From assembly GCA_001464695.1 (NCBI GenBank), contig LNDQ01000114.1, positions 62,001-126,000 of the forward strand: 64,000 nt of DNA, in the 5' to 3' direction. Below are positions 1 through 64,000 of this stretch, piece after piece. The stretch is from Betaproteobacteria bacterium Ga0077523 (GTDB taxonomy: Bacteria; Pseudomonadota; Gammaproteobacteria; Burkholderiales; Ga0077523). The notes below the pieces were generated by a model. It had not been told where the DNA came from, made no database searches, and saw nothing but the letters and a program-made list of their open reading frames with translations. The number at the start of each line of letters is the position of its first letter. Position 1 is the first letter of the stretch. The translations under genes and the position numbers were made by a program.

Positions 1-182
1 TCCGCGACGGCACCGCTCGACACGAGGATCACCTGCTTGCCCGTTCGTGCCAGTGCGGCGATCTGCGTGGTCCACATCGCGAGGGCCTCCAGGTCCAGGC
101 CCTGGCCGCCGTTGGTGACCAGGCTCGATCCGACCTTCACGACGATGCGCCGCGCCGATGCGGCGACGGAGCGTTCAGTCAT
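1..182 (-). CDS. proB: Glutamate 5-kinase ProB (partial, N-terminus only)
   Basis: About 60 N-terminal residues are inside the window; the gene runs off its left edge. ProB phosphorylates glutamate in the first step of proline synthesis in the cytoplasm. The visible part begins [20 protein letters not shown] and continues through the SLVTNG and VSSGAVA segments, the nucleotide- and glutamate-binding start of the amino-acid-kinase fold. The ATG at 182 overlaps the last 8 bases of obgE (stop at 175-177), so the two are probably translationally coupled, as is usual for obgE-proB in betaproteobacteria. Identification by recognition of the conserved N-terminus. Confidence 0.9.
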
Positions 183-1230
183 GGTCCGCGGGGACAGGCT
201 CGGGAGCGAGATCACGCACGCTGTCCAGATAGTCCATCACCTTGAAGGTGACTTCGCGGCAACCCTCGCCCGTCAGTGCAGAGATCGCGAAGACCGGCGT
301 CGACTGGCCGGCGAGATAGTCCTGCGTGAACGCCTGGATGCGTTCCTGGCGCTCTAGAGGGTCGAGCGCGTCGATCTTGTTGAGCACCAGCCAGCGCGGC
401 TTCAAGTAGAGCGTCTCGTCGTACTTGCGCAGTTCCTCGACGATGTTGCGGGCGTCGCGGACCGGATCCGCATCCGGATCGGCCGGAGCGATGTCGACGA
501 TGTGCAGCAGCACCCGCGTGCGCGCCAGATGCCGGAGGAACTGGTGGCCGAGGCCCGCGCCTTCCGCCGCACCTTCGATCAGGCCCGGGATGTCGGCGAT
601 CACGAAGCTGCGCGCCGTGTCGACGCGGACCACGCCGAGATTCGGATACAGCGTGGTGAACGGGTAGTCCGCCACCTTGGGTCGAGCGGCGGAAACCGCC
701 CGGATGAAGGTGGACTTGCCGGCGTTGGGCAGGCCGAGCAATCCGACGTCGGCGAGCACCTTCAGCTCCATCTGCAGCCGGCGGCTCTCTCCCGGCTGGC
801 CGGGCGTGCATTGCCGCGGCGCCCGGTTGGTGCTCGACTTGAAATGCAGGTTGCCGAGTCCGCCCTCGCCGCCCTTGGCAAGCAAGGCGCGTTCGCCGTC
901 ATGGGCCAGATCCGCCACACGGGCCTCGGTGTCGAGGTCGGTCACCACCGTGCCGACCGGAACTCGCAGTTCGATGTCGTCCGCACCGGCACCGTAGCAG
1001 TCCGAACCGCGCCCTTGCTCGCCATTCCGCGCGCGGTGGATGCGGGCGTACCGATACTCGATCAGCGTATTGATGTTGCGGTCGGCAACGGCAAAGATGC
1101 TGCCGCCGCGGCCGCCGTCGCCGCCGTCGGGACCACCGCGCGGCACGAACTTCTCGCGCCGGAACGAGGCGACACCGTCCCCGCCCTTGCCGGCGTGGAC
1201 TTCGATGGTGACTTCGTCGACGAATTTCAT
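175..1230 (-). CDS. obgE: Obg-family GTPase (ribosome assembly / stringent response)
   Basis: 351-residue GTPase associated with 50S ribosome maturation. The glycine-rich Obg fold occupies about residues 1-158 ([15 protein letters not shown]). The G domain follows, with G1 GLPNAGKST (166-174), FTT switch I (191-193), DIPG (213-216) and an NKID motif near residue 285. The frame is open up to 1374, but the ATG at 1230 gives the family-typical MKFVDE start, and the extra upstream codons lie in a dispersed repeat. It is downstream of rplU and rpmA on the same strand, separated from rpmA by a terminator and a repeat, and overlaps proB by 8 bp. A short C-terminal extension follows the G domain. Confidence 0.97.
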
Positions 1231-1260
1231 GGATGTCAGTGTGATATCCGCCATCGCGAC

Positions 1261-1390
1261 GAGCCAGCGGCCGGCGCAGCCGGGTCGCACAGGCTCTCTC
1301 GCAACAAGCGTTGAGGTGGGTGGCGCCGGGCCGCCCCAAGCCACTGACGCGCCCCCTCGGGGGGCAGCGACCATCGGGAGCGTGGGGGTC
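1261..1390. repeat. Dispersed intergenic repeat, copy A (upstream of obgE)
   Basis: Bases 1261-1321 share the opening GAGCCAGCGGCCGGCGCAGC and the closing GCACAGGCTC...CAACAAGCG..GAGGTGGGT with the tandem repeat at 47044-47353. Relative to those copies about 110 bp is missing from the middle. The next bases (1322-1390) are a GC-rich segment with a CGCCCCCTCGGGGGGCAG hairpin, of a kind common between genes in Burkholderiales. I see no coding function. The element lies between the rpmA terminator and obgE. Confidence 0.7.
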
Positions 1391-1422
1391 GTTTCATTCT
1401 AGGAGCCGGGTGCCGGAAACTA

Positions 1423-1452
1423 AAAAGCCCTACCGCGAACGATAGGGCTTTT
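1423..1452 (-). terminator. Intrinsic terminator after rplU-rpmA
   Basis: Perfect 10-bp stem AAAAGCCCTA / TAGGGCTTTT with a 10-nt loop, followed on the minus strand by a T-rich tract. It lies 24 bp beyond the rpmA stop, so it should end or attenuate ribosomal-protein transcription before obgE. Confidence 0.85.
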
Positions 1453-1476
1453 CCGGGGGTGCCGGTGCGGCGCGCG

Positions 1477-1740
1477 TCAGGCGGCGGCGGGGATGACGTT
1501 GACCGTCTTGCGCTTGTTCGGGCCCTTGACGCCGAACTGCACGTGGCCATCGACCTTCGCGAACAGCGTGTGGTCCTTGCCGGTGCCGACGTTGTCGCCC
1601 GCATGCACCTGGGTGCCACGCTGCCGGATCAGGATGCTGCCGGCCGAGACGAGCTGGCCGCCGTAGCGCTTCACTCCGAGGCGCTTCGACTCGGAATCGC
1701 GGCCGTTGCGTGAGCTGCCGCCTGCTTTCTTGTGTGCCAT
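1477..1740 (-). CDS. rpmA: 50S ribosomal protein L27
   Basis: 87 residues, normal family length. It begins [20 protein letters not shown] and carries the conserved LGVKRYGG and [14 protein letters not shown] segments. L27 is a late-assembling 50S protein whose N-terminal tail reaches the peptidyl-transferase centre. It lies 12 bp downstream of rplU on the same strand and is followed by an intrinsic terminator. Translation starts at the ATG at 1740 after a purine-rich AAGGAGAAG ribosome binding site. Confidence 0.98.
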
Positions 1741-1752
1741 GGATGCTTCTCC

Positions 1753-2067
1753 TTAACCGGCCGAGATGCCCGAGATCTGGATCTCGGTGTAGTTCTGGCG
1801 ATGGCCTGCGTGCTTCTGGTAGTGCTTGCGGCGGCGATGCTTGAAGATCCGGACCTTGTCGCCGCGTCCGTGGGCTACCACGGTGGCCTTGACGGCAGCA
1901 CCGGCGAGGAGCGGCTTGCCCAGGGTGACCTTGTCGCCGTCGGCGACCATCAGCACCTGATCGAGCACCACTTCCGAGCCGACTTCGGCGTCGAGCGTCT
2001 CGACCCTGACTTTCTCCCCGGCGCTGACCCGGTACTGCTTGCCGCCGGTTTTGATGACCGCGTACAT
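1753..2067 (-). CDS. rplU: 50S ribosomal protein L21
   Basis: 104 residues starting [14 protein letters not shown], the L21 signature, with VLMVADGD and a basic C-terminal half ([17 protein letters not shown]). It is a primary 23S rRNA-binding protein of the large subunit. It is the first gene of rplU-rpmA, transcribed leftward from a well-formed sigma70 promoter at 2131-2159 and divergent from ispB, the standard arrangement in proteobacteria. Confidence 0.98.
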
Positions 2068-2130
2068 GGAATGACTCCGGTAAATGCGTGCCCGGACTGC
2101 TGGAGGGCCCGACTTCGCGAAAAGCCGCGG

Positions 2131-2159
2131 ATAGTACGAAAACCGAGGAGCTTAGTCAA
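2131..2159 (-). promoter_or_regulatory. sigma70 promoter for rplU-rpmA
   Basis: Reading the minus strand: TTGACT (2159-2154), a 17-bp spacer, then TACTAT (2136-2131). It is one of the best sigma70 matches in the window and lies 64 bp upstream of the rplU start. Confidence 0.75.
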
Positions 2160-2206
2160 ACCCGGGAAACCCCGTCCGGGCGGGCCCCGCGGCCGCCCGG
2201 AGTGCC

Positions 2207-2236
2207 TTGACAGTGGTTTTGGCCGGTTCCTACCAT
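2207..2236 (+). promoter_or_regulatory. Candidate sigma70 promoter for ispB
   Basis: TTGACA at 2207-2212, 18-bp spacer, TACCAT at 2231-2236. The -10 hexamer overlaps the first ATG of the ispB frame (2235). If the promoter is used, that ATG cannot be in the mRNA and translation must start further in, for example at the in-frame TTG at 2265. Confidence 0.5.
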
Positions 2237-3233
2237 GGTCGTCTTTCTGACCCGGGCCTCTTCCTTGTCTCTAGACGATCTCCGCCGGTTCGTGGCGGAC
2301 GACATGCAGGCCGTGGACACCGTCATCCGCCGTCGCCTTCATTCGGAGGTGGTGCTGGTCCGCCAGGTGAGCGAGTACATCATCGGCAGCGGTGGCAAGC
2401 GCCTGCGCCCCGTGCTGGTGATACTCGGCGCGGGCGCCTGCGGGCTGCGCGGCGCCCATGTGCACGAGTTGGCGGCGGTAGTGGAGTTCATCCATACCGC
2501 CACCCTGCTGCACGACGACGTGGTGGACGGCTCGGAGATGCGCCGGGGCCGCGCGACGGCCAATGCCACCTTCGGCAACGCGGCATCGGTGCTGGTCGGG
2601 GACTTCCTGTATTCGCGGGCGTTCCAGATGATGGTCGAGGTACGCAGCATGCGCGTGATGGAGGTGCTGTCCGAGGCGACCAATGTGATTGCCGAGGGCG
2701 AAGTGCTGCAACTGATGAACGTGCACGATGCGGACATCACGGAAGAGGCCTACCTCCACGTCATCCGCTACAAGACGGCGAAGCTTTTCGAAGCCGCGGG
2801 GCGGCTCGGCCCCGTGCTGGCCGGGGTGGGGCCCGAGATCGAGAACGCGATGGCGGGCTACGGCATGCACCTCGGGACGGCGTTCCAGTTGATCGACGAC
2901 GTCCTCGACTACTCCGGCGATCGGGCAGCGACCGGCAAGAACCTGGGCGACGACCTCGCCGAGGGCAAGCCCACGCTGCCCCTGATCCACGCCATGCGCG
3001 CCGGGACGCCGGATCAGGCGGCGGTGGTGCGGCACGCGATCGAGCAAGGCGGCATTGCCGATTTCGATCCGGTCGTGCGTGCCGTCGAGGCGACCCGCGC
3101 GCTCGACTACGCGAGATCGGTGGCCGAACGCGAAGCGCAACTCGCGCGCGCGGCGCTCGACGCGTTGCCGCATACGCAGTATCGGGAGAGTCTGCTAGAC
3201 TTGGCGGCTTTCTCGGTGAGCCGGGACTACTAG
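2235..3233 (+). CDS. ispB: Octaprenyl (polyprenyl) diphosphate synthase
   Basis: Trans-prenyltransferase that makes the ubiquinone side-chain precursor from IPP and an allylic diphosphate. Both aspartate-rich motifs are present: HDDVVDGSEMRRG (DDxxD at 94-98) and LIDDVLDYSG (221-225). The GSGGKRLRP substrate loop (51-59) and the GxxFQLIDD context are also there. 332 residues from the first ATG. Homologues usually begin near the SLDDLRR segment, and the candidate promoter overlaps the first ATG, so the true start may be the TTG at 2265 (322 aa). Divergent from rplU, as in most proteobacteria. Octaprenyl versus another chain length is not decided by the sequence. Confidence 0.93.
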   Translation: MVVFLTRASSLSLDDLRRFVADDMQAVDTVIRRRLHSEVVLVRQVSEYIIGSGGKRLRPVLVILGAGACGLRGAHVHELAAVVEFIHTATLLHDDVVDGSEMRRGRATANATFGNAASVLVGDFLYSRAFQMMVEVRSMRVMEVLSEATNVIAEGEVLQLMNVHDADITEEAYLHVIRYKTAKLFEAAGRLGPVLAGVGPEIENAMAGYGMHLGTAFQLIDDVLDYSGDRAATGKNLGDDLAEGKPTLPLIHAMRAGTPDQAAVVRHAIEQGGIADFDPVVRAVEATRALDYARSVAEREAQLARAALDALPHTQYRESLLDLAAFSVSRDY

Positions 3234-3290
3234 CGCTTTGTCGCTGGCGGGATCGGCTCTCACGATGGCAGCACATCGCCATCGAGGCTT

Positions 3291-3367
<77 letters not shown>

Positions 3368-3527
3368 ATTCGTTGGTCTTCCCGCCGATCACGGCCGTGC
3401 GGGACACAATCCGGAGTCGTGGGCGCGCTCGATTGGCGCCCGCCGACGCGCTGTGGTACAAGGCCGACCAATCGGAGTTGCGGGTCGCCCTGGCTCGCGA
3501 CCCCTCATTTGGGAGCACCACCCGACT

Positions 3528-3779
3528 TTGGCCAAGCTTCTGCTCCTCGTGGCGGTCGTCGCGATCGTCTACGTCCTGCTCAAGAACTACAAGCGCGCGA
3601 TCGCCCGTCAGGACGAGGCGGCGCGTCCCGAGAAGACTGCCCAGGCGGGCAGCGAAGACATGGTGCAATGTGCGCAATGCGGCGTGCATCTGCCCAAGAG
3701 CGAGAGCTTCCTGTCGCAGGGCTCCCACTACTGTAGTGACGAGCACCGCAAGCTCGGCGTCTCGCGGCGCGACAAGTAG
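3528..3779 (+). CDS. PP0621-like small membrane/zinc-ribbon protein
   Basis: One N-terminal membrane helix (KLLLLVAVVAIVYVLLKNYKR) is followed by a charged linker and a C-terminal Cys-rich module, CAQCGVHLPKSE...HYCSDEHRK, with a CxxC and a C..H pair likely to bind zinc. This matches small proteins annotated PP0621, often found next to pilS as here (18 bp upstream). The frame is open from the ATG at 3453. The TTG at 3528, with a GGGAG about 13 bp upstream, puts the membrane helix at the N-terminus as in relatives, so I prefer it. Function is unknown. Confidence 0.7.
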   Translation: MAKLLLLVAVVAIVYVLLKNYKRAIARQDEAARPEKTAQAGSEDMVQCAQCGVHLPKSESFLSQGSHYCSDEHRKLGVSRRDK

Positions 3780-3797
3780 CGCGGTGCGCCGGCGCGC

Positions 3798-5411
3798 ATG
3801 AGCGAGGCCGCCGCCGTCCCGACGCTGTCCCTGCCGCTCGGCCGGGAGATGGACTACCCGAGCACCTACTGGCGCTCGCTGTTCTACTTCAATACCTACC
3901 GGCTGGCGGTCGCGGGCCTGCTGCTCGCATCCACCATCGTGGTCGGCCAGAACCTGCTGTTCGGGTCGTGGAACAAGCCGCTGTTCCTGTCGGTGAGCGT
4001 GGCCTATGCGCTGTTCGCGGCGGCCTCGTTCATCACCATCAGCGCGCATCGCCCCGGGTTCCAGCTGCAGATCGCCATGCAGGTCTGCGCGGACATCGTG
4101 TTCGTGGTGTTGCTGCTGCACGCGAGCGGGGGTATCTCGAGCGGGCTGGGCCTGCTGCTGCTTGCGAACCTGGCCGCCGCCGGCATCATCAGTCGCGGGC
4201 GGCTCACGCTGTTCTATGCCTCGCTGGCGGCGGTGGCCGTTCTGCTGGAACACACCTACGAGGTGTTGTTCTTCTATGGCAGCTATGCGATGTACCTGCA
4301 GGCCGGCCTGCTCTCGATCGGCTATTTCGCCACCGCGTGGCTGGCCCATGCGCTGGCCAAGCGGGTCGTGGCGAGCGAGCAACTGGCGGCCCAGCGCGAG
4401 GTGGACGTCGCGAGCATGGCTCAGGTGAGCCAGCTCGTGATGCAGGACATGCAGGACGGCGTCATCGTGGTCGACGGCCAGGGAACGGTGAAGCAGCTGA
4501 ACGCGCGGGCCGAGGAACTGCTCGGACCGCTACCCAAGGAGCGGGAAGTCGCCCTCAAGGACTACAACCCCGGCGTGGCCGCGCGCCTCGCCCGCTGGCA
4601 GGAGAATCCCGATGCAGGATTCGACCCCATGCGCACCATCCTGTCGCAGAAGCTGACCGCAGCCCGGTTCGTGCCGGTGGGCAAGGAGCATCAGCGCGGC
4701 GTCGTCATCTTCATCGAGGACCTGACGCGCATCCAGTCCCAGGCGCAGCAGATGAAGCTTGCTTCGCTGGGTCGGCTGACCGCCAACATCGCCCACGAAA
4801 TCCGCAATCCCCTCTCGGCAATCAACCACGCCACCGAGCTGCTGCAGGAGGAGGGCGAGATCCCGGATTCGTCCGGGCGACTGCTGGAGATCATCCACGA
4901 CAACGTTCAGCGACTCGACCGGATGGTGCAGGACGTGCTGAAGCTGAACCGCCGCGATCGCGCGGTGCGCGAGACCTTCTCCCTGGGAGATTTCCTGCGC
5001 AACTTCACCAGCCAGTTCTGCCAGATCGAGAAGGTGTCGGGCGACATCATCGCCCTGGAGTTCGCCACCGAGCCGGCGGTCATGTTCGACCGCAGCCACC
5101 TGAACCAGATCATGTGGAACCTTTGCCGCAACGCGCTGCGCTACTGCCAGCGCAAGCCCGGCAGCGTCCGCATCACGGTAGGCCCGGGTACGCCTGTCAA
5201 TACGATAGAATTGAGCGTTATCGACGATGGCCCGGGAATCGCCGAAGCGCTCCGAGCGCACCTGTTCGAGCCGTTTTTCACGACGGCTTCGTCGGGTACG
5301 GGGCTCGGACTCTACATCGCGCGCGAGGTGTGCGAGGCCAACGGCGCCACGTTGTCCTATGTCGAGCGCAGTACCGGGGCTCAGTTCACCATGATCATCA
5401 GGAGCGCGTGA
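3798..5411 (+). CDS. pilS: Sensor histidine kinase PilS
   Basis: 537 residues. Six hydrophobic helices span about 32-185, followed by a PAS-like region (about 215-310). The HisKA phosphoacceptor H-box is NIAHEIRNPLSAINH with the histidine at residue 333. The HATPase domain has the N box NLCRNALRYC, G1 DDGPGIAE, F box FEPFFTT and G2 GTGLGLYIA. This is the PilS architecture: a membrane kinase that phosphorylates PilR to control type IV pilin transcription through RpoN. It is followed 31 bp later by pilR. No pil structural genes are in the window. Confidence 0.92.
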   Translation: MSEAAAVPTLSLPLGREMDYPSTYWRSLFYFNTYRLAVAGLLLASTIVVGQNLLFGSWNKPLFLSVSVAYALFAAASFITISAHRPGFQLQIAMQVCADIVFVVLLLHASGGISSGLGLLLLANLAAAGIISRGRLTLFYASLAAVAVLLEHTYEVLFFYGSYAMYLQAGLLSIGYFATAWLAHALAKRVVASEQLAAQREVDVASMAQVSQLVMQDMQDGVIVVDGQGTVKQLNARAEELLGPLPKEREVALKDYNPGVAARLARWQENPDAGFDPMRTILSQKLTAARFVPVGKEHQRGVVIFIEDLTRIQSQAQQMKLASLGRLTANIAHEIRNPLSAINHATELLQEEGEIPDSSGRLLEIIHDNVQRLDRMVQDVLKLNRRDRAVRETFSLGDFLRNFTSQFCQIEKVSGDIIALEFATEPAVMFDRSHLNQIMWNLCRNALRYCQRKPGSVRITVGPGTPVNTIELSVIDDGPGIAEALRAHLFEPFFTTASSGTGLGLYIAREVCEANGATLSYVERSTGAQFTMIIRSA

Positions 5412-5442
5412 GCCCATGGCACACCGCGCGAGGAGGTAGATC

Positions 5443-6813
5443 TTGAAGCGCAAGGAACAGGGTCCGACCGGTACCGTCACCCGCAACGTGCTGATCGTCG
5501 ACGACGAGGAGGACATCCTCGAGCTGATCGAACTGACGCTCTTGCGCATGGGCCTCGAGGTGGAGCGCGCCATGAGCGTCGCACAGGCGATCGAGAAGGT
5601 GAAAACCGGTCAGTTCGACCTGTGTCTCACCGACATGCGGTTGCCGGACGGCGAGGGCCTGCAGGTGGTCGAATTCGCGTCCCAGCACGTGCGCGACCTG
5701 CCGGTCGCCGTCATCACCGCGCACGGCAACACGGAGAACGCGGTGGCGGCGCTCAAGGCGGGGGCCTTCGACTACCTCGCCAAGCCGGTTTCGCTGGAGC
5801 AGTTGCGCACCCTGGTCAAGTCGGCGTTGTCGCTGCCGCAGGGGGGGCAACCCAAGACCTCGAGCGAACAGACGCTGATCGGCAGCTCGCCGATCATGCA
5901 GCACGTCCGCGACATGATCGACAAGGTGGCCCGGAGCGAAGCGCCGGTGCACGTCACCGGCGAGTCGGGCAGCGGCAAGGAGCTTGCCGCACGCCTCATT
6001 CACCAGAAGAGCGTCCGGCGCGACAAGCCGTTCATGCCGGTCAATTGCGGCGCCATTCCCGAGAACCTGATGGAGAGCGAGTTCTTCGGTTACCGCAAGG
6101 GAGCCTTCACCGGCGCCGAATCCGACCGCGACGGCTTCTTCCAGGCCGCCCATGGCGGCACGTTGTTCCTCGACGAAGTGGCCGACCTGCCGCTCCCCAT
6201 GCAGGTGAAGCTGCTGCGCGTGATCCAGGAAAAGAAGGTGCGCAAGGTTGGCTCGACCCAGGAAGAGCCGGTGGACGTGCGCATCATCAGCGCCACCCAC
6301 CAGAACCTCGGCGAATGCGTGGAGGGCGGCAAGTTCCGGCATGACCTCTATTACCGCCTGAACGTGATCGAGCTGCGCATGCCGGCGCTGCGTGACCGGC
6401 GCGAGGACGTCCCGGTGTTCGCGAACGCGATCCTCGACCGGCTCGTCCGCAGTGCGCCGGGCACCCGCCCGGAAATCGAGGCTGGTGCCATGAAGGCGCT
6501 GCAGCAGTACGACTTCCCCGGCAACGTCCGGGAACTGGAGAACATCCTCGAGCGGGCGCTCGCCCTGTGCACCAACGGCAAGATCACCGAAGAGGACCTG
6601 CAGCTCACGCCGCCGGAGATCGTGGAGCGCGACGCACCGCCCGCCGGCAGCAATGGCAAGTGGCCGCTACAGGACTATCTGGATGGCGTCGAGAAGGAAG
6701 CCATTCTCGAGGCGCTGGAGAAGACTCGCTACAACCGGACGGCGGCGGCCAAGCTGCTGGGCATCACGTTCCGGTCGATCCGGTACCGCATGGAGCGGCT
6801 GGGTATCGAGTGA
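5443..6813 (+). CDS. pilR: sigma54-dependent response regulator PilR
   Basis: 456 residues: receiver domain (about 15-128, phosphoacceptor D64 in TDMRLPDGEG), AAA+ domain and C-terminal Fis-type helix-turn-helix (NRTAAAKLLGITFRSIRYRM). Walker A is GESGSGKE (173-180), the sigma54-contacting GAFTGA is at 220-225, and Walker B is LFLDEV (241-246). Translation starts at a TTG (5443) with a perfect AGGAGG six bases upstream; no ATG fits the receiver N-terminus. Partner of PilS in activating pilA and related RpoN promoters. A sigma54-type promoter is visible elsewhere in the window (50427-50441), but nothing ties it to PilR specifically. Confidence 0.93.
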   Translation: MKRKEQGPTGTVTRNVLIVDDEEDILELIELTLLRMGLEVERAMSVAQAIEKVKTGQFDLCLTDMRLPDGEGLQVVEFASQHVRDLPVAVITAHGNTENAVAALKAGAFDYLAKPVSLEQLRTLVKSALSLPQGGQPKTSSEQTLIGSSPIMQHVRDMIDKVARSEAPVHVTGESGSGKELAARLIHQKSVRRDKPFMPVNCGAIPENLMESEFFGYRKGAFTGAESDRDGFFQAAHGGTLFLDEVADLPLPMQVKLLRVIQEKKVRKVGSTQEEPVDVRIISATHQNLGECVEGGKFRHDLYYRLNVIELRMPALRDRREDVPVFANAILDRLVRSAPGTRPEIEAGAMKALQQYDFPGNVRELENILERALALCTNGKITEEDLQLTPPEIVERDAPPAGSNGKWPLQDYLDGVEKEAILEALEKTRYNRTAAAKLLGITFRSIRYRMERLGIE

Positions 6814-6837
6814 GCAGCGGAGCGGTCGTGTGTCTCC

Positions 6838-6928
6838 GCCCCCACCCTAACCCTCCCCCAGCTTTGCTGGGGGAGGGGATGTACGACTCCTTCCCCCAAC
6901 TGCGTTGGGGGAAGGTTGGGAGGGGGGC
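6838..6928. repeat. Paired-hairpin intergenic repeat, copy 1
   Basis: Two adjacent perfect hairpins, CCTCCCCCAGC-TTT-GCTGGGGGAGG and CTTCCCCCAAC..GTTGGGGGAAGG, are joined by a short conserved linker (GATGTACGACT). They are flanked by near-complementary ends (GCCCCCACCCTAACC against GGTTGGGAGGGGGGC). The whole unit could fold as a three-way junction. A second copy at 17695-17785 differs in the stems but keeps them paired. It sits between pilR and ampD. Confidence 0.85.
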
Positions 6929-6940
6929 AATGCGTACACG

Positions 6941-7504
6941 ATGAGCGTTCCATCGTCCTTCGGTCGGTTCGACCGGGACGGCTGGCTCTCCGGCGCCCGC
7001 CGCTTGCCATCCCCGCACTTCGACGCCCGCCCGGACGGTGCAGCCATCGAGTTGCTGGTGATCCACAACATCAGCCTGCCGCCCGACGAGTTCGGCGGGC
7101 CGGGCATCATCGACCTGTTCCTGGGCCGGCTCGACCATTCCGCCCATCCTTATTACGAGCGCATCCGCGGGCTGCGGGTGTCGTCGCACTTCCTGGTGAG
7201 GCGCGATGGCGAGTTGATCCAGTTCGTGGGTTGTGCGGCGCGCGCCTGGCACGCCGGCGAGTCGACCTGGCGGGGACGCAGTCGCTGCAACGACTTTTCC
7301 GTCGGAGTCGAGTTGGAGGGTAGCGACTCCGCGCCCTTCACCGACCCGCAATACGCCGTGCTCGCCCCGCTCACGCGGGCGCTGCAGGCGCACTATCCGA
7401 TCGTGGATATCCAGGGGCACTCCGCCATTGCGCCGGGGCGCAAGACGGATCCTGGCCCGCATTTCGACTGGGCGCGCTACCGCGCGTCCATCGCCTCGGG
7501 GTGA
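6941..7504 (+). CDS. ampD: 1,6-anhydro-N-acetylmuramyl-L-alanine amidase AmpD
   Basis: 187-residue cytoplasmic amidase of muropeptide recycling; it cleaves the L-Ala stem peptide from anhydroMurNAc and indirectly controls AmpC induction. Zinc ligands are H42 (VIHNIS), H160 and D170 in GHSAIAPGRKTDPGPHFDW, which also contains the catalytic Lys two residues before D170. The length is that of E. coli AmpD. The frame is open from 6905, but the ATG at 6941 lies just after the repeat and gives the normal N-terminus; the upstream codons are repeat sequence. Confidence 0.96.
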   Translation: MSVPSSFGRFDRDGWLSGARRLPSPHFDARPDGAAIELLVIHNISLPPDEFGGPGIIDLFLGRLDHSAHPYYERIRGLRVSSHFLVRRDGELIQFVGCAARAWHAGESTWRGRSRCNDFSVGVELEGSDSAPFTDPQYAVLAPLTRALQAHYPIVDIQGHSAIAPGRKTDPGPHFDWARYRASIASG

Positions 7505-7520
7505 TGATCGAGCCACTGGC

Positions 7521-8426
7521 TTGAGGATCTTCTACACCGACCACTACGTCCTGCCGCTCCCGCCCGGTCATCGCTTCCCGATGGCCAAGTACCGCAAGCT
7601 GCGCGAGCGGGTGCTGGCCGAAGGGCTGAACGGTCCCGATCCGCTGACCGTGCCCCATGCCGCGACGGACGACGAGATCCTGCGGGCGCACGATCGTGAC
7701 TATCTGAGGCGGGTGCGGGAAGGCGAACTCACCGCGGCCGAGATCCGCCGCATCGGCTTCCCCTGGTCACCGGAGATGGTCGAGCGCTCGCGCCGGTCGA
7801 GCGGCGCCACCATCGAAGCCTGCCGCGCGGCACTCGAGCGCGGCGTCGCGGTGAACCTGGCCGGCGGGACCCATCACGCGTTCCGTGACCGCGGCGAGGG
7901 CTACTGCGTGTTCAACGATGCCGCCATCGCGGCACTCGCGATGCAGGCCGAAGGACGCGCCCGCCGGGTGCTCGTGGTGGACTGTGACGTCCACCAGGGC
8001 AATGGCACGGCATCGATCCTGGCCGGCGATCCGTCGGTGTTCACGCTCTCGATCCATGGCGCCAACAACTTCCCGTTCCACAAGGAGGTGAGCGACCTCG
8101 ACGTGGAACTGCCCGACGGCACCAGCGACGCGGCCTACCTCACGGCACTGGAACCGGCGCTTTGCCGCGCGCTGTCGGCGAGCCAACCCGATCTCGCCAT
8201 CTATCTGTCGGGCGCCGATCCGCACGAAGGCGATCGGCTCGGCCGACTCGCGCTCACCCTTGGAGGTCTCGAGGCGCGCGACCGGATGGTGTTCGCCCTG
8301 CTGCGCGATGCCGGCGTGCCGGTCGCAGTCGCGATGGCCGGGGGCTACGGTCACGACCTCGACGTCACGGTCGACATCCATCTCGCCACGGTGCGCGCTG
8401 CGCGCGATTGCTGCGCGCGTTTCTGA
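7521..8426 (+). CDS. Histone deacetylase family hydrolase
   Basis: Zinc-dependent deacetylase of the arginase/HDAC fold, about 301 residues. The tandem active-site histidines are in GGTHHAF (118-119). Zinc ligands are D156 and H158 in VDCDVHQGNG and D233 in GADPHEGDRLG, and the catalytic-site glycine motif is MAGGYGH. The nearest in-frame start that leaves a normal N-terminus (RIFYTDHYVLPLPPGHRFP) is the TTG at 7521, 16 bp after ampD. Bacterial members act on acetylated polyamines, acetoin-pathway proteins or other small amides, so the substrate is not predictable. It may be co-transcribed with ampD. Confidence 0.85.
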   Translation: MRIFYTDHYVLPLPPGHRFPMAKYRKLRERVLAEGLNGPDPLTVPHAATDDEILRAHDRDYLRRVREGELTAAEIRRIGFPWSPEMVERSRRSSGATIEACRAALERGVAVNLAGGTHHAFRDRGEGYCVFNDAAIAALAMQAEGRARRVLVVDCDVHQGNGTASILAGDPSVFTLSIHGANNFPFHKEVSDLDVELPDGTSDAAYLTALEPALCRALSASQPDLAIYLSGADPHEGDRLGRLALTLGGLEARDRMVFALLRDAGVPVAVAMAGGYGHDLDVTVDIHLATVRAARDCCARF

Positions 8427-8469
8427 AGCATCCAGGGGCTTGCGCGCTCCCTTTCCGTGCGAATTCCGC

Positions 8470-8489
8470 ATGTCGTTTCGCAACGACAT
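8470..8489. promoter_or_regulatory. Perfect inverted repeat upstream of the nrd promoter
   Basis: ATGTCGTTTCGCAACGACAT: 8-bp perfect arms around a 4-nt TCGC loop, 22 bp upstream of the nrdA -35 box and 43 bp downstream of the deacetylase stop. It lacks a T-run and has only 3 GC pairs per arm, so it resembles an operator more than a terminator. Its protein partner is unknown. Confidence 0.4.
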
Positions 8490-8511
8490 TTCGTTTCGGA
8501 ACATAAACTTC

Positions 8512-8539
8512 TTGACACCAACTCATCCGCTACTAGAAT
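8512..8539 (+). promoter_or_regulatory. sigma70 promoter for nrdAB
   Basis: TTGACA (8512-8517), 16-bp spacer, TAGAAT (8534-8539), in a locally AT-rich region. The expected transcription start is near 8546, giving a leader of about 160 nt before nrdA. Confidence 0.75.
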
Positions 8540-8577
8540 TTGTTTTCAGTAGCGTGATTGAACACAAGATATTGTGT
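8530..8577 (+). promoter_or_regulatory. NrdR box pair controlling nrdAB
   Basis: 8562-8577 reads ACACAAGATATTGTGT, matching 15 of 16 positions of the NrdR consensus ACACWATATATWGTGT as I know it. A weaker 10-of-16 match lies at 8530-8545, exactly 32 bp upstream, and overlaps the -10 box. Two boxes about 31-32 bp apart across or just after a promoter is the known architecture for repression by NrdR, the ATP-cone repressor of ribonucleotide reductase genes. nrdR itself is not in the window. Confidence 0.75.
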
Positions 8578-8705
8578 CGCGCTTCCACAGTTGGTGGTGA
8601 GCCGGCAAAGAACGCACAACATGTGGTGCCCGTTTTTCGCGAGCAATTCGCGCATTCACGAATTCGCGGCGGCACCGATCAGAACGGCACAGGGAAGGAA
8701 CAAGA

Positions 8706-11594
<2,889 letters not shown>

Positions 11595-11638
11595 GGCAAC
11601 CGATCGACCACAACACCAACAAAGGGAAACCCGACCCG

Positions 11639-12787
11639 ATGCTCCAATTCGAAGACGCCCTGATGCCCCCGCTGCCCACCCTCGGCCTGCAACCCGCGGT
11701 GCCCAATACCGGCCGTGCGGCACAGGCACCTGTCGTGGCCCCCGCGCCGGCAGCACACGTGGAGCCGTTCAGCCGCGTCCGCGTGGAAGACAAGCGCGTC
11801 ATCAACGGCACGGCCGACGTCAATCAGCTGGTGCCCTTCAAGTACAAATGGGCCTGGGAGAAGTACCTCTCCGGCTGCGCCAACCACTGGATGCCCCAGG
11901 AAGTGAACATGAGCCGGGACATCGCCACGTGGAAGGATCCGCACGGCCTGACCGACGACGAGCGCCTGCTGGTGAAGCGCAATCTCGGCTTCTTCGTGAC
12001 GGCCGACAGCCTGGCCGCGAACAACATCGTGCTCGGTACCTACCGGCACATCACGGCCCCGGAATGCCGCCAGTACCTGCTGCGCCAGGCCTTCGAGGAA
12101 GCGATCCACACCCATGCCTACCAGTACATCGTCGAGAGCCTCGGCCTCGACGAGGGCGAGATCTTCAACGCCTACCATGAGGTCGCGGCTATCCGGGACA
12201 AGGACCAGTTCCTCATTCCGTTCATCGAAACGCTGACCGATCCGGAGTTCGAAACCGGCACGCCGGAGAACGATCGGAAGCTCCTGAAGAGCCTCATCGT
12301 GTTCTCCTGCATCATGGAGGGACTGTTCTTTTACGTCGGTTTTGTACAGATTCTGGCGCTTGGACGGCAGAACAAGATGACCGGCGCGGCCGAGCAATAC
12401 CAGTACATCCTGCGTGACGAGTCGATGCATTGCAGCTTCGGCGTCGACCTCGTGAACACCATCAAGCTCGAGAATCCGCACCTCTGGACCCCCGAGTTCC
12501 GCGAGGAAATCCGGGCCCTGATGCAGACTGGCGTGGAGCTCGAATACCGCTACGCCGAGGACACCATGCCGCGCGGCGTCCTGGGGTTGAACGCCCCCAT
12601 GTTCAAGGAATACCTGCGGTTCGTCGCGAACCGCCGGTGCCAGCAGATCGGCCTCGATCCGCTCTTTCCCGGGGCGTCGAATCCCTTCCCGTGGATGGCC
12701 GAAATGATCGATCTCAAGAAGGAAAAGAACTTCTTCGAGACACGGGTGATCGACTATCAAACCGGAGGTGCATTGAGTTGGGATTGA
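11639..12787 (+). CDS. nrdB: Ribonucleoside-diphosphate reductase class Ia, beta subunit
   Basis: 382-residue di-iron tyrosyl-radical subunit. Likely iron ligands are D123 (FVTADSL), E154 and H157 (EEAIHTHAY), a Glu in SCIMEGLFF, and E/H in RDESMHCSF. The radical tyrosine is Y161, spaced four residues after the His as in E. coli Y122. The C-terminal tail, which docks onto NrdA, is present ([18 protein letters not shown]). The frame opens at 11585, but the ATG at 11639 after AAAGGGAAA gives the expected MLQFED-type start. Ends 125 bp before an intrinsic terminator. Confidence 0.97.
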
Positions 12788-13137
12788 CCGCATTCGTGGT
12801 CCCCAGACGAGGGGGCGAACCGCGTTGACCATCGACGCCGGACTCGCCCTCGCGCAAGCAACAAGGCCGGTGTTCGCGGATTCGCGCACCGAGCTCGAGC
12901 CGCTCTCCCCCTCGATCCGGTGCTGCGTCTGGCGCGCACGCCGGATCGCTCTTTTGTCTTTCGATTGTGCGATCCGTCGCGGTCTGCGACGCGATCGTTC
13001 TCCCCACTGCACAGGCGTGGCAATGCAACGAGCATGCTTCTTGCGTAGTCGCGTTTTTGCAGTCGTTCGCACAGGGTCAGCCGTAGCGATCAAGTGCGCG
13101 CGAATGCGTAGTTCAACTCTCTGAAGGAGGTATTGAA
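12788..13137. other. Intergenic region nrdB to H1-like gene
   Basis: 350 bp without a convincing gene. It holds the nrdAB terminator (12913-12956), a second short inverted repeat GTCGC...GCGAC near 12973-12990, and the strong ribosome binding site of the next gene (AAGGAGG, 13124-13130). A 99-codon open frame at 12825 has no ribosome binding site and an arginine-rich, unfamiliar translation, so I do not call it. Confidence 0.6.
12913..12956 (+). terminator. Intrinsic terminator of nrdAB
   Basis: Stem CGATCCGG (12913-12920) pairs with CCGGATCG (12941-12948) and is followed by CTCTTTTGTCTTT. Located 125 bp after nrdB. Confidence 0.7.
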
Positions 13138-13707
13138 ATGGCTGTAGCAAAGAAGAAGGCCCCCTCGGCCAAGAAGGCGCCGGCGAAGAAGAAAGCCGCT
13201 GCCAAGAAGCCTGCCGCTAAGAAAGTGGCGAAGAAGCCTGCCGCCAAGAAGGTCGCGGCGAAGAAGAAACCCGCCGCAAAGAAGGTAGCGAAGAAGAAGC
13301 CCGCTGCCAAGAAAGTGGCGAAGAAGAAGCCTGCTGCCAAGAAGGTAGCGGCGAAGAAGAAGCCGGCGGCGAAGAAGAAGCCGGCGGCGAAGAAGGCTGC
13401 AGCGAAGAAGCCCGCGGCGAAGAAGGCCGCGAAGAAGCCCGCTGCGAAGAAGAAGGCGGCGAAGAAGCCCGCTGCGAAGAAGAAGGCTGCGAAGAAGCCT
13501 GCGGCGAAGAAGGCCGCGAAAAAGCCCGCTGCCAAGAAGGCGGCGAAAAAGCCTGCTGCCAAGAAGAAGGCGGCGAAAAAGCCTGCTGCGAAGAAAGCAG
13601 CGGCGAAGCCTGCGTCGGCCCCGGCGGCCTCGTCGGCACCAGCTGCACCGAAGCCCATGTCCGCTCCCGCGGCTTGGCCGTTTCCGGTAGCGGGTAGGCC
13701 GAACTAA
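13138..13707 (+). CDS. Histone H1-like Lys/Ala/Pro-rich DNA-binding protein
   Basis: 189 residues, almost entirely repeats of the KKPAAKKA / KKVAAKK type from residue 5 to about 158. The tail is short, Ala/Pro/Ser-rich and ends VAGRPN. Such proteins (AlgP, HctB or H1-like families) bind DNA non-specifically through the lysines and are proposed to compact the nucleoid or modulate transcription. A strong AAGGAGG seven bases before the ATG suggests high expression. The DNA is built of GCGAAGAAG-type units, so repeat number is likely variable between strains. A 181-codon open frame on the opposite strand is only the shadow of this repeat. Confidence 0.88.
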   Translation: MAVAKKKAPSAKKAPAKKKAAAKKPAAKKVAKKPAAKKVAAKKKPAAKKVAKKKPAAKKVAKKKPAAKKVAAKKKPAAKKKPAAKKAAAKKPAAKKAAKKPAAKKKAAKKPAAKKKAAKKPAAKKAAKKPAAKKAAKKPAAKKKAAKKPAAKKAAAKPASAPAASSAPAAPKPMSAPAAWPFPVAGRPN

Positions 13708-13946
13708 GAGCTTCCCAGATGCCTGCGGGCAGCCCTGCATCCGCGACGGATACCAGCACCTGATCCGCGGGCCTTTGGCTCCGAAGCCGTAACCGCACCG
13801 GACTTTTTCATCCCGGGCGGCGTCAGCAGTGAACTCCTCCGGCCCCTGATGGGGTGTCGGCAGCAGTTCGGTTTTTCCCGTGTCCCCGAACCTTCGTGCC
13901 GTCGGTCGGGGCGTAGTCGTGTCCGGTCGGCGCCGCTACCGGCGCG

Positions 13947-14540
13947 TCAGCAATCCGGTTCGCCGGGTGCGGGCCGCGGTTCGAGCATGAAGGCGAACCG
14001 GGCGGGCAGCTCGTGACTTGCCGCCGGGGCGATCAGCACCCTGCGCGGGCCGTACAGAAGATGCAGGCGTCGCCCCGCGACCCCTGAAGCGAGTTCCGCG
14101 AGGCTCGACTCATCGGCCGGATCGCCGGCGTCGGTCACGAGGAGTTCGGCGAGCGCCGCGAGATCACGGTCGCAGACGACCCCGACGCCGACATCCGTGC
14201 GCAGCACCAGCGCCCCGGCTTCGTCGATCAGCGCCTCGCGTACCTGGGTGGCGGCAACGCCCGTGTGTGTCGTCAGCGCGAGGTCGCCATCGCGGCGCTC
14301 GACCATGTGCACATAGGGCGTGTACTCCAACCGTACGTACACGCGCTGGGGGCCGTTCTGGAAGTACCAGCGGCCCTCGAGATCCGACTCGTAGTTGCGG
14401 TTGATGAAGGCGCTCACGAGGGGATTCGCGATGCGTTCACCCTTGATGAGCCACTGTCCGCGGCGATCGAGCCCCAGCCACCCGTAGACGGAAGGCACAT
14501 TCGGCCACTTGGCCAGCGCTCTCAGAACTGTCTCATCCAT
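13947..14540 (-). CDS. Conserved protein of unknown function (DUF2946-type, tentative)
   Basis: 197 residues, soluble, no signal peptide. The N-terminal half contains KWPNVPSVYGWLGLDRRGQW, FINRNYESD and WYFQNGPQRVYVRLEYTP, which I recall from a betaproteobacterial family of unknown function; the DUF number is uncertain. The frame is open from 14618, but the ATG at 14540 (MDETVLRALAKWPNVP) matches the family start. It is divergent from the GST gene. No catalytic motif is evident. Confidence 0.75.
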   Translation of the reverse strand: MDETVLRALAKWPNVPSVYGWLGLDRRGQWLIKGERIANPLVSAFINRNYESDLEGRWYFQNGPQRVYVRLEYTPYVHMVERRDGDLALTTHTGVAATQVREALIDEAGALVLRTDVGVGVVCDRDLAALAELLVTDAGDPADESSLAELASGVAGRRLHLLYGPRRVLIAPAASHELPARFAFMLEPRPAPGEPDC

Positions 14541-14611
14541 GCCTGGGAGTATAGGAGCAAGGCATCGGTCGGCGTGTACACTCGCTCGCTGTCGATCAAC
14601 GGAGGCACTGC

Positions 14612-15259
14612 ATGGCACTCACCTTCTACTATGGCTCGGGTTCGCCGTACGCTTGGCGGGTGTGGCTGTCCCTGGAGTTCAAGGGTGTCCCGTACGAGCA
14701 GAAAATGATGTCGTTCTCCGCCGGCGATCTGCGCACGCCCGAGTACATGGCGATCAACCCGCGACGCAAGGTACCGGCCATCGTGGACGACGGCTTCGCG
14801 CTCTACGAATCCCAGGCGATCGTCGAATATCTCGACGAGCGCTTCCCGGATGCGCCGCGCCTGTTTCCGGGCGATGTCCGGCGTCGGGCCCTGATCCGCC
14901 GCATGGTGCAGGAAGGCGATCAGTACTTAGGAAGCGCCATGGATCCGCTGCTCGAACAGATCCTGTTCAGTCCGAAAGAGAAATGGGACGAGGCCCTCAT
15001 CGCCGCGGCGCGCACGCGTTTCGGCAAGGAAGTGGCGCGCTGGGAGAACATCTTCCTCGGCGAGTGGCTCTCCGGCGATAGCCCCACGGCGGCCGACTTC
15101 GTCCTCTACCCGCACATCGCGCTCGCGCTGCGTATGGAGAAGAAGAAGCCGGATATCGATATACGCGGGCTCATCGGGCCGAAGTTCGCAGCCTGGATGC
15201 AAAGGGTCGAGGCACTGCCGTATCTCGAAAAGACGATACCGCCGCACTGGAGAGCGTGA
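14612..15259 (+). CDS. Glutathione S-transferase family protein
   Basis: 215 residues. N-terminal thioredoxin-like domain (LTFYYGSGSPYAWRVWLSLEF; RRKVPAIVDD with the cis-Pro; YESQAIVEYLDERFP for the glutathione gamma-Glu contact). Helical C-terminal domain from about residue 90, including the conserved TAADFVLYP N-capping/Asp element. Cytoplasmic glutathione conjugation or a related role; the substrate cannot be inferred. ATG at 14612 after GGAGGC. Monocistronic as far as can be seen, with a convergent small gene downstream. Confidence 0.92.
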   Translation: MALTFYYGSGSPYAWRVWLSLEFKGVPYEQKMMSFSAGDLRTPEYMAINPRRKVPAIVDDGFALYESQAIVEYLDERFPDAPRLFPGDVRRRALIRRMVQEGDQYLGSAMDPLLEQILFSPKEKWDEALIAAARTRFGKEVARWENIFLGEWLSGDSPTAADFVLYPHIALALRMEKKKPDIDIRGLIGPKFAAWMQRVEALPYLEKTIPPHWRA

Positions 15260-15274
15260 AGCGTGCAGCGCTGA

Positions 15275-15595
15275 CTACGTCTTGGCGGTAACGCGGCCGC
15301 TGAGGGCAGCTCCGCCAGCGGCAATGGCGAGCAGGCGATCGATGTTGGGATGCTTGCCGGGATTGCGCCGCGCGTCCTCGGTGTGCTCGGCATACAGGTC
15401 AAGTCCCGCTTTCGCCGCGGCAGCATCGATACGTCCGTGCTCGCGCAAGAGATGGTGATAGACGGCCAGGGATCCGGCTTGTCCCGGTTTGTTCTCGAGC
15501 GTGGCGGCCAGCGTGCCGATGGCATCGATAAGGTCGATGCGCTCGACCCCGGCGACGGAGGGTAGGGACTTCAGGACTTCAGCGAAGGACGTCAT
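15275..15595 (-). CDS. Small conserved protein (DUF2322-like, tentative)
   Basis: 106 residues with no signal peptide or membrane segment. The C-terminal half has GSLAVYHHLLREHGRID, AAKAGLDLYAEHTEDAR and NPGKHPNIDRLLAI, which resembles a betaproteobacterial family I recall as DUF2322. Convergent with the GST gene (15 bp apart) and divergent from otnK. No known activity. Confidence 0.7.
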   Translation of the reverse strand: MTSFAEVLKSLPSVAGVERIDLIDAIGTLAATLENKPGQAGSLAVYHHLLREHGRIDAAAAKAGLDLYAEHTEDARRNPGKHPNIDRLLAIAAGGAALSGRVTAKT

Positions 15596-15700
15596 CGGAT
15601 CGCGCTCCGGGATTGGTTACCATACGAAGCACAATCCTAACAGCGGGTCACGAGGGGACGCGATGAACGATCACAGATCAGATGCGAGCGGGGCGACGCG

Positions 15701-16966
15701 ATGAGCGTGCTGCTCGGATGCATCGCCGACGATTTCACCGGCGCCACCGATCTCGCGAACACGCTGGTGAAGGCCGGCATGCGCGCGGTGCAACTGCTCG
15801 GCGTACCGCGCGCGGACCTGGCGGTGCCGGATGCCGATGCCGTGATCGTGGCGCTCAAATCGCGGAGCAATCCGGCGTCCGAAGCGGTGTCGATGTCGCT
15901 GTCCGCACTCGACTGGTTGCGGCGTGCGGGTGCACGGCAGATCTATTTCAAATACTGCTCCACCTTCGACTCCACGGACCAGGGCAACATCGGACCCGTG
16001 GCGGACGTGCTGTGCGATGCGCTCGGTACCGGCTTCACGGTGGCGAATCCCGCGTTTCCCACCAACAAGCGCACCGTCTACCAGGGCTATCTGTTCGTGG
16101 GCGATGTCCTGCTGTCCGAATCGGGCATGCGTCATCATCCGCTGACCCCCATGACCGATCCGTCGCTGGTGCGCGTGCTGCAGCGGCAGACGAAGCACAA
16201 GGTCGGTCTGGTTCCATACACGACCATCGTGCAGGGAGTCGGTGCGATCCGTACGCACTTCGAGCGCCTGCGCAGCGAGGGTGTGCGGCACGCGATTCTG
16301 GATGCGATCACCGACGAGCATCTGATCGCACTCGGTGAGGCCTGCGCCGACATGCCACTCGTGACCGGTGGGTCCGGCATGGCCATGGGGCTGCCCGCCA
16401 ACTTCGTGAAGCAGGGGCTGCTTGCGCGCGGCCAGCAATCACGGCTGCCGGCGATCGACGGGCCGGCGGTGGTGATTTCAGGCAGTTGCTCTACCGCGAC
16501 GCAGGCCCAGGTCGCGCAGATGAAGCAGACGCACGCTGCATTCGAGATCGATCCGGTCGCCGTTGCTTCGGGCCGGGATGCGGCGGCGGAAGCGCTCGCG
16601 TGGGCCGCTCCGAAACTCGGTCAGGAGCCGATCCTGATCTATTCCACGGCCTCGCCCGAGGCGGTGAGTGCGGTGCAGTCCAGGCTCGGCCGCGAACACG
16701 CCGGGGCAATGGTCGAAGCCACGCTCTCTCAGATCGCGAAGGGGCTCGTGACGCGCGGGGCGCGGCGCATCGTGGTGGCCGGAGGAGAAACCTCCGGAGC
16801 GGTGGTCAGCGCGCTCGGCGTGGAAGGGCTGCAGATCGGTGCCGAGATCGATCCGGGAGTCCCATGGACTGCGAGCCTGGGCGAACCACGATTGGCACTG
16901 GCACTCAAGTCGGGCAATTTCGGCACGACGGATTTCTTTCTCAAAGCGTTCGCAAAATACGGCTGA
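15701..16966 (+). CDS. otnK: 3-oxo-tetronate kinase
   Basis: 421 residues of the four-carbon acid sugar kinase family. N-terminal LGCIADDFTGATDLANTL carries the substrate-binding Asp pair; FKYCSTFDSTDQGNIGPV, AFPTNKRTVYQG and the C-terminal nucleotide-binding VVAGGETSGAVV follow. OtnK phosphorylates 3-oxo-tetronate, from L-threonate or D-erythronate oxidation, to the 4-phosphate. otnC follows 5 bp later. A 13-codon open frame (15663-15704) ends across the otnK start in an ATGA overlap and might couple translation. Confidence 0.9.
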   Translation: MSVLLGCIADDFTGATDLANTLVKAGMRAVQLLGVPRADLAVPDADAVIVALKSRSNPASEAVSMSLSALDWLRRAGARQIYFKYCSTFDSTDQGNIGPVADVLCDALGTGFTVANPAFPTNKRTVYQGYLFVGDVLLSESGMRHHPLTPMTDPSLVRVLQRQTKHKVGLVPYTTIVQGVGAIRTHFERLRSEGVRHAILDAITDEHLIALGEACADMPLVTGGSGMAMGLPANFVKQGLLARGQQSRLPAIDGPAVVISGSCSTATQAQVAQMKQTHAAFEIDPVAVASGRDAAAEALAWAAPKLGQEPILIYSTASPEAVSAVQSRLGREHAGAMVEATLSQIAKGLVTRGARRIVVAGGETSGAVVSALGVEGLQIGAEIDPGVPWTASLGEPRLALALKSGNFGTTDFFLKAFAKYG

Positions 16967-16971
16967 ACGCC

Positions 16972-17604
16972 ATGAACGAATCGAAACTCCGCGAACAGAT
17001 GGTGGAACTAGGCCGCTCGTTGTATGACCGCGGCCTCACGCCGGGCTCATCAGGCAATTTCTCGGCGAAGCTCGACGACGGCTTCCTGGTGACGCCCACC
17101 AATTCCTGCCTCGGTCGCCTCGATCCGGCACGCATCACCAAGCTCGACCTCCAGGGCAATGTCGTGGCGGGCGACAAGCCCTCCAAGGAGGCGTTCCTGC
17201 ACCTGTCCATGTACGGGGAGCGGCCGAACGCGGGGGCAGTGGTGCACCTGCATTCCACGCACTCGGTGGCAGTGTCGGTGATCGACGGGCTGGATCCGGC
17301 AGCGCCGATCCCCCCCATCACCGCGTACTACGTCATGCGGGTGGGCAAGCTCGTCCTGCTGCCCTATTTCCCGCCCGGCGACCCGACGCTGGCCAACGCC
17401 GTGCGCGAAGTGGCCGGGAAGCACCACGCGGTGCTGCTGGCGAATCACGGGCCCGTGGTGGCGGGCTCGGACCTCGAGACGGCCGTCTACGCCACCGAGG
17501 AGCTGGAGGAGACCGCGAAGCTCTTCCTGCTGCTGCGCAGCGAGAAGGTGCGCCTGCTGACCGGCGAGCAGGTGGCGGAACTGGGCCGGCGCTACCCTAC
17601 GTAG
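16972..17604 (+). CDS. otnC: 3-oxo-tetronate 4-phosphate decarboxylase
   Basis: 210-residue class II aldolase/adducin-fold enzyme that decarboxylates 3-oxo-tetronate 4-phosphate toward dihydroxyacetone phosphate. Zinc-site residues are in VHLHSTHSVAVS (HLH) and LLANHGPVVAG, and substrate-phosphate residues in TPGSSGNFSAK. ATG at 16972, 5 bp after otnK. The dehydrogenase (LtnD) and isomerase (OtnI) that usually complete the pathway are not in the window. The gene is followed by a repeat that can also act as a hairpin. Confidence 0.9.
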   Translation: MNESKLREQMVELGRSLYDRGLTPGSSGNFSAKLDDGFLVTPTNSCLGRLDPARITKLDLQGNVVAGDKPSKEAFLHLSMYGERPNAGAVVHLHSTHSVAVSVIDGLDPAAPIPPITAYYVMRVGKLVLLPYFPPGDPTLANAVREVAGKHHAVLLANHGPVVAGSDLETAVYATEELEETAKLFLLLRSEKVRLLTGEQVAELGRRYPT

Positions 17605-17648
17605 GGCCTGGAGATCGACTCGATCGTGTTACTCCACTTACCTGTCGA

Positions 17649-17785
17649 GTTGGGGAAGGTTAGATGGGGGCAAGTGCTTCTGCGATCGCTGCTTGCCCCC
17701 ACCCTGGCCCTCCCCCGGCAAAGCCGGGGGAGGGAATGTACGGCTCCTTCCCCCGCGAAGGCGGGGGAAGGTTGGGATGGGGCGC
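17649..17785. repeat. Paired-hairpin intergenic repeat, copy 2 plus a 3' fragment
   Basis: 17695-17785 is a full second copy of the element at 6838-6928. Its hairpins are CCTCCCCCGGC-AAA-GCCGGGGGAGG and CTTCCCCCGC..GCGGGGGAAGG with the linker AATGTACGGCT. Bases that differ from copy 1 inside the stems change on both sides. Just upstream (17649-17673) is a fragment matching only the 3' end of the element. Its GGGGGCAAG pairs perfectly with CTTGCCCCC at the start of copy 2, making an additional stem after otnC. Confidence 0.85.
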
Positions 17786-17833
17786 TCCTCGGGAGCGGAT
17801 ACGGCCGGCCGCTCAAGCGGCCGTCAAGCCGCA

Positions 17834-18121
17834 TCAATCGTTGGCGGAATCGACCCAGCGACGCTTGGGTCCGCCGTATTCCTGGATGTCGGCGCTGCCG
17901 GCATCGAGGGTGTCTTCATCCTCGGCATCCACGCGGATCTCGTAGTCGACGATCTCGCGCAGCAGGGCTTCGGCACGCAACGCGGCCTCGGTACTGCGCG
18001 CCGAGCGCATGGTGCGGGCGAGGAGTGCTTTCGCTTCGCGGTAATCGCGATCGGAGTGGATCGCTCGAGCCAGACGTGAACGCATCGGGGCACGCGGTTG
18101 TTGGACGACCTGGGTTTCCAT
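17834..18121 (-). CDS. Small acidic-tailed protein of unknown function
   Basis: 95 residues starting METQVVQQPRAPMRSRLARA, with a basic helical middle (RDYREAKALLARTMRSARST) and an acidic C-terminal part (EIRVDAEDEDTLDAGSADI). The ATG at 18121 is preceded by GGGAGGT at good spacing, which supports it as a real gene. No signal peptide or transmembrane segment. Same strand as the MATE gene, 87 bp downstream of it. I do not recognise a family. Confidence 0.65.
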   Translation of the reverse strand: METQVVQQPRAPMRSRLARAIHSDRDYREAKALLARTMRSARSTEAALRAEALLREIVDYEIRVDAEDEDTLDAGSADIQEYGGPKRRWVDSAND

Positions 18122-18208
18122 CTTCGACCTCCCTTCAGTGTTTCGAGTCTCCGCCTGCACCAACGCAAGCGAAATGCCACGTGCGCAAATGGTCCATTCG
18201 GTGACGCC

Positions 18209-19639
18209 CTACGTCAGTTTGATATGTTGCCACGCTCCGGAGCGCCAGCGCAGCCCCATCATCACGCCGAGGGCAACGATGTACAGCAACGCAGCCACCC
18301 AACCGCCCGCGGCACCCCATCCGAATTGCGGCAGAAACTCGACCCAACCTTCACCCCGCGCGAAAGAGAACATGTGCGCCAGCGGCACGAAAACCCCCCA
18401 CGCCAGGACCATCAGGTAACGGGTGGGGACCCTCACGTCGCCGGCACCGCGCAGGCAGAACGCACTGGCCAGGTTGATTCCATCGAACAGCTGATAGGCG
18501 CCGCCGATCCAGACGAGATTGAGCCCCAGTTCGATGACAGCCGTTGCATTCGGGTCGCCGGCGTCGATGAAGAATGGCACCAGCCAGGGTCCGGTGAGGC
18601 CGATCAGCACGCCCACCGCGCCCATGTAGGCCGTGACCAGTGCGATCGAGGTGTTGCCGAGCCGCGCAGCCCAGGGTTTGTCGCCTGCGCCGATGGACTG
18701 GCCGACCAGGGTCGTCCCGGCCATGGCGATCCCGATGGCAGGCATGTAGGCAAGCGAGGTGAGCATCATGACGATCTGTGTCGCCGCACCCTCCACGGCG
18801 CCGAGCCGGACCTGCATGAGTTGGAACAGCGAGATCGCGACCAGGTCCACGGCAGGAAAAAGTCCCGTCGGGATGCCGAGCGCGAACACGCGCCTCAGAC
18901 CTTTTCGGCTGGGGCGCCAGGCGAGCCGAGTCCGGTAGGGGTCCTGCAGCGAGCGCGACAGGAACAGGATTGCGGCGAGTCCGGTACCGGCAGCCACTGA
19001 CAGGGTCGTTGCCCAGCCTGACCCGGCGATGCCCATCCCGAATCGGAAGATCAGGACCTCGTTCAGGACAGCGTTCAACACACCCACTGCGAGCATGACG
19101 AAGAAGGTCACCCGGGTGCGGCCGATGCCGTTGAAGAACCCCGAGAGCGCCCAGAGCGCCACGGCCAGCGGACCGCCGAGCAGGCGCGGCATCCAGTAGT
19201 CCACGGCGTTCGCCTGGACGTCGGGTGGCAGACCGAAGGGGGCGAACAGCCATGGGCCGGAGAACGCGACAGCGACGAACAACGGTGTCGTCAGCGCCGC
19301 GGCCCAAAGTCCGAGCCAGACGCCCCGGGATGCACGCAGGCTCGAGCGCGCGCCATATGCCTGCGCGACGAGCGTCTGCACGCACAGGCCCACGCCACCG
19401 AGCGCCAAGAGGAACACGATCGCGAGGAAGTGCGTGGCACCCATCGCCGCCATGGCCTCGGTCGAGATGCGGCCGATGAACCACGTGTCGGTCAGGTTGA
19501 GGATCAGTTGCACCGCGCTGTTAAGCATCAGCGGCAACGCGAGGCCGGCCACGGCATTCAGGTCGACATGACGGTGGCCGTGGGCGTCGATGCGCACGGC
19601 CGGAACGCGCGACGGGCGGGAAGCGGGGGAGGCGGACAT
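18209..19639 (-). CDS. MATE family efflux transporter
   Basis: 476-residue inner-membrane protein with about 12 hydrophobic helices in two pseudo-symmetric halves. MATE-type elements include GLALPLMLNSAVQLILNLTDTWFIG at helix 1 and LVAQAYGA near helix 3. A second-half equivalent, GIAMAGTTLVGQSIGAGD, is also visible. It exports cationic compounds by H+ or Na+ antiport; the substrate is unknown. The N-terminal 25 residues are polar and may not all be translated. Confidence 0.9.
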   Translation of the reverse strand: MSASPASRPSRVPAVRIDAHGHRHVDLNAVAGLALPLMLNSAVQLILNLTDTWFIGRISTEAMAAMGATHFLAIVFLLALGGVGLCVQTLVAQAYGARSSLRASRGVWLGLWAAALTTPLFVAVAFSGPWLFAPFGLPPDVQANAVDYWMPRLLGGPLAVALWALSGFFNGIGRTRVTFFVMLAVGVLNAVLNEVLIFRFGMGIAGSGWATTLSVAAGTGLAAILFLSRSLQDPYRTRLAWRPSRKGLRRVFALGIPTGLFPAVDLVAISLFQLMQVRLGAVEGAATQIVMMLTSLAYMPAIGIAMAGTTLVGQSIGAGDKPWAARLGNTSIALVTAYMGAVGVLIGLTGPWLVPFFIDAGDPNATAVIELGLNLVWIGGAYQLFDGINLASAFCLRGAGDVRVPTRYLMVLAWGVFVPLAHMFSFARGEGWVEFLPQFGWGAAGGWVAALLYIVALGVMMGLRWRSGAWQHIKLT

Positions 19640-19729
19640 GGTCCGAACGGCGCGCGCTGTCGTGACGCGTACGGTGCGCTACGATGCGGGGCGGAAAAAG
19701 TGAGCCGCGGAGGGTAGCGGAGGCCATCC

Positions 19730-20578
19730 ATGAGAGCAAATGATCGACGAGCCCCGGATGGGGTGCGACGCAGGCTGTTGCAGGCGGCACTCGCCAGCGC
19801 CGCGGTCACGGCCATGCCGTCGGCGCGGGCACAGAGCGCGCCGCTGATCGAACAGCCCGAGGGCGGGTTCCGGTTCCTGCCGGGCAGCCAGGTGTTCGCC
19901 GGTGGCGCGGTGGCCCGCGAAGGCTTCGAGATCGTGCATGCCGTGCTCCGGCCCTGGTTGCCGCTGGAGCAAGGCTACGCACTGATCGAACGTCATCTCG
20001 GGGTGCTGGGCCGACCGATGCGTGCGCTCTGCGGCATGGAGCTCCGCCTGCCGCGCCAGCTGTCGATGGAGGAGTTTCGCGCCTTCAACCAACCGTATGT
20101 GCAACGTCTCATCGAATGGGGGTTGCTGGTGGACGGACGCAATCCGGTGTCGCGCACCAACGTGGCGCCGGCGGTGGAGCCACCGGAGGTGCCGTCGTTG
20201 CACGGTTTCTCCTACGCCGTACGTTCCGGCGCGCCGATCACCACCTTCGTGATGTCCGGCATTACCGAGATCGGGCCGGGCGGTCCCGTGGCGGCCGGCG
20301 ACACGACCGTGGCCGGCATGCGCGAGAAGATGACCTTCGTCATCCGCGCTGTCACGAATCGCCTGCGCGAGCTGGGCCTCACGTTCCGCGACGCCTCGCA
20401 GGTGGAGGTCTACCTCGCCGAGACCTCGGACACAGTCCTGTCCCAGGTACTGATGCCCGCCATCGAAGAGCCGGCCCGGCGTGGCGTGCGGTGGCACTTC
20501 GGGCGGCCGCCGATCACGGGCGTGGAAGTGGAGCTGGAGGCGCGCGGCGTGCTGCGGGAGATCCTGCTCTCCACCTGA
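19730..20578 (+). CDS. Exported RidA/YjgF-fold protein (Tat-like signal)
   Basis: 282 residues. The N-terminus (RRRLLQAALASAAVTAMPSARA) resembles a Tat or Sec signal with cleavage after ARA near residue 34. The body has an unassigned N-terminal region, then a C-terminal module reading MTFVIRAVTNRLRELGLTF, QVEVYLAETSD and GVEVELEARGV, similar to RidA/YjgF-type subunits. Whether it keeps imine deaminase activity is unclear. Its last 169 bp overlap the convergent endonuclease-like gene. Divergent from the MATE gene. Confidence 0.7.
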   Translation: MRANDRRAPDGVRRRLLQAALASAAVTAMPSARAQSAPLIEQPEGGFRFLPGSQVFAGGAVAREGFEIVHAVLRPWLPLEQGYALIERHLGVLGRPMRALCGMELRLPRQLSMEEFRAFNQPYVQRLIEWGLLVDGRNPVSRTNVAPAVEPPEVPSLHGFSYAVRSGAPITTFVMSGITEIGPGGPVAAGDTTVAGMREKMTFVIRAVTNRLRELGLTFRDASQVEVYLAETSDTVLSQVLMPAIEEPARRGVRWHFGRPPITGVEVELEARGVLREILLST

Positions 20579-21423
20579 AGCGCCGCAGGCTCGAGGAGGA
20601 TCGGCTGGTGATCCGACGCCTGCACGTCACCATCGATCGCGATGGTCTTCAGGCGAGGGCCCAGATCTTCGGTCGCGAACACGAAATCGAAGGTCGCGCG
20701 CGGCAGGTTGTCCATGTGCACGCCGACGGTGGGTGGCTGCGGCCGGTCCGGATGCAGGACTTCCCAGGCGTCCACGAACGACGGCGGATCGCCACCGAAG
20801 GGTGCGGTCATGCGCGTGTGCTCGGGGCCGTCCGGCGCGCAATTGAAGTCGCCGCAGATCAGCGCCGAGCGCGGCCGCGGCAGGGCGTCGAACGGTTCCC
20901 CGGGGTCCCCGGAAGGTCGCGGCGCACGTGCGTGGGCGCATGCTTCCTGATGCAGGCGGCGCAGACCTTCGATCTGCGCTGCCCGGATCGTCTGCGAGTA
21001 GTACTCGAGATGGGTCGAAACGACGCGCACCGGCCCGAATGTCGCCTGAACGACCAGTTCGAGAGCGACCCGCGCCATGCTCGGTACCGACGGGTCTGCT
21101 GGCCACGGCAGCGTGTGCCGGTACACCTGCAGCACCGGCAACCGGCAGAAGATCGCGTTCCCGAACTGCCGGCGTCCGCCGCGACCATCGGCAAGATCGG
21201 TCGCGGGTGCGAAGTGCCCATGCCAATCCGGCAGCGCGGTTGCGAGCGCAGCCATCTGATCTTCGCCGCTGCTGCCGCCCAACCCGGTGAAGCCGATGGC
21301 GATTTCCTGCAGACATAGCACGTCGAAGTCGGCCAGGGCCTGTGCGCTCCGGCCGATGCGTTCAGGGTCGACCCGACTGTCGGTGCCGCGGCACCACTGG
21401 ACGTTCCACGTGATGAGCTTCAC
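20410..21423 (-). CDS. Endonuclease/exonuclease/phosphatase family protein
   Basis: 337 residues. EEP fold motifs: MKLITWNVQW (catalytic Asn), VLCLQEI (metal-binding Glu), VVSTHLEYYS, LICGDFNCAPD and ASDHQPILL (catalytic Asp-His). The GTG at 21423 is chosen because it places ITWNVQ at the N-terminus; upstream codons are unlike the family. The last ~55 residues after HQPILLE are low-complexity and overlap the antisense end of the RidA-like gene, so the tail may be dispensable. Downstream of an exported protein on the same strand (25 bp gap). DNase, phosphodiesterase and phosphatase activities are all possible. Confidence 0.85.
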   Translation of the reverse strand: MKLITWNVQWCRGTDSRVDPERIGRSAQALADFDVLCLQEIAIGFTGLGGSSGEDQMAALATALPDWHGHFAPATDLADGRGGRRQFGNAIFCRLPVLQVYRHTLPWPADPSVPSMARVALELVVQATFGPVRVVSTHLEYYSQTIRAAQIEGLRRLHQEACAHARAPRPSGDPGEPFDALPRPRSALICGDFNCAPDGPEHTRMTAPFGGDPPSFVDAWEVLHPDRPQPPTVGVHMDNLPRATFDFVFATEDLGPRLKTIAIDGDVQASDHQPILLEPAALQVESRISRSTPRASSSTSTPVIGGRPKCHRTPRRAGSSMAGISTWDRTVSEVSAR

Positions 21424-21448
21424 TGCCGGTCGGCGGCGAAGCGCGCCT

Positions 21449-21985
21449 TCAACACTCCCGCGCGGCCCCGGGGCAGGGCAGCATCGGCTGTGCGCGGCGT
21501 TTCGCAGGTGGCGGCGCCGCTTCCGACGCACTGGGCGTTCCGGGATTCGCCTCGGCGGGCGGCGCGGTGCTCACCTCGAGTTCGGCATAGGGTCCGGTGT
21601 ACTTGCCGCTGCCGTCGTACTCGGGACGCACCTTGCCGGCCGAGCGGTATGCGGGCAGGAGTTCTTCGTCGGACCCGGCCCTGGGCACCCCCGGCCTGGT
21701 CACGCTGATCGGCCCGAACGCCTCGGTTGTGGCGGGCGCTTCGGCCCGCAGGGCTTCCAGTCGTTGCTGACGCCGTTCCAGGGTGCGATTGCGAATGGCC
21801 ACTGCGCAGTACGGATAGCAATGCGACGCGAGCGGAGTGGGGTATACGTAGCCGTACACCGGGACAGGGACATACACGATGTCGGCAACGGCATAGTGTT
21901 GCGCATGGGCGCTGTGCATGCCGAGGAGTCCTGCCGCCAAGACCGTGGTGGCAAAGCGGTTGAGGTGACGAGATCGTGATTTCAT
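21449..21985 (-). CDS. Exported protein of unknown function
   Basis: 178 residues with a clear Sec signal (MKSRSRHLNRFATTVLAAGL...HSAHA, cleavage near residue 28). A Tyr/Pro/Val-rich stretch follows (YVPVPVYGYVYPTPL), then a basic coiled segment and a proline- and alanine-rich C-terminus. The ATG at 21985 has GAGGTAGG upstream. Four Cys residues suggest a periplasmic disulfide protein. No recognised domain. Probably co-transcribed with the endonuclease-like gene, with a terminator for the preceding small gene upstream. Confidence 0.7.
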   Translation of the reverse strand: MKSRSRHLNRFATTVLAAGLLGMHSAHAQHYAVADIVYVPVPVYGYVYPTPLASHCYPYCAVAIRNRTLERRQQRLEALRAEAPATTEAFGPISVTRPGVPRAGSDEELLPAYRSAGKVRPEYDGSGKYTGPYAELEVSTAPPAEANPGTPSASEAAPPPAKRRAQPMLPCPGAAREC

Positions 21986-22055
21986 GGGGCCTACCTCGTT
22001 CCGTGATGCCTCGCATCGCGTCTGTGAATCAAACGAACCATCCGATGGGCCCAAC

Positions 22056-22082
22056 AAAAAAGCCCCGCCAGAGCGGGGCTTT
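22056..22082 (-). terminator. Intrinsic terminator after the 50-residue gene
   Basis: AAAGCCCCGC / GCGGGGCTTT 10-bp stem with loop CAGA, followed on the minus strand by TTTTTTG. Ends transcription 23 bp after the small gene at 22106-22258. Confidence 0.9.
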
Positions 22083-22105
22083 GCGCGCGGCGGTCGGATT
22101 GAAGG

Positions 22106-22258
22106 TCAGGCGTGGGCGGGAACCGGTCGTTCCTGCTGTTCGCGCGTCGGAGCCGGTTGCGGAACCGTCTCACGCGTCTGCCTGGCCTTTTCGTTCTCCT
22201 CGCGCTCCCGCTCCTGAGCGAGCTGCGCCCAGTACAACCATTCGAATTCGAAGCACAT
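22106..22258 (-). CDS. 50-residue small protein of unknown function
   Basis: Starts MCFEFEWLYWAQLAQERERE: an aromatic/acidic amphipathic start, then a highly charged helix and a Pro/Gln-rich tail ending RPVPAHA. Evidence that it is a gene: an AGGAGGT six bases before the ATG at 22258 and a textbook terminator just after the stop. It is too short for family assignment. The upstream in-frame start at 22288 has no ribosome binding site. Confidence 0.7.
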   Translation of the reverse strand: MCFEFEWLYWAQLAQEREREENEKARQTRETVPQPAPTREQQERPVPAHA

Positions 22259-22376
22259 GGTGACCTCCTCCACGCATTCGTGAGTCACGCATTGATTCCA
22301 CGACTTCTTGTTGTTCCGCGATGCTACGTCCGGGGCGAGGACGTGGCAACCCGTGCGGATGTTGCGCTGCGGCAGG

Positions 22377-22964
22377 TCAGCGGGACTGGAGCGCCAGCCG
22401 TCGCGGGCGGCGTGTCGACCGGAACGCGGTCGCCACCAGAGCGAGGCCGGCCAGCAGCAGGGCCACGGATGACGGCTCAGGCACGGCCACGACAGTCAAG
22501 GTGCCGAAATATCCCGCGGTGAGTTCGGGCGGCGCCGTACCGGTGATGGTCAGCAGATACTGCTGCTCTGCTGTCAGACTGGGGGCCAGCAGGCGAGTGA
22601 AGGTGACGGTCTGGCCCGTCTCTGACGCGAGCAGGGTATCGCCGCCTGAGTCGCGCCTGTAGAGCTTGACCGTGAGCGGAATGGCCGACTGGGCATCGAA
22701 CGCGTTGTCGACTTCGAACAGGACGCTGACCGTCAGACCAGGCGTGCCGGCGTCCACCAGGTCGAAGGAGTACTCGTCCGCGAAGGTCACGCCGCCTTCG
22801 AAGATCGTATCGAGGCCGGAATCGAGGGTCAGCACCACCAAGTCCCCCGGTATGTCGGCCGGCATGATGTTGCCAAAAGGGTGCGACGCCGCATTTGCCC
22901 CGCCAGTGGCAACCACGAGCCCCAGAAGCACACCGACACTGCAGGATCTCAAGAGCTGTTCCAT
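22377..22964 (-). CDS. PEP-CTERM sorting-domain protein
   Basis: 195 residues. Sec signal (EQLLRSCSVGVLLGLVVATGGANA), a beta-rich secreted domain with FADEYSFDL (FxDx(F/Y)-like) and TVSVLFEVDN, then the C-terminal sorting signal VPEPSSVALLLAGLALVATA followed by a basic tail. Such proteins are processed by exosortase and usually linked to exopolysaccharide or floc formation. The ATG at 22964 is chosen over the GTG at 22973 because GGGGTGG precedes it. No exosortase in the window. Confidence 0.88.
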   Translation of the reverse strand: MEQLLRSCSVGVLLGLVVATGGANAASHPFGNIMPADIPGDLVVLTLDSGLDTIFEGGVTFADEYSFDLVDAGTPGLTVSVLFEVDNAFDAQSAIPLTVKLYRRDSGGDTLLASETGQTVTFTRLLAPSLTAEQQYLLTITGTAPPELTAGYFGTLTVVAVPEPSSVALLLAGLALVATAFRSTRRPRRLALQSR

Positions 22965-23031
22965 GACAGCCACCCCAAATCGTTGATTGTGGGCAAATTT
23001 CCGTGAGGGTCAGCCGCATCGGGAGGCCAGC

Positions 23032-23058
23032 CTGAACTTCTCAGTTCGTGAAGTTCAG
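23032..23058. promoter_or_regulatory. 9-bp inverted repeat between barrel gene and PEP-CTERM gene
   Basis: CTGAACTTC / GAAGTTCAG with a 9-nt loop. No adjacent T-run on either strand, so an operator or an mRNA hairpin is as likely as a terminator. It lies about 68 bp upstream of the PEP-CTERM start and 91 bp after the barrel gene stop. Confidence 0.35.
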
Positions 23059-23148
23059 TATGAGCTTCAGCTATGACAAGTCAATAGGCCGATGCGATTC
23101 TGAGGGGCGCTGGTCGAACGGGCTCGTCGCACTGGGCGTCCGTGCGCT

Positions 23149-23997
23149 TCAGTACAGAAACCCCGTCAGAAGCCGAATGGCGAAGAAGTCGTCGCCGATC
23201 CGGAACCCCACGCCGATGCGATCGACGCTGAAGCCGAACAGATCGAACGGCTTCGATGCCCCCAGCGTCATGGCGAGTTCGTACTGCTGATTCACTTCGC
23301 GCCGGTCGTTGGCGTCCAGGAAGAAATCGAGCCGATTGAAGTAGGCGTAGTAGATGAAATGGATTCCCACGTTCGTCGGGCGGCCCATCAGTTCCTTGCC
23401 GGTAGGAATGATGAAGTTGAGCCCGGTCGAGAAGATGCCGAGGTTCTGGGTCGTGCCCGTGGTCGCATTGCTGCCGGCGTAGAGCAAGGCGTTGCCGAGC
23501 ACGAAGTCGAGATCGCGCAACGGCACGGTGTACAGGCTGCGTATCCCCACCTCCCAGATGCGCGAACTCACCGAACTGCCCATGTCGCGCCCGTAACCGA
23601 AGGAAGCCGTCGGCCGGATGATCCACTGCGATGTGACTTGCCGCTCGAACTCGATGCCGGGCAGCACCGACACTGCCCCGAAGTTCGTGCGCTCGAGGAT
23701 GTCGTCGAACTGGTTGGGTACGTTGTAGACGCCCACGGAGACCGGGAACTTCAGCCGCACTCCCCAGCGCTCCGCATCGCTCTCGCGCAACCGGTAGCCG
23801 AACGGCAGGCGTGCCACGAACACCGTCCGGTCGCCGATGCTGTAGACGCCGGTACCGAACGTGGTGGCGTAGTACCAGTCGATGATCCGCTCGGAGTCGA
23901 TCTGCGTGAAGTCGCGGGTCTGGGCCAGCGCCGCCGTGCTCGCCAGCAGCGCCAGTGCGGCAACACAGGCGTTGCGCGCAAACGTCGACAACGACAT
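23149..23997 (-). CDS. Exported outer-membrane beta-barrel-like protein
   Basis: 282 residues. Signal peptide MSLSTFARNACVAALALLASTAALA, then alternating aromatic and polar strands (IDWYYATTFGTGVYSIGD, WIIRPTASFGYGRDMG, IHFIYYAYFNRLDFFLD) ending in FAIRLLTGFLY. The C-terminal aromatic residue is typical of outer-membrane barrels. The long upstream extension of the frame (to 24226) is discarded because the ATG at 23997 starts the signal peptide. Last gene of the operon with the di-haem protein (14 bp gap). Function unknown. Confidence 0.75.
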   Translation of the reverse strand: MSLSTFARNACVAALALLASTAALAQTRDFTQIDSERIIDWYYATTFGTGVYSIGDRTVFVARLPFGYRLRESDAERWGVRLKFPVSVGVYNVPNQFDDILERTNFGAVSVLPGIEFERQVTSQWIIRPTASFGYGRDMGSSVSSRIWEVGIRSLYTVPLRDLDFVLGNALLYAGSNATTGTTQNLGIFSTGLNFIIPTGKELMGRPTNVGIHFIYYAYFNRLDFFLDANDRREVNQQYELAMTLGASKPFDLFGFSVDRIGVGFRIGDDFFAIRLLTGFLY

Positions 23998-24011
23998 CGC
24001 GGTCGGGATCT

Positions 24012-25283
24012 TCAGAGCGTAGACAGGAATCGTATGAGAGCAGAGCGGCTCGACTGCGGCAACCCGACGTAGCGCGCCCGCGCGTCGCCGGCTTCGCCGC
24101 CGTGCCAGAGTATCGCCTCTTCCAGCGAGCGCGCGCGCCCGTCGTGCAGAAACCGTGCGCCCGCTGCGGCTGCTGCACCGGCACCCCAAAGCGGTGCCGT
24201 GCGCCAGTCGCGCGGACCAGCTTCAAACTCCGGCCGACCGTCGGCGAGCCCGTCTCCGAGGTCGTGCAGCAGCAGATCGGTGTAGGCCTCAGGCGCGTCA
24301 GGGGTGATTCGCGGTACGTGACAACCGACGCAGTTCATCGTGCGGAACAACGTGGCGCCCAGCCGGATCGTTGCATGGTCTTCCACCTCCCGTTCCGGCG
24401 GCGGCTCGGCGCGCAAGAATGCGACCAGGTCGTCCAACTGGTCGTTGCCCACCTCGGGCCGCCGTCCCGGCGGTTGCCGTGCGCAGTCGAACTGGATATG
24501 CGGGCAATTCTGTTCAGGGAACAGTTCGGAGGTGAGTCCGAGGTCTTCGTGCAGCGCGATCGCGACCTGCTCACGCAATGAAGCGACGTTCGCCTTGTGC
24601 CCGAAGCGGCCGACCGTGTACCCGCCGTGTATGCGATTCACGCGCCCGCGAATGCCGTCGCCCACATCGCGCGCGGCAAGCGCATGCAGCGCTGCGGCCG
24701 GTATCGCCTCGAGGTGGCCGAGCCCGGCGAGCGGTGGTGCGATACGCGCAGACATGAATACGTCGCGCCCGAGGTCGCCGAGAGCGAGCGCCTCGACGCG
24801 GATGGTCGGGCGGCGCAGTCGAACGACCGCTCCGTCGTCCAGGGTCACCGGCACTTCGATCCAGTCGATGGTTGCGGACCCTTCGGCCGGCACCACGCCG
24901 AGGGTACCCTGCTGCTGCAACTGCAGGCCGTACACGGGATGCGGCTGCGGCGCGCCATCGGGCGCAGCGCCCGGTATCGACAGGCGCAGCACCATCTTCG
25001 TCATGGGTTCGTGCGGCACCTCCGGCGGAGCGCCACGCCCTGAACCGGCATGGCAATCCGAGCAGGCTTCCGCGTTCGACGTGGGCCCTCGCCCCCAGGG
25101 TCCGAGGCTCGATGGCGCGACGTACCAGCGCTGCTGGAACAACAGTCGTCCGCGGGCTGTGGCCTCGCGGTCCCCTGCGTCACTCCCGCCGCTGACGCTC
25201 GCTGCTGCGGCGCCGATGATCGCCACGGCACAGCGCGACAGGACCGTGCGCACGCCCGTTCGGCGGCACCGCTGCGGCCTCAT
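24012..25283 (-). CDS. Di-haem cytochrome c oxidoreductase (DUF1111 / 'thiol oxidoreductase' type)
   Basis: 423 residues, exported. Two c-type haem motifs, CSDCH (N-terminal third) and CVGCH (C-terminal third), sit in the arrangement of the di-haem oxidoreductase family loosely related to MauG and bacterial cytochrome c peroxidases. Supporting motifs are GRGPTSNAEACSDCHAGSGR, DIPGLxx-like AYTDLLLHDLGDGLADG and FLHDGRARSLEEAILWHGGE. Start codon 25283 directly abuts the stop of the YqgE-like gene, so coupled expression is likely. Electron partner and substrate unknown; it probably acts in the periplasm. Confidence 0.85.
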   Translation of the reverse strand: MRPQRCRRTGVRTVLSRCAVAIIGAAAASVSGGSDAGDREATARGRLLFQQRWYVAPSSLGPWGRGPTSNAEACSDCHAGSGRGAPPEVPHEPMTKMVLRLSIPGAAPDGAPQPHPVYGLQLQQQGTLGVVPAEGSATIDWIEVPVTLDDGAVVRLRRPTIRVEALALGDLGRDVFMSARIAPPLAGLGHLEAIPAAALHALAARDVGDGIRGRVNRIHGGYTVGRFGHKANVASLREQVAIALHEDLGLTSELFPEQNCPHIQFDCARQPPGRRPEVGNDQLDDLVAFLRAEPPPEREVEDHATIRLGATLFRTMNCVGCHVPRITPDAPEAYTDLLLHDLGDGLADGRPEFEAGPRDWRTAPLWGAGAAAAAGARFLHDGRARSLEEAILWHGGEAGDARARYVGLPQSSRSALIRFLSTL

Positions 25284-25904
25284 CTATCTCGAAAGTTGGG
25301 GGAGTACCGTTGACATGGCCGGCGCCGACGCCGCGAACTTCGAAGTCGCGCGCGTGAGCAAGGTTTCCCACATCGACTCTTCGGGCATGGCGTAGAGCAC
25401 GTCCACGTCCATCGGCAGCACGTACCAGTCGCCGCGCTCGACCTCGGCGTCGAGTTGTCCCTCGGCCCATCCGGCATAGCCGGCGTAGTACCGCTGGTTC
25501 GCGGCATCGTCGGTCTTGCGCACCAGCACGTCGAACAGCTTGCCGTCGGCGGACAGGTAGATGTCGTCGATGACCGGCAAGGCCTTCACCGGATGTTCCG
25601 CGGCGCGGAATACGAAGAGCAGGCCATCCGGCTGGACCGGCCCGCCGGCATGGACCGCGTCCTGACGCCCGCGAACGGCTTCATCTTCCTCGAACAACTC
25701 ACCCAGCGTCGCCCCGATGGGGCGGTTGAGCACCACGCCCATCGGGCCGCTGTCCTGCGGAAACGCGACCAGCACGACGGTCTGCGAGAAATTCGGATCG
25801 TCCATGCGCGGGTGAGCGACGAGCAGCACCGCCTCGTCGCTCGCCTCGACCCCCGCCCAGGCGAGCGCCGGGGCGAGGAACAGCAGGGCAACGAATCGAA
25901 TCAC
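25284..25904 (-). CDS. YqgE/AlgH-family protein with a signal peptide
   Basis: 206 residues. The YqgE/AlgH fold is recognisable from VLLVAHPRMDDPNFSQTVVL, GPMGVVLNRPIG, HAGGPV and YYAGYAGWAEGQLDAEVERGDW. Unlike typical cytoplasmic YqgE it begins with a clear export signal (MIRFVALLFLAPALAWA). It starts at a GTG (25904) overlapping the stop of the serine hydrolase gene in GTGA. In an operon with a periplasmic serine hydrolase, a di-haem protein and a barrel, so it presumably acts in the envelope. Biochemical role unknown. Confidence 0.85.
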   Translation of the reverse strand: MIRFVALLFLAPALAWAGVEASDEAVLLVAHPRMDDPNFSQTVVLVAFPQDSGPMGVVLNRPIGATLGELFEEDEAVRGRQDAVHAGGPVQPDGLLFVFRAAEHPVKALPVIDDIYLSADGKLFDVLVRKTDDAANQRYYAGYAGWAEGQLDAEVERGDWYVLPMDVDVLYAMPEESMWETLLTRATSKFAASAPAMSTVLPQLSR

Positions 25905-27175
25905 TCGACGATCGCGCCGTAGATGAGGTCGCGCAGCGTGATCCGGTAGTGCAGCCGGCGGGTCGGCTCGGTGGTCATGAACACCACCACCAGCTGCTCC
26001 TTCGGATCGATCCAGAACGCGGTTCCGGCGTAGCCGCCCCAGTAGTAGTCGCCCGGAGATCCGGGCCAGGCCGACATGCCGCGCTCCAGCCGCACCGCGA
26101 AACCGAGGCCGAATCCGTGACCCGGTCCCGGCAGGAAGGAGGAGCCCTTGTTGATGCCGGTGTGCAAGTGATCGGACGCCGCGTACGCGAGGGTCCGCGG
26201 GCCGATGATGCGCTTGCCGTCGAACGTGCCGCCGTCGAGCAGCGCCTGCGCGAAATGCAGGTAGTCGTTCGCGGTGCCCACGAGCCCATGGCCACCGGCG
26301 AAGAAGCCCTGCGGCTGGGTGAAATCGATCAGTTCCGGCGTTTGATTGGTGTACGGATCCGGTTGCGGTTGCGCGAGCCGGCCCACCTTTGCGGCCGGCA
26401 GCGAGAACGCGGTGTCGGTCATGCCCAGAGGCTGGAAGATGCGTTCCGCGAGCACGACGTCCAGGGTCTTTCCGGCCGCGACTTCCACGACACGACCCAG
26501 CACGTCGGTGTTGTGGCCGTATTCCCACAGCGTGCCCGGTTCAGCCACGAGCGGAATCTTGGCGAGCGCCTTGGTGAAATCGGCGAGCAGCCATTTCTGC
26601 GACCAGATGCCGGCTTCCTGGTAGAGCTTCTGCACCTGGGTGCGGGTCGCCAGCGGTGGGCCGTAGGTAAAGCCGCCGGTGTGCCGCAACAGGTCCTGCA
26701 CCGTGATGGGCTTCTTGGCCGGGGCCGTGGTGTAGATCTGCACGCCCGACACCGGATCGTAGACCTCGGTGGCGACCTTCATGTCCTTGAACTCGGGCAG
26801 GTACTTCGCGATCGGGTCGTTCAGCGCGAGGGCGCCATCCTCCACCAGCGCCATGGCCGCGATGCTCACGATCGGCTTGGTCATGGAGTACAGCCGGAAG
26901 ATGGAATCCTCGGCCAGCGCTTCGCCCTTCGCGGCGTCGCGCATGCCCTGGGTATTGGCGTAGACGAGTTTGCCCTTGCGCGCGATCAGGGTGACGGCTC
27001 CGGGAATCTCCTTCTTGTCGACCCACTGCTTGACCGTGGCGGTGATCTTCTCCAGCCGGGCCGACGACAGCCCGACTTCTTCGGGGGTGGCCTTGGGCAA
27101 CGGCGCGGCGAGCGCCGGCCATGCCAGGACGAGCGCGGCCGACAGTGCCGCGGTGCGTAGTGCGATGCTCCTCAT
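25901..27175 (-). CDS. Serine hydrolase, beta-lactamase class C / esterase family
   Basis: 424 residues, exported (MRSIALRTAALSAALVLAWPALA). Class C-type motifs: SMTK (SxxK nucleophile), YGHN (YxN), and an HxG-like element near the C-terminus; PGAVTLIARKGKLVY and GLGFAVRLE are typical of the family. Relatives include EstB-type esterases and DD-peptidase-like proteins, so penicillin hydrolysis should not be assumed. First gene of the leftward four-gene operon, divergent from the class II aldolase gene. Confidence 0.88.
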   Translation of the reverse strand: MRSIALRTAALSAALVLAWPALAAPLPKATPEEVGLSSARLEKITATVKQWVDKKEIPGAVTLIARKGKLVYANTQGMRDAAKGEALAEDSIFRLYSMTKPIVSIAAMALVEDGALALNDPIAKYLPEFKDMKVATEVYDPVSGVQIYTTAPAKKPITVQDLLRHTGGFTYGPPLATRTQVQKLYQEAGIWSQKWLLADFTKALAKIPLVAEPGTLWEYGHNTDVLGRVVEVAAGKTLDVVLAERIFQPLGMTDTAFSLPAAKVGRLAQPQPDPYTNQTPELIDFTQPQGFFAGGHGLVGTANDYLHFAQALLDGGTFDGKRIIGPRTLAYAASDHLHTGINKGSSFLPGPGHGFGLGFAVRLERGMSAWPGSPGDYYWGGYAGTAFWIDPKEQLVVVFMTTEPTRRLHYRITLRDLIYGAIVE

Positions 27176-27267
27176 GTTGACCTCCGTTCTGCGGGGCGGT
27201 CAGTATAGGCCCCGCACCGGGAGGGGAGCGGTATCATTGCCCTCCAGCTCCCCTGGAGGACAGCGGC

Positions 27268-28044
27268 ATGGACCTGATGGCTGAAGCGAAGGCGCTCGAC
27301 GTCCGGCGGCGTGTGAGCGCCGAAGAATGGCGGCTGCGTGTCGATCTCGCCGCGGCCTACCGGTTGATCGCGCTTAACCGGTGGGATGATCTCGTGTTCA
27401 CGCACGTCTCCGCACGGATACCGGGGCCTGAGCACCATTTCCTCATCAATCCGTACGGCGCGCTGTTCGAGGAGATCACGGCTTCGAGCCTGGTCAAGAT
27501 CGACCTTCAAGGCAACGCGGTGATGGACACGCCCTTCGCGGTCAATCCGGCCGGCTTCGTGATCCACAGCGCCATCCACGCCGCGCGGGAAGACGCGCAA
27601 TGCGTCCTGCACACGCACACGGCAGCCGGCATCGCAGTGTCGGCGCAGAAGAACGGGCTGTTGCCGATCTCCCAGCAATCGATCTTTCCGTTGTCTTCGA
27701 TCGCGTACCACGACTACGAAGGCGTGGCGCTGAACGATGACGAGAAGCCGCGCCTGGTGCGCGATCTCGGCGATCGCACTTACCTCATCCTGCGCAATCA
27801 CGGTCTGCTCACCGTCGGCGCGACCATCCCCGACGCGTTCTTGTCCATGTATACGCTGCAGCGCGCTTGCGAGATCCAGATCGCGGCGCAGGGCAACGGC
27901 GCAGAACTGATCCCGGTGCCGCAGTCGATCGTGGACAGCGCCGTCGAGGTTCGCAGCACCGCCACCCGCGGACTGGGTGGGCAACTCGTCTGGCCCGGCC
28001 TGCTGCGCAAGCTCGACCGCATCGATCCGGGTTACGCGAGCTGA
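27268..28044 (+). CDS. Class II aldolase/adducin family protein
   Basis: 258 residues. Class II aldolase fold with zinc-site motifs HTHTAAGIAVSAQ and LRNHGLLTVGATI, plus FTHVSARIPGPEHHFLINPYG and a conserved SLVKIDLQG. The family includes sugar-phosphate aldolases and decarboxylases as well as proteins lacking known activity. The stop overlaps the next gene by one base. Its operon partners are DUF1992 and the 5-oxoprolinase genes, which do not suggest an obvious substrate. Confidence 0.85.
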   Translation: MDLMAEAKALDVRRRVSAEEWRLRVDLAAAYRLIALNRWDDLVFTHVSARIPGPEHHFLINPYGALFEEITASSLVKIDLQGNAVMDTPFAVNPAGFVIHSAIHAAREDAQCVLHTHTAAGIAVSAQKNGLLPISQQSIFPLSSIAYHDYEGVALNDDEKPRLVRDLGDRTYLILRNHGLLTVGATIPDAFLSMYTLQRACEIQIAAQGNGAELIPVPQSIVDSAVEVRSTATRGLGGQLVWPGLLRKLDRIDPGYAS

Positions 28045-28406
28045 TGTTCGAGCAACTGGTCGAGCACAGGATCGAAGAGGCCCGGGCGCGCGGCGAGTTC
28101 GAGCACCTGCCGGGAGCCGGCCGGCCGATCGATCTCGAATGCGATCCCCTCGTTCCCGAGGACCTGCGCGTCGCGTGGCGCGTGCTGAAGAACGCGGGGT
28201 TCGTACCCCCCGAGGTGGAGGCATTGCGACACCTGCGTGCTGTCGCAACGGAGGTCGAAGGGGCGCGTGACGATGTAGCCCGTGCCCGAGCAATGCGCAA
28301 GCTGCAGGCGCTCTCACTCGCACTGGCGGAATCGCGCCCTGGTTCCCGGCGTGGACTGGCCGTGGAGCCGCGCTACTACGCCCGTATCTTCAGCAAACTC
28401 GCCTGA
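28044..28406 (+). CDS. DUF1992 (DnaJ-homologue subfamily C member 28-like) protein
   Basis: 120 residues. Matches DUF1992: LVEHRIEEARARGEFEHLPG, GRPIDLE, VPEDLRVAWRVLKNAGFVPPEVE, and a C-terminal PRYYARI. No J-domain is present despite the family name. ATG at 28044 overlaps the upstream stop by one base (TGATG), and its own stop overlaps the pxpB ATG the same way. Function unknown. Confidence 0.85.
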   Translation: MFEQLVEHRIEEARARGEFEHLPGAGRPIDLECDPLVPEDLRVAWRVLKNAGFVPPEVEALRHLRAVATEVEGARDDVARARAMRKLQALSLALAESRPGSRRGLAVEPRYYARIFSKLA

Positions 28407-29131
28407 TGGCTGAAGCGGCAGCGAACACGCCCCAGCTCTACGCGATGGGCGACAGAGCGCTGGTGGCGGAATACGGCCGTGCGCTCAGCGTGCCCATCAA
28501 TGCGCGGGTGCGCGCTGCGGCGGAGCATCTGCTCGCCCATCCTCTGCCGGGCATGACGGACGTCGTGCCTGCCTTCGCCGCGCTCACCGTGCATTTCGAT
28601 CCGCTGCTGGTGGCGGCCCACCACCGCACGGCCGATCCGGTCACCGCGATGCGCGATGCCTTGCAGCATGCGCTCGCCAAAGCGCCGGACCTGCCGAAGC
28701 GCAAGGCGCGGACGGTCGAGATCCCGGTCTGCTACGGCGGTGAGTACGGCGAGGACCTCGCAGTGGTCGCGCAACGCAGCGGATTGTCGGAAGAGGACGT
28801 GGTGCAGTTACACAGCGGCACCGAGTACTACGTGTACACGCTCGGATTCCTGCCGGGCTTTGCCTATCTCGGTGGGCTGGATCGCCGGCTCGTGACGCCG
28901 CGGCTGGAGAGTCCGCGCAAGCGCGTGCCGGCTGGCAGTGTGGGCATCGGCGGAGACCAGACAGGGGTCTATCCGTTCGAAACGCCCGGTGGCTGGAATC
29001 TGATCGGACGCACACCCATCGTGCTGTTCCGATTCAACGAACAAGCTCACGCCGTGATCGAACCCGGCGATCGCGTTCGCTTCCTCGCGATCGGTCCGCG
29101 CGATTTTCAGGCGCTGAGCAACAAGCGCTGA
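28406..29131 (+). CDS. pxpB: 5-oxoprolinase subunit PxpB
   Basis: 241 residues, KipI/PxpB family. Motifs: GDRALVAEYG near the N-terminus, EIPVCYGGEYGEDL in the middle and YTLGFLPGFAYLGGLD, TPRLESPRKRVPAGSVGIGG, QTGVYPFETPGGWNLIGRTP toward the C-terminus. With PxpC and PxpA it forms the ATP-dependent 5-oxoprolinase that opens pyroglutamate to glutamate. Because pxpA follows, this is not an allophanate hydrolase subunit, although older annotations use that name. Confidence 0.93.
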   Translation: MAEAAANTPQLYAMGDRALVAEYGRALSVPINARVRAAAEHLLAHPLPGMTDVVPAFAALTVHFDPLLVAAHHRTADPVTAMRDALQHALAKAPDLPKRKARTVEIPVCYGGEYGEDLAVVAQRSGLSEEDVVQLHSGTEYYVYTLGFLPGFAYLGGLDRRLVTPRLESPRKRVPAGSVGIGGDQTGVYPFETPGGWNLIGRTPIVLFRFNEQAHAVIEPGDRVRFLAIGPRDFQALSNKR

Positions 29132-29146
29132 CCCGGTGCGGCTTCC

Positions 29147-30148
29147 ATGGGCATCCAGGTAGAACATCCCGGCCTGCTCTCGACCGTGCAGGATCTCGGG
29201 CGCACGGGGCTGCAGCACCTGGGTGTGCCGGTCAACGGTGCCATGGACGAAACCTCGCATCGCATGGCCAATCTGCTGGTCGGCAATGCGGAAGACGAGG
29301 CGACCCTCGAGATTTCATTGAGCGGGCCGCGGCTGCATTTCCAGGAGGACGCCGTGATCGCCGTGTGCGGCGCGAACATGGCACCGATGATCGACGGCGA
29401 GCCGCTGCCCATGTGGCGGCCGGTGCGCGTGCGCGCCGGAGTGCGCCTGCTGTTCGGTCGTCCGCAGATCGGCTGTCGCGCCTACCTGGCAGTCGCGGCA
29501 GGATTCGACGTGCCGATGGTGATGGGCAGCCGGGCCACCGCGGTGCGAGGGGCCTATGGCGGATTCAGCGGTCGTGCGTTGCGCAAGGGCGACGTGCTCC
29601 CGCTGCGCTCCCCCGAGGAAGCGCACACCGCGCGCTGGGTGGGCCTGCTGGCGCACAAGCAAGGACGCTTCGCCTATCCGAACTGGTCGGTGAGCCGTCA
29701 CAAGATGCCCTATCGCGTGGTGCCGCAACCATTGCGCATCCTGCCCGGACGCCACTGGCAGAACTTTCCCGTGGCGATGCGCGAGCAACTGGTCGCGGCG
29801 GAGTATCGGGTGGGCAACGATTCGGACCGCATGGGGTATCGTCTCTCGGGACCGGCGCTTGATGCACGCCGCAGTCATGACGTGCTGTCCGAGGGCATGG
29901 TCACGGGGGCGGTGCAGGTGCCACCGGGCGGGCAACCCATCATCCTCATGGCCGATCACCAGACGACCGGCGGCTACCCGGTGATCGCCGTGGTGATTGG
30001 CGTCGATCTGCCCGTGGTGGCTCAGCTTGCGCCGGGCGACACCTTGCGCTTCAAGCTGGCGACTCAGGAGGAAAGCTACGCCGCCGCCATCGCGCGCGAG
30101 CAGCAACTGGAACTCGTCCGCCAGGCGCTGGCAGTACGGTTGCGATGA
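29147..30148 (+). CDS. pxpC: 5-oxoprolinase subunit PxpC
   Basis: 333 residues, KipA/PxpC (biotin-dependent carboxyltransferase-like) family. Key segments are GLLSTVQDLGRTGLQHLGVPVNGAMD, YLAVAAGFDVPMVMGSRAT, DRMGYRLSGPAL, SEGMVTGAVQVPPGGQPIILMADHQTTGGYP. Partner of PxpB in the 5-oxoprolinase complex. It starts 15 bp after pxpB and overlaps pxpA by 4 bp (ATGA). Confidence 0.93.
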   Translation: MGIQVEHPGLLSTVQDLGRTGLQHLGVPVNGAMDETSHRMANLLVGNAEDEATLEISLSGPRLHFQEDAVIAVCGANMAPMIDGEPLPMWRPVRVRAGVRLLFGRPQIGCRAYLAVAAGFDVPMVMGSRATAVRGAYGGFSGRALRKGDVLPLRSPEEAHTARWVGLLAHKQGRFAYPNWSVSRHKMPYRVVPQPLRILPGRHWQNFPVAMREQLVAAEYRVGNDSDRMGYRLSGPALDARRSHDVLSEGMVTGAVQVPPGGQPIILMADHQTTGGYPVIAVVIGVDLPVVAQLAPGDTLRFKLATQEESYAAAIAREQQLELVRQALAVRLR

Positions 30149-30888
30149 CGCTGCGAGTGGATCTCAACGCCGATGTGGGCGAAGGCATGGGCGACGACGC
30201 AGCGCTGCTCGACATCGTGACATCGGCGAACATCGCGTGCGGTCTGCACGCCGGGGACGCGCGGACCATGGCCGACACGGTGGACCTGTGTCTCGCGCGT
30301 GGTGTGGCTATCGGCGCGCATCCGTCCTTCGACGATCGGGAAGGCTTCGGTCGCCGCGACATGACCGTTTCGCCCGAGGCAGCTCGCGCGCTCGTGCTGC
30401 GCCAGATCGAAACGCTCGCGGCGATCACAGGTGCGGCGGGGGCCCGGTTGAAGCACGTGAAGCCGCATGGGGCCTTGTACAACATGGCAGCGCGCGATCC
30501 GAACCTGGCCAAAGCCATCGCCGCAGCGGTGCGTGAATTCGATGCGAGCCTGCTGCTGGTCGGTCTCGCCGGCAGCGCGCTCGTGAGCGCGGGTGAATCG
30601 GCAGGCCTGCGCGTAGCGAGCGAAGCCTTTGCCGATCGTGCCTACCGGAATGACGGCACGCTGGTGCCGCGTTCGCAGCCGGGCGCTGTGATCGAGGACG
30701 CGGCTCTCGCGGTTGCCCGTGCGCTCGACATGATCACGACCTCGACGGTCCGCAGCATCGATGGCGAGACGGTGGCGCTGCGCGCGGAGACAATCTGCGT
30801 CCATGGCGACACGCCCGGTGCGGCGGCCATGGCTGGCGTTCTGCGCGCGGCGCTCCAGCGGGCGGGCGTGATGGTGAGCCCGCCGTGA
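30145..30888 (+). CDS. pxpA: 5-oxoprolinase subunit PxpA (LamB/YcsF family)
   Basis: 247 residues. LamB/YcsF signature: DLNADVGEGMGDDAALLDIVTSANIACGLHAGD, IGAHPSFDDREGFGRR, HVKPHGALYN, EAFADRAYRNDGTLVPR, CVHGDTPGA. It is the hydrolytic subunit that opens the pyroglutamate ring with PxpBC. Last gene of the overlapping operon; the gene order B-C-A is the usual one. Confidence 0.94.
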   Translation: MTLRVDLNADVGEGMGDDAALLDIVTSANIACGLHAGDARTMADTVDLCLARGVAIGAHPSFDDREGFGRRDMTVSPEAARALVLRQIETLAAITGAAGARLKHVKPHGALYNMAARDPNLAKAIAAAVREFDASLLLVGLAGSALVSAGESAGLRVASEAFADRAYRNDGTLVPRSQPGAVIEDAALAVARALDMITTSTVRSIDGETVALRAETICVHGDTPGAAAMAGVLRAALQRAGVMVSPP

Positions 30889-30938
30889 ACCGCGGTCGTC
30901 GCTGCCAGTCCAAGGATGGAACCTCGCAGGAGTACTCG

Positions 30939-31154
30939 ATGAACAGAGTTCCGACGATGCTGCTGGTCGTTCTCATCGGCGGGTGTGCCAGTGGCGGCGA
31001 ACCCAAGGCGACGCCAACGAAAGATCCGAACTATCGCGCGGCCCACCTCGCCTGCCATCAAAGGATGATGGCAGGGAGCACCATCGGCTGGGGCATGACG
31101 CCCAACCGGCACATTTACATGATGTGCATGAAGGACAAGGGCTACGACATCTGA
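30939..31154 (+). CDS. Small putative lipoprotein
   Basis: 71 residues. MNRVPTMLLVVLIGGCASGG gives a signal peptide with lipobox LIGGC (Cys16). The mature part has two further Cys and a HLACHQRMM...MMCMKDKGYDI pattern seen in small lipoproteins of unknown role. The ATG at 30939 has AGGAG seven bases upstream. 50 bp after pxpA and nearly touching the convergent MipA gene. Confidence 0.75.
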   Translation: MNRVPTMLLVVLIGGCASGGEPKATPTKDPNYRAAHLACHQRMMAGSTIGWGMTPNRHIYMMCMKDKGYDI

Positions 31155-31158
31155 AGCG

Positions 31159-31944
31159 TCAGAAGTTCACGCCGTAGCCGAGGTATGCGATCGGCTGAAA
31201 CCGCGTTTCGACGATCGGACTCTCCGCGGCGGCATCGCCCAGCCAGTTGCCGATCACGCCGAACAGCAGCGAACCGCTGCCGAGCAGGTATAGGCCGTTG
31301 ACCCCGAGCTGGAGATTGGTGGTCGCACCGGCGGTGTACGCCGGTCTCGATGGGGTCGCTTCGACGGGCCGCACGCCGAAGTAGTAGTCGTTCGTCTTCC
31401 CCGCAAACCATTGCGCGCCCACGACCCCGTTCAAGCGCAGGCCCCCGCCACCCTGCAGTCGCACCAGTGGCCGGATGAACTGCAGTTGTGCCGTCTGCCC
31501 GTTGCTGGCACCGGTGATGTCCTGGTAGACGTTGGCATTGAAGACACCGACGGGCGTTCGGACCTGCACGTTCGGGCCGGCTTCCAGGGAGAACTCGCGG
31601 CGCTCCATGCCTTCCACGCGCGTCCCGTCCCGTGCTTCCCAACCGAAGCGCGGTTCGATGGCGAGCCCGACGCGGATCGCGTTGTCTTCGCTGTCGAACA
31701 ACCACAGACCGGCCTGCAGCGCGTTGATGAATGCCTTGTCCCGATACGACGCGCGCACGATCGGCAGCACGAGCCCTCGGAAGTTCTCCGAGCCGGAAAA
31801 CGCCGGGTACACCCCGGCGCCAATGCCGACCAGATTGAAACTGCGCACGACAGGGACTGGCGTGAGGTCCTGGCGCGGGGGCTCCTGCGCGAAGGCGGTG
31901 AATGCCGTGGCGACGAGTGCGCCGGTGGCGATGAACGAACGCAT
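31159..31944 (-). CDS. MipA/OmpV family outer-membrane protein
   Basis: 261 residues with a signal peptide (MRSFIATGALVATAFTAFA). The MipA/OmpV pattern is present: GIGAGVYPAFSGSENFRGLVLPIVRASYRDK, AIEPRFGWEARDG, and alternating strands ending GYGVNF with C-terminal Phe, as in outer-membrane barrels. MipA interacts with murein-synthesis proteins in E. coli; many relatives are of unknown function. Convergent with the small lipoprotein gene (4 bp apart). Confidence 0.88.
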   Translation of the reverse strand: MRSFIATGALVATAFTAFAQEPPRQDLTPVPVVRSFNLVGIGAGVYPAFSGSENFRGLVLPIVRASYRDKAFINALQAGLWLFDSEDNAIRVGLAIEPRFGWEARDGTRVEGMERREFSLEAGPNVQVRTPVGVFNANVYQDITGASNGQTAQLQFIRPLVRLQGGGGLRLNGVVGAQWFAGKTNDYYFGVRPVEATPSRPAYTAGATTNLQLGVNGLYLLGSGSLLFGVIGNWLGDAAAESPIVETRFQPIAYLGYGVNF

Positions 31945-32032
31945 GGGTTCTCCGATGGAGCGTTGGCGGGAGCTTGGCGACGACCGCAGCCTCCGACATC
32001 CGGGGTGCGCGGCGGGTTCCCGCTGGCCGATA

Positions 32033-33151
32033 CTACCGAGGTTTCAGCAGTGAATCCGGCTCGACAAAGGGAACACGGAGGTCTTCGGCCAGCGCGCGAT
32101 ACGTGATGCCGCGCGCCGCTACCTGCAGTCCGTTGCGCAATCCCGGATCCTCGAGAAGCGCTCGGCGCCAGCCGAGATCCGCCAGCTTCGCGATATATGG
32201 CAAGGTCGCCTGCGTCAGTGCAAGCGTGGACGTGCGGGCGACGGCGCCGGGCATGTTCGGCACGCAATAGTGCAACACCCCCTCCTCGACGTAGATCGGC
32301 TCCGCATGCGACGTGGGGCGTGACGTTTCTGCGCAACCACCCTGGTCGATGCCCACATCGACGAACACCGAACCGGGTCGCATCGCCCTCAGCATGTTGC
32401 GGGTGACGAGCTTGGGTGAATGCTTGCCGGGCACCAGGACGGCGCCGATGACGAGGTCGGCATCGGCGACGTGCCGACCGATCGCGTCAGGCTCGGCGTA
32501 ACAGGTCTTGAGGCTCGGGCCGAAGATGTCCTCGAGTTGTCGCAGTCGCGGCAGGCTCACGTCGAAGAGCGTGACGTCGGCACCGAGCCCCACTGCTGCA
32601 CGGGCGGCGTGGGTGCCGACCGTCCCGCCGCCCAGAATCACGACCTTGCCCGGCGGTACGCCCGGTATGCCCGCGAGCAGAACACCGCTGCCGCCCTGCG
32701 GCAGCATGAGCGCCCATGCCCCCATCTGGATCGAGAGGCGGCCGGCGATCTCCGACATCGGGATGAGCAAGGGCAGGCCGCCGCGCCCATCGGTCACGGT
32801 TTCGTAGGCGATGCCCACTGCGTTGGCCGACAACATCCCTTCGGTCACGTCGGGGCAGGTGATGAGGTGCAGGTAGGTAAAGAGGACGAGGTCCTCACGG
32901 AAGAACCCCAGCTCTGCGGGCTGCGGCTCCTTCACCTTCACCACCAGCTCGCAACCCCAGGCCTCGCCTGCGGACGCCACGATCTTCGCGCCTGCCGCAG
33001 CGTAGGCTTCGTCGGAAAAACCGATGCGGACTCCGGCTTGAGTCTGCACGAGCACTTGGTGGCCGCGCCCGGTGAGCACGGATGCACCCGCCGGAGTCAG
33101 AGCGACCCGGTACTCGTGGTTCTTGACTTCCTTAGGAACGCCGATGCGCAT
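32033..33151 (-). CDS. ald: Alanine dehydrogenase
   Basis: 372 residues, family length. MRIGVPKEVKNHEYRVALTP start, KEPQPAE (substrate-site Lys region), HLITCPDVTEGML, the NAD-binding GGGTVGTHAARAAVGLGADV and the C-terminal CVPNMPGAVARTST segment with the conserved Asn-Met-Pro. Catalyses reversible NAD-dependent deamination of L-alanine to pyruvate and ammonia. Transcribed leftward, 119 bp after the FAH-type gene. Confidence 0.95.
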   Translation of the reverse strand: MRIGVPKEVKNHEYRVALTPAGASVLTGRGHQVLVQTQAGVRIGFSDEAYAAAGAKIVASAGEAWGCELVVKVKEPQPAELGFFREDLVLFTYLHLITCPDVTEGMLSANAVGIAYETVTDGRGGLPLLIPMSEIAGRLSIQMGAWALMLPQGGSGVLLAGIPGVPPGKVVILGGGTVGTHAARAAVGLGADVTLFDVSLPRLRQLEDIFGPSLKTCYAEPDAIGRHVADADLVIGAVLVPGKHSPKLVTRNMLRAMRPGSVFVDVGIDQGGCAETSRPTSHAEPIYVEEGVLHYCVPNMPGAVARTSTLALTQATLPYIAKLADLGWRRALLEDPGLRNGLQVAARGITYRALAEDLRVPFVEPDSLLKPR

Positions 33152-33234
33152 GGGGACGTCCTGGGGCAGACAGACAGGCCGGATGCTCCTTGGACTGGCG
33201 ACGATCCTGCTGGTTTGGCGGGAGGGCTCGTGCG

Positions 33235-33251
33235 GCCCAGCTTCGCTGGGC
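33235..33251 (-). terminator. Hairpin after the SDR-FAH operon (weak terminator candidate)
   Basis: Perfect 7-bp stem GCCCAGC-TTC-GCTGGGC, 20 bp beyond the FAH stop. No T-run follows, so it may instead stabilise the 3' end. Confidence 0.35.
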
Positions 33252-33270
33252 GTGAGCCCCCCCTACGGGT

Positions 33271-34116
33271 TCAACCCCCCACAACCTCCTGCCGCTGCTC
33301 TCCCAACCCGTCGATCCCTACCCGCATCACATCCCCCGCCTTCAGAAACTGCGGATTCGGCTTCATCCCCATGCCCACGCCGGGCGGGGTACCCGTGGTG
33401 ATGATGTCGCCCGGCTTCAACGTGTAGATGAAGCTCACGTAGGCGATCAGCTGCCGTACGTTGAAGATCATGGTCTTGGTCGAACCGGTCTGCACGCGCT
33501 GACCGTTCACGTCGAGCCACATGGCGAGGTTCTGCGGGTCGCCGATCTCGTCGCGCGTCACCAGCCAGGGGCCGATGGGGCCGAAGGTGTCGAAGCCCTT
33601 GCCCTTGTCCCAGGTCTGGCCGCGCTCGAGCTGCCACTCGCGCTCGGAGACGTCGTTGCAGATCATGTAGCCGGCGACGTAGTCGAGCGCGTCGGCTTCC
33701 GACACATTCTTCGCGGTCTTGCCCATCACGAAGGCGAGTTCCACTTCCCAGTCGCCCTTCACCGAACCGCGCGGCAGGACCACCGTGTCGTTCGGGCCAC
33801 TGATGCAGGAAGTGGCCTTGCTGAACACCACCGGTTCCTTCGGAATCGGCATGTTCGATTCCTTGGCGTGGTCGGAGTAGTTGAGTCCGATCGCGACGAA
33901 CTTGCCGACGTTCGCCACCGGCGGCCCGAAGCGGGGCGTGCCCGACACCTTGGGCAGCGACTCGAGATTGAGCGCACGCAATTTCGCGAGCGAGGCGTCC
34001 GACAGCGTACTGCCGTCGACGTCACGGATGACGCCCGACAGGTCGCGGATGGCTCCGCTTGCGTCGAGTACGCCCGGTTTTTCCTGCCCGGCATCGCCGA
34101 ATCGAACCAGTTTCAT
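33271..34116 (-). CDS. Fumarylacetoacetate hydrolase family protein (2,4-diketo-3-deoxy-sugar-acid hydrolase type)
   Basis: 281 residues. FAH fold with catalytic and metal residues in GLNYSDHAKESNMPIPKEPVVF, WEVELAFVMGK (E-x-E), DVSEREWQLERGQTWDKGKGFDTFGPIGPWL and ITTGTPPGVGMG. Sequence and pairing with the next SDR gene fit the non-phosphorylated L-fucose/L-rhamnose-type route, where a 2,4-diketo-3-deoxy acid is cleaved to pyruvate and a small acid. Substrate assignment is inference; other acylpyruvate-type substrates are possible. Confidence 0.85.
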   Translation of the reverse strand: MKLVRFGDAGQEKPGVLDASGAIRDLSGVIRDVDGSTLSDASLAKLRALNLESLPKVSGTPRFGPPVANVGKFVAIGLNYSDHAKESNMPIPKEPVVFSKATSCISGPNDTVVLPRGSVKGDWEVELAFVMGKTAKNVSEADALDYVAGYMICNDVSEREWQLERGQTWDKGKGFDTFGPIGPWLVTRDEIGDPQNLAMWLDVNGQRVQTGSTKTMIFNVRQLIAYVSFIYTLKPGDIITTGTPPGVGMGMKPNPQFLKAGDVMRVGIDGLGEQRQEVVGG

Positions 34117-34180
34117 GTTGCTGTCTCCCCAATCAATTGCAGGAACGATCCTGCTTTTCGTCGAATGTGCGGACCCAGAA

Positions 34181-35745
<1,565 letters not shown>

Positions 35746-35779
35746 TTGCTGCGGCGCCGCGGCGCCGGCCTGCATCCGA

Positions 35780-37210
35780 ATGCCGGTACCGCTTCGTACA
35801 AGCGGCTGGTCCCGCCATCCGGCAGCGGTGGGGGACCTGCGGAACGCGACCCCGCCCTGCGGTCGCCGGAGACCGCCCTTGGCAATCCCCCCACCCAGCA
35901 CCGGGCACCTGCGCGATGCCCTGGTGCGTCACGACCTCTGGACGGCCGGCCAGACGGCGACGCGGCGCTGGGCCATCGGCTGCGTGTCGCTCGAAGTGAC
36001 GCAGCGCTGCAATCTCGATTGCACGCTGTGCTACCTCTCCGAACACGCAGAAGCGACACGCGATCCACCACTGGCGGAATTGCTGCATCGCGTGGACGAG
36101 ATCGCGACGACCTACGGCCCGCTGACGGATGTGCAGATCTCGGGCGGCGACCCGACCTTGCGCTCGAAGGCCGATCTCATCGCCGTCGTGCAACGCATCC
36201 GGATGCACGGCATGCGTTCGTCGCTGCTCACCAACGGCATACTCGCCAGGCGCGAGCTGCTCGCGGCGCTGGCGCAAGCCGGTCTCACCGACGTGGTGTT
36301 CCATGTGGATCTGACCCAGCGGCGCAAGGGGTACGCCTCCGAAACGGCCCTCAACGCGCTGCGGGCCGAGTACATCGACCGGGCCCGCGGGTTGGGGCTG
36401 CCCGTGTTCTTCAATACCACGGTCTTCGACGGCAACCTGCACGAGGTGCCCGACCTGGTGCGCTTCTTCGTGCGCCATGCCGACCTGGTGCGGTTCGCAT
36501 CGTTCCAGCTCGGGGCCGACACCGGCCGCGGGATCGTGCGCGAACGCGGTACCGGGGCGACGGCGGCTGCGCTCATCGATGCGATCCAGCGCGGAACCGG
36601 GGTGGCGTTGTCGTTCGACACGCTGCTCGCGGGACACCCGTCGTGCAACCGCACGGCGATGGCCGTGGTGGCCGGCGGACGCTGCGTCGATCTGCTTTCC
36701 GACCGCGCGCTGGCGACTGAGGTTCTGCAGCGGACGGCAGGCCTGGTGGCGGACCGCTCGCGTCCGATCGCGACCGGGTTTGCGTTCGCTCTTGCGGCAT
36801 TGCGCGAACCGGACCTGGCGTTTCGATCGCTGCGCTGGGCGCTCAGGGCCGTCTGGCAATTGCGTGGCGGCCTGCTGCCCGGACGCGGACCGGCAGGGAA
36901 ACTCACGTTCCTGGTGCACAGTTTCATGGACGCCGCGGACCTCGACCCGGCCCGGTTGGACACCTGCGTCTTCATGGCGGCCACCCCGCAGGGCCTGATG
37001 CCGATGTGTCAGTTCAACGCTCGGCGCGACGAGATCCTGCTGGCACCGCGGTCGTTGCCGGACGGTACGCCGTGGGACCCCGCCGCGCGGCGCGGCGTGT
37101 CCTCTACGACGGCGGCAGAACGCGTCTACCCGATCAAGTTCCTGAAGGGTCGTGCGCGTGCCCGGGCATTGGTGGCCAGGAGCGGGCAAGTCCGGGTGAT
37201 GGCCGAATGA
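35780..37210 (+). CDS. Radical SAM protein of unknown specificity
   Basis: Up to 476 residues. The [4Fe-4S]-SAM motif CNLDCTLCYLS (CxxxCxxC) follows EVTQR, and SGGDPTL matches the SAM-binding GGE-like motif. The C-terminal half has further cysteines (GGRCVDLL, LDTCVFMAATPQGLMPMCQF) that could hold an auxiliary cluster, SPASM-like. The first ~33 residues are Pro/Arg-rich and unlike the family, so the start may be the TTG at 35879. The stop overlaps the DUF547 gene (ATGA). It could modify a peptide or a cofactor; no precursor peptide is recognised nearby. Confidence 0.82.
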   Translation: MPVPLRTSGWSRHPAAVGDLRNATPPCGRRRPPLAIPPPSTGHLRDALVRHDLWTAGQTATRRWAIGCVSLEVTQRCNLDCTLCYLSEHAEATRDPPLAELLHRVDEIATTYGPLTDVQISGGDPTLRSKADLIAVVQRIRMHGMRSSLLTNGILARRELLAALAQAGLTDVVFHVDLTQRRKGYASETALNALRAEYIDRARGLGLPVFFNTTVFDGNLHEVPDLVRFFVRHADLVRFASFQLGADTGRGIVRERGTGATAAALIDAIQRGTGVALSFDTLLAGHPSCNRTAMAVVAGGRCVDLLSDRALATEVLQRTAGLVADRSRPIATGFAFALAALREPDLAFRSLRWALRAVWQLRGGLLPGRGPAGKLTFLVHSFMDAADLDPARLDTCVFMAATPQGLMPMCQFNARRDEILLAPRSLPDGTPWDPAARRGVSSTTAAERVYPIKFLKGRARARALVARSGQVRVMAE

Positions 37211-37986
37211 GGCTGGTGATTCGCACTGTCCTGTTCGCGGCCGCCCTGCTCGGCGGGTGCGCAACTCTGGTGCCGGCGCCGCGCGTCGCACGCGACATGG
37301 ACCCCGCCGCAGCGCTCGCGGATTGGGGGCGCGTGCTCAGGCGGTTCGTCGACGACCGGGGGCGTGTGGATTTTGCCGGATTGGCGGCCGATCGCGAGGA
37401 AATCGACCGCTATGTCGCGTTCGTGGCCGCGACGCCAGCCGAGCGCTTCGAGTCGGGGGCGCCGCGCCTTGCCCACTACGTGAACGCGTATAACGCGCTC
37501 TCCATGTACAACGTATTGGAGAGCGGGATTCCGGCGACCCACGCCGGCTTCAACAAGGTCCGATTCTTCGTGCTGCGCGAGCACATGATCGGTGGCCAGC
37601 GCCGGTCGCTCTACGCCTTCGAGAACGACGTGATCCGTCCATTGGGCGATCCGCGCGTGCACTTCGCGCTGAACTGCAGCGCAGTGTCCTGTCCGCGGTT
37701 GCCTCAAGTGCCTTTCACTGCCGAACGCCTTGACGCCGAACTGGACAGTGAGGCGCGCCGATTCTTCGCCGAGTCACGCAATCTGCGCGTGGACCATGCG
37801 GCGCGGACGGTGTGGATGAGTTCGATCCTGCGGTTCTACCAGGCGGACTTCGTGCCGGCCCATGCCTCGGACCTGATCGCCTACGCCAACCGCTATGCGC
37901 CCGATTCCGTGCCGGGTTCGTACGCGGTCCGCTTCACGCCGTACGATTGGACGGTCGCCAATCAGGCTGAGCCACGAACCCGATGA
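37207..37986 (+). CDS. DUF547 lipoprotein
   Basis: 259 residues. Signal peptide with lipobox ALLGGCA (Cys at about residue 18). DUF547 core: RVDFAGLA, HYVNAYNALSMYNVLE, FFVLREHMIGG, LYAFENDVIRPLGDPRVHFALNCSAVSCPRLP and WMSSILRFYQADF. The fold is thought to be papain/transglutaminase-like, but bacterial roles are unknown. ATGA overlaps link it to the radical SAM gene upstream and to the downstream frame, so the three are one operon. Confidence 0.85.
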   Translation: MRLVIRTVLFAAALLGGCATLVPAPRVARDMDPAAALADWGRVLRRFVDDRGRVDFAGLAADREEIDRYVAFVAATPAERFESGAPRLAHYVNAYNALSMYNVLESGIPATHAGFNKVRFFVLREHMIGGQRRSLYAFENDVIRPLGDPRVHFALNCSAVSCPRLPQVPFTAERLDAELDSEARRFFAESRNLRVDHAARTVWMSSILRFYQADFVPAHASDLIAYANRYAPDSVPGSYAVRFTPYDWTVANQAEPRTR

Positions 37987-38054
37987 CCGCAGCGCCGGGG
38001 ACGACGGCCGGTACTGGTGTGGCACTCGACGTTTTCACGAGGAGCACGAAACCC

Positions 38055-38645
38055 ATGACCCACCGCCGAGCGTTGCTTTCCATCGAACCGCTGGCACGCG
38101 CCGCAGTCTCGTTCGCGGTAATCGCAACGCTCACGGCCTGCGCCACGCCACCCCGCACCGGTCTCGACACGGTACGGCCCGAGACGATCAATCTTCCGCT
38201 GATCCAGGGCTGGTTCGACGGACGGCGGGCGTACTACGTGACCACGGACATGTCGGACGCCGGCATGTCGGGCATGACGGGCGCCAACTACGTGCCCCGG
38301 CTCGCCAATGCGCTGCCGCCGGAACCCAGAGTACCGGGCGCGCCGTCCAGCACCGATCGCATCTACAAGTTTCCCAATGCCGAGCAGGCGAGCGTCCTGC
38401 CGTCGGCGCCCGAGCCGCTCGGCCCCGGTAACGCGAGCAATGCCTACAGCCCGCTGTGGCAGATCGTGAACGTGACGTGGAATCGGGGTGTCACCCCGGT
38501 GCTGCTGCGATCCGAGCGCGAAGTCCTCGAGGCGGAAGACGTTGGCCGTGTCACCCTCGAAATCACGCGCATCGTCGTCAACTGCCCGGTCGTGCGGATC
38601 GAGGACGACCTGCTCCGGGGCGCTTCACTCCCGAGGGGGCGCTGA
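38055..38645 (+). CDS. Putative lipoprotein of unknown function
   Basis: 196 residues from the ATG at 38055 (MTHRRALLSIEPLARAAVSF...TLTACA), giving a 28-residue signal with lipobox LTAC; GAGGAG lies about 12 bases upstream. The frame also opens at 37983 in an ATGA overlap with DUF547, but that would leave an atypically long signal. The mature part resembles a domain with GWFDGRRAYYVTTDMSD, TGANYVPRLANAL and YKFPNAEQASVLPSAP, repeated in other proteobacterial proteins of unknown function. Same operon as the radical SAM and DUF547 genes. Confidence 0.7.
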   Translation: MTHRRALLSIEPLARAAVSFAVIATLTACATPPRTGLDTVRPETINLPLIQGWFDGRRAYYVTTDMSDAGMSGMTGANYVPRLANALPPEPRVPGAPSSTDRIYKFPNAEQASVLPSAPEPLGPGNASNAYSPLWQIVNVTWNRGVTPVLLRSEREVLEAEDVGRVTLEITRIVVNCPVVRIEDDLLRGASLPRGR

Positions 38646-38754
38646 GACGGAGGGCGCTGGCCTATAATCGCTCGCTTACAAGGGTGCCAGGCGTTCGGGG
38701 ACCGCGCTACGCGTGGCGCCCCCAACGACACGCCCGCAACGCGAGGAGAGTGCC

Positions 38755-40278
38755 ATGCTGCAAGCCGCCGATCTGACCATACGCCTCAACGCCGCGGACG
38801 ATGTCGTCATCGCCCGCGTCGATCTGCCGGAAGGCACCGAGATCATCAAGGAGAAGATCCGCGCGACCGTGCGGGTTCCCGCGGGACACAAGGTGGCCAC
38901 ACACGACATCGCCGAAGGCAGTCCGGTGCGCCGCTACAACCAGATCATCGGGTTCGCCTCGCGGCCCATCAAGGCGGGTGAGCACGTCCACGTCCACAAT
39001 CTCAGCATGGGTAACTTCGAACGCGACTACGCGTTCGGCGCCGACTACAAGGCCACGCAGTTCGTGCCCAATCCGGCCACGTTCCAGGGCTATCTGCGTG
39101 CCGATGGCCGCGTGGCGACGCGCAACTACATCGGCGTCGTGTCGAGCGTGAACTGTTCCGCGCACGTCTCGCGCATGATCGCGAAGCATTTCACCGACGA
39201 CATTCTGGCCGACTACCCGAACATCGACGGCATCGTGCCGATCACCCACAAGACCGGCTGCGGCCACGCTTCCGACGGCGAACCGGTGCAGGTTCTGCGT
39301 CGCGTCCTTGGCGGGTACGCAACGCACCCGAACATGTTCTCGACCCTGATGATCGGCCTGGGGTGCGAGGCGAACCAGATCAATGATCTGCTGGCCTCGC
39401 AAGGACTGAAGCGCACCGACCAGCTGAAGGCCTTCACCATCCAGGACACCGGCGGCACCGGCAAGACGGTGAAGGAGGGCATCGCGCGCATCATGGAAAT
39501 GCTGCCCGAGGCGAACAAGGTGGGCCGCAGCACCGTGCCGGCGAGCCACTTGATTCTCGGCCTGCAGTGCGGCGGGTCGGATGGATATTCCGGCATCAGC
39601 GCCAACCCTGCGCTGGGTGCTGCGGTCGACATGCTGGTGCGCCACGGCGGCACCGCCATCCTGTCGGAAACACCGGAAGTCTATGGTGCCGAACACCTGC
39701 TGACGCGCCGCGCCGTGTCGCGTGAAGTGGGCGAGAAGCTGGTGAAGCGCATCAAGTGGTGGGAGCAGTACACCGAACGCCTCGGCGGCGAGATGAACAA
39801 CAATCCCTCGCCCGGCAACAAGGCCGGCGGCCTCACCACCATCCTCGAGAAATCGCTGGGCGCGGTGGCGAAGGGCGGCACGACGGCGATGGTTGACGTC
39901 TACGAGTACGCTGAACGCGTCACCGCCAAGGGCTTCGTGTTCATGGACACGCCCGGCTACGATCCGGTCTCCGCGACTGGCCAGGTGGCGGGTGGCGCCA
40001 ACATGATCTGTTTCACCACGGGCCGCGGCTCGGCCTATGGCTGCAAGCCTTCACCTTCGCTCAAGCTCGCAACCAACTCCGCGCTCTTCAACCGCCAGGA
40101 AGAAGACATGGACATCAACTGCGGCGTCATCGTCGATGGCAAGGCGTCCATCGAGGAAGTGGGCAAGCAGTTCTTCGAACTCATCCTCAAGACAGCGTCA
40201 GGGCAGAAGTCGAAGAGCGAGCAATGGGGCTATGGCGAGGACGAATTCGCGCCCTGGATACTCGGTCCCACCATGTAG
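38755..40278 (+). CDS. UxaA family dehydratase (altronate/galactarate type)
   Basis: 507 residues. N-terminal SAF domain (about 1-85) and a large C-terminal UxaA/GarD catalytic domain with GYLRADGRVATRNYIGVVSSVNCSA, THKTGCGH, GLQCGGSDGYSGISANPALG and GRGSAYGCKPSPSLKLATN. Such iron-dependent enzymes dehydrate altronate or galactarate to 2-keto-3-deoxy acids. ATG at 38755 after GAGGAGAG; a TATAAT is visible at 38663-38668 without a good -35. The FAH/SDR pair at 33271-34921 is also of sugar-acid type, but no direct link is shown. Confidence 0.9.
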   Translation: MLQAADLTIRLNAADDVVIARVDLPEGTEIIKEKIRATVRVPAGHKVATHDIAEGSPVRRYNQIIGFASRPIKAGEHVHVHNLSMGNFERDYAFGADYKATQFVPNPATFQGYLRADGRVATRNYIGVVSSVNCSAHVSRMIAKHFTDDILADYPNIDGIVPITHKTGCGHASDGEPVQVLRRVLGGYATHPNMFSTLMIGLGCEANQINDLLASQGLKRTDQLKAFTIQDTGGTGKTVKEGIARIMEMLPEANKVGRSTVPASHLILGLQCGGSDGYSGISANPALGAAVDMLVRHGGTAILSETPEVYGAEHLLTRRAVSREVGEKLVKRIKWWEQYTERLGGEMNNNPSPGNKAGGLTTILEKSLGAVAKGGTTAMVDVYEYAERVTAKGFVFMDTPGYDPVSATGQVAGGANMICFTTGRGSAYGCKPSPSLKLATNSALFNRQEEDMDINCGVIVDGKASIEEVGKQFFELILKTASGQKSKSEQWGYGEDEFAPWILGPTM

Positions 40279-40332
40279 ACAGCGGCAACGGGGCGCAGGT
40301 CGATCGCGTCCCGAACTTCGAGGGGCAAGGAC

Positions 40333-40602
40333 ATGGCGGACGATTTCGGTTCCAAGGACCTGATGGATTTCTTCCAGAAGATGTGGAACCCCACGTCGTT
40401 CCCCATCCCCGGCATGTTCCAGCCCACGATGAACGTGGAGGACGTCGAGAAGAAGATCGCCGAACTGCAGTCGGTGGAGAACTGGCTCAAGATGAATCTG
40501 TCGTTCCTGCAGATGACCATCAAGACCCTGCAGATGCAGAAGTCGGCACTCGACGCGATCCACGAATCGGCGAAGGCGGCCAGCGGCAACGATGCGGCTT
40601 AA
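40333..40602 (+). CDS. PhaM-like PHA granule regulator (short form)
   Basis: 89 residues. Shares the PhaM core: DLMDFFQKMWNP..., MFQPTMNVEDVEKKIAELQSVENWLKMNLSFLQMTIKTLQMQKSALD. In Cupriavidus-type PhaM this core (binding and activating the PHA synthase) is followed by a lysine-rich DNA-binding tail; here the protein ends in KAASGNDAA without it. No phaC or phasin genes are in the window. ATG at 40333; it overlaps the next gene by 11 bp. Confidence 0.75.
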   Translation: MADDFGSKDLMDFFQKMWNPTSFPIPGMFQPTMNVEDVEKKIAELQSVENWLKMNLSFLQMTIKTLQMQKSALDAIHESAKAASGNDAA

Positions 40603-40918
40603 CGCGCCGACGCCGCCGATCTTCCCGGCGCCGGATACCGTTCCCGTGCGTGGCGTGGAGGGCTCGCGCGTCGTTCAGCGGGTCAATAACGACGACCAGG
40701 GTAATCGCGAGCCGCCGCCCCCGAGAGCACCTACCTCCTATCGACCGGTGCCCGGTCAACCGGGATTTCTCGAGCAACGTGACCTGGCGCGTCGTGGCCT
40801 CGAACGGCGCCGGGAGCAGCGGCCCGTGATGCTCGACACCCGTACCGGACAGGATCGTCGCAAGCAGTCCCGGCGAGAGGCGGACGAGGCCCCACCCTCG
40901 ATCAGCGTCAAGGCCTGA
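40592..40918 (+). CDS. Basic small protein of unknown function
   Basis: 108 residues, Pro- and Arg-rich: PTSYRPVPGQPGFLEQRDLARRGLERRREQRPVMLDTRTGQDRRKQSRR and the ending ISVKA. I recall similar short proteins beside phaM in other betaproteobacteria. No signal or membrane segment. The start at 40592 overlaps the PhaM-like gene, and a strong terminator follows. Confidence 0.6.
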   Translation: MRLNAPTPPIFPAPDTVPVRGVEGSRVVQRVNNDDQGNREPPPPRAPTSYRPVPGQPGFLEQRDLARRGLERRREQRPVMLDTRTGQDRRKQSRREADEAPPSISVKA

Positions 40919-41002
40919 AACGTCGCAGCGGCCGTGTAAGGCAGGCGCAAGCTTCGCCGTGCAGCATGCGCTTCGCACTCCGCAGGGCATGAGCGGAACG
41001 TG

Positions 41003-41051
41003 TGGGCCGCGCCCGACGCTACCGGTCTCCCTTGGCGCGGCCCAAGTTTTT
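41003..41051 (+). terminator. Intrinsic terminator of the PhaM-like operon
   Basis: 11-bp perfect stem TGGGCCGCGCC / GGCGCGGCCCA with a 20-nt loop, followed by AGTTTTT. It lies between the operon and the convergent SnoaL-like gene. Confidence 0.85.
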
Positions 41052-41063
41052 CTGCTCGCTCTG

Positions 41064-41501
41064 CTACACCGGCGGCAAGGTGACGCCGATCTGTTCGAGG
41101 ATGCCGCGCGGTGCTCCGCCGGGTATCGGATCCGGCCGCAGCTCGGTCAGCAGCCCGCCCGCGACGCGATAGCGGAAGTATTGCTCGGGGATGCGGACCT
41201 TGCGCCCCGTGGGCGCAATCGGCGGCAGGCCCGGATACACGAACACGCCGGTGTGAGTCCCGCTCTGGCGCCATTTGACGGCGATGAGATCGCCATGCCA
41301 CTCGGGTGGATCGTGGTCGTAGGTCCAGTCGGGAAACCCCGTGTAGAGCGCATGCAGAAAGGGCAGGAACTGGGGCTTCGCGAGCACCTTGCCGGCGGAG
41401 TGGACTTGCAGGCTATCGGCCATGGTTGCGCCGATGCGCTCCACGTCGTGCGCCTTGAGGCCGGCGATGTACTCGAGAAAGATGGGTGGGATGTCGTTCA
41501 T
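41064..41501 (-). CDS. SnoaL-like polyketide cyclase/ester cyclase family protein
   Basis: 145 residues of the NTF2-like SnoaL fold: HDVERIGATMADSLQVHSAGK, FLHALYTGFPDWTYDH, DLIAVKWRQSGTHTGVF, RKVRIPEQYFRYRVAGGLLTELRPD. Members are small hydrolases, isomerases or unknown; no biosynthetic cluster is nearby. The ATG overlaps the proteasome-homologue stop (ATGA), so the two are coupled. Confidence 0.85.
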   Translation of the reverse strand: MNDIPPIFLEYIAGLKAHDVERIGATMADSLQVHSAGKVLAKPQFLPFLHALYTGFPDWTYDHDPPEWHGDLIAVKWRQSGTHTGVFVYPGLPPIAPTGRKVRIPEQYFRYRVAGGLLTELRPDPIPGGAPRGILEQIGVTLPPV

Positions 41502-42070
41502 GTCGCGAGTTCCACCAGTTGGCTGACCACGGGCAGATCGCTGCCGTCGTCGAATTCCGCGCCGGATTCGATGCCGACGCGCGCGATGTGTTCCACGTCG
41601 TCCGTGGCGTCGTAGAGCGCGAACATCGCACCCAATGCATAGTCGGAGCCGGATCCGATCGCCCAGAATCGCGGCAACGACTCCACGTCGCGCGCTGGCG
41701 TCACGCTGAAGATGCCGCGCGGGCTCGCGATCAGCGCGCTCATCCGCGTGGTCTTGTAGGCGTCGTCGGAATCCTTGCGCGGATTCAGGTGATACTCGTC
41801 CTCGAGCACCACGTGCATGCGCCGCCAGGTCTCGAAGATGTCGGCCGGTGTGTCGAGCTTGACGTCGTCCGGATGGCGGTTGAAGTAGCTCGCGAGCACG
41901 GCGTTGTGCACGGAGTAGCCGACCGTGCCGATCCAGGCGTCCCGAAACAGGAACAGCTTGCCGGGCGACCCGGCGTAGCGCGCCTTCTGCTTGAGCGAGC
42001 CGAAGGTGGCGAGCGTGTCGCAGGCGATGCAGGCGCGGGAGCCCTTGCGTACGACAACTATCGTTGACAT
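41498..42070 (-). CDS. Betaproteobacterial proteasome homologue (BPH)-like Ntn hydrolase
   Basis: 190 residues resembling HslV/proteasome beta subunits: MSTIVVVRKGSRACIACDTL, TFGSLKQKARYAGSPGKLFLF, DAWIGTVGYSVHNAVLASYF, FWAIGSGSDYALGAMFALYD. D18 and K38 fit the catalytic Asp and Lys. After Met removal the first residue is Ser2, where HslV and proteasomes have the nucleophilic Thr1, so either Ser acts as nucleophile or activity is altered. BPH proteins form self-compartmentalised double rings; function in vivo is unknown. Between SnoaL-like and pip, overlapping both. Confidence 0.85.
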   Translation of the reverse strand: MSTIVVVRKGSRACIACDTLATFGSLKQKARYAGSPGKLFLFRDAWIGTVGYSVHNAVLASYFNRHPDDVKLDTPADIFETWRRMHVVLEDEYHLNPRKDSDDAYKTTRMSALIASPRGIFSVTPARDVESLPRFWAIGSGSDYALGAMFALYDATDDVEHIARVGIESGAEFDDGSDLPVVSQLVELAT

Positions 42071-43053
42071 CAGCGGTGCATCTCGGCGAAACGAGCCACG
42101 GCTGCCACGAGGCGCGCCCGGATTCCGGGTTCCCACGCGGAATGACCGGCGTCCGGCACCACGATCAGCTCGGCCTCCGGCCAGCTTGCCTTGAGGTCGA
42201 ACGCCGACACCGCGGGGCACACCATGTCGTAGCGACCCTGCACGATGACGCAGGGCAGGTGACGGATCCGGCCGACGTTCTCGAGGAGGCTGTCGCGCGG
42301 CAGGAAGATGTCGTGGGCGAAGTAGTGCGCCTCGATGCGCGCGAGGCCCAGTGCGACGCTGTCGTCGCCGAAGTGCTTCATGGCATCCTCGCTCGGCATC
42401 AGGGTCGAGCATGCGCCCTCGTAGAGACTCCAGGTGCGCGCCGCCGGCAGATGCACGGCCGGATCCGGATCTTCCAGGCGCTTGCGATAGGCGCCGAGCA
42501 GGTCGGCGCGTTCGGCGGCCGGGATGAACTCCGCGAAATTGCGCCAGGTGTCCGGGAATACGTTGCGCATGCCGTAGAGGAACCATTCGATCTCCGACGG
42601 GCGGCACAGGAAGATGCCGCGCAACACGAACCCCAGACACCGATCCGGGTGCGCTTCGCCGTAGGCGAGCGCCAGGGTCGAACCCCAGGAGCCGCCGAAG
42701 ACCAGCCAGCGTTCGATCTTCAGGTGTCGACGCAGTCGTTCGATGTCGGCGACCAGCAGCGGGGTCGTGTTGTCCTCGATCGCGCCGAGTGGTGTCGACC
42801 GGCCCGAACCGCGCTGATCGAAGATCACGATGCGATAGCGCGCGGGGTCGAAGAAGCGACGATGCGACGGACTCGCTCCCGAGCCGGGTCCGCCATGCAG
42901 GAACACGACCGGAACTCCGTCGGGATTGCCGCTCGTTTCCCAGTACATCGTGTGCCGTGTGTCGAGCGCCATGCGGCCGGACGCGTACGGTTCGATCTCC
43001 GGAAAGAGGTCCGTCCGCAGTGCACCCGAACCGAGGTCGTTCACGGCGGACAT
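42070..43053 (-). CDS. pip: Proline iminopeptidase
   Basis: 327 residues, alpha/beta hydrolase of family S33. Motifs: HGGPGSGASPSHRRFFDP (oxyanion region), DQRGSGRSTP, nucleophile elbow GGSWGSTLALAYGEAHP (Ser122) and the C-terminal GRYDMVCP / DAGHSAWEP with catalytic Asp and His. It releases N-terminal proline from peptides in the cytoplasm. The ATG at 43053 lies one base after the TraB stop; a GTG at 43071 is possible. Its stop overlaps the BPH start, so the peptidase and proteasome homologue are co-translated. Confidence 0.94.
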   Translation of the reverse strand: MSAVNDLGSGALRTDLFPEIEPYASGRMALDTRHTMYWETSGNPDGVPVVFLHGGPGSGASPSHRRFFDPARYRIVIFDQRGSGRSTPLGAIEDNTTPLLVADIERLRRHLKIERWLVFGGSWGSTLALAYGEAHPDRCLGFVLRGIFLCRPSEIEWFLYGMRNVFPDTWRNFAEFIPAAERADLLGAYRKRLEDPDPAVHLPAARTWSLYEGACSTLMPSEDAMKHFGDDSVALGLARIEAHYFAHDIFLPRDSLLENVGRIRHLPCVIVQGRYDMVCPAVSAFDLKASWPEAELIVVPDAGHSAWEPGIRARLVAAVARFAEMHR

Positions 43054-43054
43054 C

Positions 43055-43945
43055 TCAAAGGCGGCGCACACTGAATCCGCGCGCCCTCAGCAGTGCGACG
43101 AGGCCGGTGCTGCCGGTCATGTGGCCTGCCCCCACTCCTACCAGTACCACTTCCGAACCGCCCAGCATCTGCACGATCTTGTCCGCCATTGCCCGATTGC
43201 GACGATCGAACATCGAGTCCTGCAGTTCCCGCGAGACTCGCGCGGGCATCGCCTTCATCTCGCGCGTGGCCGCGTCGTCCATCATCTCGGCGTTGCCCGT
43301 GCGCCAGGCGTCGATCATCGTTTCGAGGTCGCGCTTGAGCGAGCCCGATCGCATGCCCTTGATGGTGCTCTCCAGCATGGCCACCTGGGTTTCCTGCGGC
43401 ATCCCGTCCAGCATGGCTAGCTGCATGGCCATGGATTCGAGTTCGACGATGCGTTTGCCGTCGCGGCGGGCGCGGTTCACGAGATGCAGGTCGACCCCGA
43501 GCGAGACATCGAATCCCAGGCGGGCCGCTTCCATCATGGTGAGAGTCATGGACACCATGTAGGGCTTCATGCTCTGGGCGAGCTCGATCGGCAGCCCGCC
43601 CGGGTTCAGTGCCGCGCGCAACTCCTGGAACAGGGCCGGTGGTACGTTGCGTTCCAGCGTCTCGGGCGGCTGGTACATGACAGTGCCCATGGCCATCAGC
43701 ATCGCGGTCGGGTCACCAGGATCGGCCTCCAGCGCGACCACCTGAGCGCGCGCGTACGCACGCTCCACCGCTGGCGGCAAGGGATACATCGATGGATGGC
43801 CGACGTGGATCGTCCCTAGCAGGTAGACCGTCGTGGACTTCGACGTCACCTCCCACAACAGCGGGCTGCCGCCCTGCGCCGTCGCGGGTGCGATGCCTGC
43901 CAATGTCAGCCATGCCGCGGCGATCCACAACAAACGGGTGATCAA
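43055..43945 (-). CDS. TraB/GumN family protein
   Basis: 296 residues, exported (ITRLLWIAAAWLTLAGIAPATA). TraB/GumN motifs: LLGTIHVGHPSMYPLPPAVERAY (GTxH), VVALEADP, AMADKIVQML and VLVGVGAGHMTGSTGLVALL (GxxH near the C-terminus). The conserved His and Glu residues suggest a metal-dependent hydrolase, but bacterial activity is undefined. First gene of the leftward pip-BPH-SnoaL operon, one base upstream of pip. Confidence 0.88.
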   Translation of the reverse strand: MITRLLWIAAAWLTLAGIAPATAQGGSPLLWEVTSKSTTVYLLGTIHVGHPSMYPLPPAVERAYARAQVVALEADPGDPTAMLMAMGTVMYQPPETLERNVPPALFQELRAALNPGGLPIELAQSMKPYMVSMTLTMMEAARLGFDVSLGVDLHLVNRARRDGKRIVELESMAMQLAMLDGMPQETQVAMLESTIKGMRSGSLKRDLETMIDAWRTGNAEMMDDAATREMKAMPARVSRELQDSMFDRRNRAMADKIVQMLGGSEVVLVGVGAGHMTGSTGLVALLRARGFSVRRL

Positions 43946-44049
43946 CAGCTTGATCCTCCTTTGGTGGGCGACTGGTGCTGAACGCGGTCCGCCCGAGGTC
44001 GGCGCGTATAATCCCGGCCTTCCGCTCGCTGCGCAAGAACTCCTCCTCC

Positions 44050-46326
44050 ATGGACGAATCGCTGAAGAAGTCCGCGCTCGACTATCACCGCATTCCCGCT
44101 CCCGGCAAGATCTCCGTTGTTCCCACCAAGGCCCTCATCACGCAGCGCGATCTGGCGCTCGCCTATTCGCCTGGTGTTGCCTTCGCCTGCCACGAAATCG
44201 TTGCCGATCCCGGCAATGCCCGCGCCTACACCGCACGCGGCAACCTGATCGGGGTCGTCACCAACGGTACCGCGGTGCTGGGCCTCGGCCCCATCGGCCC
44301 GCTCGCTGCGAAGCCGGTGATGGAAGGCAAGGCGGTGCTGTTCAAGAAGTTCGCCGGCATCGATTGCTTCGACATCGAGATCGCCGAGCGCGATCCGGAC
44401 AAGCTCGTGGACATGATTGCCGCGCTCGAACCGACCTTCGGCGGCATCAACCTGGAAGACATCAAGGCCCCGGAGTGTTTCTACATCGAGCGTCAGCTGC
44501 GCCGGCGCATGAAGATCCCGGTGTTCCACGACGACCAGCACGGGACTGCGATCATCGTCGGCGCCGCGCTGCTGAACGGCCTCAAGGTGGTCGGCAAGGA
44601 CATCGACAAAGTGAAGCTGGTCGTCTCCGGCGCCGGTGCCGCGGCGCTCGCATGCCTCGATCTGCTGGTGCAGCTTGGCGTGGACAAGCGCAACGTCATC
44701 GTGACGGATATCGTTGGCGTGGTGTACACCGGCCGAACCGACGAGATGGATGACAACAAGGTGCGCTACGCGGTCGACACCAAGGCGCGCACTCTGGCGG
44801 AAGTGATCCCCGGTGCCGACGTCTTCCTCGGCCTGTCGGCGGGTGGTGTGCTGAAGCCGGAGATGGTGCAGTCGATGGGGCCGCATCCCATCATTCTGGC
44901 GCTCGCCAATCCGACCCCCGAGATCATGCCGGACATCGCGAAGGCGGTACGGCCGGATGCGGTGATCGCCACCGGGCGTTCGGATTTCCCGAACCAGGTG
45001 AACAATGTCCTGTGCTTCCCGTTCATCTTCCGCGGTGCGCTCGATGTCGGCGCCACCACCATCACCGAGGAGATGAAGCTCGCGGCGGTCCGTGCGATCG
45101 CCGAACTGGCGATGGCGGAACAGTCCGAGATCGTCGCGAGCGCGTACAGCCAGGAGGATCTGCGCTTCGGCCCGGAATATCTGATTCCGAAGCCGTTCGA
45201 TCCGCGCCTCATCGTGCAGATCGCACCGGCTGTGGCCCAGGCCGCCATGGACAGCGGCGTCGCGACCCGACCCATCAAGGACTTCGCGGCCTATCGCGAG
45301 CAATTGATGAACTTCGTGTACCACTCCGGCCTGATCATGCGGCCGGTGTTCGCGGCGGCCAAGCGCAATCCCAAGCGCGTCGTGTTCGCCGAGGGCGAGG
45401 AGGAGCGCGTGCTGCGCGCTGTACAGGTGATCGCCGACGAAGGTCTCGCGAAGCCCATTCTGGTCGCGCGCCCGGAAGTGATCGAACCGCGCATCGAGCG
45501 CTTTGGCCTGCGCATCCAGGCGGGTCGCGATTTCGAGCTGGTGAACCCGAACTCCGATTCGCGCTTTCGCACCTATTGGCAGGCTTACTACAACCTGATG
45601 CAGCGCAAGGGCGTGTCGGTCGAACTCGCGAAGCGCGACGTGATCCGTCGCACCACGCTGATCGCGGCGCTGATGGTGCGCCTGGGCGATGCGGACGCGA
45701 TGATCTGCGGCACCTATGCGGAACATCACAAGCACCTCGAAACCGTGGCAGAAGTGATCGGATTGAAGCCCGGGGTGAAGCGTTTCGCGGCGATGAACAT
45801 GCTGATTCTTCAGAACCGCACGCTGTTCATCTGCGACACGTACGTGAACCAGGATCCGACGGCGGAGGAACTGGCGGAGATGACCATGCTGGCGGCGGAA
45901 GAGGTGCGCCGCTTCGGTCTCGTGCCGAAGGTGGCGCTGCTGTCGCATTCCAACTTCGGCAGCGTCGATTCGCCATCGGCCGCGAAGATGAGTCGTGCCC
46001 GCGAGATTCTCGAACGGCTCGATCCGAATCTCGAGGTGGAAGGCGAAATGCACGGCGATGCGGCCTTGTCCGAGGAGATCCGCATGCGGCTCTTTCCCAA
46101 TTCGCGGCTGCGGGGCGAGGCCAACCTGCTGATCATGCCCACGCTGGATGCCGCGAACATCTCGTTCAACCTGCTCAAGATCACGAGCGGCGACGGCATC
46201 ACCGTCGGTCCCATCCTGCTCGGCGCTGCAAAGACCGCGCACATCGTGACGCCGACGGCGACGGTGCGGCGGCTCGTCAACCTGACGGCACTCGCGTCGG
46301 TGGATGCGGCGTCGCAGCGGCAATGA
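44050..46326 (+). CDS. maeB: NADP-dependent malic enzyme (MaeB, phosphotransacetylase-like C-terminus)
   Basis: 758 residues. N-terminal malic enzyme (about 1-430: [53 protein letters not shown]). The C-terminal phosphotransacetylase-like domain (about 440-758: [38 protein letters not shown]) is usually regulatory, binding acetyl-CoA. Converts malate to pyruvate plus NADPH. The frame opens at 43975, but the ATG at 44050 gives the family start [20 protein letters not shown] lies at 44007-44012. Divergent from TraB. Confidence 0.95.
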
Positions 46327-46341
46327 GACGGTGCAACTGAC

Positions 46342-47046
46342 GTGAAACCGCGAGTTGCGGTCGTCACCGGCGGCAACAAGGGTATCGGTCTCGAGATCTG
46401 CCGCCAGCTCGCGGCAAAGGGTTTGCGGGTAGTACTGACGGCGCGCGATGAGGAGAAGGGCGTGGCGGCGGCGCGTGCGTTGTCGAAGGCGGGCGGTGAG
46501 GTCGGATTCCACCCGCTCGATGTCACCGACCCCAGGCAGATCGATGTGCTGGCAAAGTGGGTCGAACGCGAGCTGGGTGGTGCGGATGTGCTGGTCAACA
46601 ATGCGGGCATCCTGATCGACGGCCGCTCGGCGAGCGTGCTCTCGGTGGATCCCGAGGTATTCCACGAGACTCTCGAGACCAACTTCTTCGGCCCGCTGCG
46701 TTTGAGCCAGGCGCTCGTACCCTCGATGCTGAAGCGCCGCTACGGCCGCATCGTGAACCTTTCGAGCGGCCTCGGTCAGCTGGGCGAGATGGGGGATGGA
46801 ACGCCGTCGTACCGTACGTCGAAGGCCGCACTCAACACGCTGACGCGCATGCTGGCTGCAGCGACCCGCGGCCAGGGTGTACTGGTGAATTCCATGTGTC
46901 CCGGTTGGGTCCGCACCGACATGGGTGGGCCGAGCGCGTCGCGCAGCGTGGAGCAAGGCGCGGACACCGCGACGTGGCTCGCGACGTTGCCGGACGACGG
47001 GCCTGCCGGCGGGTTCTTCCGAGATCGGAAGCCGATCGCCTGGTAG
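46342..47046 (+). CDS. SDR family oxidoreductase (carbonyl reductase-like)
   Basis: 234 residues from a GTG start (46342), 15 bp after maeB. NAD(P)-binding VVTGGNKGIGLEICRQLA, LVNNAGILIDG, catalytic Ser in NLSSGLGQLG, Tyr-x-x-x-Lys in PSYRTSKAALN, and PGWVRTDMGG. The TGGNKGIG and GWVRTDMGGPSA segments resemble carbonyl reductase-type and plant salutaridine-reductase-type SDRs. Substrate unknown. Its stop coincides with the start of a tandem repeat. Confidence 0.9.
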   Translation: MKPRVAVVTGGNKGIGLEICRQLAAKGLRVVLTARDEEKGVAAARALSKAGGEVGFHPLDVTDPRQIDVLAKWVERELGGADVLVNNAGILIDGRSASVLSVDPEVFHETLETNFFGPLRLSQALVPSMLKRRYGRIVNLSSGLGQLGEMGDGTPSYRTSKAALNTLTRMLAAATRGQGVLVNSMCPGWVRTDMGGPSASRSVEQGADTATWLATLPDDGPAGGFFRDRKPIAW

Positions 47047-47353
47047 CCCAAGGTCGACTACTCTGTGAGCCAGCGGCCGGCGCAGCTGGATTGCATGCAG
47101 CCGTGACTGGCCCCGCGGCCACCGCAGGTGGGGCGCACGGGCCCTCGGATGTTTCTCGGGAGATGGGTGGGGCGCACAGGCTCGTTCACAACAAGCGGGG
47201 AGGTGGGTAGCCCAAGGTCGACCACTCTGTGAGCCAGCGGCCGGCGCTGCTGGATCGCATGCAGCCGTGACTGGCCCCGCGGCCACCGCAGGTGGGGCGC
47301 ACGGGCCCTCGGATGTTGCCCGGGAGATGGGTGGGTCGCACGGGCTCGCTCCC
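47044..47353. repeat. Direct tandem repeat, 174-bp period (copies B and C)
   Basis: Copy B runs 47044-47217 and copy C from 47218 to about 47353; both begin TAGCCCAAGGTCGAC. They are nearly identical over about 135 bp (ACTCTGTGAGCCAGCGGCCG..., GCATGCAGCCGTGACTGGCC..., GGGGCGCACGGGCCCTCGGA). Copy C lacks the last part, CAACAAGCGGGGAGGTGGG. A shortened relative, copy A, precedes obgE at 1261-1321. No coding function seen. The stretch 47047-47384 holds nothing else recognisable. Confidence 0.9.
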
Positions 47354-47384
47354 GAGGTGCGGCGAGTTTCGCTGGCGTTCGCCG

Positions 47385-47711
47385 TCAGCGCGGGCGAGCC
47401 GGCAGGTCGAGATCGTCGTCGTTGCGCTCGATACCCGCGACGGCCCGGGCTTTCTTCAGATCATCCTGCGCCGCGGCTTCGCGTCCGAGTCGGCAGCGCT
47501 TCTGGGCGTTGTCGATGAGCGGTGCCAGCTGCAGCTTCTGCGGTTCCGTCAGACGCACGCCTTTGAGATCGGTACCGATCAGTTCGAGGTCGAGGTGGCA
47601 ATCGGCGTGGGCGATGTTGCACGCGCAGATCGCCAAGGAGGCCGCAATCCAACGGAAAAGCCCCGCAGGCTCGCGCCCGAGGGGCTTCAGGGTGGCGCTT
47701 GAGCCGTACAA
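47385..47711 (-). CDS. Small exported protein, paralogue of the preceding gene
   Basis: Up to 108 residues from a TTG (47711), starting three codons after the stop of the upstream gene; the true start is uncertain. A signal-like segment (RWIAASLAICACNIAHA) precedes DCHLDLELIGTDL...LAPLIDNAQKRCRLG...LKKARAVAGI. The mature part aligns with the neighbouring protein at 47715-47960 (C..D...I......L......KAR...GI), so the two look like a tandem duplication. A terminator hairpin at 47656-47687 lies inside this reading frame. Function unknown. Confidence 0.55.
   Translation of the reverse strand: MYGSSATLKPLGREPAGLFRWIAASLAICACNIAHADCHLDLELIGTDLKGVRLTEPQKLQLAPLIDNAQKRCRLGREAAAQDDLKKARAVAGIERNDDDLDLPARPR
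47656..47687 (-). terminator. Terminator/attenuator after the small exported protein gene
   Basis: AAGCCCC / GGGGCTT stem with a GC-rich 16-nt loop, followed on the minus strand by TTTTCCGTT. It sits between the two paralogous small genes and within the 5' part of the second, so it may act as an attenuator. Confidence 0.65.
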
Positions 47712-47714
47712 GCT

Positions 47715-47960
47715 TCAGATGCCGAGGATCTTGCGCGCCTTCGCGAGAGTGTCCACGGATTCCTGATGCTTCCCGGCCTTGTGCAGCGCTTCGCCTTCGG
47801 CGCGCAGCTTGGTGACTTCGGCCATGTCGGCGGCGGCGAGTGTGGGTTTCTTGGCCAGCGCTTCGTCGATCGCCTTCATGTCGGCCGGGCAATGCATGGC
47901 CATCGCGGCGCTGCTGGCGACCGCAAGCGCGGCGGCAGCGAAGAGGGTGCGGATTTTCAT
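47715..47960 (-). CDS. Small exported helical protein
   Basis: 81 residues. Signal MKIRTLFAAAALAVASSAAMA, mature part HCPADMKAIDEALAKKPTL... with helices ending VDTLAKARKILGI. GAGGAGA lies eight bases before the ATG at 47960. Similar short periplasmic helical proteins are widespread in betaproteobacteria without known function. Paralogous to the downstream gene at 47385-47711. Confidence 0.75.
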   Translation of the reverse strand: MKIRTLFAAAALAVASSAAMAMHCPADMKAIDEALAKKPTLAAADMAEVTKLRAEGEALHKAGKHQESVDTLAKARKILGI

Positions 47961-48071
47961 GGGGGTCTCCTCGGAATCGGCAGGTTCCGGCAGTCTGCGG
48001 CGGAATGTCGCAGCCCGGAATGAAACGGAGTATAGCCACGCCGTCGGGCACGACAAGTTCGGCGGGGTAGA

Positions 48072-48737
48072 ATGAGTCTTGCTTCGAGGCCGCGAACCCT
48101 CACGATCGCCATGACCGAAGTCGACCTCATCGCGCCGCACATTTCCCGTCAGATAGTCACCGACCGCCTGAAGCGTGACATCACGCGCCTTCCCGCCGGC
48201 GACGCACTGCCGCTCTACCGGCATCCTCCGGAACGGGTTCCGGTGCCGGCTGCCGTCCTGGTGCCCCTGGTGAATCGGGCGAGCGGCCTGCAGGTCCTGC
48301 TGACCCAGCGCACGGCGCATCTCAATGACCACGCGGGCCAGATCAGTTTTCCGGGTGGCCGCGTCGATGCCGGCGACGTTGATCGCATCGATACCGCACT
48401 GCGTGAGACCGAGGAGGAAACCGGGCTCCCGCGGACCCACGTGGAGGTGCTGGGATTCCTGCCGGACTACGACATCATGACGGGCTTTCGCGTGACGCCT
48501 GTGGTGGGTTGGGTCGAACCGCCGTTCTCGTTGGCACCCGACCCCTTCGAGGTGGCCGAGATCTTCGAAGTCCCGCTCAATTTTATTCTGGACCCGGCCA
48601 ATCACCGCCGGAATTCGCGCACGGTGGACGATTGCACGCGGCACTTCTACTCGATGCCCTGGGAGGGTCGCAACATCTGGGGTGCCACGGCCGGCATGCT
48701 GCACACGCTCTATCGCTTGCTCGCCCAGGGCAACTGA
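48072..48737 (+). CDS. CoA pyrophosphatase (Nudix hydrolase, NudL type)
   Basis: 221 residues (208 if the ATG at 48111 is used). Nudix box variant GGRVDAGDVDRIDTALRETEEETGL, preceded by the CoA-family LLTQRTAHLNDHAGQISFPGG (UPF0035-type). The PAAVLVPLV and DFxxxP-like segments also fit YeaB/NudL. It hydrolyses CoA and derivatives to 3',5'-ADP and phosphopantetheine. The stop overlaps the ybaK-like start by one base. Confidence 0.9.
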   Translation: MSLASRPRTLTIAMTEVDLIAPHISRQIVTDRLKRDITRLPAGDALPLYRHPPERVPVPAAVLVPLVNRASGLQVLLTQRTAHLNDHAGQISFPGGRVDAGDVDRIDTALRETEEETGLPRTHVEVLGFLPDYDIMTGFRVTPVVGWVEPPFSLAPDPFEVAEIFEVPLNFILDPANHRRNSRTVDDCTRHFYSMPWEGRNIWGATAGMLHTLYRLLAQGN

Positions 48738-49237
48738 TGTCGTCGAAGGGCAAGGCGCCGGTCACGCCGGCGGTACGGGCATTGCGCGACCATCATGTGG
48801 CCTTCACCGATCACCTCTATACCTACGAGGAGCGTGGCGGCACGGCGGTGTCCGCGCGGGAACTCGGCGTCGACGAGCATGCTGTGGTGAAGACGCTGGT
48901 GATGGAGGACGAGACGAAGCGACCGATGGTGGTGCTCATGCACGGCGACATGCAGGTATCGACCAAGGAACTGGCGCGGGTCGTGGGCGTGAAGACCATC
49001 GCTCCGTGCAACCCAGACGTCGCTCAGCGGCATACCGGCTACATGGTCGGGGGTACTTCCCCTTTCGGGACCCGCAAGGCGATGCCCGTCTACATGGAAC
49101 GATCGATCCTCCATCTTGACCGGATCTGGATCAACGGCGGCAAGCGCGGGTATCTCGTCGGGTTGAATCCGAAGGACGCAGCCGGCATGCTCGAGCCGAC
49201 ATTGGTGCAAGTGGGTATCGCAGGCGACCATGATTGA
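48737..49237 (+). CDS. ybaK: YbaK/EbsC-type aminoacyl-tRNA deacylase
   Basis: 166 residues: YTYEERGGTAVSARELGVDEHAVVKTLVM, STKELARVVGVKTIAPCNPDVAQRHTGYMVGGTSPFGTRKAMPVYME, GGKRGYLVGLNP. The YbaK lysine in VVKTLV and the GGTSPFG loop are present. It hydrolyses mis-charged Cys-tRNA-Pro and related species in trans to prolyl-tRNA synthetase. TGATG overlap with the Nudix gene; 8-bp overlap with DUF3301. Confidence 0.92.
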   Translation: MSSKGKAPVTPAVRALRDHHVAFTDHLYTYEERGGTAVSARELGVDEHAVVKTLVMEDETKRPMVVLMHGDMQVSTKELARVVGVKTIAPCNPDVAQRHTGYMVGGTSPFGTRKAMPVYMERSILHLDRIWINGGKRGYLVGLNPKDAAGMLEPTLVQVGIAGDHD

Positions 49238-49562
49238 ATGGATTGTGCTGATCCTGGCTGTGGCCGGCGCGTGGTTCTGGCTCGATACACTGAAGGCGCG
49301 CGAGATCGCCCTGGCTGCCGGACAACGCGCCTGTGAATCGGAGAGCCTGCAGTTTCTCGACTGGACTGTGGCGCAGTCGAAACTGCGGCTGACCCGCAAC
49401 CACGAGGGCCAGGTCCGGCTGGCAAGGACTTATCGGTTCGAGTACAGCGAGAGCGGCAACGATCGCAACGTGGGAACCATCCAGCTGCTCGGTCGACGGG
49501 TCGTTGCGGTGGAACTCGCGCGGCAGTTGATTCGGGGCGATAACGTCATCCCGCTGCAATGA
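49230..49562 (+). CDS. DUF3301 membrane-anchored protein
   Basis: 110 residues. One N-terminal transmembrane helix (MIEWIVLILAVAGAWFWLDT), then a soluble domain: REIALAAGQRACESESLQFLDWTVAQSKLRL, RTYRFEYSESG, GTIQLLGRRVVAVEL. This is the DUF3301 pattern, unknown function. Overlaps ybaK by 8 bp and ends before a bidirectional terminator. Confidence 0.85.
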   Translation: MIEWIVLILAVAGAWFWLDTLKAREIALAAGQRACESESLQFLDWTVAQSKLRLTRNHEGQVRLARTYRFEYSESGNDRNVGTIQLLGRRVVAVELARQLIRGDNVIPLQ

Positions 49563-49594
49563 CCTCGAGCAGGTCCCCGGGGAGCATGAATGAA

Positions 49595-49617
49595 AAAGGC
49601 CCGCGCGAGCGGGCCTT
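49595..49617. terminator. Bidirectional intrinsic terminator
   Basis: AAAGGCCCGC-GCGA-GCGGGCCTTT, 10-bp stem with a GNRA-type loop. A-run on the left and T-run on the right serve the rightward Nudix-ybaK-DUF3301 operon and the leftward PEP-CTERM gene. Confidence 0.92.
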
Positions 49618-49640
49618 TCACATGACGGGTCGGACTCGAA

Positions 49641-50372
49641 TCAGCGATTGCGGCGACGGCGCGATCGAGCCACGGCGAAGGCCACCGCCACCCCACCCAC
49701 CAGCGCGAGCGAACCCGGTTCCGGCACGCGGGTCGTCGTCGCGCAGCCGTTGGCGTTGGTGCAGCCGGCGAACTCGAACGAACCCATGTTGGTCTGGAAT
49801 TTCACCGCAGCCGCATTGAGGTTCCAGGGAGTGGAGGTTGCCGAGGTCGGGGCGTTGCGGGTTAAGGTGAGGCGGAACGTGTCACCGGCGCCGCTGGCGA
49901 TGTCCTTGTCGGTACCCACGAGATCCTGCACCAGCAACCCGTCCTTGATGTCGCCGCCCGAGCAGTTGTTCGCAGCGAAGACGCATACGTCCACCGCATA
50001 GCCCCCGGGGAAGTTGCTCGGCGCGGGATTGAGCCCGTCGAAGTAGAGACCGCTCAACAGGCTCGCGTTGGTCGGATTCGGGTCGAAGTCGAGCCCGATG
50101 CTCATGAGCGCCGCCTGGGTCAGCGGGCCCGATTCCGACACCACGGTGTCGTTGGTCACGAGAAACCGCAGCACGAGTTGCGTGTTGGTGGCGCTGTAAA
50201 CCTGGACGTCGGCGAACGCGCTGAGTGCGGGTGAGGGCGAATCAAAGTAGAGCGTGAAGTTACCGCTTCCGCCCACCGCGATCGATTGGATCGGTGCGGC
50301 GGCGGTGGGGCCGGATACGGAAAGGGCTAGTGCCGCGGCAGCGGCGCTGATACATCCCCTGATTGACTTCAT
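49641..50372 (-). CDS. PEP-CTERM sorting-domain protein
   Basis: 243 residues. Signal MKSIRGCISAAAAALALSVSG..., a secreted beta-rich domain with two paired Cys (DVCVFAANNCSGG; FAGCTNANGCATT), then VPEPGSLALVGGVAVAFAVARSRRRRNR, the PEP-CTERM anchor and basic tail. Expected to be handled by exosortase (not in the window) and linked to extracellular matrix. ATG at 50372 after AGGAGTT. A sigma54-type promoter lies 55 bp upstream of the start. Confidence 0.92.
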   Translation of the reverse strand: MKSIRGCISAAAAALALSVSGPTAAAPIQSIAVGGSGNFTLYFDSPSPALSAFADVQVYSATNTQLVLRFLVTNDTVVSESGPLTQAALMSIGLDFDPNPTNASLLSGLYFDGLNPAPSNFPGGYAVDVCVFAANNCSGGDIKDGLLVQDLVGTDKDIASGAGDTFRLTLTRNAPTSATSTPWNLNAAAVKFQTNMGSFEFAGCTNANGCATTTRVPEPGSLALVGGVAVAFAVARSRRRRNR

Positions 50373-50725
50373 GAATGAGAACTCCTGTTGGAACTTGCGG
50401 GGAAAATCTAACAGTTCATTAGATTAGCAAGCTCCAAGCCACTCGGGCACAGAGTTGTACATCATTGATCTATAAGAATAACAACCGGATTCGCGAAGGA
50501 CCGTCTCTAAATGGAGACGTTTCTGGAAGAAAAGCCGACAATTTCAATCGGGTTGCATTGCCGTAGTTGGTCGGTCGGGTTACTCCGTGCTCGCCAGGTC
50601 CTGGTCGGGAAGGAATCGGTGCTGCTTCCGTTTTTCTGAGCCTGCGCCCCGAAAACTACGATTTGCCGAAGCTACGGGCCAAACTCAAACTGGCGTCGTC
50701 CGTTTCACGATCAAGGAGTCCGAGC
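50373..50725. other. Intergenic region between PEP-CTERM gene and flavin reductase operon
   Basis: About 350 bp, with an AT-rich core unusual for the window. It contains the sigma54 promoter (50427-50441), a perfect inverted repeat AATCTAA...TTAGATT (50405-50425) near the expected transcription start, and a second one, CGTCTC-TAAATG-GAGACG (50502-50519). The rightward operon promoter was not identified. Confidence 0.6.
50427..50441 (-). promoter_or_regulatory. sigma54 (RpoN) promoter for the PEP-CTERM gene
   Basis: Minus strand reads TGGCTTGGAGCTTGC followed by T. The GG and GC dinucleotides have exactly the spacing of the -24/-12 consensus TGGCACR-N4-TTGC. Transcription would start near 50415. 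PEP-CTERM genes under RpoN with PrsK/PrsR-type regulators are known in floc-forming betaproteobacteria. Confidence 0.7.
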
Positions 50726-51271
50726 GTGGCCGTCATCGACGTACCCGACCCGCAAGTCGCCCCAGCGCATGCGAGTTCCCACCCCGTACCCCGCCAAGCC
50801 TTCGTGAACGCCATGGCGCGTGCAGTCACCGGCGTATCGGTGGTCGCCACGGACGGCCCCGCGGGGCGCTTTGCGCTGACCGTGAGCGCCGTGGCTTCGG
50901 TTTCGGCTGAGCCGCCGCTGCTGCTGGCCTGTATCAGCCGTTGCAATCCGCTGCGCGCAGCCCTCCTCGGTAACGGCGTCTTCACCATCAGTCTGCTGGC
51001 GGCCGGGCAGGCAGAGGTCGCCGACGTCTGCGCCGGGCGCGGGCCAGGGCGGCCTTTCGACGTCGACGCGATCGCCTGGGGATCCGGTCGAGGCGGCCTA
51101 CCCGTGGTGGCAGGTTCGAGCGCCGTTTTCGAGTGCGTGCTCGAGACCGCCCACGAAGCCGGCAGCCACACGATCGTGATCGGTCGCGTGGTCGAGGCCG
51201 CCGCTGTCGACGCTGCCCCACTGCTCTACAGCCAGCGTCGCTACGGTCACCCCGAGCTGTGCGCGGCCTGA
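50726..51271 (+). CDS. Flavin reductase (two-component monooxygenase partner)
   Basis: 181 residues from a GTG with AAGGAG seven bases upstream; the longer frame from 50567 has no such support. Flavin-reductase-like fold: FVNAMARAVTGVSVVATDG, FALTVSAVASVSAEPPLLLACISRCNPL, GVFTISLLA, and C-terminal GSHTIVIGRVVEA and LLYSQRRYGHPE. Supplies reduced FAD/FMN to the HpaB-like oxygenase encoded 26 bp downstream. Confidence 0.92.
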   Translation: MAVIDVPDPQVAPAHASSHPVPRQAFVNAMARAVTGVSVVATDGPAGRFALTVSAVASVSAEPPLLLACISRCNPLRAALLGNGVFTISLLAAGQAEVADVCAGRGPGRPFDVDAIAWGSGRGGLPVVAGSSAVFECVLETAHEAGSHTIVIGRVVEAAAVDAAPLLYSQRRYGHPELCAA

Positions 51272-51296
51272 ACCTCATTCACCTCCGGAGTCGACG

Positions 51297-52802
51297 ATGA
51301 TCCGTACCGGCCAGCAGTACCGCGACAGTATCCGCGACGGACGCGTCGTGCACATCAACGGCGAGCGCGTCCGTGACGTGACGACGCACCCGATGTTCAA
51401 GCCTCTGGTGGACATCCGCGCGCAGATCTACGACATGCAGCACGACGCACGGACACGGTCCGTGATGACCTACCGCGATCCGGCCACCGCAGAGGACTTC
51501 GCGGTCGGCAACAAGCTCCCCTACGAACAGGCAGATTGGCACGCGAAACGGCGCGCCACCAACACGGTGCTCGAGGAGATAGGCGGTGTGGTCACCCGGG
51601 TGGGCGACGAAACCGTCGGCGAGATGTGGTCGCTGTTCGACGGGCGGGACGTGCTGAACGAGGTGGACCCGCAGTTCTCCGCCAACATCGAGAATCACAT
51701 CCGGAGCGTGCTGCGCGACGATCCGTTCCACGTATCGGCCAACACCGATCCGAAGGGCGACCGCTCCAAGCGGCCGCAGGACCAGGATCCCGACATGCTG
51801 TTGCACGTCGTGCGGGAGACCGACGCCGGTATCGTCGTCCGCGGTGCCAAGTACGAAACGGCTGCGGCCTACGCCAACCAGGCGTTCACCAAACCGACCA
51901 TCGCCAACTGGGGCGATGCGCAGCTCTCCGAATATGCTGTCGGGTTCGTGTGCGATCTCGGGTCGCCCAACCTCAAGTTCATCTGCCGCACCGGATTTAC
52001 CGGCCGTGCCCCGATCGATGACTATCCATTGTCGAACCGGTTCGACGAGGTCGACACGCTCGTCATCTTCGACGACGTGCTGATCCCGTGGGAAAACGTG
52101 CTGTTCTATCGCCATACTCGTGCCGCTACGTTCATCCGCGCGACGCTGCATCGCTACAGCGCGTTCGCATTCGTTCAGCGCAATCTCAAGATGGCCGACA
52201 TGATGATCGGCGCCGCTCTCTTGAATGTGCGCCAGACTGGTCTCGACAAGCAGCAGGCGGTGCAGGAGAAACTCTCGGCGCTCGCCGTCTATCGCGAAGG
52301 CATCAATGCCCACCTGACTGCGTCCATCGCGATGGCCGAACGCAGCCCCGGCGGGCTGCTCATGCCGAACCAGTCGCTGCTGTTCTCCGGGCGGGTGCTC
52401 GCCTGTTCGCAACTGCACGAGATGATGCACATCGCCCGTGAACTGTGCGGAGGGCAGATCTGCGTGACGCCCGACGCGGCCGCTTTCCGCGATCCCGAAA
52501 CCGCGCCCTGGCTGGAGAAGTTCTACACCGTCAACGACAACTGGGCCGCCGAAGATCGACGCCGCCTGCTCGCGTTCGCGCGCGATCTGCTCAACTCCGA
52601 CTACGCCGGCCACCGGCTGACGTTCCAGTTGTTCGCACAATCGCCGCCATTCGCGCACCTCGCTGCCGTGTACCGGAACTTCGATTGGGACGACACCGCG
52701 CGCTTCGTGCAGAAGTCCGCCGGATTGTCCGAGCGGGTGTTGGGCGGCGCGGCACCGTCCGCGACGAGCCCCGCGGCGCAGCCGGCGCGCAAGGTCGCCT
52801 GA
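51297..52802 (+). CDS. 4-hydroxyphenylacetate 3-hydroxylase (HpaB/PvcC) family monooxygenase
   Basis: 501 residues with the acyl-CoA-dehydrogenase-like HpaB fold. N-terminal RTGQQYRDSIRDGRVVHINGERV, DMLLHVVRETDAGIVVRGAKYETAAAYANQAF (flavin/substrate loop), FDDVLIPWENVLFYRH, and the helical C-terminal part RELCGGQICVTPDAAAF. FADH2-dependent oxygenase working with the adjacent flavin reductase. The gene context (RidA, deacylase, amine-dehydrogenase-like enzyme) suggests a nitrogenous substrate rather than 4-hydroxyphenylacetate. The last ~18 residues are a low-complexity Ala/Pro tail. Confidence 0.92.
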   Translation: MIRTGQQYRDSIRDGRVVHINGERVRDVTTHPMFKPLVDIRAQIYDMQHDARTRSVMTYRDPATAEDFAVGNKLPYEQADWHAKRRATNTVLEEIGGVVTRVGDETVGEMWSLFDGRDVLNEVDPQFSANIENHIRSVLRDDPFHVSANTDPKGDRSKRPQDQDPDMLLHVVRETDAGIVVRGAKYETAAAYANQAFTKPTIANWGDAQLSEYAVGFVCDLGSPNLKFICRTGFTGRAPIDDYPLSNRFDEVDTLVIFDDVLIPWENVLFYRHTRAATFIRATLHRYSAFAFVQRNLKMADMMIGAALLNVRQTGLDKQQAVQEKLSALAVYREGINAHLTASIAMAERSPGGLLMPNQSLLFSGRVLACSQLHEMMHIARELCGGQICVTPDAAAFRDPETAPWLEKFYTVNDNWAAEDRRRLLAFARDLLNSDYAGHRLTFQLFAQSPPFAHLAAVYRNFDWDDTARFVQKSAGLSERVLGGAAPSATSPAAQPARKVA

Positions 52803-52810
52803 GGATCTCC

Positions 52811-53230
52811 ATGCCGATCCACCGCCGCGTCCGCCCATTCAACACGCGCGACACCTATCCCGAACAGAAGCTCGACAACGATCTGTGTCACGTCGTGGTG
52901 GCACGCGGTGCGCAGGTGTTCGTGCGCGGCCAGGTGGGACAGACGCTCGACACGGCGCAGAACGTGTGTGTGGGCGATGCAGCCGGCCAGGCCGATCAGG
53001 CCATGCGCAATATCGCTCAACTGCTGGAAGAAGCGGGCAGCGAGCTCGGGCACATCTGCAAGATCACCATCTATCTCACCGATCCGCGCTATCGCGAAGG
53101 CGTGTATCGCACCGTGGGTCACTGGCTGAAAGGCGTCTACCCGGTCTCCACCGGACTCGTGGTATCGGCGCTCGCCCGGCCCGAATGGCTGGTGGAGATC
53201 GACGTGATCGCCGTCATCCCGGAATCCTGA
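52811..53230 (+). CDS. RidA family protein
   Basis: 139 residues. RidA/YjgF core: VFVRGQVGQTLDTAQNV, GDAAGQADQAMRNIAQLLEEAGSELGHICKITIYLTDPRYREGVYRTV, and STGLVVSALARPEWLVEIDVIAVI, with the conserved Arg replaced or shifted (SALARPEWLVEID). Hydrolyses reactive enamine/imine intermediates or catalyses a ring-opening deamination step in catabolic operons. 8 bp after the oxygenase gene. Confidence 0.9.
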   Translation: MPIHRRVRPFNTRDTYPEQKLDNDLCHVVVARGAQVFVRGQVGQTLDTAQNVCVGDAAGQADQAMRNIAQLLEEAGSELGHICKITIYLTDPRYREGVYRTVGHWLKGVYPVSTGLVVSALARPEWLVEIDVIAVIPES

Positions 53231-53299
53231 GGTGACCACCCCCCCGACTGGCCTTGCGGCCTCTCCTTCCGGGGGGCCAGCTAACTTGGGGCTGAGGCC

Positions 53300-53992
53300 G
53301 TGACCTTTTCGATCGCGGCGCGTTGTCCGCGTACGGGACGTTTCGCCATCGCAGTGAGTTCTTCCAGTCCCGCGGTAGCCGCGCGTTGCGCGCACGTCCG
53401 TCCCGGCGTCGGGGCCGCTGCATCGCAGAACATCACCGATCCAAGCCTGGGCCATCGACTGCTCGATCTGCTGGCCGCCGGTCGATCGGCCTCGGAGGCC
53501 TTGGCCGAGTTGCGGCGGACCACCGCACTGCTCGAGTTTCGCCAGCTCACCGTCGTCGACCGAACCGGTGGCGTGGCCGCATGGTCCGGTTCGCGTACCC
53601 TCGGTGTGCACGCGGCCGCCGAGGGTGACGGCGTCGTGGCTGCGGGAAATCTGTTGGCCGATACTGCGGTCCCGGTTGCGATGGTGCAAGCGTTCGCCAG
53701 CGCGGCGACGGGCGAGCTGGGTGATCGCATGGTGCGCGCGATGGAGGCTGGTCGCGATGCCGGCGGCGAAGCAGGTCCGGTCCATTCGGCCGGACTGCTC
53801 ATGGTCGATCGCGTGGCCTGGCCCGTGGCCGACCTGCGCATCGACTGGACCCATGGTGATCCGATCGCGGAGCTCGCCACCTTGTGGCGTCTCTGGAGGC
53901 CGCAGCTCGATGCCTATGTCACGCGTGCACTCGATCCGGCGAGCGCACCCGCATATGGCGTTGCCGGCGAGCACCGAGTCGTGCCTCGATGA
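53300..53992 (+). CDS. DUF1028 Ntn-hydrolase-like protein
   Basis: 230 residues from a GTG (53300). DUF1028 signature: MTFSIAARCPRTGRFAIAVSSSSPAVAARCAHVRPGVGAAASQN, LAAGRSASEALAEL, GVVAAGNLLAD and a C-terminal RIDWTHGDPIAELATLWRLW. Thought to be an Ntn hydrolase, found repeatedly next to RidA, M20 peptidases and aminotransferases, consistent with an amide bond in the substrate. Preceded by a short GC-rich intergenic repeat-like segment (53231-53299). Confidence 0.87.
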   Translation: MTFSIAARCPRTGRFAIAVSSSSPAVAARCAHVRPGVGAAASQNITDPSLGHRLLDLLAAGRSASEALAELRRTTALLEFRQLTVVDRTGGVAAWSGSRTLGVHAAAEGDGVVAAGNLLADTAVPVAMVQAFASAATGELGDRMVRAMEAGRDAGGEAGPVHSAGLLMVDRVAWPVADLRIDWTHGDPIAELATLWRLWRPQLDAYVTRALDPASAPAYGVAGEHRVVPR

Positions 53993-54066
53993 ATCTGCCG
54001 CGCGACCCGCTGCCGAGGCCTGTGCTACGCTCGGCCGCGTTGCCTTCCGGGCCCGATCCCGCGCGC

Positions 54067-54990
54067 ATGCGCTTCACGCTCCGACAGCTCGAGTACTTTG
54101 TCGCGGCCGGCGAAAGCGGCAGCGTGCGGCTCGCCGCGGAGCGCGTGAACATATCGCAGCCCTCGGTCTCCGCGGCGATCGCGCATCTGGAGGCAGAGTT
54201 TGGCGTCCAGCTGTTCGTGCGTCACCACGCACAAGGATTGTCGCTCACGCCGCAGGGTCAGCGACTGTTGCGCGAGGCGCGCGCTCTGCTGGCCCATGCG
54301 GAAGAGATCTCGGCCATCGCGAGCGAGTTGTCCGAAGGCGTGGCCGGCAGTCTCGCCGTCGGGTTCCTCGTCAGCGTGGCACCGCTTGTCATCCCGGAGA
54401 TCGTGCGTGGTTTCGCTGCCGCGCACGAGCGGGTGCGCCTCGAAGTCGTGGAGGACCATCATCGCGGCCTGATGGACGGGTTGCGGCACGGCCGTCTGTC
54501 CGCCGTCATCACCTACGATCTGGACGTGCCGACCGAGGTCGCCTTCGAGCCTCTGGTCGCGTTGCCACCGTACGCCCTGTTGCCAGCCGGTCATCCGTTC
54601 GCGGGTCGAGAGTCGCTTACGCTCGCTGAACTGTCGAACGAACCATACGTCCTGCTGGATCTGCCGCAGAGCCGCGAGTACTTTCTCGGCCTGTTCCTGC
54701 ACGAAGGGCTCGAACCGAAGGTGGTATCGGGGTCGCCGCATACCGAGGTGGTGCGTTCGCTGGTCGGCGCCGGTCACGGGTTCGGTCTCGCCAACCTGCG
54801 CCCGCGCAACCGGGCCGCGCTGGATGGAAGTCCACTCGCTTATGTGGCGCTGCACAGCCGGTATCGGCCGCTCACTCTCGGAATCGCGACGCTGGAGAGC
54901 GCGCGCAAGCCGCGCGCGCTGCTCGTATTCGAAGCGTATTGCCGCGCACACATCCATGCCGGTCACGTGCCGGGCATGACCGAGTCGTAG
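54067..54990 (+). CDS. LysR family transcriptional regulator
   Basis: 307 residues: winged HTH (MRFTLRQLEYFVAAGESGSVRLAAERVNISQPSVSAAIAHLEAEFG, residues 1-60) and a periplasmic-binding-like effector domain (90-300, GSLAVGFLVSVAPLVIPEIVRGF, GLANLRPRN). An in-frame ATG at 53989 overlaps the DUF1028 stop (ATGA); the 54067 start matches family N-termini, so the upstream one is an alternative. Lying inside the cluster in the same direction, it is the likely regulator of the pathway. Confidence 0.9.
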   Translation: MRFTLRQLEYFVAAGESGSVRLAAERVNISQPSVSAAIAHLEAEFGVQLFVRHHAQGLSLTPQGQRLLREARALLAHAEEISAIASELSEGVAGSLAVGFLVSVAPLVIPEIVRGFAAAHERVRLEVVEDHHRGLMDGLRHGRLSAVITYDLDVPTEVAFEPLVALPPYALLPAGHPFAGRESLTLAELSNEPYVLLDLPQSREYFLGLFLHEGLEPKVVSGSPHTEVVRSLVGAGHGFGLANLRPRNRAALDGSPLAYVALHSRYRPLTLGIATLESARKPRALLVFEAYCRAHIHAGHVPGMTES

Positions 54991-54997
54991 TTTCGGC

Positions 54998-57133
54998 ATG
55001 GGCCGCGACCCGCGCTTCGACATCCTGTTCGAACCGGTCCGCATCGGACCGGTGACGGCGCGCAACCGCTTCTATCAGGTACCGCACTGCAACGGCATGG
55101 GGTATCGCGACCCCACCGCCCTCGCAACGATGCGCGGCATCAAGGCCGAAGGCGGCTGGGCGGTGGTCTGCACCGAGCAGGTGGAAATCCACTACAGCTC
55201 CGAGATCACACCCTTCATCGAATTGCGCTTGTGGGACGACCGCGACATCCCGGCGCTGGCCCGCATGGCCGACGCAGTGCATCGTCACGATGCGCTGGCC
55301 GGCATCGAGCTCTGCTACAACGGCATGAACGGCTCGAATCTCTGGTCGCGCGAAGTGCCCATGGGACCCGCGCATCTGCCGGTCGCGACGTTCACCTACG
55401 ATCCGGTGCAGGCGCGTGCCATGACCAAGCGCGATATCGCGAATCTGCGCCGATGGCATCGTGCTGCGGCGTTGCGCGCGAAGCGCGCCGAGTTCGACAT
55501 CGTGTATGTATACGCTGGTCACGCGCTGGGAGGCCTGCACCACTTTCTGTCGCGCCGCTACAACGATCGCACCGACGAATACGGCGGCAGCCTCGAGAAT
55601 CGACTGCGCCTGTTGCGTGAGGTCATCGAAGACACGGTCGAGGCAGTCGGTGACCGCAGCGCCGTCGCGGTGCGCGTCACCGTCGACGAGTTGGTAGGGG
55701 ACGATGGTCTGACGCGCGCGGAGATGGAAGACGCGTTCGGTCTGGTCGGCGAACTGCCCGATCTGTGGGATCTGGTGCTGGGCTCGTGGGAAGACGACAG
55801 CCGCACGTCGCGCTTCGCCGAGGAGGGGTTCCAGGAACCTTTCGTCGCCGGTTTCAAGAAGCTCACCACCAAACCCGTGGTGGGCGTGGGACGCTTCACG
55901 TCGCCGGATGCCATGGTGCGCCAGGTGCAGGCCGGCATCCTCGACCTGATCGGCTGTGCGCGCCCGTCGATCGCCGATCCGCACTTGCCTCGCAAGGTGG
56001 AAGAGGGGCGCATCGAAGACGTCCGCGAGTGCATCGGCTGCAACATCTGCGTGTCGGGTGACTTCACGCAATCGCCGATCCGCTGCACCCAGAATCCGTC
56101 CATGGGCGAAGAGTGGCGCCGCGGCTGGCATCCCGAGCGCATCCGGCCGCGGGCTTCCGAAGCGAACGTGTTGATCGTGGGTGCCGGTCCGGCGGGGCTG
56201 GAAGCGGCGATGATGCTGGGCCGGCGTGGCTATGAAGTGGCGCTGGCCGAAGCGGGGCGCGAACTGGGTGGACGCGTCGTCCGCGAAGCACGCCTGCCAG
56301 GACTCGCCGCATGGCGGCGTGTGGCCGACTACCGCACCGGTCAACTGGTCCGCATGCCAGGTGTCGCAAGTTTTCTGGGCAGTCCGCTGTCGGCCGACGA
56401 TATCCTGGCATTCGGCTTCAGCCATATCGCCATCGCGACCGGTGCGCGCTGGCGGCGTGACGGCGTGGGCCGCCTGCACACGCGACCGATCGCGATCGAC
56501 GGGGCCATGGAAGTACTGGATCCCGATCAGCTCATGGCAGGAAAGCGGCCGCGCGGCCGAGACGTCGTACTGTTCGACGACGATCACTACTATCTCGGTG
56601 GTGTCCTCGCGGAACTGCTCGTCACGCTCGGTTGCCGAGTACGGCTCGTCACCGCGGCTGCGCGTGTCTCTGACTGGACCTGGAACACCATGGAGCAGCA
56701 CCGCATCCAGGCGCGGCTGCTGGAGCTCGGTGTCGTGATCGACGCCAATCGGGGTCTGCAGCGCGTCCTGGCGGACAGCGTTGAGGTGGCGTGTCGATAT
56801 ACAGGACGCACCGAAGCCATCGGTTGCGATTGCGTGGTGCTGGTGACGGCGCGCCTGCCGGATGACGCCTTGTGCCAGGCACTGCTTGCGCGCGAAGCCG
56901 ATTGGGCAGATGCCGGCATCGCGCAGGTCGAGGCCATCGGCGACGCGCTTGCCCCGGCGACCATCGCGCATGCGGTGTACTCGGGCCGACGGTACGCGGA
57001 GGATTTCGACCGCCCCGCACACGATGGCGACACCTTGCCGTTCCGCCGAGAGATCGTGGAACTCGCGCATCCAGCGCCCTCGGCACCGCTCGCGGACGTG
57101 CGCATGCCGCCTGCTGTTGTGACCCCTGGCTGA
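54998..57133 (+). CDS. Trimethylamine/histamine dehydrogenase-like iron-sulfur flavoprotein
   Basis: 711 residues. Old-yellow-enzyme barrel (1-330) with RNRFYQVPHCNG: C31 corresponds to the cysteine that forms 6-S-cysteinyl-FMN. A [4Fe-4S] motif (C345, C348, C351, C363) is followed by GEEWRRGWHPE. The C-terminal ADP/FAD-type domains have VLIVGAGPAGLEAAMMLGRRGY. Closely matches TMADH in layout, but the TMADH substrate-pocket Tyr60 is Gln61 here and the Trp355 region differs, so another secondary or tertiary amine, or an unsaturated intermediate, is more likely. 7 bp after the LysR gene. Confidence 0.9.
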   Translation: MGRDPRFDILFEPVRIGPVTARNRFYQVPHCNGMGYRDPTALATMRGIKAEGGWAVVCTEQVEIHYSSEITPFIELRLWDDRDIPALARMADAVHRHDALAGIELCYNGMNGSNLWSREVPMGPAHLPVATFTYDPVQARAMTKRDIANLRRWHRAAALRAKRAEFDIVYVYAGHALGGLHHFLSRRYNDRTDEYGGSLENRLRLLREVIEDTVEAVGDRSAVAVRVTVDELVGDDGLTRAEMEDAFGLVGELPDLWDLVLGSWEDDSRTSRFAEEGFQEPFVAGFKKLTTKPVVGVGRFTSPDAMVRQVQAGILDLIGCARPSIADPHLPRKVEEGRIEDVRECIGCNICVSGDFTQSPIRCTQNPSMGEEWRRGWHPERIRPRASEANVLIVGAGPAGLEAAMMLGRRGYEVALAEAGRELGGRVVREARLPGLAAWRRVADYRTGQLVRMPGVASFLGSPLSADDILAFGFSHIAIATGARWRRDGVGRLHTRPIAIDGAMEVLDPDQLMAGKRPRGRDVVLFDDDHYYLGGVLAELLVTLGCRVRLVTAAARVSDWTWNTMEQHRIQARLLELGVVIDANRGLQRVLADSVEVACRYTGRTEAIGCDCVVLVTARLPDDALCQALLAREADWADAGIAQVEAIGDALAPATIAHAVYSGRRYAEDFDRPAHDGDTLPFRREIVELAHPAPSAPLADVRMPPAVVTPG

Positions 57134-57134
57134 C

Positions 57135-58376
57135 ATGGTTCCCGACGATTCGTATGGGCCGACAGGGGCGCCTGATGCGCTGCTCGACGAAGCCATCGTC
57201 CTGCTCGCGCAGCTCGTGGCATTTCCCACGGTCAGCAGCGCAAGCAATCTCGATCTGATCGCCTGGGTGCGCGCGTATCTCGCAACGTTCGGCGTTGCCG
57301 CCGAAACATTCCCCAACGAAGATGGCACCAAGGCGAGTCTCTGGGCGACGATCGGCGACGCGTCTGTGCCGGGCGTCGTGCTGTCGGGTCACACCGACGT
57401 GGTGCCGGTGTCCGGACAACGCTGGACGCGCGAGCCCTTCACCCTCGGCGTCGAGGGCGAACGGTACTACGGGCGCGGCACGGCGGACATGAAGGGCTTC
57501 ATTGCGTGCGTGCTCGCGGTGTTGCCGAGGCTCAAGGCGCGCGGCCTGCCGTTGCCGGTTCACCTGGCACTTTCGTACGACGAGGAAGTCGGTTGTCTCG
57601 GCGTGCGTCCCATGCTGGCGCAGGTCGCGCAGCGGCGACCGCTGCCGGTGGGTGTGATCATCGGCGAGCCCACCAGCGGCCGACCCGTTACCGCGCACAA
57701 GGGGAAGGTCGCGGTGCGCTGCGACGTGCATGGCCGGGCGGCGCATTCCGCCTATGCTCCGCAGGGCGTCAACGCTGTGGAGAAGGCGGCGCGCCTCATC
57801 GTGGCCATCGAAGGCATGGCGCGCGAGTTTGCCGATAGCGGACCGCGCGATGCGCGCTTCGATCCGCCGTATGCGACGGCCCAAACGGGCGTCGTGAGCG
57901 GCGGCAACAGCGTCAATGTCGTACCGGCCCGATCCAGCTTCAGCTTCGAAGCGCGGTCCACGGATGAATCCGAACTCGATCGGTTCGTCGACGCGGTGCG
58001 CGCCGCCGCTGAACGCGATGTCCTGCCCGCAATGAGGGCCGTGGCCCCGGAGTCGGACGTGCGCTTCGAAGTGCTGACGCGCTATCCTGGACTGCGGACG
58101 TCCGACGCCGAGGCAATTGTCGCGCTCGCGATGGCAGCGGCTGGGGCGCACGATTGCGGCGTGATCAGTTTCGGCTCGGAAGGCGGGCTGTTCGCCGCTG
58201 CCGGCATTCCTGCCGTCATCTGCGGGCCGGGCAGCATGGACCAGGGCCACAAGCCCGACGAGTTCGTCACCCGTGCGGACTTGCGGCAATGCCTCGCGTT
58301 CCTGCTGGAACTGGGCGAACGGCTCGCGCGCGGTCAGTCTGCCACCGCGAACCTGGGTTCGATCAGCGTCGGGTAG
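57135..58376 (+). CDS. ArgE/DapE-type M20 deacylase
   Basis: 413 residues. M20 metallopeptidase: VVLSGHTDVVPVSGQRW (zinc His/Asp), GRGTADMKGFIACVLAVL (bridging Asp), LALSYDEEVGCLGVRPML (catalytic Glu), GEPTSGRPVTAHKGK and HGRAAHSAYAPQGVNAVEKAARLI (dimer domain His), and the C-terminal metal His in GSMDQGHKPDEF. The ArgE subgroup removes acyl groups from N-acyl amino acids. Starts 1 bp after the amine-dehydrogenase-like gene; its 3' end overlaps the convergent binding-protein gene by 43 bp. Confidence 0.9.
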   Translation: MVPDDSYGPTGAPDALLDEAIVLLAQLVAFPTVSSASNLDLIAWVRAYLATFGVAAETFPNEDGTKASLWATIGDASVPGVVLSGHTDVVPVSGQRWTREPFTLGVEGERYYGRGTADMKGFIACVLAVLPRLKARGLPLPVHLALSYDEEVGCLGVRPMLAQVAQRRPLPVGVIIGEPTSGRPVTAHKGKVAVRCDVHGRAAHSAYAPQGVNAVEKAARLIVAIEGMAREFADSGPRDARFDPPYATAQTGVVSGGNSVNVVPARSSFSFEARSTDESELDRFVDAVRAAAERDVLPAMRAVAPESDVRFEVLTRYPGLRTSDAEAIVALAMAAAGAHDCGVISFGSEGGLFAAAGIPAVICGPGSMDQGHKPDEFVTRADLRQCLAFLLELGERLARGQSATANLGSISVG

Positions 58377-59314
58377 TCGATGTCCATCTTGAGCTTGCCG
58401 AGCGTGCTCCAGACCTGGCTGCCCAGCTTGAGCAGGTCCGCGGCCTGCCCCGGGCTCGACGGCGTCCCGAAGAAAGCCACGTTCATCGGCTTGTCGAAGA
58501 ACCGCACGCCCTTCGCTGCATCGGCGAAGTCCTTCGGTTCCTTGAGGAATCCGCCGACACCCTTCGCCATGATGCCGTAGGACTTGGTCGGGTTCTTCTT
58601 CATGTACTCGATGGCCTTGTAGTACCCGTTCACCAGGGCGGCGACGTCGGCCGGGCGCTTCTCGATGACATCGCACGACAGCGCCACGACGTCCACGATG
58701 ACGCCGGGGCTCGCGGAGCTGTCGATCAGCACGCGCCCCTGCTTCTTCTTGCGCACCAGCGACAAGTGCGGTTCCCAGGTCACGGCCACCGGAACACGCT
58801 TCGCGATGAAGGCAGCGGCGGCGTCGTCCGCAGTCATGTTGGCGACCTTCACGTCCGCCGGTGTCATGCCCTCCTTGGCGAGCAGGATGCTGAACCAGAA
58901 CTGCGAGGTGGAGCCTTCGTTCATCGCCACGGTCTTGCCCTTCAGGTCCTTCACGGACTTGATGTCGCCGTTTACCAGAACGCCGTCACCGCCGTGGCTT
59001 TCGTCGAGCGCCAGCACGGTCTTGAAGCACATCTCGGGCGAGCGGTATTTCATGATCTCGTCGAGGGTCGAAGCGTCGCCGTCGAGGTTGCCACCGGCCA
59101 TCGCGGTCATGATGAGCGAACCTTCCTCGATGGTGCGCAGGTCCACTTCGAGACCGTTCTCCTTGAAGTACCCGAGGTCACGCGCGAGGTAAAGCGGCCC
59201 GTAGCCGACCCAGGTGGTGTGACCGATGCGCAGCTTGCCGGCAGACGCATCGGTGATGGCGAGGGCGAGGAGGGCGGCCGCGAACAACGCGGTCCGGATG
59301 CAAGACTTAGACAT
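58334..59314 (-). CDS. NitT/TauT-type ABC transporter substrate-binding protein (orphan)
   Basis: 326 residues. Signal MSKSCIRTALFAAALLALAITDASA; RIGHTTWVGYGPLYLARDLGYFKENGLEVDL and LKGKTVAMNEGSTSQFWFSILLAKEGM are typical of NMT1/TauA-like periplasmic binding proteins. Likely ligands are small zwitterions, sulfonates or guanidino/ureido compounds. No permease or ATPase accompanies it; it might share the transporter at 62076-64000, whose binding protein is a distant paralogue. The ATG at 59314 is chosen for the signal peptide. Confidence 0.87.
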   Translation of the reverse strand: MSKSCIRTALFAAALLALAITDASAGKLRIGHTTWVGYGPLYLARDLGYFKENGLEVDLRTIEEGSLIMTAMAGGNLDGDASTLDEIMKYRSPEMCFKTVLALDESHGGDGVLVNGDIKSVKDLKGKTVAMNEGSTSQFWFSILLAKEGMTPADVKVANMTADDAAAAFIAKRVPVAVTWEPHLSLVRKKKQGRVLIDSSASPGVIVDVVALSCDVIEKRPADVAALVNGYYKAIEYMKKNPTKSYGIMAKGVGGFLKEPKDFADAAKGVRFFDKPMNVAFFGTPSSPGQAADLLKLGSQVWSTLGKLKMDIDYPTLIEPRFAVAD

Positions 59315-59598
59315 GAAGGTCCCCTGGTTCGTGAATGCCGGTTCGGACGACGCGACGGTGCGATGTCCCGTGGATCCGTGCATGCAAACTTCGATCGCAC
59401 CCCGGGAGTTTTTTTCGATCCGCTGCGTCGGAAATCTCGATGGAGCCTTCGCATCGAGGGGTACGCCTCATGCGACACTGATTGCAGCGAAGCGCAAGCG
59501 CCGCGCGGATGCCTTCCCGACGGCTCTTGTGCGCCCGAATGCAGTGCCGGCAGTCGCCGATCCGCGCTGATTCGGTGCACTTCAGCCAGGAGAACGCA

Positions 59599-61725
59599 GT
59601 GACGATCGACCAGAATGTCGTCGAAGACGGGAGCCGGGTGTTCCACGGGGCCTGTCCGCACGACTGTCCCGACACCTGCGCAGTCGAAGTGAAGGTCCGC
59701 GATGGTCGGGTCGTAGGCGTGCGCGGGCGGCACGATCACCCGTTCACCGACGGGCGCCTGTGCGTCAAGGTGAACCACTTCGAGGAACGCGTGAACCATC
59801 CGGACCGCGTGCTGTACCCGCTGCGCCGCACCGGGCCGAAGGGCGGCGGGCAGTTCGAACGCGTCGCGTGGAGCGAGGCGATCGCAGAGATCGGCAACCG
59901 CTGGCGGGCCATCATCGCGGACCAGGGAGCACAGGCGATCCTGCCCTGCGGTTACCTGGGCAACCTCGGCCTGTTGCAAGGTCTCAACGTCGGCGATCCG
60001 TTCTTCAATCGTCTCGGAGCCACCGTGTCCGAACGCAGTTTCTGCGGGTCAGGTGCTACCACCGGCACGCTCATGACGCTCGGAGCCACTCCCGGGACCG
60101 AGCCGGAGAGCTTCGTGCATTCGCGTTACATCATCCTTTGGGCCTGCAACCTCATCAGCACCGGCGGGCATCACTGGCCGTTCATCGCCGAAGCGCGGCG
60201 CCGCGGAGCGAAGATTGTCGTCATCGATCCGGTGCGGGGGCGCACCGCGCGGCAGGCGGATTGGCATCTGCCGATCCGGCCCGGCACCGATGGCGCGCTG
60301 GCGCTCGCTCTGGTGAACGTGCTCGCTACCGAAGGGTTGGTCGATCGGGATTACATCGATCGCCACTCGACCGGCTTCGAAGCGCTCGTCACGCGGGCCG
60401 CCAAGTACACACCAGAGCACGTCGCTGCCATAACAGGCCTCGCGGCCGACGACATCCGGTGCCTCGCGCGCGAGTACGCTGCGGCGCAGCCCTCGGTGAT
60501 CCGCATTGGCGTGGCACTCGAGCGTCATCCCGGTGGCGGCAATGCTGCACGGTTGATCGCCGGATTGCCGGCGCTCGTCGGGGCCTGGCGGCACGTGGGA
60601 GGTGGCTTCCTGTACATGCCCATCGCGGCTTTCCCTGTGCACTGGGACCGGCTGATGCGCCCCGAGCTGTTGCCCGCGCCACCGCGCGTACTCAATCTGT
60701 GGAAGCTCGGCGCAGCCCTCTCAGGGCGTCTGCCGCTGGATCCTCCCATCCGGTCCCTCTTCGTCTACAACTGCAATCCGGCGGTCACCTTGCCGCGGCA
60801 GGACTGGATCATGGAAGGACTTGCCCGCGACGACCTGTTCACGGTGGTGAGCGAGCATTTCCTCACCGACACCGCGCGGTACGCCGATCTGGTGCTGCCG
60901 GCGACCATGCAACCGGAGCACCTTGACGTGGTGGTGCCGTGGGGTCACCTGTACCTCACGTACAACGCGCGTGCCGTGGCCGCAGCGGGCGAAGCCGTAC
61001 CGAACACCGAGCTGTTCCGGCGGCTCGCGCGCGAGATGGAGTTCGACGACGCATGCTTTCGCGCGACCGATCGCGAACTGCTCGAGCAGTCGTTCGACTG
61101 GTCGCACCCCGCGCTGGCGGACATCGATCTCGAGCGCCTGGAACGCGAGGGTTACGCCCGCCTCGCGCTACCCGACGCCGCACACTGGGCGCCCCATGCC
61201 GAGGGCGGCTTTCCGACCCCTTCGGGCCGGGTGGAATTTGCCGCGAGCCTCGCGGCGGATGGCAACTTCGTCGTGCCCGCCTATCGGCAAGGCCTCACGA
61301 CTCACCAGGATGGCGCCGCCGTGGCCGAAGTTCCCGAGTTCATCCCGCCGTGCGTCGATCCGGCCTACCCGCTGACGGTGTTGTCGCCGAAGTCGCATTT
61401 CTTCATCAACTCCAATTTCGCCAACGTTGCGCGGCAACTGGCGCATGCCGGGGAGCAGACCGTCACCATTCATCCAATCGATGCGGCGGCCCGCGGGGTT
61501 GGGGACGGCGATCGCGTCGAAGTGCGCAACGCACGAGGTGCCTTCCAGGGCACAGCACGCCTTTCCGAAGACGTGCTGCCGAGCGTCGTGTTGACCGTGC
61601 TGGGCCACTGGCCGGGCCGATCGGCTGGCGGTCGCGGCGTGAACGCCGTGACCGATGACGCCTATGCCGATCTCGGCCGAGCCCCCTTGTTCTCCGACAC
61701 GCGGGTGGAAATCCGCCGGTTGTGA
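59599..61725 (+). CDS. Molybdopterin-dependent oxidoreductase (DMSO-reductase family)
   Basis: 708 residues from a GTG (59599) with CAGGAGAA upstream. N-terminal [4Fe-4S] ligands C19, C23, C27 and C55 (ACPHDCPDTCAVEV...GRLCVK), MGD-binding domains (YIILWACNLISTGGHHWPFI, VIDPVRGRTARQADW, RPGTDGALALALVNVL) and the C-terminal barrel (LTVLSPKSHFFINSNFAN, VEVRNARGAF). No Tat signal is visible, so it is cytoplasmic. It belongs to the group loosely annotated as formate-dehydrogenase-like or 'anaerobic dehydrogenase'; the substrate is unknown. Confidence 0.88.
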   Translation: MTIDQNVVEDGSRVFHGACPHDCPDTCAVEVKVRDGRVVGVRGRHDHPFTDGRLCVKVNHFEERVNHPDRVLYPLRRTGPKGGGQFERVAWSEAIAEIGNRWRAIIADQGAQAILPCGYLGNLGLLQGLNVGDPFFNRLGATVSERSFCGSGATTGTLMTLGATPGTEPESFVHSRYIILWACNLISTGGHHWPFIAEARRRGAKIVVIDPVRGRTARQADWHLPIRPGTDGALALALVNVLATEGLVDRDYIDRHSTGFEALVTRAAKYTPEHVAAITGLAADDIRCLAREYAAAQPSVIRIGVALERHPGGGNAARLIAGLPALVGAWRHVGGGFLYMPIAAFPVHWDRLMRPELLPAPPRVLNLWKLGAALSGRLPLDPPIRSLFVYNCNPAVTLPRQDWIMEGLARDDLFTVVSEHFLTDTARYADLVLPATMQPEHLDVVVPWGHLYLTYNARAVAAAGEAVPNTELFRRLAREMEFDDACFRATDRELLEQSFDWSHPALADIDLERLEREGYARLALPDAAHWAPHAEGGFPTPSGRVEFAASLAADGNFVVPAYRQGLTTHQDGAAVAEVPEFIPPCVDPAYPLTVLSPKSHFFINSNFANVARQLAHAGEQTVTIHPIDAAARGVGDGDRVEVRNARGAFQGTARLSEDVLPSVVLTVLGHWPGRSAGGRGVNAVTDDAYADLGRAPLFSDTRVEIRRL

Positions 61726-62075
61726 ACTCCCCTGCGCCGCCATAAGTTGGTGCGCATGCTTCGTTTCATGCGCCAATTTGGTGCCGGATTCGACGGACAC
61801 TTGGGCTATCTCCGTGAATACAAAGGCGTGTGGCGTGCCGCCTGCGATGGCATGCCGATTGCGATTTCCGTCGCCCGAGAGGAGAGCGACGCACACTTCG
61901 CTTCCTGTCGTTGTCGGCTAGGGTTCCGGGCGCTCGAAGCGCTGCTGGTCCGAGAGCCGACGGTCCTGCCGGCGTTCACGGTGGGGCTCCACGGAGGGAC
62001 AAAAGCCCGGGAGGCCGAGTGGTGCGCTAGCCAAACCTCTCCCGCTGTTCCCACGTGCCTTCCGAGGAGTCCCCC
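61726..62075. other. Leader region of the ABC importer operon
   Basis: 350 bp between the molybdoenzyme and the binding-protein gene. It holds a weak hairpin at 61747-61776 (possible end of the preceding transcript), then the guanidine-I aptamer, then a 50-nt expression platform ending in GAGGAG (62064-62069) before the ATG at 62076. Small open frames here are not called because they run through the structured RNA. Confidence 0.75.
61908..62024 (+). promoter_or_regulatory. ykkC / guanidine-I riboswitch
   Basis: Conserved aptamer blocks appear in order: CTAGGGTTCCG (61918-61928), CTGGTCCGAGAG (61945-61956) and ACGGAGGGACAAAAGCCCGG (61991-62010) followed by GAGG. Closing helix P1 is TCGG (61914-61917) with CCGA (62015-62018). 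These match the ykkC subtype 1 consensus as I know it. Gene context, a NitT/TauT-type ABC importer immediately downstream, is a recurrent one for this class. Guanidine binding is predicted, not shown; ykkC subtype 2 (ppGpp/PRPP/nucleotide) is the main alternative. Confidence 0.87.
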
Positions 62076-63059
62076 ATGCCAGCAACGCCCAAATTCTGCC
62101 GCGGACTCGCCGCGGTGCTCGCCGGTCTCGTGCTGTTCGTCGGTGCGGCGCGCGCCGAGATCAAGGTCGGCTACAGCGACTGGCCGGGCTGGGTCGCCTG
62201 GGCCATCGCCGAACAGCAGGGCTTCTTCAAGAAGCACGGCGCGAACGTCAAGCTGGTCTGGTTTCCCAACTACTCCGATTCGATATCGGCCTTGTCGTCG
62301 GGACAGCTGGATGCCAATTGCCAGACCTGGTCCGACACCATGGCCCCGCTCGCCAAGGGTATCCCGCTCAAGGTCGTATTGGTGAACGACAACTCGGCCG
62401 GCAACGATGCCTTGATGGCCGCGCCCAAGTACAAGGGCGTGAAGGATCTCAAGGGAAAGACCATCGCGCTCGAGGAGTTCAGCATTTCGCACTTCGTGCT
62501 GGCCACCGCACTCGCGAGGAACGGCATGTCGCAGAAGGACGTGAAGGTCGTGAACCTGTCCGCAGGCGATGCGGCGGCGGCATTCCTGAGCGGCCGGGTG
62601 GACGCGGCCACTGTCTGGAATCCCTGGGTGAACAAGATCGAACTCTCGGGCAAGGGCAAGGCGCTGTTCACGTCCAAGGATATGCCCGGCCTCGTCCCCG
62701 ATCTGCTGGTGGCCCAGGAGAAATCACTCGCTGCGCACCGGGCCGATTTCGTCGGCATGGTGAAGGCGTGGTTCGAGGTGGAAAAGTTCATCCGCGAGAA
62801 ACCGGACGAGGCCGTGAAGATCATGGCGAAGGTGGTGGAACTCGCTCCCGAGGAATACAAGGTCTTCCTGCCCGGCACCCGATTCTTCGGCGAAAAGGAC
62901 AATATCGACGCGCTCGGACCCGCCTCGACGCCGCACTCCCTGCTCGCGACGGCGCCGGTGATCGTCAAGTTCCTGGAAGAGAACAAGCTGATCGAAGGCA
63001 AACCCGACTTCGCCAAGGCGATCGACGCATCGCTGGTGAAGGAAGTCGCGAAGAAATGA
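62076..63059 (+). CDS. NitT/TauT-type ABC transporter substrate-binding protein (riboswitch-controlled)
   Basis: 327 residues. Signal MPATPKFCRGLAAVLAGLVLFVGAARA; EIKVGYSDWPGWVAWAIAEQQGFFKKHGANVKLVWFPNYSDSISALSSGQLDANCQTWSDTMA and LKGKTIALEEFSISHFVL give the NMT1/TauA-like two-lobe fold. Under the guanidine-I riboswitch, so the probable ligand is guanidine or a close relative (urea, guanidino compounds). ATG at 62076 after GAGGAG. Permease and ATPase follow. Confidence 0.9.
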   Translation: MPATPKFCRGLAAVLAGLVLFVGAARAEIKVGYSDWPGWVAWAIAEQQGFFKKHGANVKLVWFPNYSDSISALSSGQLDANCQTWSDTMAPLAKGIPLKVVLVNDNSAGNDALMAAPKYKGVKDLKGKTIALEEFSISHFVLATALARNGMSQKDVKVVNLSAGDAAAAFLSGRVDAATVWNPWVNKIELSGKGKALFTSKDMPGLVPDLLVAQEKSLAAHRADFVGMVKAWFEVEKFIREKPDEAVKIMAKVVELAPEEYKVFLPGTRFFGEKDNIDALGPASTPHSLLATAPVIVKFLEENKLIEGKPDFAKAIDASLVKEVAKK

Positions 63060-63085
63060 TTCCGCAACAGCCGGCATAGACGACC

Positions 63086-63898
63086 ATGGCATCGATTTCC
63101 CTCGCGCGGCCCGGCATCTGGGCAATCCGCGGCCCCATGAGCCAGCGGCGCTACTGGCTGTTCGCGGCCATCGGCTTGATCGCGCCGATCGTCCTCTGGT
63201 GGCTGGTCGCCAACTCCGGCTGGGTCGAGAAGGTGTTCATGCCCACGCCGGGATCGGTCTGGTCGCGCACCGCGCTCTGGTGGACCGAGGACAACCTGCT
63301 GCAGGACGCCGGCATCAGCATGTATCGCGTGACGGCGGGCTGGCTGCTGTCGGCGGTGATCGCGATGCCGATCGGCTTGTTGATCGGGACGTTCCGTCCG
63401 GTGCAGGCGCTGCTCGAACCGCTGACCGATTTCGTCCGCTACATGCCGGCGGTCGCATTCATTCCGCTGGTGATGCTGTGGATCGGCATCGACGAAGGTT
63501 CCAAGGTGGCCATCATCTTCATCGGCACCTTCTTCCAGATGGTGCTGATGGTGGCGGAGGATGTGCGCCGGGTGCCTGCCGCGCAGATCGAAGCCGCGCA
63601 GACCATGGGTGCCACGCGCATGGAGATCATCCAGCTGGTGCTGCTGCCGTCGGCCAAGCCGGCCCTGGTCGACACACTGCGGATCACCATGGGATGGGCA
63701 TGGACCTACCTGGTGGTCGCCGAACTCGTCGCCGCCAACTCGGGCCTCGGCTACGCGATCCTCAAGGCACAACGCTTTCTCCAGACCGACAAGATCTTCG
63801 CCGGCATCATCCTGATCGGGCTGATCGGGCTGGTCATCGACCAGCTGTTCCGACTTCTTCACCGCAGGGCATTCCCGTGGATGCACAAAAAGTCGTAA
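63086..63898 (+). CDS. NitT/TauT-type ABC transporter permease
   Basis: 270 residues, six predicted membrane helices. BPD_transp_1 signature with the EAA loop EAAQTMGATRMEIIQLVLLPSAKPALVDTLRIT, plus VAELVAANSGLGYAILKAQ. Inner-membrane subunit of the importer; 26 bp after the binding-protein gene, and it overlaps the ATPase gene by 22 bp. The ATG at 63137 is an alternative start. Confidence 0.92.
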   Translation: MASISLARPGIWAIRGPMSQRRYWLFAAIGLIAPIVLWWLVANSGWVEKVFMPTPGSVWSRTALWWTEDNLLQDAGISMYRVTAGWLLSAVIAMPIGLLIGTFRPVQALLEPLTDFVRYMPAVAFIPLVMLWIGIDEGSKVAIIFIGTFFQMVLMVAEDVRRVPAAQIEAAQTMGATRMEIIQLVLLPSAKPALVDTLRITMGWAWTYLVVAELVAANSGLGYAILKAQRFLQTDKIFAGIILIGLIGLVIDQLFRLLHRRAFPWMHKKS

Positions 63899-64000
63899 CA
63901 ATCGCGCCGCGCATCCGCGTGCGCGCGCTCGGCAAGATCTTCGGCGACCCGCCGCACCAGGTCGAAGCGCTGAAGGACATCGATCTCGAAGTCTGCGACA
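63877..64000 (+). CDS. ABC transporter ATP-binding protein (partial, N-terminus)
   Basis: The first ~41 residues, from a GTG at 63877 inside the 3' end of the permease gene: VRALGKIFGDPPHQVEALKDIDLEVCD, the typical start of a NitT/TauT ATPase (A-loop region, before Walker A). Cut by the window edge. Completes the importer with the two genes upstream. Confidence 0.85.
   Translation, partial: MDAQKVVTIAPRIRVRALGKIFGDPPHQVEALKDIDLEVCD

Follow-up and report, generated by a model that had tools for sequence, protein, structure and literature searches.

What does the RNA leader at the right end of this DNA respond to, and what does the transporter operon behind it import? The stretch analysed here, hereafter the window, comprises 64,000 nucleotides (bases 62001-126000 of contig C114), and the contig extends for another 12.4 kb; the locus read across the right edge is designated L003. 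The features of the window that bear on the question, together with a tRNA, are the following.

61907..62015, + strand: Guanidine-I (ykkC subtype 1) riboswitch aptamer (RF00442, 84.5 bits against a gathering threshold of 63)
62005..62072, + strand: putative expression platform (fold z -1.72; duplex energies; no T-tract terminator seen)
62076..63059, + strand: NitT/TauT (NMT1/SsuA-type) substrate-binding protein, SBP1 (PF09084, 4.7e-25; TIGR01728, 211.1 bits against 163.5)
63086..63898, + strand: ABC permease of the NitT/TauT type (PF00528, 8e-27; the best NCBIfam model, NF040733, reaches 161.5 of the 295 bits it requires)
63877..64000, + strand: first part of an ABC ATPase gene, beginning at GTG 63877 (its stop, L003:3737, would correspond to position 64737 in window numbering; PF00005, 7.4e-31, L003:2895-3734)
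3291-3364: tRNA (Rfam 15 cmscan match above the gathering threshold)

When all 64,000 nucleotides were searched with cmscan and the Rfam 15 models, two matches reached the gathering threshold, the Guanidine-I aptamer and the tRNA. The RF00442 match (E 1.3e-13) is full-length, spanning model positions 1-107 of 107, and its alignment displays the conserved blocks CTAGGGTTCCG, CTGGTCCGAGAG and ACGGAGGGACAAAAGCCCGGGAG as well as the P1 helix, with 0 non-standard pairs marked. These blocks are invariant or almost so across 30 aligned Guanidine-I sequences. The first-pass annotation had recognized three ykkC blocks and a P1 helix and assigned the leader to the Guanidine-I class; both elements are present in the alignment, the start it proposed (61908) agrees with the RF00442 start to one base, and the class assignment holds, as the Rfam search scored above threshold and returned no subtype 2 assignment. 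Across 61850-62110, RF00442 is the sole Rfam family at E<=10, a result to be read with the reservation that Rfam may not model every subtype 2 RNA. Since the aptamer alone folds no better than shuffled sequences (z 0.05), it is the covariance score that supports it, together with the genes around it; folding energy adds nothing here.

The importer genes follow closely. The start of SBP1 was set at the ATG at 62076, which lies behind GAGGAG and about 60 bases 3′ of the aptamer end; the ORF list begins this frame at the GTG at 62055. The ATPase start codon overlaps the end of the permease gene, and the ATPase gene runs past the window edge. With an SsuA/NMT1 binding protein, a BPD permease and an ATPase in one operon, the system belongs to the NitT/TauT importers. 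Against TIGR03427 (ABC_peri_uca, a “putative urea” ABC binding protein), SBP1 scored 159.8 bits, below the equivalog cut-off of 333.9.

Past the window edge, the ATPase gene is followed on the same strand by two DUF1989 genes, a carboxylase gene and a gene for an amidase with an AH_C domain (L003). The two DUF1989 proteins (PF09347, 194 and 234 bits) adjoin the carboxylase and thereby form a CgdAB-type pair; the NCBIfam search, run on the first of them only, gave TIGR03425 at 333.5 bits (cut-off 205.95). The carboxylase is a biotin-dependent enzyme of 1198 residues (TIGR02712, 1890 bits against a cut-off of 1303.85), and the C-terminal domain of the amidase is of the allophanate-hydrolase type. 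In an alignment to 5i8i, the carboxylase carries Asp opposite Asn-1330 of the K. lactis urea amidolyase, which we take to be the active-site residue meant by the Asp/Asn rule. According to the excerpted text of one report, Asp at this site marks guanidine carboxylases and Asn marks urea carboxylases (PMC12186494). The active-site pattern has Asp in 37/37 matches in the fetched loci, some of them from one contig fetched twice. The aptamer match, the gene order, the family memberships and the Asp residue are seen directly; judged by their sequences, the enzymes beyond the edge are a carboxyguanidine-deiminase-type pair, a guanidine carboxylase and an allophanate hydrolase. The first-pass annotation had read a binding protein-permease-ATPase operon behind the riboswitch, which TIGR01728, PF00528 and PF00005 corroborate, and its forecast of guanidine enzymes after 64000 came true in the DUF1989 pair, the Asp-type carboxylase and the allophanate hydrolase. 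We therefore regard it as highly probable (roughly 0.9) that the window RNA acts as an ON-switch of the Guanidine-I class for an operon of guanidine assimilation.

The window operon is the published guanidine carboxylase arrangement, as the excerpted accounts describe it (PMC12508155, PMC12186494). In the guanidine carboxylase operon of Vreelandella (Halomonas) boliviensis, the Guanidine-I RNA binds guanidine with a KD of 44 uM, according to the excerpted text (PMC12508155). That operon likewise begins with Guanidine-I, followed by three ABC importer genes including one for a periplasmic binding protein, cgdA/cgdB, gca and atzF (PMC12508155, excerpted text), and because the layouts are equal, the arrangement in the window is already known. 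Unlike the V. boliviensis operon as excerpted, the window operon shows no mgdH/mgdL genes between carboxylase and amidase and no internal Guanidine-II element on L003 by Rfam. The operons of Raoultella and Klebsiella are also similar, having the importer and carboxyguanidine deiminase under Guanidine-I and then the carboxylase and allophanate hydrolase; they differ in a Guanidine-II element ahead of the carboxylase, the element for which the Rfam search of L003 was negative (PMC12186494, excerpted text). With the window operon, the guanidine users would gain a further lineage, a genus known from metagenome assemblies of the Burkholderiales type, and the window transporter would gain a putative function.

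Ligand binding, the ON direction and the importer cargo are what we infer for the window operon. Intracellular guanidine would stabilize the aptamer, the downstream sequence would then be released from pairing with the aptamer 3′ arm, and the operon would be expressed, via either transcription or translation. Guanidine would be imported by the ABC importer and carboxylated using ATP, and the carboxylated guanidine would be deiminated to allophanate, which would be hydrolysed to ammonia and CO2. ON switching is the expectation for the Guanidine-I class. The aptamer 3′ arm, GCCCGGGAGGCCG (62005-62017), has two alternative pairing partners downstream, namely the stretch CCTCTCCC about 20 bases on (62036-62043; duplex -11.8 kcal/mol) and the Shine-Dalgarno-holding stretch CCTTCCGAGG (62058-62067; duplex -19.7 kcal/mol). 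In 10/10 leaders inspected, a complement of the 3′ arm was found by eye within about 40 bases. Three observations stand against the preferred reading, one of them the TIGR03427 score of SBP1, which lies below the cut-off. The usual expression platform of Guanidine-I switches is a terminator, and the window leader differs in that the terminator scan after the aptamer revealed no U-tract terminator on the + strand, the single site found being on the - strand; a canonical terminator switch was accordingly rejected for this leader. In addition, the Shine-Dalgarno stretch stayed paired when the aptamer arm was held unpaired in the fold (mean unpaired 0.10 vs 0.11), which leaves a simple Shine-Dalgarno-masking model unsupported by this calculation.

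The genome that contains the window possesses a further riboswitch of the same class outside it.

C89:117703-117808: second Guanidine-I riboswitch (RF00442, 82.8 bits)

The genes behind it on contig C89 encode SBP2, which is a second substrate-binding protein, FADS, which is a membrane protein belonging to the fatty-acid desaturase family, and a short-chain dehydrogenase (SDR). C89 ends inside a second SDR gene. It shares its last part with the end of contig C54 (an overlap of 539 bases, 96.1% identical), so that C54 probably continues C89, perhaps with a slightly different strain as its source; the related genome G118 has the same second-operon order on a single contig. C54 contributes genes for another FADS protein, for an EamA-type permease and for a creatininase paralogue (CreA), as well as one for a BiuH-like amidase, in whose matched stretch one in-frame TAG was counted. 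The MBL enzyme that often accompanies these genes in relatives is not in the second-operon stretch of the window genome, where the best matches elsewhere are 35% and 30% identical and on other contigs; this absence suggests that the MBL enzyme is dispensable in some versions of the pathway. A 2-oxoglutarate (2OG) oxygenase paired with a DUF1989 protein 5′ of the second riboswitch (L004/L005) was considered as an MgdH-like system and set aside, since among the mapped loci the oxygenase matched this genome only and the DUF1989 protein had one further match, 31% identical, in L130. A TadA-like deaminase accompanies the second operon within the genus to which the window belongs (L062, L095) and was rejected as a core gene, with a match in 1/80 database loci (L110, the query's own contig).

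Within the same order, 18 of 150 genomes have a Guanidine-I element above the cut-off; within the family the number is 9 of 12, the window genome included. In the stretches fetched, 16 of the 18 have genes of the carboxylase or DUF1989 pathway downstream of such an element; of the remaining two, G016 has the importer only, and G114, which consists of short contigs, revealed neither importer nor pathway genes. In eight genomes drawn from the order and family samples (G023, G047, G049, G058, G071, G091, G126 and G155), the distance from the Guanidine-I element of the carboxylase operon to the permease gene is 93-179 bases, a gap that leaves no space for a binding-protein gene, and all eight carry SBP2 elsewhere (G071 also via L166). 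This 8/8 co-occurrence argues that the permease and ATPase are shared with SBP2, and the window-type permease and ATPase probably work with SBP2 in these genomes; in the window genome they perhaps serve both SBP1 and SBP2. The same co-occurrence favours an alternative in which the chief cargo of the importer is a substituted guanidine of the methylguanidine or creatinine class and free guanidine is merely the inducer, as one permease would probably serve SBP2. We consider this rather unlikely, given that the window genome has its own SBP1 within the carboxylase operon and that, among the ten genomes with an SBP1-type gene in this operon, six also have SBP2 and four (G014, G016, G029 and G153) have a single Guanidine-I hit, whose fetched surroundings contain no SBP2.

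Urea assimilation by a true urea carboxylase and a urea importer, which the curated names of TIGR02712 and TIGR03425 would imply, is very improbable. The active-site residue is Asp and not Asn, the operon is under Guanidine-I control and contains the DUF1989 pair, and a cluster of urease genes and an ABC transporter of the urea type, recognized by eye among the ORFs of C89, would make a urea route redundant; a urea operon was ruled out on the Asp residue and the context. Least credible of all is a ykkC subtype 2 RNA (with ppGpp, PRPP or a nucleotide as ligand) ahead of an operon unrelated to guanidine, for although the PRPP and ppGpp riboswitches are relatives of Guanidine-I according to an excerpted source (PMC6031431), the leader matches RF00442 in full length and above threshold, with no rival at E<=10 among the families that Rfam models, and the genes downstream form a guanidine carboxylase operon.

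The guanidine-assimilation operon in the window may have a partner in the second Guanidine-I locus, and the association of the FADS gene with guanidine riboswitches was followed in other genomes. GTDB genomes were scanned with the FADS alignment, and the best 80 of 528 relatives were taken as loci; these were searched on the same strand, up to 2.6 kb upstream of FADS, with a covariance model built from 30 Guanidine-I sequences. Guanidine-I was found upstream of FADS in 69/80 of these loci, counting L106, whose element is truncated where its contig stops (46.6 bits), and this proportion overstates that of the whole family because the alignment derives mostly from riboswitch-linked proteins and the set favours close relatives. 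Among the 11/80 loci with no element nearby, two begin at a contig end (L117, L172), four sit downstream of a carboxylase operon that has the same orientation (L166, L170, L175, L183), one has its element farther upstream, ahead of its permease (L171), and four offer no obvious reason (L113, L114, L123, L185). Among the same best 80 of 528, 79 loci have SBP2, and the counts for the two SDR types are 58 and 59; the creatininase paralogue and the BiuH-like amidase each occur in 57, the EamA permease in 55 and the MBL enzyme in 53, and 34 loci also contain genes of the carboxylase pathway. A less biased sample of the class yielded a FADS gene at E<=1e-30 in 10 of 274 genomes, with Guanidine-I or -II in 6/9 fetched neighbourhoods; in L074 and L076, Guanidine-II directly precedes FADS, and the stretches of L075, L077 and L097, which hold distant FADS relatives (40-45% identical), contained no guanidine riboswitch. 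At E<=1e-60, the creatininase paralogue was detected in 11 of the 150 genomes sampled from the order, 10 of which also belong to the 18 with Guanidine-I (Fisher p 4e-10, uncorrected for kinship); these 10 are spread over six families (f1, f10, f24, f39, f47 and f49).

FADS belongs to the membrane di-iron desaturase/hydroxylase superfamily (PF00487, 116.3 vs 29.7 bits). It contains the motifs HX3H, HX2HH and HX2HH, in which H60, H64, H99, H102, H103, H259, H262 and H263 are invariant across 25 sequences. An AlphaFold model of the 87% identical FADS protein of L106 (mean pLDDT 89.8) aligned with AlkB (8sbb) at Z 11.7 and rmsd 4.6 over 255 residues, with two chains of an FtsHi motor complex ranking above it (Z 18.8 and 17.9); in Foldseek, these two chains alone reached E<=0.001, and AlkB came next at 0.029. 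CreA, in its L062 copy, exceeds the TIGR04448 cut-off (359 vs 235 bits) and is close to the solved creatininase 1j2t (261.5 bits); the copy of the window genome is 71% identical to it. The position of Trp174, presumably the substrate-flap residue of creatininase, is occupied by Phe (45) or Tyr (14) in the 59 alignments, out of 68, that had a readable motif, some from a contig fetched twice, and L062 has Phe where 1j2t has Trp. Because of this replacement, the substrate of CreA may differ from creatinine. The BiuH-like amidase of L131, to which the C54 copy is 56% identical, sits between the creatininase paralogue and the MBL gene and scored 261.4 bits with NF050097, the model of the biuret hydrolase BiuH, below the cut-off of 370; the biuret hydrolase superfamily includes guanylurea hydrolases, as an excerpted source states (PMC9800807).

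These proteins allow a candidate gene set for a second arm of a guanidine regulon to be proposed, comprising SBP2, the di-iron oxygenase, SDRs, the EamA-type permease, CreA and the BiuH-like amidase, often with a lactonase-like MBL enzyme in relatives. In such a regulon, the second Guanidine-I operon would turn compounds of the methylguanidine, creatine or creatinine type into guanidine, and the window operon would degrade the product, a proposal to which we give an even chance. SBP2 would pass its substrate to the window-type permease and ATPase, the di-iron enzyme would hydroxylate the C-H bond beside the guanidine nitrogen, and SDR oxidation followed by amide hydrolysis would release guanidine. 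A version that begins with creatinine, in which an enzymatic route would lead from creatinine through methylguanidine to guanidine, is distinctly doubtful. Methylguanidine demethylation by MgdH/MgdL, in its excerpted description, resembles the second operon as a case of a riboswitch-controlled oxygenase in genomes with the carboxylase pathway (PMC12508155). The enzymes themselves differ, MgdH/MgdL being a soluble 2-oxoglutarate dioxygenase in that description (PMC12508155) and FADS a membrane di-iron desaturase/AlkB-like enzyme, and so do the partners, which in the second operon are SDRs, the creatininase paralogue, the BiuH-like amidase and often the MBL enzyme. FADS is also reminiscent of GntB, the transmembrane L-arginine gamma-hydroxylase of guanitoxin biosynthesis, in being a membrane enzyme, with a guanidino substrate in the case of GntB (PMC10367076, excerpted text). 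Unlike GntB, however, the FADS of the window genome matches the GntB profile NF041365 weakly (18.7 bits, E 9e-4), far under the cut-off of 380, and this link is only a hint.

No description of the second operon was found among the literature matches listed, a coverage that stops before the tables of associated genes in the first papers on these riboswitches, and the desaturase mentions among these matches, as excerpted, concern the arginine desaturase NapI or a cobalamin riboswitch. The second Guanidine-I gene set is apparently undescribed. It supplies concrete candidate genes, several of them in cultured strains, and records of Pseudomonas, Stutzerimonas, Hydrogenophaga, Polaromonas, Rhodoferax, Thiobacillus and Acidithiobacillus contain it downstream of a Guanidine-I element.

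A second Guanidine-I riboswitch is present in the same genome, where it heads a gene set encoding a binding protein (SBP2), a membrane di-iron enzyme of the desaturase family and short-chain dehydrogenases (SDRs). This second operon is kept together with guanidine riboswitches across many genomes. From contig C89 the operon apparently runs on into contig C54 (locus L095), whose genes encode an EamA-type permease, a paralogue of creatininase and an amidase resembling BiuH (biuret hydrolase).

L005:703-4221 (C89), second Guanidine-I riboswitch, SBP2, membrane di-iron enzyme and SDRs
L004:15794-17000 to L005:450 (C89), DUF1989 protein and 2-oxoglutarate Fe(II) oxygenase, just 5′ of that riboswitch
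L074:8309-8356, Guanidine-II element
L076:8412-8456, Guanidine-II element
L087:3285-3937, two back-to-back Guanidine-I elements
L088:9775-10387, two back-to-back Guanidine-I elements
L100:3177-3875 (-), protein in the second operon neighbourhood
L131:14756-15514, protein in the second operon neighbourhood

In two distant genomes (L074 and L076), the Guanidine-II element lies directly upstream of a desaturase-family gene; therefore, two riboswitch classes converge on one enzyme family. The paired Guanidine-I elements of two related genomes (L087 and L088) head the two operons, which diverge. The L100 and L131 proteins, similar to each other by eye, have no match in Pfam or NCBIfam.

Among the other loci mapped, no counterpart of the 2-oxoglutarate Fe(II) oxygenase was seen. 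C89 also carries a CN-hydrolase gene and, by eye, a urease cluster and a urea-type ABC transporter.

Immediately before the riboswitch of the window lies another cluster.

54998-61725, OYE-family flavoenzyme, acetylornithine-deacetylase-type hydrolase, orphan NMT1-type binding protein (opposite strand) and molybdopterin oxidoreductase

The molybdopterin oxidoreductase occupies the same position before the riboswitch in L079, from the related genome G118.
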